A stretch of 47,656 nt of DNA from Desulfovibrio sp. (GTDB lineage Bacteria; Desulfobacterota; Desulfovibrionia; Desulfovibrionales; Desulfovibrionaceae): assembly GCA_017450275.1 (NCBI GenBank), contig JAFSVD010000006.1, positions 1 through 47,656 on the forward strand, read 5' to 3'. Positions 1 to 47,656 of the stretch are shown here, piece after piece. The position numbers were made by a program, and so were the translations under genes. The notes under the pieces were generated by a model that ran no database searches, was not told where the DNA came from, and worked only from the letters and a program-made list of their open reading frames with translations. The first letter of the stretch is position 1. Every line of letters begins with the position of its first letter.

Positions 1-78
1 ATGGGAGATCGTGTGCTGGATGCAAGTCTGCGAGCGCAACTGAGTATCCTGCGGGAGACTTTCAAGAGGGGTGAGTAA
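1..78 (+). CDS. atpH: ATP synthase F1 delta subunit, C-terminal end only
   Basis: The window opens inside an ORF that encodes the last 25 residues of the F1 delta (OSCP-like) subunit, which links F1 to the peripheral stalk. The visible tail [18 protein letters not shown] is the conserved C-terminal signature of bacterial AtpH. The in-frame ATG at position 1 is an internal Met, not a start. The stop (TAA, 76-78) lies 4 bases before the preferred atpA start, which fits the usual atpH-A-G-D-C order. The rest of the gene is outside the window. Confidence 0.85.
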
Positions 79-82
79 GGAG

Positions 83-1591
83 ATGCAGATCAAAGCTGAA
101 GAAATTAGCAAGATCATTCAAGAGCAAATCCAGAACTACGATCAGCGCGTGGAAATGAGCGAGACCGGAACCGTACTCTATGTCGGTGACGGTATTGCCC
201 GCGTGCACGGCGTTCAAAATGCCATGTCCATGGAATTGCTGGAATTTCCCGGCGGCGTCATGGGAATGGTTCTCAATCTTGAGGAAGATAACGTCGGCGT
301 GGCTCTGCTTGGTTCAGATGTCGGCATTAAAGAAGGGGATCCGGTCAAACGGACAGGAAAAATTTTCTCCGTGCCGGTTGGTGAAAAAGTCATGGGGCGT
401 GTGTTGAACCCCCTTGGCGAACCGATCGACGGCTTAGGACCGGTGGAATCCGACGAAGTCCGTGCAGTGGAAATCAAGGCTCCTGGCATTATTGCCCGTA
501 AGAGCGTGCACGAACCCATGCCGACAGGGTTGAAAGCTATTGATGCCATGACCCCCATCGGACGTGGACAGCGTGAGTTGATCATTGGCGACCGTCAGAC
601 CGGTAAAACCGCTGTCTGCTTGGATGCCATTCTCGCGCAGAAAGAGACCGATATTCACTGTTTCTACGTTGCCATTGGGCAGAAGAAGGCATCAGTGGCG
701 CTTGTTGCCGATACCTTGCGCAAATACGGTGCGATGGAATACACCACCATTATTTCCGCAACAGCCTCTGATCCTGCTCCGTTGCAGTACATTGCGGCCT
801 ATACCGGTTGTACGATGGCTGAGCACTATCGCGACAATGGCAAACACGCCTTGATCATCTACGATGACTTGTCCAAGCAGGCTGTGGCCTACCGCCAGAT
901 GTCCCTCCTGCTCCGTCGTCCTCCAGGACGTGAAGCCTTCCCCGGCGACGTCTTCTATTTGCACTCCCGTTTGCTTGAAAGAGCAGCCAAACTCAATGAC
1001 AGTTTGGGCGGTGGCAGCTTAACAGCCTTGCCCATTATTGAGACCCAAGCCGGTGACGTGAGTGCGTATATTCCCACAAACGTTATTTCCATCACCGATG
1101 GTCAGGTCTATCTCGAACCGAACCTCTTCAACGCAGGCGTTCGTCCGGCTATTAACGTTGGTCTCTCCGTCTCCCGTGTGGGTGGCGCTGCCCAGATCAA
1201 GGCGATGAAGCAGGTGGCCGGCACCATGCGGCTCGATCTCGCCCAATACCGTGAATTGGCCGCTTTTGCCCAATTTGGTTCGGATCTCGACAAAGCAACC
1301 AAGGCCAAACTCGACCGTGGTGCCCGCCTTGTGGAGCTTTTGAAGCAGCCGCAGTATCATCCAATGCCGGCTGAAGAGCAGGTGACCTCCATTTGGGCGG
1401 CTGTCCGTGGCCATATGGACGATGTTCCTGTTGAGAAGATCCGTCAGTTTGAAAGTGATATGCTCACATTCATCCGCGACACCAAGAAAGACGTTCTTAG
1501 TGCATTGAAGGAAAAGAAAGTCATCGATGATAGTATTGAGAGTGCGCTCACTGAAGCTGTGACCGCCTTCAAGAAGGGCTGGCAGGCTTAA
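83..1591 (+). CDS. atpA: ATP synthase F1 alpha subunit
   Basis: This is the non-catalytic nucleotide-binding subunit of the F1 hexamer. The Walker A motif GDRQTGKT is at residues 169-176, and the protein is 502 aa, the normal length. A GTG at 71 would add four residues (MSKE) and overlap atpH. I prefer the ATG at 83 because the protein then starts [11 protein letters not shown], as in Desulfovibrio homologues, with GAGGGG about 11 bases upstream. It is the second gene of the F1 set, and atpG follows after 15 bases. Confidence 0.97.
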
Positions 1592-1606
1592 TAGGAGGGT
1601 ACTTCC

Positions 1607-3921
<2,315 letters not shown>

Positions 3922-3954
3922 CAATCGGTATGCCTTTCGGTAGAAGGAGAAGCT

Positions 3955-4353
3955 ATGTCCACGCTTGAGCTTGAAGTGGTGACGCCGGACAAAACCGTCG
4001 TAAGAGAGACCGTAGAGATGGCTGTTTGCCCTGGAGTGGCCGGTGAATTCGGCGTTCTGCCCAATCACGTCTCCATTCTCTCAGCGCTCAAAATCGGCGA
4101 CCTGCGTTACCGTGTGAATGGCAAGGACGAGCATGTCTTTATTTCTGGCGGCTTTGCCGATATGAACAACAATGTTCTCTCTGTGCTCGCCGAATCGGCC
4201 GAAAAAGCGGCGGATATCGACACGGCACGCGCCCAAGCTGCCAAAGAACGTGCTGAAAAACGGCTTGCCGAACACAGTGACACCGTTGATACGACCCGAG
4301 CCCATGCCGCTTTGGCGAGAGCCATCGTGCGCCTGCAGCTCGCTGGTCATTAA
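3955..4353 (+). CDS. atpC: ATP synthase F1 epsilon subunit
   Basis: This central-stalk subunit can inhibit ATP hydrolysis. The 132-aa protein begins with the beta-sandwich domain (LELEVVTPDKTVVRETVEM; GEFGVLPNHVSILSAL) and ends in an alpha-helical hairpin rich in Ala, Arg and Glu (RAQAAKERAEKRLAE). AGAAGGAG precedes the ATG. It is the last F1 gene. Its stop is three bases before a perfect 14-bp hairpin that separates it from the Fo genes. Confidence 0.96.
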   Translation: MSTLELEVVTPDKTVVRETVEMAVCPGVAGEFGVLPNHVSILSALKIGDLRYRVNGKDEHVFISGGFADMNNNVLSVLAESAEKAADIDTARAQAAKERAEKRLAEHSDTVDTTRAHAALARAIVRLQLAGH

Positions 4354-4356
4354 GGA

Positions 4357-4390
4357 TTTGGGAGGCTGCGGATGAACGCAGCCTCCCAAA
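4357..4390 (+). promoter_or_regulatory. Perfect 14-bp hairpin between F1 and Fo genes
   Basis: The arms 4357-4370 and 4377-4390 are exact reverse complements, with the 6-base loop GATGAA. The sequence after it (TACAG, then AAATTTTT ten bases on) is not a clean T-run, so it is not a classical intrinsic terminator. The 5' arm contains GGGAGG and the loop contains an ATG that opens the 108-aa AtpZ-like ORF. The hairpin could hide that ribosome binding site, or protect or cut the F1 transcript end. The structure is seen directly; the role is inference. Confidence 0.7.
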
Positions 4391-4698
4391 TACAGAAATT
4401 TTTCCCGCACAAAAGATTTTTTATGGAAGAACAGAAACCCCACATACGCAAAGGGCTCAGCGATTTTTTCTACCAACAACGCGATGGCATAAACGCCCTC
4501 TCCAGTGTTGGAGTCATAGGCCTTCATATGGTAACAGGTCCCCTGCTTGGCTTTGCCATAGGCTATGGCATAGATACATATTTTGAAGTACACCCTTGGG
4601 GAAAGATCCTTTTTCTTTTGATTGGTATTGCTGCGGGTTTTTTAAATGTCTATCGAGACACACAGATTTTATTGAAGAAATTATCAAAGAAAGATTAA
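4372..4698 (+). CDS. atpZ: AtpZ/AtpQ-like small membrane protein of the ATP synthase operon
   Basis: This small protein has two predicted membrane helices (about residues 42-68 and 74-93 of the 108-aa form) joined by a short loop containing DTYFEVHPWG. That is the pattern of AtpZ-type proteins found just before the Fo genes. AtpZ proteins are thought to help Fo assembly or cation movement. The start is uncertain. ATG 4372 has GGAGG six bases upstream but lies in the loop of the 14-bp hairpin. ATG 4423 would give 91 aa (MEEQKPHIRK) but has no clear ribosome site. The gene is followed closely by the atpI-like gene. Confidence 0.7.
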   Translation: MNAASQIQKFFPHKRFFMEEQKPHIRKGLSDFFYQQRDGINALSSVGVIGLHMVTGPLLGFAIGYGIDTYFEVHPWGKILFLLIGIAAGFLNVYRDTQILLKKLSKKD

Positions 4699-4705
4699 TC
4701 GTTTG

Positions 4706-5128
4706 ATGAAGATTTTGAACCTGCCATTCATTCTCGATTCTTGGCTTTGGCACAGGGGCATGGGGCATCCCCTCATTATGCCCATTGTGCGCAATGAAAT
4801 GCTCCTTGCGGGGGCAGCGCTTGTGCTCGGCCTTCTCTGTATGATTGCGACATCCTTCGTGTTTTGGTTTGGGGTGGGTTCAGCGATCATGGCTTTCACT
4901 TTTTTTACCTTGGCGCATTTTTTTCTCCATATACGCTTAGGGAACTATTCGAGTACGTTGTTTTTTTGCGTTCTCATACGCTGGACACTGCGTTTACTTG
5001 GAACCGCGGTGCTCTTGTATTTTGCCTTGGTGGTATGTGCAGCTCCAGTTTCGGCACTTCTTGCCGGTTTGGTCTGTTCTTCCGTTTTCGCTTTGGTAAC
5101 CTATGCATTCTACGCGCACAGGACCTAA
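4706..5128 (+). CDS. atpI: ATP synthase subunit I-like membrane protein
   Basis: This roughly 140-aa protein has four hydrophobic stretches (near residues 27-50, 52-72, 84-108 and 111-133). It lies between the AtpZ-like gene and atpB, where AtpI is expected. AtpI proteins assist assembly of the c-ring and Fo. The call rests on position, size and topology, since the family has little sequence conservation. A TTG at 4703 directly precedes the ATG at 4706; I chose the ATG. No strong Shine-Dalgarno is visible, so it may be translated by coupling to the preceding gene. Confidence 0.7.
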   Translation: MKILNLPFILDSWLWHRGMGHPLIMPIVRNEMLLAGAALVLGLLCMIATSFVFWFGVGSAIMAFTFFTLAHFFLHIRLGNYSSTLFFCVLIRWTLRLLGTAVLLYFALVVCAAPVSALLAGLVCSSVFALVTYAFYAHRT

Positions 5129-5150
5129 CGTGTAGGAAAAGGGGGTAATT

Positions 5151-5858
5151 ATGGCTGGCGCGTTGCCTGAACCAGTACTTATATCCACCGCTCTTGGCCT
5201 TGATGAGATCACCATCAATGGCCAGATGATAGAGTTTAAACATGTCTTTTTTTCCTGGACAGCCATAGCCATCCTTGTTTTGATCGCTCTTTTTCTGCGC
5301 TCTCGTTTGACAGAAAAAACGCCGGGAATGCTGCAAAACGTTTTTGAATCGATTATCGATACGATTGAGAAATTCGTTGTCTCAAACATGGGCAAGGATG
5401 GGCATTTTTTCACGCCGCTCCTTGCGGGGATGTTTCTCTATATTTTCTGCATGAACTTCCTGGGACTTGTTCCCGGTTTTGATGCTCCGACCGCGAATCT
5501 GAACTCCACTGTGTGCATGGCGCTCTTTGTCTTTGTCTTGTACCATATCGTGGGTATCATTCGTTGGAAATTCGGCTATATCCATCAATTCACAGGTCCA
5601 TCCAAGGTTTTGATACCGCTCATGCTCCCGCTTGAGTTGGTTTCTCACTTGGCAAGACCGCTTTCTCTCTCTCTCCGTCTTTTCGGCAATATCCGTGGCG
5701 AAGAGATTGTCATGATTCTTTTCTTCTCAATGGCGCCGATCTTGACGACAGTGCCGATCTATGCCTTGTTCTTGCTCGGCAAGACCATGCAGGCCTTCGT
5801 GTTCTTTATGCTGACGATATGCTATTTGAAGGGCGCGATCGAAGGTCCTGAACATTAA
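5151..5858 (+). CDS. atpB: ATP synthase Fo subunit a
   Basis: This is the integral membrane stator subunit that forms the proton half-channels. The 235-aa protein has five to six hydrophobic helices. The diagnostic segment [17 protein letters not shown] carries the essential Arg that faces the c-ring. The ATG follows AAAAGGGGG. It is 22 bases after the atpI-like gene and 55 bases before atpE, in the Fo transcription unit. Confidence 0.96.
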
Positions 5859-5895
5859 TTTGAGGGGAATGGTCGTCAACGACCCTAACATATAA

Positions 5896-6234
<339 letters not shown>

Positions 6235-6283
6235 TTTGAATGAGACATATACCATAAACACCGTCTATAAGGTGTGATCTTTT

Positions 6284-6330
6284 AAACGATTCATCGTTTG
6301 CGTCCACGCAAATGGTGGATCGTTTTTTTT
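6284..6330 (+). terminator. Rho-independent terminator after atpE
   Basis: The arms AAACGATTCATCGTTTGCG and CGCAAATGGTGGATCGTTT pair fully as RNA when G-U pairs are allowed (19 pairs), around the loop TCCA. Eight T's follow the stem. It ends the Fo transcript and lies 17 bases before rex, so rex depends on read-through or on a promoter overlapping this site. Confidence 0.9.
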
Positions 6331-6346
6331 ACTGAGCGGGTATCGC

Positions 6347-7024
6347 ATGTTCTGTCTTCCGCCAAAAAGTAAGCATATTCCGCAGGCAACTATCAAGCGA
6401 TTGGCCACCTATGTGCAGGTGCTTGAAGGGCTTGCCCGCGACAATGTTGATGTGGTCGCATCCAAAGTCTTAGCTGAGGCGTGCGGGGTGCAGGGAGCGC
6501 AATTGCGCAAGGATTTAGCCTATTTTGGCGAGTTCGGCATTCGTGGGGTGGGATATCAGGTCAAAAATCTCATCCATGCGATAACCTCCTCCCTTGGGGT
6601 GGATCATGAATGGCCTCTTGTTTTGATGGGCGTTGGCAATTTAGGCAAGGCCATGATCAATCACATTGGCTACCATGCCCACGGCTTTCGTATCCAGGCG
6701 ATTTTTGACAGCGACCCCTTTAAGATCGGGGAAAAGGTGCATGGTTTTTGTGTGCTTCCCCCTGAACAGATACAAGACATTGTTGCTCTCTATAAAATCA
6801 GTATTGGCATTATCACAACGCCGCCGGAGCGGACGCAAAACGCTGCTGAGTGTTTTGTGGAAGCGGGGATCAGTGCCATCCTCAATTTTTCCTCTGTGCG
6901 CATCAAGGTGCCAGAGTATGTCCATGTGCAGTATGTGGATTTCTTTCGGCATCTCTACTCCCTTGTTTTTGACCTGGTTCGTGAACAGACGCAGGCTATC
7001 ATGAACGATGAAGGGGAGGGGTAG
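6347..7024 (+). CDS. rex: Redox-sensing transcriptional repressor Rex
   Basis: Rex binds DNA when the NADH/NAD+ ratio is low and lets go when NADH binds. In this 225-aa protein, an N-terminal winged helix covers about residues 1-85, including QLRKDLAYFGEFG at 52-64. A Rossmann domain follows with the dinucleotide loop GVGNLG at 95-100 and the family's C-terminal swapped helix. The ATG is preceded by GAGCGGG. Its place right after the Fo genes suggests control of energy genes. I did not find a clear Rex operator (TTGTGAA-type palindrome) by eye in this window. The stop touches the cobS start. Confidence 0.93.
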   Translation: MFCLPPKSKHIPQATIKRLATYVQVLEGLARDNVDVVASKVLAEACGVQGAQLRKDLAYFGEFGIRGVGYQVKNLIHAITSSLGVDHEWPLVLMGVGNLGKAMINHIGYHAHGFRIQAIFDSDPFKIGEKVHGFCVLPPEQIQDIVALYKISIGIITTPPERTQNAAECFVEAGISAILNFSSVRIKVPEYVHVQYVDFFRHLYSLVFDLVREQTQAIMNDEGEG

Positions 7025-7780
7025 ATGGCGTTTTGGACGCGCCTTGCGGTTGCGCTCTCCTTTTTAACGTGCGTCGTTTCTGTGCGAACTGATGCCAAAA
7101 CCTTGCAAGAAAGCGTTGCCGCCTTTGGCTGGGCGGGGCTTTGTATAGGATGTCTCTGTCTTTGTCCATCGATCCCTGTTTGTGCGTTCATAAGCCCCTA
7201 TGCGCCCTTGTTGGCTGGCTGGGTCTGGCTTTGTGTTGCGATAGGGGTGAGTGGAGGGATGCATTGGGATGGGCTTGCCGATGTGGCTGATGGGCTTGGC
7301 AGCAGAAAGCAGGGGGAGGAATTTTGGCGCGTTGTCCACGACAGTTCGCTCGGAACCTTTGGGGTTTTAGCGCTGGGTCTCGTTGGTATCGGGCAATGGC
7401 TTTGCGTGAGCATACACTGTGAGCACAAGGATTGGCTTGTGCTGCTTGTTGCGCCCATGTGGGGTCGACTGGCGCCGATTTGGCTTGCGCAAGGACACTG
7501 TGTATATAGCGGATCCAAAACAGCGCACTTTCTGGCAGAGGCCTTGCAAAAAAATCCGTGGATTGGAAGACGCTTTTGGATGCTTTTTTGGGCTCTTCCT
7601 TTGGGGCTCTGTTTTGTTCTCGATATGCCAGGTCTTCTCTGCCTCTATCCCGCACAATACGGCCTTCTTGTTTGGCTGAGACGCGTGGCAGCATCATACG
7701 GCGGGATCAGTGGGGATTTTTTAGGAGCCTCAGTTGAGCTCTCTGTGCTCTGCTTTTTGGGCACAAGCCTTGTGCAATAA
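7025..7780 (+). CDS. cobS: Adenosylcobinamide-GDP ribazoletransferase (cobalamin-5'-phosphate synthase)
   Basis: This membrane enzyme joins adenosylcobinamide-GDP to alpha-ribazole (phosphate) in the last part of B12 synthesis. The 251-aa protein is strongly hydrophobic, and its family motif is clear: GGMHWDGLADVADGL near residues 76-90, followed by HDSSLGTFGVLAL. The ATG follows GGGGAGGGG and directly adjoins the rex stop, so the two genes are probably cotranscribed. A mobile element begins 12 bases after its stop. cobB lies nearby on the other strand. Confidence 0.93.
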   Translation: MAFWTRLAVALSFLTCVVSVRTDAKTLQESVAAFGWAGLCIGCLCLCPSIPVCAFISPYAPLLAGWVWLCVAIGVSGGMHWDGLADVADGLGSRKQGEEFWRVVHDSSLGTFGVLALGLVGIGQWLCVSIHCEHKDWLVLLVAPMWGRLAPIWLAQGHCVYSGSKTAHFLAEALQKNPWIGRRFWMLFWALPLGLCFVLDMPGLLCLYPAQYGLLVWLRRVAASYGGISGDFLGASVELSVLCFLGTSLVQ

Positions 7781-7792
7781 TCAAGGATGGGC

Positions 7793-7976
7793 GTGTCCCA
7801 TTTCATTCATATTCTCTAAAAAATAGCAATGCATGACGCGCACCGATGCGGGTTTCGATGAAGTGTGGTACGACAGGGTTCGGTCAAGCTGGTAGCTCTG
7901 GGCAGCCTATGGCACTACCAGTACGTATGGTAGCGTCCATGGTGCTGTGTTGAGTCATTTTTTTAGGGCTTTTCAT
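7793..7976 (+). ncRNA. Candidate omega RNA (HEARO RNA) 5' portion
   Basis: IscB nucleases use an RNA encoded directly upstream of their gene, with the guide at its 5' end. This segment lies directly upstream of the iscB start. It contains a hairpin CTGGTAG (7889-7895) / CTACCAG (7915-7921) and blocks shared with copy C. By analogy the guide would come from the sequence just left of 7793, the end of cobS. No covariance model could be run, so this is an inference from position, repetition and hairpins. Confidence 0.45.
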
Positions 7977-8192
7977 ATGGAAGCAATCGTTTATGTAAAA
8001 GGGTATAACGGAAACACGTTGTCCTCAACTAAACGCTGCGGGCATGTCCGTTGGCTTTTGAAAAATGGAAAGGCAAAAGTGATACGAAAAAAGCCTTTCC
8101 AAATTCAACTTCTCTATCAGGAGGAGGAAAAATATAAAACCAAGGAGACGCAAAAAACTGTCCTTGGTATTGACCCTGAGTGCCAGAATTAG
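7977..8192 (+). pseudogene. iscB: Truncated IscB (RRXRR/PLMP domain and start of RuvC-I)
   Basis: Seventy-one codons encode the IscB N-terminal domain: a short VYV start, then [19 protein letters not shown] (family form PTKRxGKVRRLLKxxKAKV), then [11 protein letters not shown]. The frame reaches the first RuvC motif, LGIDPE, and stops three codons later. Full-length IscB has roughly 400-500 residues with split RuvC and HNH domains; both nuclease domains are missing. No recognisable remainder was found in the next 90 bases in any frame. ATG 7977 is chosen over 7947 because homology starts there. It is a remnant and cannot cut DNA. Confidence 0.82.
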
Positions 8193-8463
8193 CTATCTCC
8201 GTTATTATGAAAAACGGAGAGAAGAAACAAGAAAATTCCTCTCTTGATGCGGGATCAGAGGCTGCATCACAGAAATGCACCGCCTGTGCATTTTACCTGT
8301 TTCTTCGCAGATTCCGCCCTACTGCTCGCTGACCACAAATGAGGATTCAGGTTCTCCCCAGTTCTTCAGCCGGAGGATGGAATGTATCGGCTGGATGAGA
8401 AACTGGGTGCGATCTGCGGTTGTGGATTTTCTCCAATGTGAATGAAAGAGATCAGGAGGAAGT

Positions 8464-9042
8464 ATGGATTTTTTACCCTTTGTTGAACAGGCAAGAACGT
8501 GTCGGCGTTTTTACGAGGATAAACCCTTGTCGCAGGATGATCTGACCTGGTTGGTTCGCTGTGCACGCGCAACCCCAAGCGCGAGAAACGCCCAGGTCGT
8601 TCGCTTTGTCTTGATCACCGGCAAGACCTGTGCCCAGGTTTTTCCAAACACCCATTGGGCCATGGCGTTGAAGGATTGGAAAGGGCCTGTAGAAGGAGAG
8701 CGTCCAACAGCCTTTCTTGGGCTCGTGCTTCCCAAAGACGCTCCGTCCATAGCGCTGATTGATCTGGGGATTGTGGCGCAGACCGTGCAATTAGCCGCCC
8801 ACAGCAGGGGCTATGGCTCATGCATCATCAAGTCCTTCGACAAAGAGGCCGTCTCTACCCTGCTTTCGCTTGACCCATCCCAAAGCCTTGAACTGGTTGT
8901 CGGTCTTGGGGTTGCGCTTGAAAAGCGCGGCATTTGCCCAATCGATTCCTCTGGCTCTCTCAACTATTTTCGGGATGCCGAAGGCACGCATTGGGTGCCC
9001 AAACGCTCTGTTGAGGAATTGATCTGCGGGCGTTTTTCCTAA
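8464..9042 (+). CDS. Nitroreductase family flavoprotein
   Basis: This is a 192-aa FMN-dependent oxidoreductase of the nitroreductase superfamily; the substrate is unknown. The N-terminal pattern ARTCRRFYEDKPLSQDDL and the following SARNAQVVRFVLI match the FMN phosphate and isoalloxazine contacts. LGIVAQTVQLAAHSRGYGS is the typical central helix. The family's VVGLGVA strand follows. The start is fixed by AGGAGG, which lies immediately right of mobile element copy A, so the 5' UTR of this gene is partly element-derived. Its stop overlaps the cobB stop by a few bases, tail to tail. Confidence 0.85.
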   Translation: MDFLPFVEQARTCRRFYEDKPLSQDDLTWLVRCARATPSARNAQVVRFVLITGKTCAQVFPNTHWAMALKDWKGPVEGERPTAFLGLVLPKDAPSIALIDLGIVAQTVQLAAHSRGYGSCIIKSFDKEAVSTLLSLDPSQSLELVVGLGVALEKRGICPIDSSGSLNYFRDAEGTHWVPKRSVEELICGRFS

Positions 9043-10472
9043 GATTTTTTGGCGCTCTTATAGGTCTTGGCGAGCTCGACAAAGCGTGGTGCCCACGCTG
9101 GGACTGCGGGGGCGAAGATGTGGGTGTAGGATGCCCAGACATTGTGGCGTGTGAGCCCATCGAAAGCGTGCTCTGCCACCTTCTGCATGCCATGCCCCTT
9201 GGTCAGGGTCATGACAAAGGCGTGGTTGGGATCTTGGATGCGGGAATAGTGGAATTCATGCCCACGAAGGCGTGTGCCAACGGGAAAGAAGGGATTGGCT
9301 TGCGTGATACAGCCTTCTGTGTACCCAAGGCCTTGGGGCGTATGTTCAAAGGTCACAGTGACATCGAACACATTGGCCATGGGATACTGTTTTCCCTGGT
9401 ACACAAGGCTTTTGGCCAAGAACATGAACCCTCCGCATTCGGCATAGATGGGAAGGCCTTGGCGGGCAAGCGCTGCTATTTGGGGACGGAGGGGGCTTTC
9501 AGAGAGAAGCTGCGCATAATCTTCGGGAAAGCCGCCGCCAATATAGAGCCCGTCGAGCTCTTCGGGGAGTGAGGCTGCTGGATCGGTGAGGGAGAGAGGG
9601 ACAAGGTTTGCGCCATACGCTTCAAGCTCTTCGAGATTTTCCGGATAGTAGAACCAGAAGGCGCGGTCTTGCACAACGCCAATGGTTACAGCGCTTTTTT
9701 GAGGGCTTCTTTGTCTTTGGGGCGTAGGCAGGATCATGGAGGAGGCAAGGGTCAAAAGCCGTTGCGTATCAACGTTGTCCGCCACAAAGCGGGCGAGAGC
9801 CTCCAAGCGTTGTTCACGATCCAAGGCCAGATGTGTTCCGAAGCTGGCAATGCCCATATGGCGTTCTGGCAGGGGATTTGTCGCTAAACGCGGGAGAATA
9901 CCCAGAACCGGAAGATCGGTCTCCTGCTCTAAGACCGTGCGAAGCAAAGCTCCCTGCCGCATGGTGCCCACCTGGTTTAACACGACGCCCGCAAAGGGGG
10001 TCGTTGGCTCAAAGCGGGTGAGTCCCAAAACCAAGGCGGCTATGGTTCGGGTTATCTTGGTGCAGTTGATGACCAAAACAACCGGAATACTGAGACATCT
10101 GGCAAGGGCAGCGGTGGAACAGGATCCGTTGACATCCAAACCATCGTAGAGGCCGCGATTGCCTTCAATGAGGGCAAGCATTGGCTGTTTGGTCGCATTC
10201 TTGCTCATGCGCGCGTAAAAATGCGCGCGAAGCGCCTCTTCTGCCAAAAAAAAAGGATCCAAATTGCCTGTCTGGTACCCGCTCGCATGACTGAGCCAAG
10301 CAGCATCGATATAATCAGGTCCCTTTTTAAAGGCTTTGACAAAAAAACCCTGGTTTCGATACGCCCGAGCAAGGCCTAAGGAAACCAGGGTTTTGCCCCC
10401 GCCCCCGCGGTCGGCGGCAATCAGAAGGCCAGAAAACGCTGGCTGGGTGTCGTTTGCGCGTACACAATCCAT
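9039..10472 (-). CDS. cobB: Cobyrinate a,c-diamide synthase
   Basis: This enzyme amidates the a and c side chains of cobyrinic acid (CobB/CbiA family) using ATP and glutamine. The N-terminal synthetase domain has the P-loop DRGGGGKT at residues 21-28. The C-terminal type I glutamine amidotransferase domain has its nucleophile Cys346 in AECGG and the GHEFHYS His segment near 410. It has 477 aa, normal for the family. It reads away from the AICAR transformylase gene, 45 bases downstream of it on the same strand, and may be cotranscribed. With cobS it indicates a B12 pathway in this organism. Confidence 0.93.
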   Translation of the reverse strand: MDCVRANDTQPAFSGLLIAADRGGGGKTLVSLGLARAYRNQGFFVKAFKKGPDYIDAAWLSHASGYQTGNLDPFFLAEEALRAHFYARMSKNATKQPMLALIEGNRGLYDGLDVNGSCSTAALARCLSIPVVLVINCTKITRTIAALVLGLTRFEPTTPFAGVVLNQVGTMRQGALLRTVLEQETDLPVLGILPRLATNPLPERHMGIASFGTHLALDREQRLEALARFVADNVDTQRLLTLASSMILPTPQRQRSPQKSAVTIGVVQDRAFWFYYPENLEELEAYGANLVPLSLTDPAASLPEELDGLYIGGGFPEDYAQLLSESPLRPQIAALARQGLPIYAECGGFMFLAKSLVYQGKQYPMANVFDVTVTFEHTPQGLGYTEGCITQANPFFPVGTRLRGHEFHYSRIQDPNHAFVMTLTKGHGMQKVAEHAFDGLTRHNVWASYTHIFAPAVPAWAPRFVELAKTYKSAKKS

Positions 10473-10486
10473 TGTTTGCCTACGAT

Positions 10487-10510
10487 GAAGCCCCCCATAC
10501 GGGGGGCTTC
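10487..10510 (-). promoter_or_regulatory. GC-rich hairpin between purH-type gene and cobB
   Basis: GAAGCCCCCC and GGGGGGCTTC pair perfectly (10 bp) around ATAC. On the minus strand it follows the purH-type stop and precedes the cobB ATG by about 14 bases. No T-run follows, so it is not a standard terminator. It could stabilise the upstream mRNA or weaken cobB translation, since the cobB ribosome site is weak. Confidence 0.5.
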
Positions 10511-10517
10511 GAAGAAG

Positions 10518-11798
10518 TTAATGTTTGAAGGAACGCTGCGCCGTAAAGACCATGGCAACCTGGGGTGTATGCTCATTGCAGGCGACGATGACTTCAGCGT
10601 CGCGCAGCGAGCCACCTGGTTGGGCAATGGCTGTGACGCCTTCCTTCATGGCCACATCGACCCCGTCTCTGAAGGGGAAGAAGCCATCGGAGACCAGGGC
10701 TGAGCCAATGAGACCGCCATGCGCCTGTTTGGTTTTTTCGTTGATGATCGCTAGACTGTCCAAAGCCTTGGCGTCGTTTTGGGCTTTTTGGGTGAGCTCA
10801 TAGAGTGAAAGATGGTGTTCCTTGAAGGCCAGGCAATCCGCGTACTTGGTATAGGCCTTGTGGATCGCCAATTCCACGCAGCCAACGCGATCTTGTTCGC
10901 CGGTGCCGATGGCTGTTGTCACACCATCCTTGGCAAAAATGACCGAGTTGGAGGTGACCCCAGCTTCAACCGCCCAGGCAAAGCGCAGATCGTCCAATTC
11001 TTCGGTGGTTGCCTTTCTGGTGCACACCTCAAGGCCATCCTTGGTCTTGGCGGTTGCAGGCAGAAAATCGCTGTTTTTGAGAATGCGGTTTGTGAAGGAT
11101 TTTTGCAGCACAAGGCCGCCATCAGCCAGACTCTTGATATCCAAAAAACAGGATTTGGTTAGATCTTCCAGATGCCCCAGTCCCGGCAGTTCCATGATGC
11201 GGAGATTTTTGCGGCTCTGCAACAGGGGAATTGTTCCTTCTTCAAAAGCAGGAGCTGCGACCACTTCAAAATAGTTGGCAGCGACCAGTTCTGCGGCTTC
11301 CTTGGTAAAGGGGCGATTGCACACAACCGCGCCCCCAAAGGCCGCAATGCGATCGCAATAGAGCGCTTTTTCAAGCGCAGTGGCTATGCCTTCATGGGTC
11401 CAGGCGCATCCTGAGGGATTGTTGTGCTTGACAATGACCGCGCAGGGACGCTCGGTGAGATACTGGAGGATGTTGGCGGCGTTATCGACATCCGTGAGAT
11501 TGGTTTTGCCTGGGTGCTTGCCAGCCTGGATCATTTGGCCTTCGGTTAAGGCTGAGACAATGGCGTCGCCGGCATTGCGCCAGGGGAGGCCTCCGACATG
11601 GAGCGAACCCGACTGCAGGGCATAGAGTGCTGCGGGTTGGTCGGGATTTTCGCCGTATCTGAGGCCTTTTTCTTCGCCATCCAGACGCCATGTCCTTCGG
11701 GTGTAGACGAGTTTTTCCTCGCCCAAAATAATGGTCAATGTCTCGGGAAATGCATCAGAAACAATGGTTTTGTACATGGCCTTCAGGTCTTGAGCCAT
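10518..11798 (-). CDS. purH: AICAR transformylase, stand-alone domain (PurH-type)
   Basis: This enzyme transfers a formyl group from 10-formyl-THF to AICAR in purine synthesis. The 426-aa protein covers only the transformylase half of PurH: LRYGENPDQPAALY, KHNNPSGCAW, AFGGAVVCNRPF, FAWAVEAGVTSNSV and FFPFRDGVDVAM. The N-terminal IMP cyclohydrolase (MGS-like) domain of about 190 residues is absent, so another protein must close the ring. ATG 11798 behind GGGGG is preferred over an upstream in-frame start at 11861, which adds unmatched residues. Confidence 0.9.
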   Translation of the reverse strand: MAQDLKAMYKTIVSDAFPETLTIILGEEKLVYTRRTWRLDGEEKGLRYGENPDQPAALYALQSGSLHVGGLPWRNAGDAIVSALTEGQMIQAGKHPGKTNLTDVDNAANILQYLTERPCAVIVKHNNPSGCAWTHEGIATALEKALYCDRIAAFGGAVVCNRPFTKEAAELVAANYFEVVAAPAFEEGTIPLLQSRKNLRIMELPGLGHLEDLTKSCFLDIKSLADGGLVLQKSFTNRILKNSDFLPATAKTKDGLEVCTRKATTEELDDLRFAWAVEAGVTSNSVIFAKDGVTTAIGTGEQDRVGCVELAIHKAYTKYADCLAFKEHHLSLYELTQKAQNDAKALDSLAIINEKTKQAHGGLIGSALVSDGFFPFRDGVDVAMKEGVTAIAQPGGSLRDAEVIVACNEHTPQVAMVFTAQRSFKH

Positions 11799-11932
11799 AC
11801 GTCCCCCTGGTTTACATGAGTCGTTCAAGGACTTGGTATACACGAACGTTGTCTCTACCACAGGTGCGCGGCAATTGCCAAATAGATGCTGGGCGTCAAA
11901 AGGGCTTGGGCATGGCGCCGTTGATCGATTTC

Positions 11933-11961
11933 TTGACAGGTAGTACCCTTATCTTTAGAAT
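11933..11961 (+). promoter_or_regulatory. Sigma-70-type promoter upstream of rpoZ
   Basis: TTGACA (11933-11938) and TAGAAT (11956-11961) are separated by 17 bases, a near-consensus promoter. It lies 61 bases before the rpoZ ATG and points toward rpoZ-dnaJ. Confidence 0.7.
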
Positions 11962-12021
11962 TATTTGTTTCCATGCAGAGAAAAACTCCAGAGGCATGAA
12001 GCTTGGGAGCGCGGAGGATCT

Positions 12022-12279
12022 ATGGCGAGAATAACGGTGGAAGATTGTCAGGAACGCGTTAATAATCGATTTCTGTTGGTGCAGATGGCCATCAAACGCG
12101 TTCATCAGTATCGCGATGGCTATGAACCCCAGATCAACACCAAGAACAAGGAATGCGTAACGGCTTTACGAGAAATCGCAGCGGGAAAGGTTCGACCGGA
12201 CGATCTGCGCCTCTATACCCCTTTTACTGAAGACGAAGAAGCCTCTCTTGCCCAACGGAAAGACTTTCCTGAGGATTAA
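12022..12279 (+). CDS. rpoZ: RNA polymerase omega subunit
   Basis: This small subunit wraps the beta-prime C-terminus and helps assemble RNA polymerase. The 85-aa protein starts [20 protein letters not shown], the diagnostic omega N-terminus, followed by helices containing [15 protein letters not shown] precedes the ATG; a longer frame from 11965 has no homology. A good promoter lies upstream. dnaJ follows after 59 bases. Confidence 0.95.
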
Positions 12280-12338
12280 GAGATCTCCGCTAACCTTTAT
12301 ATTTTTTCTCCCCTGCGGGATTGAAAGAGCAACAGAGC

Positions 12339-13430
12339 ATGTCCAAGCGTGATTACTACGAAGTCTTAGGCGTGAGCAGAAACGCCACGGAAGATGAACT
12401 GAAAAAAGCCTATCGCAAGCTTGCCATGAAATACCATCCGGATCACAACCCGGGTGATGCCCAAGCCGAACAAAAGTTTAAAGAGGCCGCCGAGGCCTAC
12501 GATGTCTTGCGCGACGAAAATAAGCGTGCCCGCTACGACCGCTTTGGCTTTGCCGGTGTTCAGGAAGGCGCCGGTGGATTCAACAATGCCGATGACATTT
12601 TTAGCCATTTTGAAGATATTTTTGGCGATCTTTTTGGCTTTTCCGGAGCTGGCGGATCCCGTGGAACCCGTGGGGCGGATCTTCGCTACAATCTGACCAT
12701 CCGCTTTGACCAGGCTGCTGAAGGGGACACCATAACACTGTCGCTCCCACGGCATATAACCTGCCCTGAGTGTTCCGGCACAGGAGCTGCTCCTGGTACC
12801 CATCCTGAAACCTGTCGTCACTGCAACGGCACAGGTCAGGTGCGCCGAAGCCAGGGTTTTTTCCAGATCGCGACACCGTGTCCGATCTGTCATGGCGAAG
12901 GCCAGTTTATCCGCAAGCCCTGTCCCCGCTGCAAAGGGGATGGACTCGTTGTTGATACGCGCAAGCTTGAGGTGCATGTGCCGGCTGGCGTTGATACCGG
13001 AGTTCGGCTACGCGTCCGCGGGGAGGGAGAACCGGGTACCCACGGCGCTCCTCCAGGCGATCTCTACGTTGTCATTACGGTGGAGCCCGATGAGCGCTGG
13101 CGCCGAGAAGGACAGGATCTCTATTGTACGGCTTCGGTCTCCTTTGCGCAGGCAGCCTTGGGGCACAAGATGGAAGTGCCTGGGCTGAAAGGCCTAATCC
13201 CGATTGAAATTCCCAAAGGCGTTCAGAGCGGAACGATTTTGCGTTGCCCAGGGGAAGGTATGCCCTATCCCGGGAGAGCACGGCGTGGGGATCTTCTGGT
13301 TGAGGTCAAGGTTGTGACCCCAACGCACTTAACCCAGCGCCAGGAAGAATTGCTCAAGGAATTTGAAGCGAGCGGGGATGAGACCTTTATTGATAAACTC
13401 AAGGATGTCTTTACACGGAAAAAATCGTAG
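12339..13430 (+). CDS. dnaJ: Chaperone DnaJ
   Basis: DnaJ (Hsp40) delivers unfolded proteins to DnaK and stimulates its ATPase. The 363-aa protein has a J domain with HPD ([10 protein letters not shown]), then a Gly/Phe-rich stretch. A complete zinc region follows with [24 protein letters not shown] and CPRCKGDG, and then the C-terminal substrate-binding domain. The start chosen is [12 protein letters not shown], six codons into the longest frame. It lies between rpoZ and an unknown ORF. A 13-bp hairpin follows the stop. Confidence 0.97.
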
Positions 13431-13441
13431 ACGCATCGAGT

Positions 13442-13475
13442 GGCTCTTTTGGGAATCTATGATCCCAAAAGAGCC
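13442..13475 (+). terminator. 13-bp hairpin after dnaJ
   Basis: GGCTCTTTTGGGA and TCCCAAAAGAGCC pair perfectly around an 8-base loop, 12 bases after the dnaJ stop. The T-run expected of an intrinsic terminator is missing, so it may act as a weak terminator or an mRNA 3'-end stabiliser. It lies upstream of the ribosome site of the next ORF. Confidence 0.55.
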
Positions 13476-13508
13476 GTATGGGCTTTCATGATCGGCCTTG
13501 GAGGGTCT

Positions 13509-13862
13509 ATGGAGAAAATGCTCCTTCGGTTGGCACACCAGCTTGATTCGATGGATGAAGCCTCTTTGATGGCATTGTGGAGCAAATACGCAACCCTTGC
13601 GAGCCGTTTTGAGCCGACCCAGCGGTGGGAGGAAAGCGTCCTTGTCTTTGCGCTCATCCAAGCCAAGCATTGGAAAAATCAGCTCTTTAACTATAAATTA
13701 GCGCAGATGAGCAGACCCAATGAGAATTTGGGGAAAAGATCGGGTGATCTTTCCTTTGGTTTTACCTTGGAGCCACAGCTTGCCGAAGAAAACAAGGGAC
13801 GATGTCGAGTTCTTTCGTTTCGGGGGGGAAAAGACGAACCACCCTCTGATGAAGGAACATAG
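13509..13862 (+). CDS. Conserved unknown protein downstream of dnaJ
   Basis: I do not recognise this family. The 117-aa protein starts MEKMLLRLAHQLDSMDEASL with GGAGGG before the ATG. The longer frame from 13440 would start inside the dnaJ hairpin. The N-terminal 75 residues look helical and amphipathic. The C-terminal part is polar and likely disordered. Similar short ORFs may follow dnaJ in other Desulfovibrio genomes. Its TAG stop overlaps the first base of mobile element copy B, which suggests the 3' end was set by, or lies right against, the insertion. Confidence 0.6.
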   Translation: MEKMLLRLAHQLDSMDEASLMALWSKYATLASRFEPTQRWEESVLVFALIQAKHWKNQLFNYKLAQMSRPNENLGKRSGDLSFGFTLEPQLAEENKGRCRVLSFRGGKDEPPSDEGT

Positions 13863-14137
13863 TGTCACATTTCATTCATATTCTAGAAAAGAGAAACATA
13901 TGACGCGCACCTAGCCCCAGGGCGGATGCGGGTTTAGATAGGGTGGAAAAATATCAGTCCATTTTCCACCTGTGCATTCTACCCGTTTCTTCGCGGATTC
14001 CGACCCACTGCTCGCTGGCCACGAATGACGGATTCAGATTCTCCCCAGTTCCTCAGCCGGAAGATGTGGCGTATCGGCTGAGGAACTGGGTGCTATCTGC
14101 GGCCGTGGATGTTCTACAATGTGAATGAAATAGACCA
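13862..14137 (+). mobile_element. HEARO-like element, copy B, without ORF
   Basis: This is a 276-base copy with no protein gene. It starts GTGTCACATTTCATTCATATT and ends CTACAATGTGAATGAAATAG. The left end and the reverse complement of the right end share ATTTCATTCAYATTSTAG. The right half matches copy A, from CCTGTGCATT at 13969. Its hairpin CCCAGTTCCTCAGCCG / CGGCTGAGGAACTGGG is perfect over 16 bp. The GATGAAGTGTGG core is missing and replaced by a local hairpin GGTGGAAAA / TTTTCCACC (13942-13970). It ends 16 bases before the purA ATG. Confidence 0.8.
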
Positions 14138-14153
14138 ATAGGGAGATGCGAGC

Positions 14154-15431
14154 ATGCCAAATACGGTGATTATCGGTGCCCAATGGGGTGATGAAGGTAA
14201 AGGCAAACTTGTTGACATGTTGAGTGAGCAAAGCGACGTCATCGTGCGCTTTCAGGGAGGCAACAACGCTGGCCACACGATCTTGTGTGGGGATAAACAG
14301 ACGATTTTGCATTTGATCCCCTCTGGCATCCTGCATCCAAAAGCACGCTGCCTCATTGGCAATGGCGTTGTGCTCGATCCTTTTGTCTTCTTAGAAGAAG
14401 TCGCTTCGCTTGGTGAAAGCGGCATTCGCGTGGATCCTTCGCGCCTTGGCATCAGTTATAAGACCCATCTGATTTTGCCCTACCACAAGGTCATGGATGC
14501 TGCCAGGGAATCGGCCAGAACCAAGGACAAGATCGGGACAACGGGCAGAGGAATTGGTCCTTGTTATGAGGATAAAATGGCGAGAGTCGGGATCAGAGCC
14601 TGTGATCTCATGACGCCATCGCTTGTGCATGCCAAAATCACCCGTGCGTTGGCGGAAAAAAATGTCCTTTTCACCCATCTCTACGGCTGTAAGCCGCTGG
14701 ATCCCGCAAAGGTCAGCGAAGACCTGTTGGCCATTGCCCCCAAGATCATTCCCTACCTTGTCAATGTCGAAGTCGAGCTTAAGGAAGCAGAGAAGAAGGG
14801 CGCTCGTATCTTGTTTGAAGGCGCGCAGGGCACGCATTTGGATATTGACCACGGCACCTATCCCTTTGTGACGAGTTCAAACACCGTTGCCGCCAACGCT
14901 GCCATAGGCAGCGGGATCGGGGCGAACAAGTTGACCCAGATTCTGGGGATTGTGAAAGCCTATACAACGCGTGTTGGGGAAGGCGCCTTTCCCACAGAGC
15001 TCTTTGACGCCACAGGGGAATTGCTCCAACGGCAAGGCCATGAATTTGGCGCAACAACAGGCCGCAAGCGCCGCTGCGGTTGGCTTGACTGTGTGCTGTT
15101 GCGCGCGAGCGTGTGTTTGAACGGCATCACCGATATTGCCTTGACCAAGCTCGATGTTCTCTCTGGCCTTTCCACCATCAAGGTCTGTACCGCCTATAGC
15201 TATAAAGGGGAAATAATCCCCTATCCGCCTCAGCAGGAAAATGCTCTGGCAGAGGTGGAGCCGGTCTATGAGGAGCTTCCCGGCTTTGACGGCGATATCT
15301 CGGGCATCCACACCTTTGACGCCCTGCCACAGGCTGTCCAGGCCTATGTCAGACGTATCGAAGAACTCGTGGCAGCGCCGGTTCGCTATATTTCGGTAGG
15401 ACCTGAGAGGAATCAAACGATTGTCCGATAA
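14154..15431 (+). CDS. purA: Adenylosuccinate synthetase
   Basis: This enzyme converts IMP and aspartate to adenylosuccinate using GTP, the first step to AMP. The 425-aa protein has the GTP-binding start [19 protein letters not shown], the catalytic GGNNAGHT segment, the IMP loop [15 protein letters not shown], and [14 protein letters not shown] near the C-terminus. It starts at ATG behind AGGGAG, next to the right end of element copy B. Its 3' end overlaps holB by 11 bases. Confidence 0.97.
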
Positions 15432-16314
15432 CGCGCATCTCGCCACGCTTTTTCCAGCCATTTGCGATCAGAAACTCGAGGCGTTCCGACAAAACCTTCA
15501 CCGTTTACGAGCCAATCCTCCGCAGGTTCTCCTTTTTGAGGGCGGGCTCGAAGCAGAGAGGCGGGATATGGCCAAGTATTGGGCGGCAACGTGCTTGTGT
15601 GAAGCCCAAGATGCGCCCTGTCTTGCCTGCCCGATCTGTGAGCGCGTGGCTGACGAGAGCCATTTTGATATCATGGCCTATGACGGGGCTGTTGCGCAGA
15701 AAGAGGATGAGGCCAATCCTGGTTTCTACCGCGCCTTTTCCGCGGAAAACGCCCGCAATATACGGGTGCGACTGCGCGACAGCCCCAAGGGTCGATACCG
15801 GGTGGTTTTTTTTACGGGCATTGCCTTGAGCCGGCCGGAAGCGCCCAATGCCTTGCTCAAAATTTTAGAGGAGCCCTCACAAACCGCCCTCTTTGTTTTG
15901 CTTGTGCCTGCCAGGGGGCAGATTCTGCCAACCCTGGTTTCGCGTTCCCATTGCCTCACCTTGCCTTGGCCGGATCCCCTTGCGCAAAAGCTGCCTGAGG
16001 GGGAGGAGCTTGCCAAACGCTTTGCCCAGTTTTTTTCCAATCAAGGCGGCTTTTTAAGCCACATTACCGGCAAATCCGCTCTGACCCAAAGCCAGGCGCA
16101 GGCTTTTTTCACCGTGTGCCGGCAATCGATTATTCGGGCTTTGGCAGGCTGTTCCGAAACAGCGCTCGATCAGGTTTTTGCCAAATGCAGTCCACAGCTT
16201 TTGCAAAATAGTGTGGTGTGGATACAGGAAGCCACGTCCATGCTTTCTGTGCAGGTGAATCCTGCCAGGGTGGTTGAAGCCTTTGCCATGCGCCTCTATA
16301 CAAGCCTTTCCTGA
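15421..16314 (+). CDS. holB: DNA polymerase III delta-prime subunit
   Basis: This clamp-loader subunit has 297 aa. The AAA+ fold shows the zinc module cysteines ([16 protein letters not shown]). The sensor segment of the family reads [20 protein letters not shown], ending at the SRSHCL Arg-finger region (VSRSHCLTL). The P-loop is degenerate ([10 protein letters not shown]), as is usual for delta-prime. It starts with TTG inside the purA 3' end, which implies translational coupling. Its end overlaps the rlmD end by 19 bases, tail to tail. Confidence 0.88.
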
Positions 16315-17669
16315 TTGGGCACAAGGAGCGCAATGGATTCAAGATGGGCTGTGTGGGGGAAAAGATCCACGGGCTGTATGGCTGTGACGGTATAGCTTGT
16401 GGTGAGCTGGGCAAGATCGCGGGCAAGGGTTTGGGGATTGCAGGAGATGAGAAGAAGCCCGGGAAAGGCGCGTTTGCGCAAAAGGGCAAGACTGGCAGGA
16501 TCAATGCCTGCTCGAGGCGGATCAACAATGGCTACGCAATCCTTGGGAAGCGCATCGAGGATACGGGGCAACACTGTTTCGCTTGTTCCGGCATGGGCTT
16601 CATAGTGGGTAAAACCAAAGGATTGGGCGTTTTTTGCCGCAAAAGCAACAGAGGCTTTGTGGGCTTCGACGCTCACGATGCGTTGCGTGGGATGGGCGAG
16701 AAGCAGGCCTGGTGCCCCGACGCCGGCATAGAGGTCGAGCAGGCTTGAGGCAGAAGCAAAAGGGACGAACAAAGCACGCGCTTGTTCCAGCAAGCGTTCG
16801 GCGGCACCCAGATTGACCTGGAAAAAAGACATCGGGTCGAGCGCAAAGCATTTTCCACCCAGGGGAAGGGTGAATTCGGTATGTGAGGGGATAAAGCTCT
16901 GGCGGCGATGTTCTCCAAACGCCCACAAATCATTGCTTGAGCGCTCTTCATGGATAAAGCCGCGGATGTCGGGGAATGTCGCAAAGAGCGTCTGGGCAAG
17001 ATGGGCGATCTGTCGAGTTTGGGCAGCCTTGGCTTTGCGGGTGATTAGGATGAGCCAATAGGAGCGCTCTCCCTGCAAGGATTGCCCGATCCGCACAATG
17101 AGATGGCGCCAAAAAGGCGCAGGAGTGGGGTCTTGGTTGACCCAGTCTGCCACAAAGGCGCGCAGAGTGGCCACAGGTTCTGGCATGAGCAGACAGTGGT
17201 CTGGTTCAATGACTGTGTGCTGTTTGGCAGCTCGAAAGCCAAGGCGCCAGCGTTTTTCTTCAAAACCAAAGGCGAATTCGATTTTATTGCGAAAGTGCCT
17301 TGTGGCAGGGCTTTTCGTCATGGGCGCAAGGATTGCGTCGATGTGATTGGCGTCAAGGTGCCCAAGGCGAAGGAGTGCCTGTCTGAGGATATTTTCTTTA
17401 TAGTGGCATTGGGCAGCGTAGGGCAGGCGTTGCAAGGGGCATCCGCCACACAGGGGGGAAGAACACAGGGGATCCTCTAAGCCCTCTTCTTCCAGAACCT
17501 CAAGCACATGGGCTTTTGCGTAGCGCTCTTTGTGCTGATCGATGGCAACCCGTACCACCTGGCCTGGGAGGGCGCCTGTGACAAAAAGGACTTTGTCGGC
17601 ATCGGGTTTGGCAACACCACATCCGTCCTGACTTATATCGACAATCCGCACCGTACATGTTGCATTCAT
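16296..17669 (-). CDS. rlmD: 23S rRNA (uracil-C5)-methyltransferase, RlmD/RumA-type
   Basis: This is an SAM-dependent RNA m5U methyltransferase of the TrmA/RlmD family. A TRAM-like beta domain occupies about residues 1-60. An iron-sulfur site follows with Cys69, Cys74 and Cys77 (CSSPLCGGC) and Cys159. The methyltransferase domain shows DLYAGVGAPGLLL, DPPRAGID, the nucleophile Cys in SCNPQTLARDL, and HLESIALL. It has 457 aa. The exact target uracil cannot be decided from sequence, so RlmC- or RlmD-type function is open. Confidence 0.88.
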   Translation of the reverse strand: MNATCTVRIVDISQDGCGVAKPDADKVLFVTGALPGQVVRVAIDQHKERYAKAHVLEVLEEEGLEDPLCSSPLCGGCPLQRLPYAAQCHYKENILRQALLRLGHLDANHIDAILAPMTKSPATRHFRNKIEFAFGFEEKRWRLGFRAAKQHTVIEPDHCLLMPEPVATLRAFVADWVNQDPTPAPFWRHLIVRIGQSLQGERSYWLILITRKAKAAQTRQIAHLAQTLFATFPDIRGFIHEERSSNDLWAFGEHRRQSFIPSHTEFTLPLGGKCFALDPMSFFQVNLGAAERLLEQARALFVPFASASSLLDLYAGVGAPGLLLAHPTQRIVSVEAHKASVAFAAKNAQSFGFTHYEAHAGTSETVLPRILDALPKDCVAIVDPPRAGIDPASLALLRKRAFPGLLLISCNPQTLARDLAQLTTSYTVTAIQPVDLFPHTAHLESIALLVPNQERLV

Positions 17670-17852
17670 GGTCTCTCTCTTTGGAGGGGAAAAGGTTCAA
17701 GTCGCCTTCTTGTCAAAAAAAACGTCCTATAGTATCCAAAGCGGGAACGCTGAAGACGTGTTCTTCGGTCGTTCTTCTTTGTTTTTTGTCACAATGCCGT
17801 CGTCATTCGCACGGCGTCCAACACTACGCCTGAAGCAAAGGGTAAACAAGGC
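17670..17852. other. Intergenic stretch before element copy C
   Basis: These 183 bases separate the rlmD start from mobile element copy C. I see no ORF with a plausible product. TTGTCA at about 17713 with a downstream A+T-rich CTATAGTATC could be part of a promoter, but the spacing is poor. The rlmD ribosome site is weak (AGAGAGA). Together with copy C and the following terminator, this makes a 551-base gap without an intact gene. Confidence 0.4.
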
Positions 17853-18118
17853 GTGTCATATTTCATTCATATTCTAGAAAGAGAAACGCATGACTCGTAG
17901 CCCTGGCTTGGATACGAGTTGAGATGAAGTGTGGCACACAAAGACGTGATACGACGGGGTAAGGCAATCCCCCTCTCGGTGATGCCAAGCTGGTAGCTCT
18001 ACCGTGTTTACCTGTTCGCTGGCCACGAATGACGGATTCAGATTCTCCCCAGTTCCTCAGCTGAAAGACAGACTCTATCGGCTGGATGAGGAACTGTACA
18101 ATGTGAATAAAATAGACA
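17853..18118 (+). mobile_element. HEARO-like element, copy C, without ORF
   Basis: This 266-base copy starts GTGTCATATTTCATTCATATT and ends TACAATGTGAATAAAATAGAC. It keeps the left core GATGAAGTGTGG (17933-17944) and AAGCTGGTAGCTCT (17987-18000) shared with copy A. It then passes directly to the right half, so the iscB part is deleted. The hairpin CAGTTCCTCAGCTG / CGGCTGGATGAGGAACTG is kept with a 4-base insertion and a U-G pair. ACAAGG occurs on both sides (left flank 17845-17850 and right edge), a possible 6-base target duplication. AAGGAGG follows the right end. Confidence 0.78.
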
Positions 18119-18129
18119 AGGAGGTACTT

Positions 18130-18161
18130 CGGAAGAAAAAAGTCTTCTTCCGTATTTTTTT
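18130..18161 (+). terminator. Intrinsic terminator-like hairpin upstream of mreB
   Basis: CGGAAGAA and TTCTTCCG pair around AAAAGTC and are followed by TATTTTTTT. It lies just right of element copy C and about 60 bases before mreB, in the mreB direction. A second small hairpin AGACAGT / ACTGTCT follows at 18173-18189. Transcripts coming from the element would be stopped here unless anti-terminated. Confidence 0.75.
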
Positions 18162-18205
18162 CCCATGAGTATAAGACAGTACAACTGTCTGATATATTTT
18201 TATGA

Positions 18206-19261
<1,056 letters not shown>

Positions 19262-19273
19262 CATTGCCCCTGT

Positions 19274-20191
19274 TTGCACCTCTTGTTTCGAGTCGTCCTT
19301 GTGTCTTTGCGCAGATTACTGATCCTTGCCGGCGTTTTGCTGATTGTCTTTCTGGGCATGTATTCCTGGAATCAGTCGACCCATACGCTCGATGACCTTT
19401 CAACCGATATCGGTCTTGAGATTGGGGGCAATATTCTTGAGCCTGTCAGATCCCTGCAAGATACGTTGGGATCGTTTTGGACGAACTATGTCGATCTTGT
19501 GGCTGTGCGCGAAGAAAATGAAGCCTTGAAGGCGCATGTGGCAACGCTTGAATCGCGTCTTTTGGCTACGAGCGAAGATTTGGCGGAGTTGAAACGGCTC
19601 CGCATGCTTTTACAGATCCCCGTGGACAAAGGGGTGAAAACCCTGGGGGCTCGGGTCTTGTCCGGGCAAATCGGACCCAATGCGGTCTTGGAGTCCATCA
19701 CCATCAATCGGGGATACGCCACCGGAGGGCGGCCAGGTACCCCCCTGGTCTCTGGTCGCGGCCTTATTGGCCGGGTGCTTCGCGCAAGCGCCCACAGCGC
19801 GAGTGTGCTTTTGATCACCGATCCCAGCAGCAATATCGCCGTCTATACCCAAAAAAGCCGTGCCATGGGCATTATGCGGGGAAACGGCCCTAATAAGCCC
19901 TTGCTCTTGGATTTTGTGCCCAGGGATGAGGGGGTTATGATGGGCGAACTCATTGTGACCTCAGGTCTTGACGGCTGGTATCCCAAGGGCTTGCCTGTTG
20001 CCAAGATTGTCTCGGTGGAACCGTCCAATTTTACGGAATTTTTAGCGATTACCGCAGAACCCCTTGTCGATTTGCAGCATATCGAAGAAGTGCTTTTGCT
20101 TGAGCAGACAGGCAGTCCGCCAGAGGTGGAAGAAAATCAGGCGCAACCATCGCAATTTGTTGGTCCCCCACGGCCGACTGGGCGCAAATAA
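19274..20191 (+). CDS. mreC: Rod shape-determining protein MreC
   Basis: This periplasmic scaffold links MreB to the cell-wall synthases. The 305-aa protein has one N-terminal membrane helix (about residues 10-30), then a coiled-coil region (VREENEALKAHVATLESRLL). A beta-domain follows with the family signatures SITINRGYATGGRPGTPLVS and GLIGRVLRAS. The C-terminal tail is polar. The start is uncertain: TTG 19274 has no good ribosome site and later TTG/GTG codons are possible. It follows mreB after 12 bases. Confidence 0.92.
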   Translation: MHLLFRVVLVSLRRLLILAGVLLIVFLGMYSWNQSTHTLDDLSTDIGLEIGGNILEPVRSLQDTLGSFWTNYVDLVAVREENEALKAHVATLESRLLATSEDLAELKRLRMLLQIPVDKGVKTLGARVLSGQIGPNAVLESITINRGYATGGRPGTPLVSGRGLIGRVLRASAHSASVLLITDPSSNIAVYTQKSRAMGIMRGNGPNKPLLLDFVPRDEGVMMGELIVTSGLDGWYPKGLPVAKIVSVEPSNFTEFLAITAEPLVDLQHIEEVLLLEQTGSPPEVEENQAQPSQFVGPPRPTGRK

Positions 20192-20202
20192 AAGGCAGTC
20201 GT

Positions 20203-20670
20203 ATGAGCAGCCTTGTGAACGTAGGCTTTTGGCTTCTTTTTACTGTGGTAGGCGTGATTGTTGAGATGCTCATACCTCGCATTGATGCCTTTGTCGCCGG
20301 GATTCTCGTGCTTTTGCAGGAGCGCAGATACGCCAGTCTTCTTTGGGTTCTGCCGCTCTTTGTCGCCATTCAGGAAGGCCTTGGCACCAGGATGTTTGGG
20401 GGGAGCATTGTCTGGTACGCTGTGGTGATTTTGCTTTTTTTTGTGGGGGAACGTTTCTTTACAACAGACACCGTTCCGTTTGTTCTTGCGATTTCGGCAG
20501 CCTATGGATGTGCTTTCTACGGCCTGCATATCCTGATGGCTCCCTTGCAGGAACTCGCCATTGATACGGGCAAGCTTATGGATGTGGCCATCCTTCAAGC
20601 TGTCGTTATCCCCGTTGTATGGAGAATTTGTCGTTATGCCCGACGAACAGAAACCCCCAAAGACGAATGA
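20203..20670 (+). CDS. mreD: MreD-like integral membrane protein
   Basis: This 155-aa hydrophobic protein has about four to five membrane helices and sits between mreC and PBP2, the usual place of mreD. MreD is a small polytopic partner of the elongation complex. Sequence conservation in the family is low, so the call relies on position, size and topology. It starts ATGAGCAG 11 bases after mreC. Its end overlaps the PBP2 start by 35 bases. Confidence 0.65.
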   Translation: MSSLVNVGFWLLFTVVGVIVEMLIPRIDAFVAGILVLLQERRYASLLWVLPLFVAIQEGLGTRMFGGSIVWYAVVILLFFVGERFFTTDTVPFVLAISAAYGCAFYGLHILMAPLQELAIDTGKLMDVAILQAVVIPVVWRICRYARRTETPKDE

Positions 20671-22534
20671 ATCCACAGAGCCTTTGCTCACTGACCATGA
20701 AGAGAGTCAGGAGCACAAGGCGCCCTCGTGGTTGAAGATACCGGTAGAACAGGAACAGTACCAACCCCCACGGGGCGGTGTTATTTTTTTGCAGGTGCTG
20801 ATAGGCGTCTTTTTTTTCGTCATTGTGATCCGCTTTTGGTATTTGCAGATGCACAAGGGCGAGTATTTTGCCAGGCAGGCCATTGAAAATAGGATGCGCC
20901 AGGAATACATCCTGGCTCCACGCGGACGCATTCTCGATCTGCACGACAACATTTTAGCCGATAATCGAACCGCCTATGGCCTCACCCTTGTGCGCGAAGA
21001 TTGTCAGGATTTGCCGTCAACCTTGGCACAAATCAGCGAGTGGAGTGGGCAACCGCTTGCCAAGGTGCAAGAGAAATACGCGCAGGATCGGATCAAGATC
21101 AAACCCTATGAACCGATCTTGATGATCCAGGATATCAATTTTGCCTTGGTGTCCCGTATTGAGTCGGAAATCCATGCGTGGCCAGGGCTGAAAATTGTCG
21201 TCTTAACCAAGCGCAGCTATCCCGAGCGCGAGCTCTTTTCCCATATTCTGGGCTATGTGGCTGAGGTCAATGAGCAAGAGATGCGCAAAGATCCCCAGCT
21301 TGCCATGGGGGATCTGGTTGGCAAACAGGGCTTGGAACTGGAGATGGAAAAGCGGCTTCGGGGATCGAAGGGTCTCTACGAAGTCGAGGTCGATGCCCAC
21401 GCCAAGGTGATGGGAAAATCCATGCGGGATGAGCCCCATGGTGGCAGAGATTTGAAACTCACCCTCGATAGGGATTTGCAGGAGGCCTGCTGGGAGGCTC
21501 TCGGTACAGCTACTGGCAGCATTGTTGTGATGGAACCAGAGACAGGTAAGGTCAGGGCTTTAGTCACAACGCCAGCCTACGACAACAATCTTTTTGCCGA
21601 AGGCATCTCGCGCAAGGACTGGCAGGAGTTGCGCAACAACACCAATTTCCCCATGCAGAATCGAGCCATTCAAAGTATCTATCCGCCGGGTTCTGTCTGG
21701 AAGCTTTTGATGGCAGCGATGCTCTTAGAAAGCGGGGTTGGGGTGCATGAAAGCGTGTATTGTCCGGGCTATGCCAGGCTGGGGAAGCAGATTTTTCGCT
21801 GCTGGAAGCATTCAGGCCATGGCTCTATGGATCTCGAACACGCCTTGATCCATTCCTGCGACGTGTATTTTTATATTATGGCTGAACGCATGGGCATTGA
21901 TCGGCTGGAAAAATTTGCCAAACAATGCGGTTTTGGTCAGCCAACAGGCATTGATTTGCCCCACGAACGGAGTGGGCTTGTGCCGTCAAAAGCGTGGAAG
22001 CAGCGGCGTTTTGGCAAGCAATGGGTCAGAGGCGATACCTACAATGCCTCTATTGGGCAGGGCTTTACCCTTGTCACCCCTATCCAAATAGCGAACTATG
22101 TGTCGTCGCTTTTGAACGGCGGCAAGATGCTCAAACCCCAGTTGCTGGAAAAAGAGTCTGTCGAAAGTCGGGGCAATCTCCCCTGCAAGCGGGAGACACT
22201 CGATTTTATCGTGAATGCCATGCACAGAACAGCGACAGTGGGAACAGCCCGGGTTGTCTCTCGCCGCGATGCCATTATGGGGGGCAAAACCGGAACAGCC
22301 CAGGTGGTCAAATTGCGCATGGCGGGCGGAAACAGGCGGGTTCGCACCAAGGATATGCTCTATCGAACGCGTGACCATGCGTGGATTGCGACGTGGGGGA
22401 AGAAGAAAAATAAGAGCTATGTGGTGGTCGTGATGGTGGAACACGGTGGCGGGGGCTCTTCTGTTGCCGGGCCTGTTGCCAAAAAAGTCTACCAATATCT
22501 CTTTGACGAGCCAAAAACCGGGTCAAAAAGCTAA
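20636..22534 (+). CDS. mrdA: Penicillin-binding protein 2 (elongation transpeptidase)
   Basis: This transpeptidase cross-links peptidoglycan during elongation with RodA. The 632-aa protein has a cytoplasmic N-terminus rich in charged residues, a membrane helix near 48-67, a dimerisation/linker domain (LAPRGRILDLHDNILADN), and the transpeptidase. The active-site SVWK carries Ser353, SCD is at 407-409 and KTG at 551-553. ATG 20636 has GGAG nine bases upstream; the longer frame from 20561 lies inside mreD. Next comes rodA, three bases later. Confidence 0.93.
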   Translation: MPDEQKPPKTNESTEPLLTDHEESQEHKAPSWLKIPVEQEQYQPPRGGVIFLQVLIGVFFFVIVIRFWYLQMHKGEYFARQAIENRMRQEYILAPRGRILDLHDNILADNRTAYGLTLVREDCQDLPSTLAQISEWSGQPLAKVQEKYAQDRIKIKPYEPILMIQDINFALVSRIESEIHAWPGLKIVVLTKRSYPERELFSHILGYVAEVNEQEMRKDPQLAMGDLVGKQGLELEMEKRLRGSKGLYEVEVDAHAKVMGKSMRDEPHGGRDLKLTLDRDLQEACWEALGTATGSIVVMEPETGKVRALVTTPAYDNNLFAEGISRKDWQELRNNTNFPMQNRAIQSIYPPGSVWKLLMAAMLLESGVGVHESVYCPGYARLGKQIFRCWKHSGHGSMDLEHALIHSCDVYFYIMAERMGIDRLEKFAKQCGFGQPTGIDLPHERSGLVPSKAWKQRRFGKQWVRGDTYNASIGQGFTLVTPIQIANYVSSLLNGGKMLKPQLLEKESVESRGNLPCKRETLDFIVNAMHRTATVGTARVVSRRDAIMGGKTGTAQVVKLRMAGGNRRVRTKDMLYRTRDHAWIATWGKKKNKSYVVVVMVEHGGGGSSVAGPVAKKVYQYLFDEPKTGSKS

Positions 22535-22537
22535 GTT

Positions 22538-23644
22538 ATGGACATGCGTCTGTTTAGCCACATCAACTGGCCTCTTATTGCCTGCATAACCTTGCTTTTT
22601 TTGATAGGCCTGCTCAATTTGTATTCTGCGAGCGGTACGCGTCTTGAAGACGGCATCATCGTCTCGAGCTTCTATCAAAAGCAGATTGTGTGGGGCGTGT
22701 GCGGGCTTGGGTGCATGTTGGTGACGCTCACCTTTGACTATCGGCGTTTGAAAAATTTTGCTTGGATTTTCTACTGGATCGTCCTCGCCCTTTTGATCTT
22801 GGTTGCCCTGATTGGCAAAAACGTCTACGGTGCCACGCGCTGGATCAGCCTTGGCGGCATCAGTTTCCAACCCTCTGAGCTCGCCAAGATCGCTGTTTTG
22901 ATTTTAACAGCTCGTCTGCTCTCCCACGACGGCCAACCCTTGGGCTGGAAGCGTTTTTTTGGCCTGCTTGTGATCGGCTTTCTCCCCTGCGTCTTTATTC
23001 TGCAGCAGCCTGATTTGGGTACATCCATGATGCTGCTTTTGATTTTGGGGGGCATGATCGTCTTCCACGGGATGCGGGCGGTTGTGTTCCGCAGCTGCCT
23101 TGTGGCCATCCCCTGTTGCGGCGCCTTATTGTGGTTTGTTGGCATGCATGATTATCAGCGCCAACGCATTTTGAGCTTTCTCAATCCCGGCCTTGATCCT
23201 CGGGGAACCGGCTATCACATCCTGCAGTCGCGCATCGCCATCGGCAGCGGGCAGCTTTGGGGCAAGGGCTTTACCGAGGGCACCCAGAGCCAGCTGCGCT
23301 TTTTGCCAGAGCGGCATTCGGATTTTGCGCTCGCGGTTTTTGGGGAAGAGTGGGGCTTTGTGGGCTGCGTCACCTTGGTCTCGCTCTTTTGTTTGTTCTT
23401 GTTAGCTATTTTTTCCTCTGCCATCCAGGCCAAGGATCGCTTTGGCAGCATGCTTGTGGTTGGGATCTTTTTTTATTTCTTTTGGGAAATTCTGATCAAT
23501 TTGAGTATGGTGATAGGCCTTATGCCGGTTGTGGGTATCCCCTTGCCCTTTATCAGCTATGGGGGGAGCGCAACCTTGGTCAATTTCACCCTCTTGGGCA
23601 TTGTGCTGAATGTCTCTATGCGGCGCTTTATGTTTAAAGGCTAA
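22538..23644 (+). CDS. rodA: Rod shape-determining protein RodA (SEDS glycosyltransferase)
   Basis: This SEDS-family polymerase makes glycan strands with PBP2. The 368-aa protein has about ten membrane helices. Family marks are GATRWISLGGISFQPSELAK, then QPDLGTSMMLL, ILQSRIAIGSGQLWGKG, LPERHSDFALAVFGEEWGF and PLPFISYGGSATL. It is the last gene of the rod-shape cluster. No obvious terminator follows, but a promoter-like sequence for gapA begins 9 bases after the stop. Confidence 0.96.
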   Translation: MDMRLFSHINWPLIACITLLFLIGLLNLYSASGTRLEDGIIVSSFYQKQIVWGVCGLGCMLVTLTFDYRRLKNFAWIFYWIVLALLILVALIGKNVYGATRWISLGGISFQPSELAKIAVLILTARLLSHDGQPLGWKRFFGLLVIGFLPCVFILQQPDLGTSMMLLLILGGMIVFHGMRAVVFRSCLVAIPCCGALLWFVGMHDYQRQRILSFLNPGLDPRGTGYHILQSRIAIGSGQLWGKGFTEGTQSQLRFLPERHSDFALAVFGEEWGFVGCVTLVSLFCLFLLAIFSSAIQAKDRFGSMLVVGIFFYFFWEILINLSMVIGLMPVVGIPLPFISYGGSATLVNFTLLGIVLNVSMRRFMFKG

Positions 23645-23652
23645 GAACTCTT

Positions 23653-23681
23653 TTGCGCTGCGTTTTTTTACGAAGTATACA
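23653..23681 (+). promoter_or_regulatory. Probable promoter of gapA
   Basis: TTGCGC (23653-23658) and TATACA (23676-23681) lie 17 bases apart, followed by ATAGAATGG. The -10 is good and the -35 moderate. A transcript starting near 23688 would have a leader of about 95 bases containing a small hairpin CAGGCA / TGCCTG and two mini-ORFs before gapA. Confidence 0.5.
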
Positions 23682-23734
23682 ATAGAATGGAAAAGGTTTT
23701 GGAACAGGCAGGTTTGCCTGATTTTGTAGACAAC

Positions 23735-23787
23735 ATGAAGAGAAGGAGGCGGCATTGCTCATGACGAGCATGCTGAAGAATGCATGA
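23735..23787 (+). CDS. Two chained mini-ORFs in the gapA leader
   Basis: The first mini-ORF, 23735-23764, reads MKRRRRHCS. Its TGA overlaps the ATG of the second in ATGA. The second, 23761-23787, reads MTSMLKNA, and its TGA overlaps the gapA ATG in ATGA at 23784. The only strong ribosome site here, AAGGAGG at 23743-23749, lies about 12 bases before the second mini-ORF and 35 before gapA. gapA may therefore be translated by coupling. The layout is seen directly; whether either peptide is made is unknown. Confidence 0.35.
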
Positions 23788-24800
23788 AGAAAGTGAATGT
23801 AGCTATCAATGGTTTTGGTCGCATTGGTCGTCAGGTTTTTCGTGCCTTGCATCAGTCGTACAAAGACAGAGTGACTGTGGTGGCCATCAATGATTTGTAC
23901 AGCGCAGAACAGAATTTTCATCTGGCTGAATACGATACAGTCTATGGCCGTGGCCATCTCAACGCGCAGGTGCAGGGCAACGAAGTGACTGTTGATGATT
24001 GGCACATCCACTGCTTCAGTGAAAAAGATCCGGCAAAATTGACCTGGAAGGACTACGGTGCCGATATCGTCATCGAAAGCACGGGTATTTTCCGCAAGGC
24101 CTCGCAGGCCGCTATCCATATGGAAAACGGAGCCAAGAAAGTTATTATTACGGCTCCTGCCAAGGAAGAAGATCTCACCATCGTGATGGGCGTCAACGAC
24201 AAGGCCTATGATCCCAAAAAGCACAACATTGTTTCCAATGCCTCCTGCACAACCAACTGCTTAGCTCCTGTGGCTCTGGTTCTGCAGCGTGAATTCGGCA
24301 TCAAGCTGGGCAACATGGTGACCATCCACTCCTACACCAACGACCAGCGCATCTTGGATCAGGCGCACAAAGATCCCCGTCGTGCTCGTGCCGGTGCCTG
24401 CAATATCATTCCCACCACAACCGGTGCTGCCCAGGCTGTTGCCAAGGTTATTCCTGAATTGGCTGGCAAGTTCTCCGGCTATTCGTTGCGCGTTCCCACC
24501 CCGACGGTTTCGGTCGTGGATTTCTCGGGCATTTTGGAAAAAGCAACCGATACCGAGACCGTGCTTGCGAAGATGAAGGAAGCGTCGGAGACTTATTTAA
24601 AGAACATTTTGGCCTACAACGACTTGCCCTTGGTTTCCATGGACTTCAAGGGCAATCCCGCCTCTTCCATTCTCGAGGCTTCGTGCACAACCGTGCAGGA
24701 TGGTACCTTGGTCAAGGCTGTTGCCTGGTACGACAACGAATGGGGCTATTCCTGCCGCGTGTGCGACCTGGTCTGCTTGATGCAGGAAAAAGGCCTGTAG
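23784..24800 (+). CDS. gapA: Glyceraldehyde-3-phosphate dehydrogenase (type I)
   Basis: This glycolytic enzyme oxidises G3P to 1,3-bisphosphoglycerate. The 338-aa protein has the NAD-binding start VAINGFGRIGRQVFRAL with Asp in AINDLYS, which favours NAD over NADP. The catalytic Cys lies in SNASCTTNCLAP, the substrate segment is THSYTNDQ-like (IHSYTNDQRILDQ), and the end is WYDNEWGYSCRV. The ATG itself has only a poor ribosome site. Mobile element fragment D begins directly after its stop codon. Confidence 0.96.
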   Translation: MKKVNVAINGFGRIGRQVFRALHQSYKDRVTVVAINDLYSAEQNFHLAEYDTVYGRGHLNAQVQGNEVTVDDWHIHCFSEKDPAKLTWKDYGADIVIESTGIFRKASQAAIHMENGAKKVIITAPAKEEDLTIVMGVNDKAYDPKKHNIVSNASCTTNCLAPVALVLQREFGIKLGNMVTIHSYTNDQRILDQAHKDPRRARAGACNIIPTTTGAAQAVAKVIPELAGKFSGYSLRVPTPTVSVVDFSGILEKATDTETVLAKMKEASETYLKNILAYNDLPLVSMDFKGNPASSILEASCTTVQDGTLVKAVAWYDNEWGYSCRVCDLVCLMQEKGL

Positions 24801-24868
24801 TTCTCTAGCCGAAGGATGGGACGTATCGGCTGGGTGCGATCTGCGGCCAATGTGAATGAAAGAGACCA
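24801..24868 (+). mobile_element. HEARO-like element, fragment D (right end only)
   Basis: This 68-base fragment contains TAGCCGAAGGATGGGACGTA, then TCGGCTGGGTGCGATCTGCGG and CCAATGTGAATGAAAGAGAC. It matches the right ends of copies A and B. It begins inside the long hairpin, immediately after the gapA stop, so the left part is lost. Copies A, B and C precede a start codon; here no gene starts downstream, because gapA and queA converge. Confidence 0.75.
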
Positions 24869-24895
24869 GAAGATCGCGCGCATTGTTTTTTCTTT

Positions 24896-24927
24896 GGGGG
24901 TTGCTTTGAGGCAGCCCCCTTTTTTTT
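24896..24927 (+). terminator. Rho-independent terminator after gapA
   Basis: GGGGGTTGC and GCAGCCCCC pair with one G-U around TTTGAG, followed by eight T's. It terminates the gapA transcript after running through element fragment D. Confidence 0.9.
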
Positions 24928-25022
24928 GGGGCATGAAAGGCTGTCTTGACAAACATATATGGATATGCCGTATCTTGCTCTCCTGCAAGAAAGGAGCATA
25001 ACCACGCGATCGTGGGGGGAAA

Positions 25023-26138
25023 TCAGGGAAGAATAGCCATGCAGTCGCCGTAGGAGAAGAAGCGGTAGTTGGCAGCAATGGCCTCTTGGTAGATCGCGAG
25101 CAGGCGTTTTCGGCCGACCAGAGCGCTCACAAGCAGAAGAAGCGATGAGCCGGGCAAATGGAAGTTGGTGATCAATCCATCGACGACGTGAAAGGCTTTG
25201 CCGGGATAGAGAAAGATATCGGTTGTTCCCTGATAGGGCACAATGGCGCCTTTGGCTGCATAGACCCCTTCCAGGGTGCGCACACTCGTTGTGCCGATGG
25301 CGATGATGGGGCGTCCGGCTTTTTTTGCCTCAGCTATGGTCGAGGCCGATTGGGGGCTGATTTCGATGTATTCGCTGTGCATCGGGTGCTTGCGAATGTC
25401 TTCGGTGCGCACAGGTGTGAAGGTGCCGTAGCCGACATAGAGGGTGATTTCCGTCCAGCCAAAGCCTTGTTCAAGAAGATTTTTTTGCATCGTTTGCGTA
25501 AAGTGCAGGCCTGCTGTTGGCGCAGCCACAGAACCCAGCTTTTCCTCCTTGGCATAGACGGTCTGATACCGGATGGCATCGTCTTCGGTATCCTGGCGTT
25601 TGATATAGGGGGGAAGGGGAATATGGCCTATGCGGGCAATGATTTTTGCCAAATCCCCCCGGTAGGTGAGCAAAACCGTTGATAAGCCATAGTCACCCTT
25701 GGCAAGAAGGGTTATATGAAGATCGTGGTCTATGGTCAAAACCTCACCGGGTTTGAGGCGTGCGTTTGCGCGCAAAAGGCCTTCGGCTTTGACGGTATGG
25801 AGTTCACTTGCTTCTTCCTGCTCTTTTATGAGCAGCGCAAGGGGGGTTAAGAGCAGAAATTGCACGGCTCCACCGCTTGCGCGTTTGCCAAAGAGGCGAG
25901 CTTGGATGACGCGGGAATTGTTGGCAACGAGAAGGGCGCCTTTGGGAAGATAGCGGGGCAGATCGGGGAAATGGGCGTGGATACAGGTAGGCGGGAATTC
26001 ATCGGGATCTTTGCGCATGACCAAAAGGCGGGATGTGCCACGGACGGGCGGCGGTGTTTGCGCAATCAAGGTTTCTGGCAGCGGAAAAAGATAGCTTTGC
26101 AGCGAAAAATCGTCGGGCAGGGATTTGGTTTCACACAT
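25023..26138 (-). CDS. queA: S-adenosylmethionine:tRNA ribosyltransferase-isomerase
   Basis: QueA moves the ribosyl part of SAM to 7-aminomethyl-7-deazaguanine in tRNA, making epoxyqueuosine. The 371-aa protein shows DDFSLQSYLFPLPETLIAQ at the start, LLVANNSRVIQARLFG, VAAPTAGLHFT, the YVGYGTFTPVRTEDI strand, and FHLPGSSLLLLVSAL near the end. It is divergent from coaBC, sharing a 134-base promoter region. A palindrome CCACG CGAT CGTGG (25002-25015) and a hairpin TCTTGC / GCAAGA lie after its stop. Confidence 0.95.
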   Translation of the reverse strand: MCETKSLPDDFSLQSYLFPLPETLIAQTPPPVRGTSRLLVMRKDPDEFPPTCIHAHFPDLPRYLPKGALLVANNSRVIQARLFGKRASGGAVQFLLLTPLALLIKEQEEASELHTVKAEGLLRANARLKPGEVLTIDHDLHITLLAKGDYGLSTVLLTYRGDLAKIIARIGHIPLPPYIKRQDTEDDAIRYQTVYAKEEKLGSVAAPTAGLHFTQTMQKNLLEQGFGWTEITLYVGYGTFTPVRTEDIRKHPMHSEYIEISPQSASTIAEAKKAGRPIIAIGTTSVRTLEGVYAAKGAIVPYQGTTDIFLYPGKAFHVVDGLITNFHLPGSSLLLLVSALVGRKRLLAIYQEAIAANYRFFSYGDCMAILP

Positions 26139-26272
26139 AGGTACAGGCTTTTTGTTGGGAATGGCAAACGATTCGGCGTGTTGGGGAAGACCAAGGATGG
26201 CCGAAGAGCGTGTTGATAGGTTTGAAGAGAGACAAAAAAACAGTTGAGGGCTTTCGTTTGAAGGGGGCGTCT

Positions 26273-27514
26273 ATGGGGGCGGATTTTGTCTTTTCCGACA
26301 CAACGTGTTTTGCCAACAGGCGCGTGCATCTGGCTGTCTCAGGCTCGGTAGCGGCCTATAAGGCGTGCGATCTTTTGCGTTGTCTTGTACACGCCGGTCT
26401 TCATGTCTCGGCAGCCCTGTCCAAGGGCGCGACCCAGTTTGTGCGTCCTCTCCTTTTCCAGGCTCTCGGTGCCTATCCGGTCTATGATCCAACCTCTCCT
26501 TGGCGCGAGGAGCCCTTTGCCCATCTTGAGCCAGGCCAGCATGCAGAGCTCATGCTTATTGCCCCGGCTTCGGCGGATATGCTCGCCAAACTCGCCCACG
26601 GCGCAGCTGATGACATTGTGGCAGCTCAGGCGCTCGCTTTCCCCAAATCCTTGTTGGTCGCGCCTGCCATGAATCCCCGCATGTGGGCAAATCCGGCTGT
26701 TATCGATAACACACATCTTTTGGCCAAACGCGGCATAGGTATTCTCTCTCCCAAGAGCGGCACCTTGAGCTGTGGGGAAGAGGGGCAGGGGAAATTGCCA
26801 TCGATTGAAGAGATCGTGTACGCCGTCTTCCGTGCGCTCGCCCCCAAGGATTTTTTGGGAAAGAAGGTTTTGGTGACACTGGGTCCCACCCGGGAATTTT
26901 GGGATGGGGTGCGTTTTTGGTCCAATCCTTCCTCTGGCCGTATGGGGCTCTCTGTGGCCTTGGCCTTTTGGCTGCGGGGGGCTACGGTGACGCTTTTGGC
27001 AGGACCTATCCACGAACCTCTTCTCCCCAAAGACATGACCGTGCACAGCGTTGTTTCTGCCAAGGAAATGCACGCGAAAGCGCAAGAACTGTGGCCAAGC
27101 ATGGATATCGCTGTGTGTACAGCCGCTGTTTCTGACTTTGCACCCGATACTCCTCTCCAGGCAGGCAAGCAGAAAAAAACCGGCTATCCCGAGCATTTTT
27201 CGCTGCCCTTCCACAAAAATCCCGATATTTTGGCGCATTGTGTGCGCACAAAGACAGCAGGGCAGCGCGTTGTGGCTTTTGCGGCTGAGACCTGCACGGA
27301 TATGGAAGCCTTGCGCATCTTGGCACACGATAAATTGCGTGCCAAGGGAGCCGATCTTTTGGCTGCCAATCGAGTCAATAGCACAGAAAGCGGCTTTGGC
27401 ACCGTGTCCAACACCATGGTCTTTGTGGATCAGGATGGGCGCGAGGAAGGTATTGGTCCTGCCAGCAAATCCGATATAGCGTGGAGGCTGTGCTCGTGGC
27501 TTTCCAGTCGATAA
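26273..27514 (+). CDS. coaBC: Phosphopantothenoylcysteine synthetase/decarboxylase
   Basis: This bifunctional enzyme makes 4'-phosphopantetheine for coenzyme A. The CoaC flavoprotein domain has the FMN-binding VSGSVAAYKACDLLR, the active His84 in AHLEPG, MNPRMW with Asn134, and Cys167 in SGTLSCGEEG. The CoaB domain follows with GPTREFWDGVRFWSNPSSGRM and the AAVSDFAP segment. The ATG 26273 behind GGGGGC gives 413 aa; an in-frame ATG at 26210 adds 21 unmatched residues. Its end overlaps the next ORF. Confidence 0.93.
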   Translation: MGADFVFSDTTCFANRRVHLAVSGSVAAYKACDLLRCLVHAGLHVSAALSKGATQFVRPLLFQALGAYPVYDPTSPWREEPFAHLEPGQHAELMLIAPASADMLAKLAHGAADDIVAAQALAFPKSLLVAPAMNPRMWANPAVIDNTHLLAKRGIGILSPKSGTLSCGEEGQGKLPSIEEIVYAVFRALAPKDFLGKKVLVTLGPTREFWDGVRFWSNPSSGRMGLSVALAFWLRGATVTLLAGPIHEPLLPKDMTVHSVVSAKEMHAKAQELWPSMDIAVCTAAVSDFAPDTPLQAGKQKKTGYPEHFSLPFHKNPDILAHCVRTKTAGQRVVAFAAETCTDMEALRILAHDKLRAKGADLLAANRVNSTESGFGTVSNTMVFVDQDGREEGIGPASKSDIAWRLCSWLSSR

Positions 27515-28215
27515 CAGGTACTGGGTATTTGTGGGAAGCAAAAGGCTTGCGGGTGCTTTTGGGGGATACGGTGAGCAATGCCATGCTCACCTTCGGAAGA
27601 AAAACGCCATTCAGACCGCTGCGACCTGCTCCCGAACGCAGACAGATTGTGCGGGAAGTGCGGAACGAAGAGAGAAAAGAGGTGCGTCCTCCTTCCTCTT
27701 TGACCTTGCCGCCCTTGCCCGATATGGCCGTGTGGCCAGATACCTGGAAGCAGCTGTATAGTGTGGTGAAGCCTGGTCTGGTTGTGTGGACCTATCCCTT
27801 GCTTGGCTGCGACCTGCTCAAGGTGGACACCACCGATCGATTGATCCGACGGGAGTTTTTTGGGCGTATTTTGCAGAGTCACCCCCTGTATCCGCCAGGC
27901 ACCCACACCTTTTGGCCCTATTGTCTGCCGAAAAACGGCACCCTTGAGCTTGTGCCCGATTTGGCGCTGTTTTGGGCAGGCGTTGTTGCGCTCAAGGCCA
28001 GGCTTGTGATGGTGGTTGGCAATGATGCTGGCCAGGTTGTCTTGCAAAGTTCGACACCCTTTGTCCAACGGCATTGCCGAAATGGTATTTTAGCCACCGT
28101 TGTCTACGATATAGCCCAGATGCGGGAGGATCAAGGCATGTTTGTACGGATGCTGGGCACGATGAGAGCCCTTTTGGCACGGATTGATATTTTGCCAATG
28201 CGAGGTGATCGATGA
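27496..28215 (+). CDS. Unknown protein downstream of coaBC
   Basis: I do not recognise this family. The 239-aa protein has no signal peptide or membrane helix. A basic, probably disordered stretch (about residues 35-65, many Arg and Glu) separates a short N-terminal part from a folded part with PLLGCDLL and LYPPGTHTFWPYCLP. GTG 27496 follows GGAGG and is preferred over GTG 27481. Either start lies inside coaBC, and its stop overlaps the next ORF by four bases, so the three genes are probably translated in series. Confidence 0.6.
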   Translation: MAFQSITGTGYLWEAKGLRVLLGDTVSNAMLTFGRKTPFRPLRPAPERRQIVREVRNEERKEVRPPSSLTLPPLPDMAVWPDTWKQLYSVVKPGLVVWTYPLLGCDLLKVDTTDRLIRREFFGRILQSHPLYPPGTHTFWPYCLPKNGTLELVPDLALFWAGVVALKARLVMVVGNDAGQVVLQSSTPFVQRHCRNGILATVVYDIAQMREDQGMFVRMLGTMRALLARIDILPMRGDR

Positions 28216-28904
28216 GTCGTATGCGCAAAGCCAAAGAAAGTGTGCGGGCGTGGTTAGCGGCTGCTGATTGGCGCACGCATCTGCCTGCTCTTGCCGAAGG
28301 CGGCATGACCAATATTGGTCCTTTGATGTCCTTGCTTTTGCACGATCCGTTGACCATGCACAAAAGCGCTGTGGCCTTAGGGGCAACCTGCCAGGCGATC
28401 GCGCTCCGTGAACCGGAAAAAGCCAGAAATGTTGTGCGTCGGTATATGTGGCATTTGAGTGAGGAGTCGGGCAATATCGGCTGGGGTATTCCTGAGGCCT
28501 TTGCCGAAACCTTGGTGGCGAGTCCTTTGCTTGCCAAGGAATTCCAGCGCATTCTCATAACCTATGTCATCGATCTCGGCAAAGAAGACAATTATTGCGA
28601 CAACGACATCTTGCGCAGGTCCTGCTATTGGGCTTGCGGGCGTGTTGCGCAGGCGAATGCAGAGGCAACGCGATCGTGGGGTGGATGGCTCGCCAAGGGT
28701 CTTTCTGATGGCGATTTTCTCTGCCGGGGCATGGCTGCGTGGGCGCTCTCCTTTATGCCAGCGGATCTGATGACTGTGCCCTTGCTCACCCAGCTTGCCA
28801 GGGATGAGAGGGGGGAGGTGTGCACGCTCTTTGACGGAGAGGCTTTGTATGTGAGGAGCCCAGCGCAGCTTGCCCAAGAAACCTTGACGTGTTGGCAATG
28901 TTAA
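28212..28904 (+). CDS. HEAT-like helical repeat protein, DVU0298-type
   Basis: This 230-aa protein consists largely of helices in a HEAT-like arrangement (segments such as HKSAVALGATCQAIALREP and MAAWALSFMPADLMTVPLLTQL). It resembles a conserved Desulfovibrio protein group of unknown function that includes DVU0298; that resemblance is recalled, not searched. It starts ATGAGTCG, overlapping the preceding ORF in ATGA. Several Cys and Trp residues (RRSCYWACGRV) are notable. The stop overlaps the proB stop by four bases, tail to tail. Confidence 0.6.
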   Translation: MSRMRKAKESVRAWLAAADWRTHLPALAEGGMTNIGPLMSLLLHDPLTMHKSAVALGATCQAIALREPEKARNVVRRYMWHLSEESGNIGWGIPEAFAETLVASPLLAKEFQRILITYVIDLGKEDNYCDNDILRRSCYWACGRVAQANAEATRSWGGWLAKGLSDGDFLCRGMAAWALSFMPADLMTVPLLTQLARDERGEVCTLFDGEALYVRSPAQLAQETLTCWQC

Positions 28905-30061
28905 AGAACAGCGTGGAGCACCATATTGTCTCTGTGGATGACCTCAGGGTAGTGGGCGTCGCCTAAAATCGCGGCCACTTCATGGCGCTTCAGCCCTTTG
29001 ATGGTCTTGATGTCGCTGGAGGCGTAATTGGTGAGCCCGACAGCGATTTCTTCGTTGTTTGAGCGGACACAGACAAGAGCGCCTTTGGGAAAGACCCCTG
29101 TCACCTCGAGTATGCCTCCTGGCAAAAGACTGCCGCCTTCGTCCAAAATGGCTTTGGCGCAACCGTCATCGACAAGCAGGGTGCCTTGTGGGTCTGACTG
29201 GTAGGCAAGCCAGTATTTGCGTTGAGAGAGCGTTGGGGGCTTTGCGCTGATAAAGGTTCCCAGGGTGGATTGGGGGGCGAAGGCGTCTTTGAGCACATTG
29301 TGGCGTGTGCCTGGCACAATCAGGGTCGGAACCCCAAGCTGGGCGCATCGTCTCGCGGCTCGCAGTTTGGAATACATGCCTCCTGTGCCAACCGTGCTTT
29401 TGCCGCCGCATATGCCGGCAATATCGAGATGCTCGATGGCGTCGATATGGCTGAGAACCGTGGCATGGGGATTTTTTTGGGGATTTTCCGCAAGAACGCC
29501 CTCTGCCTGGGTGAGATTGACAAAGAGATCCGCGTGCACAAGGTTTGCGAGCAGACTGGCGAGACTGTCGTTGTCGCCAAAGGTCAATTCCTGCACCGAA
29601 ACCGTATCGTTTTCATTGACAATGGGGATCACACCGAGAGTCATCAATTCGGCAAAGGTGTTGCGGATATTGAGAAAGTGCTTGCGGGCTTGGATGGCAT
29701 CGCGGGTGAGGAGCACTTGGGCAATGGCTTTGTTGTGGGGACGAAAGACGTGATCCCAGGCCTGCATAAGCTGCGCCTGCCCAATGGCTGCCAGAGCCTG
29801 TCTGGCTGAAAGATGGGATTCCTGCGGGAGATGCATGGTGCGCAACAGGCATCGCCCTGCTGCGACAGCTCCCGATGTCACCACGATGATGCGGCGATCG
29901 GGTGTCTGCGACAGCAGCCACACGATTTGTTCGGCCAGATGCGCCATGCGATCTGTTTCAAGACCCTGCGCATTGGTGATCACGGCACTGCCGATTTTCA
30001 GAACCAGGGTTTTGGCCTGGGAGAGAAGAGCGCTTTTTTTGCTCAGCCAGTCGTCTGTCAT
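28901..30061 (-). CDS. proB: Glutamate 5-kinase
   Basis: This enzyme phosphorylates glutamate in the first step of proline synthesis. The 386-aa protein has the amino-acid kinase start LVLKIGSAVITN, VTSGAVAAGRCLL, IPIVNENDTVSVQELTFGDN and GTGGMYSKLRAARRC. A C-terminal PUA domain begins near residue 285 (LLVDDGCAKAILDEGGSLLPG). It follows obgE on the same strand, as in many proteobacteria. No proA is seen here. Confidence 0.95.
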   Translation of the reverse strand: MTDDWLSKKSALLSQAKTLVLKIGSAVITNAQGLETDRMAHLAEQIVWLLSQTPDRRIIVVTSGAVAAGRCLLRTMHLPQESHLSARQALAAIGQAQLMQAWDHVFRPHNKAIAQVLLTRDAIQARKHFLNIRNTFAELMTLGVIPIVNENDTVSVQELTFGDNDSLASLLANLVHADLFVNLTQAEGVLAENPQKNPHATVLSHIDAIEHLDIAGICGGKSTVGTGGMYSKLRAARRCAQLGVPTLIVPGTRHNVLKDAFAPQSTLGTFISAKPPTLSQRKYWLAYQSDPQGTLLVDDGCAKAILDEGGSLLPGGILEVTGVFPKGALVCVRSNNEEIAVGLTNYASSDIKTIKGLKRHEVAAILGDAHYPEVIHRDNMVLHAVL

Positions 30062-30116
30062 ACACTGTGTAGCGGGGAGAAACCGCTACCCTCCGTTGAG
30101 AGTGAGTATTGTGAGG

Positions 30117-31247
<1,131 letters not shown>

Positions 31248-31253
31248 TTACGC

Positions 31254-31292
31254 AAAAAAAAAGAAGAGCCAGCATGGTTCTTCCTTTTTTTT
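31254..31292. terminator. Hairpin with A-run and T-run between rpmA and obgE
   Basis: GAAGAGCC and GGTTCTTC pair around AGCAT, flanked by nine A's on the left and eight T's on the right. Read on the plus strand the stem is complete with one G-U; on the minus strand it has one A-C mismatch. On the minus strand it would end the rplU-rpmA transcript about 30 bases before the obgE start. Confidence 0.7.
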
Positions 31293-31321
31293 GTTTGAAA
31301 GTGCATGGGGACAAAAGTTGG

Positions 31322-31568
31322 AACACCATAGAAACTATCACAAAGCATACAAAAGTACACTAAAATAATGTTCTATACTATGTATTACTACATAATTTTT
31401 ACGCTTTAGTATTAAAACTAAATTGTATTTATGGATCATTGTGTAAGCGTTTGGATAGACGGATCCGTATACACCATAAGAACTATCCAAAAGTCTGAAT
31501 AGTATCTCATTGCTTCATTGCATATATGGATCACTCGTATAGTCGTTTGTACAGGCTGAATCCGTTGC
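31322..31568. repeat. AT-rich spacer with a diverged tandem repeat
   Basis: Two units follow one another: 31322-31468 and 31469-31568. Each starts ACACCATA[G/A][A/G]AACTATC and ends ATGGATCA[T/C]T..GTCGTTTG-like sequence followed by ATCCGT. The second lacks about 50 bases of the first. The stretch is much richer in A+T than the surrounding genes. No ORF, tRNA or known element is recognised. It fills most of the 377-base gap between obgE and rpmA. Confidence 0.55.
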
Positions 31569-31600
31569 AAACGTAGTTGACGAGATTTTTCCAAGAGCTC

Positions 31601-31891
31601 TTATGCTTGCTGATCAACAGCGGCATTGACCACAGGATCCACATGCACGCGTTTCATTTCCCGGCGTTTCCGAACATAGGTCTCAAAGCGCACAACACCA
31701 TCGATTTTGGCAAAGAGGGTGAAATCCCTTCCCATGCCGACATTGTGACCCGGAAAAACGGTTGTGCCCAGCTGGCGAACCAAGATGTTGCCTGCCAGCA
31801 CCTGCTGACCGGAAAAGCGTTTGACACCCCGTCTTTGCCCTGCACTGTCGCGGCCATTTCTCGATGAACCGCCTGCTTTCTTATGAGCCAT
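31601..31891 (-). CDS. rpmA: 50S ribosomal protein L27
   Basis: This large-subunit protein reaches the peptidyl transferase centre. The 96-aa protein starts [20 protein letters not shown], the exact family beginning with no N-terminal propeptide, then [19 protein letters not shown]. The C-terminal extension (about ten residues past VHVDP) is slightly longer than usual. It follows rplU after 49 bases on the same strand. A longer frame to 31924 is not supported. Confidence 0.96.
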
Positions 31892-31940
31892 AATTTCCTC
31901 CACGGCGCTGGTGGAACAATCCACAGACGCCTTCTCCGCG

Positions 31941-32249
31941 TTATGCTACAATGCTGTTGACACGCAGGGTTGTATAATATTGACGATGGCCGTTTAAGCA
32001 ACGGGAATCATTGCGTCTCCAGCGTTTGAAGACTCTGATGCGCGGACCCCGTGTTTGCGCGACCACTTCACAGCTGACAGAAGCCCCTTCGAGATAGGGC
32101 TTGCCAATCTTGCACTCTTCTCCACCAATCAATAAGACTTTATCCAAGGTGATGGTTGCGCCGGCTTCAACGGGAAGCTTCTCAACCTCGAAGATTGTTC
32201 CTTCTTCAACGCGGTATTGTTTTCCGCCTGTCAAGACAATTGCGTACAT
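31941..32249 (-). CDS. rplU: 50S ribosomal protein L21
   Basis: This large-subunit protein has 102 aa: [20 protein letters not shown] is the conserved start, and [20 protein letters not shown] is the C-terminal RNA-binding signature. Two GGAGG sequences precede the ATG. An open frame extends upstream to 32513 but has no L21 homology. It is first in the rplU-rpmA pair. A minus-strand TTGACA (32317-32312) could belong to its promoter, but the matching -10 is poor. Confidence 0.96.
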
Positions 32250-32355
32250 CCATTGACCTCCAAAAAAACCTCCGAAACGGAAAGTTTCTTTTTGCACGAG
32301 GGGCTCTTGAGTGTCAAGTTTTTTTCTATAGAAAGGGTTACGAGCGACCCCGCAA

Positions 32356-32391
32356 AAAAATACGCAATGGACTGCTCCATTGCGTATTTTT
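32356..32391. terminator. Symmetric 15-bp terminator-type hairpin between rplU and icd
   Basis: AAAAATACGCAATGG and CCATTGCGTATTTTT pair perfectly around ACTGCT. The A-run and T-run allow it to work on both strands. It sits in the 381-base gap between divergent rplU and icd, where neither gene should need a terminator. No ORF or other feature is evident in the rest of that gap. Confidence 0.75.
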
Positions 32392-32630
32392 ACTCTTTGA
32401 AGAGTATTCCGTCTCGCTTTTGTTGTTCCACGTGGTACCCCAAGGTCAAAGCCACACGCTTCTTCCAAGGCATGTACTAGACAAAAGAAAGACGGACATC
32501 GCATTACGGTCACCCGTGTACAGAAGAGTATACAGTCGATTTGAAAAAAAGCAAGTCTTTTATCGTGGTTGCTGATTAGCCCGCTTCTCGGTAAGAGAGA
32601 GCTTTCTCACACAAACCAGAGGGAGATACC

Positions 32631-33851
32631 ATGGGAGAAGCTCTACGTGTTTTGGCCAATGGCACCATCCAATGTCCGAAGAATCCGATCATACCCTATA
32701 TTCCGGGCGACGGTATAGGACCTGAAATTTGGGATGTCGCTGTGCGGGTTTTTGATACAGCCATTGCCCGTTGTGGGGATGGTCGCCAGGTTGCCTGGCA
32801 GAAAGTCGCTGCCGGAGCGGGAGCGCTTGAAAGCCATGGCGATACCTTGCCAGCGGAAACCCTTGAAGCGATCAAACAATACCATGTGGCGATCAAAGGA
32901 CCTTTAACCACGCCGGTTGGCAAGGGCTTTCGCAGCGTCAATGTTGCCCTGCGCAAGAGTCTCGATCTCTATGCGTGCGTGCGTCCTGTGCGCTATTATC
33001 CACCAGCGCCGGCTCCTGTCAAACATCCAGAACTCGTTGACATGGTCATTTTTCGGGAAAATACCGAAGATGTGTACGCTGGTCTTGAATGGCCAAAGGA
33101 TTCACCTGAGGCCAAAAAGGTGATTGCTCTGGTTGAGGAGCTTTCTGGCAAACATATTCGCCCCGATTCCGGCATTGGTATTAAACCCATCAGCCAATCG
33201 GGCAGCGAGCGCTTGATCCGTATGGCGATCACCTACGCTCTTGAGCACAACCGCCCCAGTGTCACCCTCGTGCACAAGGGCAATATCATGAAATACACCG
33301 AAGGGGGCTTCCGCGAATGGGGCTACGCGCTCGCTGAGCGGGAATTTGGTGATGTCACGATACGGGAAGCCGATTTGTGGGAAAAGCACCAAGGAACGAT
33401 GCCCGAAGGCAAAAAAGTCGTGATCAAGGATCGGATTTGCGACGCCATGTTCCAGCAAATCTTGCTTTCTCCGCAGGAATACAGCGTTTTAGCCTTGCCC
33501 AATCTGAACGGTGACTATATCTCAGATGCGCTTGCAGCTCAAGTTGGCGGTCTTGGCATGGCTCCGGGAGCGAACATCGGCGATGGGGCGGCGGTCTTTG
33601 AGGCAACCCATGGCTCATCCCCCAAGGATGCCGGAAAAAATCGCGTCAATCCCTCGGCACTCATTCTCTCAGGCGCCATGCTCTTTGCCTATATTGGATG
33701 GCATGATGTGGCAGACAACCTCCGCCAGGCCATAGCTCGCAGTGTGGCGAGTCGGCACGTCACCTTTGATCTTGCCATGCAGATGGAGAACGCGGTCACT
33801 GTCTCTTGTTCGGAGTTTGGCACAATCATTTGCGACAATCTCGAGGGCTAA
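32631..33851 (+). CDS. icd: Isocitrate dehydrogenase
   Basis: This enzyme oxidises isocitrate to 2-oxoglutarate and CO2. The 406-aa protein aligns with the E. coli-type dimeric enzyme: [12 protein letters not shown], the substrate loop [37 protein letters not shown] and [17 protein letters not shown]. Of the residues that bind the NADP 2'-phosphate in E. coli, Lys344 is kept, but Tyr345, Tyr391 and Arg395 appear as Asp, Phe and Met. The cofactor may therefore be NAD or mixed. GGGAGA precedes the ATG. It stands alone before rpsA. Confidence 0.94.
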
Positions 33852-33986
33852 AGCCTGCAAGGGGGGCGAAAATTTTTTGGGTTTGAGGGGAAAAAAGCGT
33901 CTTTTTGCTTGTCCAGTTCAGAGTTTTTTGCTATGAACGGGCAACCCTTCGAACACAAGGGGAAGATTTTTTTGGAGGAATTGGCT

Positions 33987-35741
33987 ATGGCAGAGAAGGA
34001 TAGCGGACAAGAAGAACTCAATTTTGAAGCAGCTCTTGAAGATTACATGACTCCAGAGTTCGGCGATCTCGACGAGGGGTCTATTACCAAGGGCGAAGTG
34101 GTCCGCGTGGACGATGATACCGTGTTGGTTGACGTGAATTTCAAATCCGAGGGTCAAATACCTGCGTCAGAATTTCGCGATGCCGATGGGAATTTGAATA
34201 TCCATGTTGGCGATAAAATTGATGTCTATGTCGTTCGGAAGAATGAGAACGATGGCACCATTACGTTGTCGTTTGAGCGGGCGAAACGGATGCAGGTCTT
34301 TGATCAGCTGGAAGAAGTTCAAGAGAATGAACGTGTGATCAAAGGCCGTATCATGCATCGTATCAAGGGTGGATATACGGTCAATATCGGCGGTGTCGAG
34401 GCTTTTCTGCCAGGTTCTCATGTCGATTTGCGGCCGGTTCCGGATATGGATGCTTTGGTCAACCAGGAATTTGAATTCCGTGTGCTCAAAATCAATCGCC
34501 GTCGCAGCAATGTCATTGTTTCGCGGCGTGTTCTTCTTGAGGAAGAGCGGGATACCAAGCGCAAAGAGCTTTTGACAACCCTGCAAGAAGGCCAGTTGGT
34601 CACCGGCAAGGCCAAGAATATCACCGAATACGGTGTCTTTGTCGATTTGGGTGGCTTGGATGGCCTTTTGCATATCACGGATATGAGCTGGAAGCGTATC
34701 CGCCATCCCCGCGAAATGATCACCATGGGGCAAGAGCTCACCCTCAAGGTGCTTTCCTTTGACCGGGAAAACAACAAGGTCTCCTTGGGTCTGAAGCAGC
34801 TTGTGCCCGATCCCTGGAAGGATATCACCGAACGCTATCCTGAAGGCATGAAATGCCAGGGCAAGGTCACCAATCTCGTCGATTACGGCGCGTTTGTGGA
34901 ACTTGAGCCCGGCGTGGAAGGCCTGGTGCATATTTCGGAAATGTCCTGGACTCGCAAGCTCAGACATCCCTCCCAGATGGTGCATGTGGGCGATGAGGTC
35001 GAAGTTGTCATCCTTGGGGTTGATGGCGAGAAGAAACGGATCAGCCTCGGCATGAAGCAGGTGCGTCCCAATCCCTGGGAGCTTGTGGCCGAGAAATACC
35101 CCGAAGGGACGATTCTTGAAGGTGTTATCAAGAATATCACCGAATTCGGGATGTTTATCGGGATTGAGGATGGCATCGACGGCTTGATCCATGTCTCGGA
35201 TATTTCCTGGACGCGCAAGATCAGACATCCCAATGAGATGTTCAAGGTGGGCGATGTTGTTCAGGCCAAGGTTCTGACTGTTGATCAAAACAGCGAGAAG
35301 TTCACCCTGGGCATCAAACAGCTTTCCGACGACCCCTGGGCGCATGTGCCTGAAACCTATCCTGAAGGCACCACGGTGAAGGGTGTCATCACCAATATCA
35401 CGGATTTTGGGCTCTTTGTGGAAGTTGAGGACGGCATCGAAGGCCTTGTCCATATTTCTGAACTCTCTGGTGGGAAGAAGGGCAAACCCGTGCCTTCCGA
35501 AGCCTACAAGGAAGGTCAGGAAATCGAGGCCAAGGTCATCCATGTCAGCGCGGAAGAGCGCAGACTGGGTCTTTCCATCAAACAGATTCGCGAAGATGAA
35601 GAACGCCGCAAACCCAAGGAATTCCATGCAGGACCCGCGGAGAGCGGACAGAATTTAGGGGATCTTTTGAAGGCAGCCCAGGAAGACAGCCAGGAAGCCG
35701 GAGAAAAGAGTCCTGCTCCTGAGGAAAAAACAGAGGCCTAG
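33987..35741 (+). CDS. rpsA: 30S ribosomal protein S1
   Basis: S1 brings mRNA to the small subunit. The 584-aa protein contains six S1/OB-fold repeats of about 75-90 residues. The later ones are marked by repeated TEYGVFVDLGGLDGLLHIT, DYGAFVELEPGVEGLVHIS, TEFGMFIGIEDGIDGLIHVS and TDFGLFVEVEDGIEGLVHIS. The C-terminal 40 residues are polar and acidic. MAEKDSGQEELNF behind TTGGAGGAA is chosen as the start; the frame is open to 33909 but lacks a ribosome site there. A terminator follows about 60 bases downstream. Confidence 0.96.
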   Translation: MAEKDSGQEELNFEAALEDYMTPEFGDLDEGSITKGEVVRVDDDTVLVDVNFKSEGQIPASEFRDADGNLNIHVGDKIDVYVVRKNENDGTITLSFERAKRMQVFDQLEEVQENERVIKGRIMHRIKGGYTVNIGGVEAFLPGSHVDLRPVPDMDALVNQEFEFRVLKINRRRSNVIVSRRVLLEEERDTKRKELLTTLQEGQLVTGKAKNITEYGVFVDLGGLDGLLHITDMSWKRIRHPREMITMGQELTLKVLSFDRENNKVSLGLKQLVPDPWKDITERYPEGMKCQGKVTNLVDYGAFVELEPGVEGLVHISEMSWTRKLRHPSQMVHVGDEVEVVILGVDGEKKRISLGMKQVRPNPWELVAEKYPEGTILEGVIKNITEFGMFIGIEDGIDGLIHVSDISWTRKIRHPNEMFKVGDVVQAKVLTVDQNSEKFTLGIKQLSDDPWAHVPETYPEGTTVKGVITNITDFGLFVEVEDGIEGLVHISELSGGKKGKPVPSEAYKEGQEIEAKVIHVSAEERRLGLSIKQIREDEERRKPKEFHAGPAESGQNLGDLLKAAQEDSQEAGEKSPAPEEKTEA

Positions 35742-35800
35742 TCTATATAATAGACACGCACAACCGCACAGTGCGGGTTGGGATTAGTGTGTTTTCTTTG

Positions 35801-35828
35801 AGGCGTCGCCATTGTGCGGCGCCTTTTT
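35801..35828 (+). terminator. Rho-independent terminator after rpsA
   Basis: AGGCGTCGC and GCGGCGCCT pair with one G-U around CATTGT, followed by TTTTC. A smaller imperfect hairpin CCGCA / TGCGG lies about 30 bases before it. Confidence 0.8.
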
Positions 35829-35929
35829 CGTTGGGGAAGGGTAAAGTCTAGAGAAGCTCTTTTCTTTTGCCCGTTTATATGCTACTGAGGCCTTGATTTG
35901 CGTAGTTTTGTTTGAACGCGACCTTAGAC

Positions 35930-35944
35930 CGGGACAGTGTCCCG
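35930..35944. promoter_or_regulatory. Short palindrome upstream of the HdrE-like gene
   Basis: CGGGACAGTGTCCCG is a perfect inverted repeat (6-bp arms, 3-base centre) located 39 bases before the HdrE-like start. It could be an operator or a small hairpin. No known regulator is assigned. Confidence 0.35.
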
Positions 35945-35982
35945 AAAACCCATGGCGTTGCGTCATGATCCAGGGAGCAGCA

Positions 35983-36930
35983 ATGACAACCCTTTTTTAT
36001 CTGCTGGGCTACCTCGCGGTTGCGGCCTTTGTTGTGCTGTCATGTATTAAAATATCGGGATATCTCCAGGCAAGCCCCCTCCACGTGCGGTGGGAACTCT
36101 ATCCCGTGCCGCATGAGGGAAAAAAAGCCGCCTATGGCGGGAGTTTCATGGAAAATACCGAGTGGTGGAAACAAGGGCGCCACGTTGAGCATCTCTGTGA
36201 TATTCTTGGCATTTTTAAAGAAGTCCTTCTTTTGGAGGCGACCTTTAAACACAATAATAAATTGTGGTTCCGCACCTATCCCTTCCATTTTGGGATGTAC
36301 ATGCTGATGGGTGGAACCATCATTTTAACGATCACGGTTTTGTGCGGCATGCTGGGGGCGAGCGAAATCTGGACAGGCATGAACATGGGTGGGGTTGTGG
36401 CCTTCATCCACAATGTCATCAATGCCATTGTCATGATCGGCGCCTTTGGTATTTTGGGGGGTGGCATCGCCCTTATTTGCCGTCGCAGATCCGATCAGGG
36501 ATTGAAAAACTACACCACCGCTGAGCATTACCTCAATATTGGGGTCTTTGTGCTTTTCGCCTTTTTCACCTTGGTCGCCTGGGCCGTCAATCCTGACTAC
36601 GCTGTGCTTGCGGGCACCTTTATTCATAACTTGCTTACGGGCAATTTTGAAGCCATTGAGAGCGTAAGTTTTGTGATTAGTATGCTCTGTGGTTTCTTTG
36701 TTCTTTTGTGGATCCCCCTCTCCAATATGCAGCATCTGTTGTTCAAATACTTTATGTATCACGACATCCGCTGGGGGGATACGCCGACTGCTCAATCGCC
36801 GAAGAATCAGGCAATCATTCCCGAGCTTTTGAAGAAGCAGGTGACATGGGCTGCTCCGCATATCGCGGGGGATGGAACGCCGAAGTCGTGGCTTGATATT
36901 GCAACATCCAAGTCAACCACCCAAAAGTAG
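35983..36930 (+). CDS. NarI/HdrE/DsrM-like cytochrome b membrane subunit
   Basis: This 315-aa membrane protein has five predicted helices. His102 in FHFGMYML, the His in FIHNVIN and the His residues in MQHLLFKYFMYHD are candidates for heme b ligands, as in the nitrate reductase gamma fold. Such subunits exchange electrons with menaquinone and pass them to a cytoplasmic HdrD-like partner, which is the next gene here. ATG 35983 follows GGGAGCAG; an upstream in-frame TTG at 35893 is rejected. The soluble segment LHVRWELYPVPHEGKK is not typical of the DsrM I know, so I leave out a gene name. Confidence 0.8.
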   Translation: MTTLFYLLGYLAVAAFVVLSCIKISGYLQASPLHVRWELYPVPHEGKKAAYGGSFMENTEWWKQGRHVEHLCDILGIFKEVLLLEATFKHNNKLWFRTYPFHFGMYMLMGGTIILTITVLCGMLGASEIWTGMNMGGVVAFIHNVINAIVMIGAFGILGGGIALICRRRSDQGLKNYTTAEHYLNIGVFVLFAFFTLVAWAVNPDYAVLAGTFIHNLLTGNFEAIESVSFVISMLCGFFVLLWIPLSNMQHLLFKYFMYHDIRWGDTPTAQSPKNQAIIPELLKKQVTWAAPHIAGDGTPKSWLDIATSKSTTQK

Positions 36931-36947
36931 GAGATAAGGGTTTCGCT

Positions 36948-38540
36948 ATGAATAAAAATGTCAAGATTACGGATGTGTCCACGGTTGAAGGGCAGCTCAT
37001 TTCCATAGAGGCTGAGGATCTCCCCCCACAGCGGCTTGATCTTGAGTTCATGCCGTGGAAGCCCATTACGGAAGAGCAGAAAAAGAGTGTTGCCTATATA
37101 CTCGACGAGGTGAGTGTCCTCAACATCCCTGTGCCTCAGAACAAAGAGGAAGAAGAGGAACTCGTCAATAAATTCTTATCCGGCATGCGCAAGCTCTTCA
37201 CCACAGAGAACAACTTCACCTGCCTTCCCATGCTTGAAACGAGCATGGACAACTGCGTTCAGTGTAATTCCTGTTCAAGCGCCTGCCATCTCTATGAAAT
37301 GAGCGGCGAACATGAAATGTATCGCCCCAACTATCGTTCGGAAATTTTTCGCCGCATTTACAAACAGTATGTGAAAAAAGAGCCCTTTGCCAAATGGCGC
37401 TATGGGGACATGGGGCTGAACTGGAAGACCGTTGCTCGTTTGGGAGAGTTGAGCTACCGCTGCAATTTGTGCCGTCGCTGTGCCCAGACCTGTCCCATCG
37501 GCGTGGATAATGGTCTGATCGCCCGTGAAATTCGGAAAATTTTTAGTCAGGAAATGGGCATTGCGCCGAAGGAATTGCACGAAAAAGGCACGGTGCTCCA
37601 GGATATGGTCGGCTCGTCAACCGGCATGACCGAACAGGTTGTCAAAGACAATGTCGAATTCATCGACGAGGATTACTCGGAGATCACGGGTGTTGAAATC
37701 CATACGCCCTTTGATGTGCAGGGTGCGGACATCCTCTTGATCCACAATGCCGGTGAGGTTATCGCCTGGCCGGAAAATATCGCGGCTTTTTCGCTGATTT
37801 TCCAGGAAGCGGGTCTTTCGTGGACGCTTTCGAGCAAGTGTGCCGGCTATGACGGCGTCAACTACGGTGTGTTCTACGACGACGCCCAACTGGCTCGTAT
37901 TGCCCTTTTGCACATGCAGGCAGCCAAGGAACTGGGGGTGAAGAAGATTGTTATTGGCGAATGCGGCCATGCCCATAAAGCCATGACAGTCATTGCTGAC
38001 CGCGTCATCCCCTATGAGTTGCAGGTTCCCAGAGAGAGCTGCTATGTCACCTTGCGCGATATCGTGATGAGCGGCCGCTTGAAGCTCGATCCGAGCAGAA
38101 ACAATTTCCCCGTGACCTTACACGATCCCTGCAATATCGTCCGTCTGATGGGCATTGTGCAGCCGCAGCGTGAGATTCTCCACAAGATTGCCCCTCAATT
38201 CCGCGAAATGCCCTGCCACGGTGTTGACAACTACTGCTGCGGCGGCGGTTCCGGCTTTGCCATTATGTCGCGCAACAATATCGAAGAGTGGCGCGGCAAT
38301 ATCTCTGGCCGCAAAAAGATGTGGCAGATCGGTGAAGCTTTCAAGGAGTGCTTGGGACCTGAGACAAAGAAATACATCTGCGCGCCCTGCTCAAACTGCA
38401 AGGGGCAGATCCGTGAAATGCTGGCGCACAGCAATTTGTACGAGAAAAATAGCTTCGCCTACGGCGGCTTGGTTGAGCTGATTGTGAACTGCATGGAAAA
38501 TGTGAATCCTGGCTATATCAAGTGGGGCGAAGAAGAATAA
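36948..38540 (+). CDS. HdrD/DsrK-like iron-sulfur protein
   Basis: This is the cytoplasmic redox partner of the preceding cytochrome b. The 530-aa protein has two [4Fe-4S] sites (Cys103, 106, 109, 113; Cys172, 175, 178, 182). Two CCG-type domains follow. The first is degenerate (SKCAGYDG, GECGHAH). The second is complete, with Cys395, Cys430-Cys431-Gly and Cys481xxCys484, the pattern that binds the noncubane cluster of heterodisulfide reductase. The pair resembles DsrMK or HmcEF-type modules, but no dsrJ, O or P follows. The substrate is unknown. GGAGATAAGGG precedes the start. Confidence 0.85.
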   Translation: MNKNVKITDVSTVEGQLISIEAEDLPPQRLDLEFMPWKPITEEQKKSVAYILDEVSVLNIPVPQNKEEEEELVNKFLSGMRKLFTTENNFTCLPMLETSMDNCVQCNSCSSACHLYEMSGEHEMYRPNYRSEIFRRIYKQYVKKEPFAKWRYGDMGLNWKTVARLGELSYRCNLCRRCAQTCPIGVDNGLIAREIRKIFSQEMGIAPKELHEKGTVLQDMVGSSTGMTEQVVKDNVEFIDEDYSEITGVEIHTPFDVQGADILLIHNAGEVIAWPENIAAFSLIFQEAGLSWTLSSKCAGYDGVNYGVFYDDAQLARIALLHMQAAKELGVKKIVIGECGHAHKAMTVIADRVIPYELQVPRESCYVTLRDIVMSGRLKLDPSRNNFPVTLHDPCNIVRLMGIVQPQREILHKIAPQFREMPCHGVDNYCCGGGSGFAIMSRNNIEEWRGNISGRKKMWQIGEAFKECLGPETKKYICAPCSNCKGQIREMLAHSNLYEKNSFAYGGLVELIVNCMENVNPGYIKWGEEE

Positions 38541-38562
38541 TCGACCGATCAGAGCGGTTCAT

Positions 38563-38591
38563 GGGAGAGGGAAACCTCTCCCTTTTTTTTT
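38563..38591 (+). terminator. Rho-independent terminator after the HdrD-like gene
   Basis: GGGAGAGG and CCTCTCCC pair perfectly around the stable GAAA loop, followed by nine T's. It ends the plus-strand redox pair and touches the stop codon of the convergent minus-strand gene. Confidence 0.92.
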
Positions 38592-40444
38592 CAGAGGGAG
38601 AGCAGCTTTTTCCAACGGGAGAGCGTTGGATCTAAACAAAGATAGTTGGCTGGGATCGATAAGGGCTTTGCCGCACAAAGCTTGGGAATATCGGCAAGGC
38701 TTTGGGTTCGAATGAGGCCTGGGATATCCTGGATGGGGCACAAATCAAAGTCGCCAACAGGCTGCATGACGCAGACAGCCAAGCCATAGATCGCTGCCTC
38801 CAGCGCTGCTGTGGTTGAATTGGAGGCCCAGACAATGGTCGGCGGAAGAAGATAGGTGGCAAGGGATTCTGTTGCAAACGAGAGATTGGGGGGCAGATCC
38901 GTGGGCAGATACGGTCTCACATCGAGATAGGGATGGGGTTTTACAATACACGTCCAGCCATCAAGGAGACCGTGCTGAAGCGCCTGGCAGAAGAGCGCCA
39001 TATGCGACTGGGTTTCATCGGCAAAAAAGCTTGTCACAAGAAGCAGGGTATTGGCAGGCGCACGCGAATCTTTTCGGCTTTTCGTGAGGTAGCCGTAGCG
39101 CAGGGCTTCAACCATGCAAAGGCGTTCTTGGGGAAGATCGGCTTTTTCGAATTGGGAGAGGGCGCTTGTGCCGTTGGCTGCGATAGAATCCGGACTTGGC
39201 ACAGGGCTTTTTGGTGTAAAGATCCACGGGTCATCGAAATAGCGAAAATCGGTTGGACGAAGGCTTGAATGCTGCGCGCCGATGACAGTGCCCTTTTTGT
39301 GCGTATGGATGGCGTAGGTGAGCATGCGTTCCCAGGGGCAATTTTCGAGCGGAAAGAGGGTAAAGCGTTGCGGAGGAATGTGCGCCGCAAAATGCATACA
39401 GGCTCGCGCTTGGAGGAGTCGTTCAAGACAGCGCCAGCCCTGGAAGGATTCCTGATAGTCCTTGCGCAGATACGGCCACAGATTGATGGATGAGCCCTCC
39501 ATCTGGCAGAGCGGAGCAAGCTCTTTTTCAAGCCGCTTGCTTTGGCTGCGTAGGCGCAAATACTGCGTGATGCAGAAAGCGATATCCTTGGCATCGAGAA
39601 ATTCTTCGAGATAGGAGAAGCTTATTCCATCAAGGCCGTTTTTTTCAAAGGTTTGGGCAAAGGCTTTGCAGGCAGCGAGCGAGTGCTTGGGGTGCGGAAA
39701 GCGGATAAAGAGCCAGTGGACAAAATGCCGCCCTTCTTCTTGGGCTTTGGCATTGAGCAGGGTGTGGAGCTCTTCGAAGTAGCGTGAGACAAAGCGTCCC
39801 TCGATCGCCTTGGCTTCGTCGATATTGGGAAAATAGGTGGCAATGGTTGCGCTGTTTGCAAGAGGTGGCAAGCGCTTTTTGCCAGGGAGGAGGCGTTTCA
39901 CCGTCCAAAGCCAGGCACAAAGGCGCACAGAAACAGCGACCAGGCTCGGAAGATGGGTGTAGATGCGGCGCAAAAGCGATTGTTTGAGAGGATATGTCTG
40001 GCTATGGCTTGTTGTACACGGTATATGCTTGCGTTGGCAGAAATCCGTGATGACATCGCAATCCTGTGGGGAGAGCCCCACGCATTGGATGTGATCACAA
40101 TGCTCGTTGGTGATGATTTCTTCCAGGGCGAGCAGGCGGTAGATGGTATAGAGATTGGGCGTCATCTTGGGATGGCGTTCGTAGATGAGCGAGAGCCACC
40201 ACATGGAGAGAGAGCCATCGATGGAGAGCCAGTCAGAGAGGGTTTTGCCAAAGAGCGTGCTTTGTCCAAGCTGGGTCACAAAGTGGGCATGGCGCGCCCG
40301 AAGGCTGGGGATGCGTGTGTGCAGGTATTTGGGGAGCGAGGTGACATAGTCTTCTTCGTCCCAACTATCCCACAAAAGCAGAGGGCTTGTGGCAGAAGGC
40401 TTTGGGCAAAGCGCTTTGCACTCCTTTGTTGTGAGTATCAGCAT
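38591..40444 (-). CDS. Surface carbohydrate biosynthesis protein (TIGR04326-like)
   Basis: This 617-aa cytoplasmic protein resembles the TIGR04326 group linked to surface polysaccharide synthesis, whose exact reaction is unknown. The C-terminal half looks like a GT-B glycosyltransferase, with IVKPHPYLDV, VWASNSTTAALEAAIYG and TVIGAQHSSLRPTDF. The N-terminal half is less clear. GGGGGA precedes the ATG, and its start overlaps the mtnA end by seven bases. No further polysaccharide genes are adjacent except the acyltransferase at 44438. The family call is moderate. Confidence 0.6.
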   Translation of the reverse strand: MLILTTKECKALCPKPSATSPLLLWDSWDEEDYVTSLPKYLHTRIPSLRARHAHFVTQLGQSTLFGKTLSDWLSIDGSLSMWWLSLIYERHPKMTPNLYTIYRLLALEEIITNEHCDHIQCVGLSPQDCDVITDFCQRKHIPCTTSHSQTYPLKQSLLRRIYTHLPSLVAVSVRLCAWLWTVKRLLPGKKRLPPLANSATIATYFPNIDEAKAIEGRFVSRYFEELHTLLNAKAQEEGRHFVHWLFIRFPHPKHSLAACKAFAQTFEKNGLDGISFSYLEEFLDAKDIAFCITQYLRLRSQSKRLEKELAPLCQMEGSSINLWPYLRKDYQESFQGWRCLERLLQARACMHFAAHIPPQRFTLFPLENCPWERMLTYAIHTHKKGTVIGAQHSSLRPTDFRYFDDPWIFTPKSPVPSPDSIAANGTSALSQFEKADLPQERLCMVEALRYGYLTKSRKDSRAPANTLLLVTSFFADETQSHMALFCQALQHGLLDGWTCIVKPHPYLDVRPYLPTDLPPNLSFATESLATYLLPPTIVWASNSTTAALEAAIYGLAVCVMQPVGDFDLCPIQDIPGLIRTQSLADIPKLCAAKPLSIPANYLCLDPTLSRWKKLLSL

Positions 40445-41484
40445 AGTTCCCCCGCAAAGGCCTTTGTTATGGCTTCGTCATAGGGTGGGGTGAGAATACC
40501 TGCTTCGGTGATGATGGCGCTGATATAGGCTTGTGGCGTCACATCAAAGGCGTAATTGATGACCGGAACCCCCTCTGGCACAAGGGCTTTGCCGTTGACA
40601 CAGGCCACTTCATCGCGTCCCCGCTCTTCGATGGGGATGTCTTTTCCTGTGGCGATAGTGGGGTCAATGGTTGAAAGGGGTGCTGCAACGTAGAAGGGGA
40701 TACCAAAGTGATGGGCAAGGACAGCAACGCCAGCTGTGCCAATTTTATTGGCGGTATCGCCGTTTTTGGCAATGCGGTCAGCGCCCACAACGACGCGGTT
40801 GATGCGCCCCTGCATCATAAGAAGGCAGCAGGCATTGTCGCAGGCAACCGTGACCGGAATGCCATCGAGCAAGAGTTCCTGGGCAGTGAGTCTGGCACCT
40901 TGAAAGAGGGGTCTGGTTTCATCGGCAATAACCTGGATACGCTTGCCATCGGCTACGGCATGGCGGATCACCCCAAGCGCTGTGCCATAGGCAACTGTGG
41001 CCAGGGCTCCGGCATTGCAGTGGGTTAGGACGCAATCCCCATCGGCAAGAAGGGTTGCGCCAAAGCGACCGATTGCCCTGTTGGTCGTGATATCTTTTGC
41101 TTCCATGCGCAAGGCTTCGGCCAGAAGGAGTTTTTTGGCCTGGGCAGGATTGGCTGGGGCATGGCGGTGGAGATGGTTGAGCATATGGGTGCACGCCCAT
41201 GAGAGATTGACCGCTGTTGGTCTTGCCTGGGCAAGCTGGTCGATTTTTTGCGCAAGTTCCTCCCTCCAGGTCGGGGTGTCGGCGACTTCGTTGGCCGCAA
41301 GCACACAGCCGAAACAGGCGGCAACGCCAATGGCAGGGGCTCCGCGCACAACCATGCCTTGGATGGCTGTGATAAGTGCCTCGACTGTATCGCAGGCGAC
41401 ATAGGTGATGGTTTCAGGAATGCGCACCTGGTCGATCAAAAGGAGCTGCATGGTTTTTTCGTTGAAATAGAGGGTTTTGAGCAT
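40438..41484 (-). CDS. mtnA: S-methyl-5-thioribose-1-phosphate isomerase
   Basis: This enzyme converts methylthioribose-1-phosphate to methylthioribulose-1-phosphate in methionine salvage. The 348-aa protein has the eIF2B-like fold: MVVRGAPAIGVAACFG, LTHCNAGALATVAYGTALG with the catalytic Cys, the Asp in VVGADRIAKNGDTANKIGT, and FDVTPQAYISAIITEAG. AAGGA precedes the ATG. It is in a run of minus-strand genes with hom and an aspartate-type aminotransferase, a methionine/threonine context. No other salvage genes lie in the window. Confidence 0.93.
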   Translation of the reverse strand: MLKTLYFNEKTMQLLLIDQVRIPETITYVACDTVEALITAIQGMVVRGAPAIGVAACFGCVLAANEVADTPTWREELAQKIDQLAQARPTAVNLSWACTHMLNHLHRHAPANPAQAKKLLLAEALRMEAKDITTNRAIGRFGATLLADGDCVLTHCNAGALATVAYGTALGVIRHAVADGKRIQVIADETRPLFQGARLTAQELLLDGIPVTVACDNACCLLMMQGRINRVVVGADRIAKNGDTANKIGTAGVAVLAHHFGIPFYVAAPLSTIDPTIATGKDIPIEERGRDEVACVNGKALVPEGVPVINYAFDVTPQAYISAIITEAGILTPPYDEAITKAFAGELC

Positions 41485-41493
41485 AGAGAATCC

Positions 41494-44427
41494 TTATAGG
41501 CCAAGATGAACAGGCACCCGAACCATATGGCCGGATTTGGCGGTAAAGGCGAGATAGCCGTTTTGCAGCCCAAAAAGATAGAGATCACGGGTGATGCGAA
41601 CATCATCAGTGCAGTATTTGGCAATGGCTTCGATATTGCCTTCCTTCCACCAGGAAAGCGCCATAAGGCCGTCAGCGCTTTTACTCGCACCGAGGGTCGC
41701 TTGCGCAATATTGTTTAAGGAGACGCGGTAGTGGAGGCTTTGTTGAAGACGGGCAAGAATGTCGACAGTGGGAAGAGCTGCAAGATCAAAGGAACTAAAG
41801 GGTGCCAAGACCCGATAGTCGAAGTGCAAAGAGTTAAAGCCAACCACGCAATCGGCCTGGCGAAAGAGGGTGATGAGATCGGGGATGTCGTCTTGCAGAA
41901 ATCGATGAAAGGTGTCGCTTGTACTGTGATAGGCAATGCAGACGCTCACCCCCATTTTGTCCGGATGATTCCAGCCGCCGACCTCTTTGCTGGATCTTCT
42001 CGTCTCAACATCGAAGACAATATAGTTGGCTGGGGGCGCTATGGGAATAGCTTCTTTTGGGGCTTGCTTGTTTGCTTTGGGCGATTGCGTCTCTGTAGGG
42101 GGAGACGATGGGTGTTTGGGGTTTGGGGGCGTATGCGGTGGATCGATGGTGAGCTGGGAAACAAGGTGATCCCCCAGGCTTGAGGGAGCGAGGAGTTCAG
42201 AAAGAAGCCGGATAGCGCCGCTTTTGCTGATCGGACGGTTGCCTGAGCCGCATTTGGGGGAATGGACACACGATGGGCAGCCATCAGAACACGAACAATG
42301 GCGGATGGTTTGCAGGGTATCGACAAGCATTTCCCTGGCCACCTTGAAGGCCTCGCGGGTGAGACCGCATCCGTAGGGCACGCCATCGTAGACAAAGACA
42401 CAGGATTCGCCTACCTGCGGATGCAGTGGGATGGAGATGCCGCCAAAGTCGTTCCGATCAGCCAATACCCGAAGGGGCAAAAGGCCGATGATGGCGTGTT
42501 CCATGGCATGGATGGAGCCCATGAAATGGATGAATTCCTCTTCCAGCATGGTGCGGATTTGTTCGGGGATCACATACCACAGACCCTCTGTTTCAAAGAT
42601 TTGGGGCGGGGCGTCCAAGGGATGGTAGGCTAGGAGATTGTTGCCCGAATTGGAACGCCGTTCGTAGCCAATAACCTGGTCGGTTATGCGGAGTTTGCCG
42701 TACATCACACAGCACGCTCCGAGGCTTTTGCGATCCAATTCCTGCAAAATGACTGTGCTTTTTTGGGCTTTGACCTTGGTGTACCAGGGCACATTGTCCT
42801 TATGGGCTATGACGCGGCCGGATGCAGCCTGCACATCATCGACTATATAGGTTTGGCTTCTGTGCAAATACACTGCCCCAGGATGGGTCTCTCGCCATAG
42901 TCGATAGGTGTCGACAGAGCCAATCAAGTCTCCTGTCGGGGTCTCGATGCTTATGGGTTGCCCCACATTGCGCAGCGAGATATCGCGCTGGGGATTGGTG
43001 GCATTGGCATGGAGGTGAGTGCCATCCTTTGTCCAAAGAAGCAGGTTTTCCGAAAGCAGGTTTTGGATGGCTTTTTGGGAAACATCGGTTTGAACCCAGG
43101 GTTCTGTTGGCAGGATGGGGGATTCCTGGGCAGCGCAGAGGATGTGTTTTTCGCAGATGACCGGATTGTCGGGATTGATCAGGGCTTTTTCAGGGGATCT
43201 GGCAAAAAAATCGTTGGGATTCGTGATAATATACTGATCGAGCGCGTCTTCTCCTGCGATCAAAATCACCAAGGAATCCTGGCTTGCCCGGCCAACCCTG
43301 CCTGCGCGCTGCAAGGTGGCCATAATGCTGCCGGGATACCCCACCAGAATGCACACATCGAGATCGCCGATATCAATGCCGAGTTCCAGGGCGCTCGTTG
43401 AGACGACACAGCGTAAGGAGCCCTCATTCATCTGCGCTTCAATGATCCGGCGCTCTTCGGGCAAAAAGCCCGAACGGTAGCTGGAAATGGCCTGGGTCAG
43501 TTCAGGTGCCTGCTTCTGTGCCCACATACTGATCAGTTCGGTCATTTTGCGGGATTGGCAGTAGACAATGGTGCGCAAATTGTGTTCGAGAGCAAGGGAG
43601 AGAAGATTGATGGCAACGGTTGAAGGGGCATGGATGCTTGGATTGATAAAGATCGTGTGGCGAATGCCTTGGGGCGCTCCTGATTGGGCAATGACTGTTG
43701 CCTCGTGGTCAACCAGGTTTTTGGCGAGTTCCTGGGGATTGCCAATGGTTGCGCTGGCGATAATATAGGTGGGTTGTCCTCCGTAGCGCGCGATGATGCG
43801 GTTGATGCGGCGGAAGACATAGGCCATGTTTGAGCCAAAGACCCCGCGGTAGGTGTGGGCTTCGTCGACGATGATATAGCGGAGATTGGCAAAAAACATC
43901 GACCAATTGCTATGCCAGGGAAGAAGCGCAAGATGCAGCATTTCGGGATTGGTCAAGACGACATTGGGTGGGTCTTTCCGGATGATTTTGCGCTGTGCGT
44001 CCGGAGTGTCGCCGTCGTAGAGCGCTGCGCTTGGTCTGGCTGCTTCTGGCCAGGATTGAGTGAGTTTTTGAAAGGCGTGGAGTTGATCCTGAGCCAGAGC
44101 CTTGAGCGGGAAGAGATAGAGGGCGTGGGTCTCTGGATCGGTGAGGCAGGATTCGAGAACCGGGAGGGAGTAGATGAGGGTTTTGCCGCTCGCTGTTGGC
44201 GTGCACACAACAACCGAGTGGCCTGCGCGGATGTGGTTGCAGGCAATGGCCTGATGGTCGTAGAGCGCAATCCCAAGGCTCTCCAAGAGCTTGGCAATCG
44301 GTCGGCTCCAGGGCTGTCTGACAGAACCGCTTACAGCGTCTTTTTTGGGAAGAAGGCGGTGGTCGGTGATCTGCGGGGCAAAATACGGGGATGTGAGAAT
44401 GGCGTGGACAAGATCGCTAACGGCCAT
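41494..44427 (-). CDS. DEAD/DEAH helicase (MrfA/YprA-like) fused to a DEDD exonuclease domain (MrfB/YprB-like)
   Basis: This is a large SF2 helicase of 977 aa. It has TPTASGKT (76-83), DEAH (188-191), SAT, and the motif VI QRAGRVGR (373-380). A DUF1998/MZB-type cysteine cluster follows (Cys711, 713, 717, 720, 726; CSCSDGCPSC). After a Pro-rich linker (762-799) comes a ribonuclease H-like exonuclease domain with Asp806/Glu808 (FDVET), Asp870 (GFNSLHFD) and Tyr938-x3-Asp942 (YCTDD). In Bacillus the helicase MrfA and exonuclease MrfB are separate repair proteins. ATG 44427 avoids overlap with the preceding gene. Confidence 0.88.
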   Translation of the reverse strand: MAVSDLVHAILTSPYFAPQITDHRLLPKKDAVSGSVRQPWSRPIAKLLESLGIALYDHQAIACNHIRAGHSVVVCTPTASGKTLIYSLPVLESCLTDPETHALYLFPLKALAQDQLHAFQKLTQSWPEAARPSAALYDGDTPDAQRKIIRKDPPNVVLTNPEMLHLALLPWHSNWSMFFANLRYIIVDEAHTYRGVFGSNMAYVFRRINRIIARYGGQPTYIIASATIGNPQELAKNLVDHEATVIAQSGAPQGIRHTIFINPSIHAPSTVAINLLSLALEHNLRTIVYCQSRKMTELISMWAQKQAPELTQAISSYRSGFLPEERRIIEAQMNEGSLRCVVSTSALELGIDIGDLDVCILVGYPGSIMATLQRAGRVGRASQDSLVILIAGEDALDQYIITNPNDFFARSPEKALINPDNPVICEKHILCAAQESPILPTEPWVQTDVSQKAIQNLLSENLLLWTKDGTHLHANATNPQRDISLRNVGQPISIETPTGDLIGSVDTYRLWRETHPGAVYLHRSQTYIVDDVQAASGRVIAHKDNVPWYTKVKAQKSTVILQELDRKSLGACCVMYGKLRITDQVIGYERRSNSGNNLLAYHPLDAPPQIFETEGLWYVIPEQIRTMLEEEFIHFMGSIHAMEHAIIGLLPLRVLADRNDFGGISIPLHPQVGESCVFVYDGVPYGCGLTREAFKVAREMLVDTLQTIRHCSCSDGCPSCVHSPKCGSGNRPISKSGAIRLLSELLAPSSLGDHLVSQLTIDPPHTPPNPKHPSSPPTETQSPKANKQAPKEAIPIAPPANYIVFDVETRRSSKEVGGWNHPDKMGVSVCIAYHSTSDTFHRFLQDDIPDLITLFRQADCVVGFNSLHFDYRVLAPFSSFDLAALPTVDILARLQQSLHYRVSLNNIAQATLGASKSADGLMALSWWKEGNIEAIAKYCTDDVRITRDLYLFGLQNGYLAFTAKSGHMVRVPVHLGL

Positions 44428-44437
44428 TCCAAACTTC

Positions 44438-45094
44438 CTATTTGGGATTTTGTGCAATAACGCGCGCGGGAACGCCACAGGCAAGGGTGTTTGGGGGGAT
44501 ATCGTGGGTGACCACGCTGCCAGCCCCGATCAAAGCCCCTGTTCCAATATGAACGCCTTTTAAGATGATCGATCGCATGCCAATCCAGGCGTAATCGTCG
44601 ATCGTAACAGGTTTATCAAAGGATACACCAGGATCAACGCTTCGTTGTTGGCTTGGCCAGGGCGCGTGGAAATCGCTGTCTACGATAACGCAGTCAGGTG
44701 CCAGCAAGACGTTTTTGCCCAGAGTAATGCTTGTCGATCGTGCGGTGATGGAGGTGCCTGTCAGTTCGCAGCCATCCCCAATAATAATGGCGCCATTGCC
44801 AAAGACCCGCAAACGAACCGGTGCTGCGATGGTTGCTGCTGTTGCACGGCGCCAGGAGGAGATACAATGGACATTGTTGCCGATCGTGATACTGCCTCCT
44901 GGCCAACGGAAAAGACCGACGGAGCCGTGGGCTACGACTCCGGTTCCGATTGTCACCCCAAGCAGCTTGGCCTTGGTATAGAGAGCCAAGGTGCTTGGAT
45001 AGCGCCAAAGCCCGAGCGTCTTTTGGGAGAGATAGCTGAGCACATTGGGCAAGGTGAGGCCGCGGGCTATGGCTTTGGCGAGCAAGGGGTGCAT
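44438..45094 (-). CDS. Hexapeptide-repeat acyltransferase
   Basis: This 218-aa protein has a left-handed beta-helix of the LbH acetyltransferase type. Hexapeptide-like repeats run from about residue 48 (VTIGTGVVAHGS) to 205, with the acceptor His in DSDFHAPW and the CoA-binding end GAGSVVTHDIPPNTLACGVPA. Similar enzymes acetylate sugars of lipopolysaccharide or capsule; the substrate is unknown. Its ATG shares one base with the hom stop (TAATG), so it is translationally coupled to hom. Confidence 0.85.
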   Translation of the reverse strand: MHPLLAKAIARGLTLPNVLSYLSQKTLGLWRYPSTLALYTKAKLLGVTIGTGVVAHGSVGLFRWPGGSITIGNNVHCISSWRRATAATIAAPVRLRVFGNGAIIIGDGCELTGTSITARSTSITLGKNVLLAPDCVIVDSDFHAPWPSQQRSVDPGVSFDKPVTIDDYAWIGMRSIILKGVHIGTGALIGAGSVVTHDIPPNTLACGVPARVIAQNPK

Positions 45095-46398
45095 TATTCT
45101 AAGACCTTGAAATGGACAATTTCGCTTGGGTGGATGCTTGTCTTGATGGTGGCGATCGCCTGATCCATGGCCAGCTGGCTTGTGGCATGGGTCATGAGCA
45201 CCAAGGGCACTTCGCCATTCTTCTGCGCCTCATGCTGGACAACTTGGGACATGCTGATGCCTTGTTCAGCCATGGCACCGGCGATATCACGCAAGACCCC
45301 CGGGGCATCGGCGACCATGACGCGCACATAGTAGCGCGCCTTCCATTGATCCGCCGAGACAAGGGAGGCCTTGGGCAGATCCTGGGCAAAGCCCGTATTG
45401 TTGGGGTATTCACAGCGGGCAACAGCGAGAAGGTCAGCCAAGACAGCGCTCGCGGTCGGAAGATCCCCAGCCCCTCTGCCATGGAAGAAGAGGGAACCCG
45501 CGGCATCGGCCTTGATGTGGATGGCGTTGAAGGAGCCATCCACCCGCGCCAAGAGGAAGGAATGGGGAACGAGCGCCGGAAAAACGCCCGCTTCAACCAA
45601 GGGATTGCCGTTGGCATCAACCTCCATGGTGTTGCGCGCTTGCCCGAGAAGCTTGATGTGGTAGCCCAGCTGGTTGGCGAGGGCGATGTCGAGGGCTGCG
45701 ATATTGCGTATGCCTTGGATGGGGAGCTTCTGGTAGTCGTAGTGGAGCCCAAAGGAGAGGCGAAGCAGCAAGATAAGCTTGTGGGCGCAGTCAAAGCCGT
45801 CGATGTCGAGCGATGGGTCGGCTTCGGCATAGCCCATCTTGGTTGCGTCTGTGAGCGCTGTGGCAAAGTCGAGATTGTTGGCCGTCATTTGCGAAAGGAT
45901 GTAGTTGCTCGTGCCGTTTAAAATGCCCACAAGGGATGTGATATGGTTGGCAGCAAGGCTTTCCTTGAGCGCTTGGACAATGGGAATGGCACCGGCAACA
46001 CTCGCTTCGTAGCGGAGGATGCGATCTTGTTCCTTGGCCTTTTGGAATAAGGGCAGCCCTTCTTCAGCCAAAAGCGCCTTGTTGGCAGTGACAATGTGTT
46101 TGCCGTGATCCAAGCCCCGCTCAATGAGCTTTTTCGCGGTATCCTTGCCGCCGATAACCTCAACTAGGGCATCGATGTCAGGATCGTCGGTGAGTTTGGT
46201 GTAATCGTCGGTGAGTTCGAGAGAAGCCGGACAATCGCGTTTTTTGGCCAGGTTGTGGACAAGCACGCGCTTGACTGTGATTTTTCGACCGGTACGGCGT
46301 TCAATGATATCGGCATTGGCGGACAAGAGTCGGATAAGGCCTCCGCCGACGGTGCCAAGACCGGCTAAACCGATGCAGAGGGTGTTTGGTTTGGGCAT
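45094..46398 (-). CDS. hom: Homoserine dehydrogenase
   Basis: This enzyme reduces aspartate semialdehyde to homoserine, the branch to threonine and methionine. The 434-aa protein has the nucleotide loop GLAGLGTVGGG, the catalytic segment GILNGTSNYILSQM, and EADPSLDIDGFDCAHK. A C-terminal ACT domain (VMVADAPGVLRDIAGAM) suggests feedback control by an amino acid, usually threonine. The start at MPKPNTL follows AAAGGA. It is 10 bases after the aminotransferase stop. Confidence 0.95.
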   Translation of the reverse strand: MPKPNTLCIGLAGLGTVGGGLIRLLSANADIIERRTGRKITVKRVLVHNLAKKRDCPASLELTDDYTKLTDDPDIDALVEVIGGKDTAKKLIERGLDHGKHIVTANKALLAEEGLPLFQKAKEQDRILRYEASVAGAIPIVQALKESLAANHITSLVGILNGTSNYILSQMTANNLDFATALTDATKMGYAEADPSLDIDGFDCAHKLILLLRLSFGLHYDYQKLPIQGIRNIAALDIALANQLGYHIKLLGQARNTMEVDANGNPLVEAGVFPALVPHSFLLARVDGSFNAIHIKADAAGSLFFHGRGAGDLPTASAVLADLLAVARCEYPNNTGFAQDLPKASLVSADQWKARYYVRVMVADAPGVLRDIAGAMAEQGISMSQVVQHEAQKNGEVPLVLMTHATSQLAMDQAIATIKTSIHPSEIVHFKVLE

Positions 46399-46408
46399 GG
46401 GGGATCCT

Positions 46409-47596
46409 TTAGCCATGGTTGCGCAGAGACAAAAGCGCTGAACCTACGCGCTCAAAGGCGGCGAGAAGGGCAGCATCATCAACGGCATAGGAGAAGCGGA
46501 TGCAGTTGTCGTCGCCAAAGGCTGCTCCGGGCACCAAGGCAACGTGGGCATGGTCAAGAAGGTAGCTGCACAAGGCCGTTGAATCGGGAATACGGTCAGA
46601 ATAATAGGCGTGGACATCGGCAAAAAGATAGAAGGCACCGTCAGGCTTTGGACAGATCACATCAGGCCAGGTTTGGACAATGGCATAGGCGAGATCGCGG
46701 CGCCGCACATAGGCTTTGCGCATCTCTTCAATACAGTCTCTGGAGCCTGTGAGGGCGGCAAGAGCGGCTTTCTGGGTGATGGAGCAGATATTGGATGTGC
46801 AGTGTCCCATCAAGGCAGCCATTTTTTTGATGCAGTCAGGATGGGTTGCCAAAAAGCCCATGCGCCATCCGGTCATGGCAAAGCTTTTGGAAAGGCCGTT
46901 GGCAATGGCAATATTGTCTGGTTTTTTGGCAAACCAGGGAAGCGCACTCGCGTTCTTTGTGCCTGTATAGACGAGCTGCTCATAAATCTCATCAGAGAGC
47001 ACGATGAGATCGTGATCGATCGCCCACTCGATGAGAGCGTCCAATTCCTTCGCTGTATACACTGAGCCGGTCGGATTACTGGGTGAATTGAGAACAAGGA
47101 TGCGGGTTTTTGGGGTGAGCTTTGGATCCAGCATGGCCGGAGTCACTTTGAAGGCATCCTGCGCCTTGGTCGGAATAAAGACAGGCTCTCCGCCAGCCAA
47201 TTGCACCATGTCAGGATAGCTCAGCCAATAGGGGGAGGGAATGAGGACTTGATCGCCGGGATTTACCGTTGCCTGGAAAAAGGTGTAGAGGCAGTGTTTG
47301 CCCCCAGCCCCAACCACAATGGCTTCAGCGGGAACGCGTACCCCGTGCTCGCTGGCAAAGTAGTCGGCACAGGCTTGGCGCAGTTCGGGAATACCAGCAA
47401 CAGCGGTGTAGCGGGTAAATCCCTGGTCGATGGCATCCTTGGCCGCTTGGCAGATATGAGCTGGGGTTGGAAAATCGGGTTCCCCGACAGCCAGGCTTTG
47501 AATGGCAATACCCTGCTTGCGCATAGCCAGTGCTTTGCTGTTGATGCTGAGGGTAACTGATGGGGTTATAGCTGAAACGCGGTCAGAAACTCGCAT
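46409..47596 (-). CDS. aspC: Aspartate aminotransferase family (class I/II)
   Basis: This is a PLP-dependent aminotransferase, most like aspartate aminotransferase of the type Ib group. The 395-aa protein starts MRVSDRVSAITPSVTLSIN behind AAGGAG, and the frame beyond it to the window edge has no homology. It shows AVGEPDFPTPAHI, the Asp-Tyr region VLNSPSNPTGSVY, the PLP Lys in LSKSFAMTGWRMGF, and the C-terminal Arg in DDNCIRFSYA. It is first in the minus-strand run with hom, consistent with aspartate-family amino acid synthesis. Confidence 0.92.
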   Translation of the reverse strand: MRVSDRVSAITPSVTLSINSKALAMRKQGIAIQSLAVGEPDFPTPAHICQAAKDAIDQGFTRYTAVAGIPELRQACADYFASEHGVRVPAEAIVVGAGGKHCLYTFFQATVNPGDQVLIPSPYWLSYPDMVQLAGGEPVFIPTKAQDAFKVTPAMLDPKLTPKTRILVLNSPSNPTGSVYTAKELDALIEWAIDHDLIVLSDEIYEQLVYTGTKNASALPWFAKKPDNIAIANGLSKSFAMTGWRMGFLATHPDCIKKMAALMGHCTSNICSITQKAALAALTGSRDCIEEMRKAYVRRRDLAYAIVQTWPDVICPKPDGAFYLFADVHAYYSDRIPDSTALCSYLLDHAHVALVPGAAFGDDNCIRFSYAVDDAALLAAFERVGSALLSLRNHG

Positions 47597-47656
47597 GGCA
47601 CGCTCCTTGGCAAAAACGGGACGCCATTTGGTTATATCCATGACAAATGTCGGCAA

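Follow-up and report, generated by a model that had tools for sequence, protein, structure and literature searches.

The element at positions 7794-8454 of the window, the 47,656-nucleotide stretch of Desulfovibrio sp. DNA analysed here, is probably a decayed, non-autonomous copy of a terminal-repeat element that carried an IscB of the OgeuIscB group, with the guide RNA encoded upstream of it. At the level of sequence, its family is characterized by inverted ends, a short duplication, an NNAG target, one full-length IscB, copies without an open reading frame (ORF) and IS630-like pieces, and the predicted first stem of the RNA-like region begins at the first base of the element. The window copy on its own is ordinary; it is a decayed member of a large family, and it is the family that is worth an experiment.

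The element in the window

The element measures 661 bp and is located between cobS (7025-7780) and a nitroreductase-like gene (8464-9042). Matches to the end patterns showed that its left end, TGTCCCATTTCATTC, begins at 7794 and that its right end, GAATGAAAGAGATCA, finishes at 8454, and a repeat finder detected the inverted pair 7801-7813/8435-8447. The span of 7793-8454 given in the initial annotation, which was made from the sequence alone, was thus right to within 1 nt, and its reading of the stretch as a mobile element was borne out by the matching inverted ends and by repeated copies of the family in the same genome. The features of the window are listed below, with the evidence for each in brackets.

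7794..8454, + strand: whole element, 661 bp (end patterns, length, flanks, gene matches)
7790..7793, + strand: left flank GGCG, the same as the right flank GGAG at three of four positions (flank comparison)
7794..7813, + strand: left terminal repeat TGTCCCATTTCATTCATATT, one mismatch to the pattern (end-pattern search)
7794..7953, + strand: guide-RNA-like (omega-RNA-like) region, partly deleted near 7880-7884 (alignment, helix table, fold z -1.41)
7793..7806, + strand: 5' strand of the predicted, guide-adaptor-like first stem, made up of the terminal repeat and the flank base next to it (pairing count of 13 of 14 with 7858-7871, reached by 0 of 100 shuffles)
7858..7871, + strand: 3' strand of the predicted first stem, ATGAAGTGTGGTAC (sequence, pairing count)
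7920..7946, + strand: predicted terminal hairpin of the RNA-like region (fold, alignment, helix table)
7977..8192, + strand: IscB remnant of 71 codons plus stop, with the RRXRR part and the LGIDP of RuvC-I (ORF, profile matches)
8193..8276, + strand: continuation of the IscB homology in broken form, as far as codon 108 of the full copy (alignment to the IscB of contig C17)
8280..8454, + strand: right-end module found in many copies; it contains an inverted pair, at 8357-8407, that can form a hairpin (BLAST, repeat search)
8435..8454, + strand: right terminal repeat AATGTGAATGAAAGAGATCA, two mismatches to the pattern (end-pattern search, inverted pair)
8455..8458, + strand: right flank GGAG, an NNAG motif, in a GGAGG stretch ahead of the ATG at 8464 (sequence, flank comparison)
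13863..14137, + strand: sister copy of 275 bp with no IscB match, duplication ATAG/ATAG, just ahead of purA (14154) (end patterns, gene match)
17854..18119, + strand: sister copy of 266 bp with no IscB match, flanks GGCG/GGAG, ahead of mreB (18221) (end patterns, gene match)
24801..24868, + strand: solo right end, directly after the stop codon of a glyceraldehyde-3-phosphate dehydrogenase gene (23784-24800) (right-end pattern, gene match)

The ORF within the element runs from the ATG at 7977 to the stop codon at 8190-8192 and is contained in an 81-codon frame. This frame matched RRXRR (PF14239) above the cut-off (E 1.3e-9) and positions 1-59 of NF040563, guided_IscB (E 3.5e-11, under the cut-off set for full-length proteins). 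Alignment to the full IscB placed one TGA and one TAG within 7977-8276. The earlier description of an IscB N-terminal domain of 71 codons from a dead protein therefore stood, the RRXRR match being the one whose failure had been named as an argument against it, and the homology continues in broken form up to codon 108.

Both parts flanking the ORF had also been described as intact, and this was correct for the ends of the element only. Compared with its siblings, the window copy has lost two features near 7880-7884, the P4 hairpin GGGTAAGG..CCTTACCC and the greater part of the linker CTATCGGTGATGCC, and these losses rule out an intact RNA in this copy. The first stem (13 of 14 pairs) and the terminal hairpin are retained, and the RNA-like region folds slightly better than shuffled sequences (z -1.41, 18 of 200 shuffles as good). 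A direct-repeat search found no repeat array upstream of the ORF, where repeated core sequences had been proposed. Since its IscB is truncated and its RNA part is without a hairpin and the linker, the window copy is most likely dead cargo now.

Copies, ends and insertion sites across the genome

To place the window copy within its family, we searched the assembly of the host genome (1.84 Mb, 70 contigs, 74% complete). BLAST of the element yielded at least 64 pieces, with 40 of 81 candidates scored. Searches that allowed up to three mismatches returned 45 matches to the right-end pattern, one of which (C18:95496-95515) is a left end read backwards, and 28 to the left-end pattern; the reversed patterns, run as controls, gave no match in either case. 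Both ends could be placed in 19 copies of 60-817 bp, and the copy on contig C17, of 2573 bp, brings the end-to-end copies to 20. Four of these contain IscB pieces (the window copy and copies on C37, C11 and C66b), two contain IS630-like pieces (C8 and C58), the C17 copy has, besides its complete IscB, 46 codons of another protein, and the remaining 13 match neither IscB nor the IS630-like pieces. Some ORF-less copies, such as L053, keep nearly all predicted RNA helices, and others, such as a copy of 60 bp, are without the RNA. That smallest fully placed copy (L074, C18:15465-15524) has a perfect GTAG duplication and is hardly more than two ends, as is a copy of about 35 bp recognized by eye (L079, C11 near 35167-35186).

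The flanks of the 19 paired copies identified the element as a transposon bounded by terminal inverted repeats and a duplicated target. Of 76 positions compared between the four-base flanks on the two sides, 65 agreed, a number that 0 of 10,000 shuffles attained (mean 46.1), and the flanks were identical in 11 copies (shuffled mean 2.3). In the C1 copy the last 14 nt of the right end are present twice; the inner end was used in a first count, which gave 64 of 76, and the outer end in the later counts. Duplications of 2, 3 and 4 bp were considered. Flank positions 1 and 2 agreed in 17 and 15 of the 19 copies (shuffled means 6.2 and 8.2), and positions 3 and 4 in 14 and 18, the last two saying little about the length of the duplication because both hardly vary. 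Three copies (those at 7794 and 17854 in the window and the one on C37) have NNCG on the left and NNAG on the right, and the flanks of the C17 copy (GTAG/GGAG), like those of the window copy, agree only in part. A duplication of 4 bp is favoured by the C41 copy, which is flanked by CTAA on both sides.

Among 44 right flanks, 42 read NNRR, 41 NNAG, 40 NNAG followed by a purine and 24 NTAG; position +3 was A in 42, position +4 was G in 42 and position +5 was a purine in 43, with A or G at +2 in 17. The left flanks were associated with gene ends, with ORFs called mechanically (at 17854 in the window, the upstream gene rlmD, 16296-17669, reads in the opposite direction). Within 60 nt of 24 of the 29 left flanks lay the end of an ORF of 80 or more codons reading in the same direction (638 of 4000 random sites, 144 of 512 NTAG sites), and in 11 of the 29 its stop codon was the last three bases (6 of 4000 and 65 of 512, respectively); opposing ORFs ended within 60 nt of 11 of 41 right flanks. 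Many right flanks lead into a Shine-Dalgarno-like stretch and a start codon, for example at 8455-8464 in the window. A start codon lay within 30 nt downstream in 25 of 43 cases, compared with 39% at random sites, which is a poor test of insertion at Shine-Dalgarno sequences, and the association was moderate for NNAGG with an ATG no more than 14 nt after it (21 of 41, compared with 445 of 1607 control sites). Because the duplication restores NNAG, the downstream ribosome site would stay whole after insertion.

The full-length IscB, the RNA-like region and the IS630-like protein

A full-length IscB behind the same ends, which the initial annotation had suggested looking for elsewhere in the genome, was found at C17:16971-18482. 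It is an open frame of 504 amino acids behind a perfect left end, and a perfect right end follows downstream, after the first 46 codons of another frame. The closest solved protein is OgeuIscB (E 6e-106), with 45% identity over an alignment that includes 424 OgeuIscB residues. The two align at LGIDPG, a glutamate, HYHH and EN, and KDH..DA, which we take to be RuvC-I, RuvC-II, HNH and RuvC-III, respectively. The protein matched RRXRR (E 2.3e-38), HNH (21.9 bits, cut-off 21.4) and NF040563 (205 bits, cut-off 175), and is thus predicted to combine PLMP/RRXRR, a split RuvC and HNH in one protein, as an IscB does. The suggestion that the RNA of the window copy may work with a full IscB encoded elsewhere was therefore supported in one respect, in that an arrangement in trans is possible because the full-length IscB sits behind the same left end, and failed in another, the RNA part of this copy not being intact.

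A protein similar to this IscB was found in 8 of 149 genomes at E<=1e-20 and in 2 of 348 at E<=1e-50, the host genome being included in both counts and the other genome at the stricter threshold being G063. The absence of a related IscB in close relatives, which would have spoken against the original proposal, was not observed, as both G063 and G059 have one. The left region was found by DNA search in 2 of 79 genomes of the genus, the host and G059, which is from another species. In G059 a lone left end of 75 nt (C193, L121 6187-6261) is 100% identical to the C17 copy, no right-end match was found near it in the stretch taken, and the genes beside it are presumably phage-like. The same genome also contains a diverged and decayed copy, found through its protein, behind a gene that we take to be glmS. 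Further related loci comprised two distant ones in genome contigs and two, then eight, in viral contigs, and a plasmid search gave eight records, none above 60% identity. A single viral contig of 177 kb (IMGVR_UViG_3300011008_000034) carries two OgeuIscB-like genes, L143 and L144, which are 45-46% identical to OgeuIscB.

On C17, the stretch from the left end to the start of IscB is predicted to fold at -93 kcal/mol (z -5.78, 0 of 200 shuffles as good). We drew a structure by hand on this copy, including a possible pseudoknot, and compared 20 sequences with it, 19 from the host genome and one from G059. Paired cells amounted to 93.1%, versus 32-46% when the structure was slid by 1-3 columns, a comparison that favours the structure because it was drawn on C17. 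When partners were reshuffled among the sequences, 93.2% still paired (403 of 500 as high), and covariation within the family was not above that of shuffles (0.042 vs 0.039, 68 of 500 as high), with two pairs changed on both sides, so that covariation as a proof of the RNA fold was not reached; as the copies are close relatives, this test neither proves nor disproves the fold. RNAalifold found almost nothing on an alignment of 22 sequences, in which the copies differ largely by deletions.

The first stem was evaluated in 19 of the 29 copies with a left end, ten being left out because they are short or because the 3' strand was not seen. It has 11-14 of 14 possible pairs when the best of all placements is taken, and we added a shuffle control because the count uses the best placement. 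The mean was 13.2, versus 10.6 for shuffled downstream sequence, a margin that makes the stem less striking than the raw count, and 10 of the 19 copies, including the window copy, exceeded all 100 shuffles; the stem was unconvincing in L064 (42 of 100 shuffles as high), L045 (11) and L057 (9). The flank base immediately before the element pairs in 14 of the 19 copies. The RNA region is kept in G059 (score 123, best of 300 shuffles 45) and, in G063, ahead of an IscB of 57% identity (score 72, best of 300 shuffles 39). In G063 the sequence preceding the shared core is different and yet has a predicted hairpin, both strands of the terminal hairpin are different, and the TGGTA/TACCA pairing was not seen in the G063 alignment. 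Among ORF-less copies, L053 (C30:61442-61776, 335 bp, CAAG/CAAG) has all pairs of the model but one and is without the two-pair extension. In two ORF-less copies the 3' part folded at best slightly better than shuffles (L053 z -1.21, L057 z +0.83). The idea that the RNA may have outlived its nuclease hence fits the siblings better than the window copy, the RNA part of which is not intact, because some siblings without IscB, such as L053, keep nearly all predicted helices.

A second protein is associated with the same right end. P0002, on C64, and its relatives on C8 and C58 adjoin this end, and P0002 has remote matches below the cut-offs to NF033545 (E 1.3e-4, 21.5 bits, cut-off 100) and DDE_3 (E 0.002, 18.4 bits, cut-off 28.6). 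It is 27-31% identical to seven proteins of relatives, and the five of these seven that were scanned are IS630 above the cut-off, with 130-207 bits on NF033545. The first catalytic acid is replaced in the only copy that covers its position and the second in all four that cover it (C64, C8 twice and C30), and the third is kept. No IS630 match above the cut-off and no intact transposase were found in the genome, nor was an intact IS630 catalytic triad found between the ends. Four IS630-like copies, L082 (C64:126-1082), L072, L084 and L135, have open frames, with two catalytic acids replaced where covered. Their dN/dS of 0.59-0.85 (six pairs of four copies) indicates neither clear constraint nor clear neutrality; the protein may be in decay or may be a repurposed DNA-binding protein. 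The 46 residues encoded on C17 match no NCBIfam family and occur once in the genome; they and P0002 may be parts of one protein.

Alternative explanations and relation to known systems

ORF-less HEARO copies occur in bacteria, and the initial annotation had labelled the element as HEARO-type. That it is a canonical HEARO (RF02033) element is very unlikely. The window family does resemble HEARO RNAs in having a structured RNA directly 5' of an IscB gene, and IscB and HEARO proteins are described as one family of which 65% of the 5' regions match RF02033 (PMC9755519). However, the covariance model gave no match in 7600-8600 even at E<5, none at the gathering score anywhere in the window and none in four related loci (L034, L122, L123 and L048), and this lack of a match, named beforehand as an argument against the label, distinguishes the window family from HEARO RNAs. 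The model is a weak test for the OgeuIscB clade, because four OgeuIscB-type loci (L141, L142, L145 and L147) also gave no match at E<0.5. Three matches were found in the genome as a whole (C43, C69 and C34), all below the gathering score, and the one on C69 (43 bits) lies directly upstream of a second, different and complete IscB (L002, C69:1076-2650); the RNAs on C34 and C43 are similar, and a broken IscB match follows the latter. No copy of the window element is among these three. In addition, the second IscB scores 464 bits on NF040563 versus 205 for that of C17, and the RNAs of the two are no closer than shuffles (35 of 300 as high).

Two further alternatives concern the RNA and the target, and we lean against both. 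It may well be, if not quite as an even bet, that the RNA-like part is functionless in ORF-less copies and that these are ordinary MITEs, in which the left region is kept for its terminal repeat and a transposase-binding sequence. The smallest copies, at 60 bp with a GTAG duplication and at about 35 bp by eye, contain little beyond the ends, which indicates that ends suffice for movement; there is no covariation beyond shuffles, several copies including the window copy have deletions inside the RNA, and two ORF-less copies fold weakly. Against this, several ORF-less copies keep at least 150 nt of the left region, more than the ends would need, L053 keeps nearly every helix, and the region is conserved in another species ahead of a 57%-identical IscB with different first bases. 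It is also conceivable, and we rather doubt it, that the target preference reflects an IS630-like transposase alone and that the fit to an IscB target-adjacent motif (TAM) is coincidental. IS630 elements favour TA-containing sites such as CTAG, NTAG was found in 24 of the 44 right flanks, and the motif is copied to both sides by the duplication, as expected of a staggered cut. Nevertheless, an NNRR-type TAM suits the flanks better than a TA rule, because the A, G and purine at +3, +4 and +5, respectively, are nearly invariant (42, 42 and 43 of 44), and 17 of the 44 flanks have A or G at +2.

The preferred reading, a decayed copy of a terminal-repeat element that carried an OgeuIscB-group IscB, suggests how the family could have spread. 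The ends would have been moved in trans by an IS630-type transposase that is missing from this assembly or dead in it; in contrast to IS200/IS605-type elements, the inverted repeats together with the duplicated target point to a DDE-type transposase and not to Y1 TnpA. Read-through from the upstream gene would then produce an RNA that starts with the last bases of that gene as its guide. The flanking gene end is the candidate guide because the first 13 bases of the element form the guide-adaptor-like stem of the predicted RNA, the position of the last guide base being uncertain within 4 nt because of the target duplication (2, 3 or 4 bp). Together with IscB, such an RNA would cut the uninterrupted site, with NNAG serving as the TAM, and repair of the cut site would copy the element back in. 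A more far-reaching picture, which we offer tentatively and regard as unlikely in full, is a swarm of IscB 'ghost' elements in which the terminal repeat doubles as the first stem of the guide RNA, the guide is the end of the gene ahead, one OgeuIscB-type nuclease serves all copies in trans, and empty sites are cut at a stop-codon or Shine-Dalgarno motif that doubles as the TAM.

IS630 elements duplicate TA. Like IS630 elements and their MITEs, the window family has inverted ends, a short duplication, often at a TA-containing site, and remote similarity to NF033545/DDE_3; it differs from them in that two of three catalytic acids are replaced where covered, in carrying an IscB and a guide-RNA-like region within the element, and in a duplication of up to 4 bp (NNAG). 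With elements of the IS200/IS605 type that carry TnpB or IscB it would share a guide that records the insertion site, as reported for TnpB (PMC11870625), and IscB/HEARO genes are described as sparsely found near TnpA (PMC9755519).

The nearest protein is OgeuIscB. The TAM reported for it is NNRR (PMC9640706), and in its omega-RNA the guide is followed immediately by a guide-adaptor hairpin of 14 bp, the scaffold also having a pseudoknot and terminal hairpins (PMC9640706; PDB 7xht). The C17 IscB is 45% identical to OgeuIscB with RuvC and HNH motifs in place, and the window family inserts before NNAG, which fits NNRR, and starts with a predicted stem of up to 14 pairs, followed by a possible pseudoknot and a terminal hairpin. 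Unlike that of OgeuIscB, the first stem of the window family encloses further predicted hairpins, and similarity to RNAs of the OgeuIscB type was weak (25, 8, 5 and 32 of 300 shuffles as high for L141, L142, L143 and L145, respectively). Inverted ends were not found around L141. At L142 (IMGVR_UViG_3300021426_000237) an inverted pair of 29 nt and 76% identity (4765-4793/6507-6535) brackets the RNA start and the gene end; it is partly A/T-rich, with no evident duplication by eye. L143 has many A/T-rich inverted pairs, none of them outstanding, and is too A/T-rich to tell. The pair at L142 suggests that terminal repeats may also occur outside the window family.

The nearest overall situation is that of the Fanzor ghost loci. 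For Spu-1 of S. punctatus, which encodes SpuFz1, 134 ORF-less loci with ends of the same kind have been reported, along with 42 that have a full or partial nuclease, and RNAs of the ghosts guided SpuFz1 in human cells; a conserved dinucleotide lies beside the left repeat, and in its account of these loci the report found no transposase between the repeats (PMC10432273). The window family likewise comprises many loci with terminal inverted repeats and a predicted guide-RNA region without a nuclease ORF, and fewer with a nuclease; by sequence it thus has the shared ends and the ORF-less guide-RNA region of OMEGA ghost loci, and the logic is the same as in OMEGA systems. Spu-1, in contrast, is eukaryotic, belongs to the TnpB/Fanzor lineage and has its RNA at the right end, whereas the window family is bacterial. 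Among the matches listed in our literature search, the Fanzor paper (PMC10432273) was the only one to mention ghosts.

Inverted ends, a duplicated target and an IS630-like protein set the vehicle proposed here apart from the Y1-type elements that are generally cited for IscB, and our literature search, judged by titles, returned no paper joining IscB with IS630 in that sense. Cas9 descends from IscB, and the way in which IscB promotes the spread of its own element has, to our knowledge, been little tested. One genome seems to hold both an IscB-bearing element and miniatures that keep its ends, several of them with the guide-RNA region, and this would be a natural set-up in which to ask whether nuclease-less guide RNAs act in trans in bacteria.
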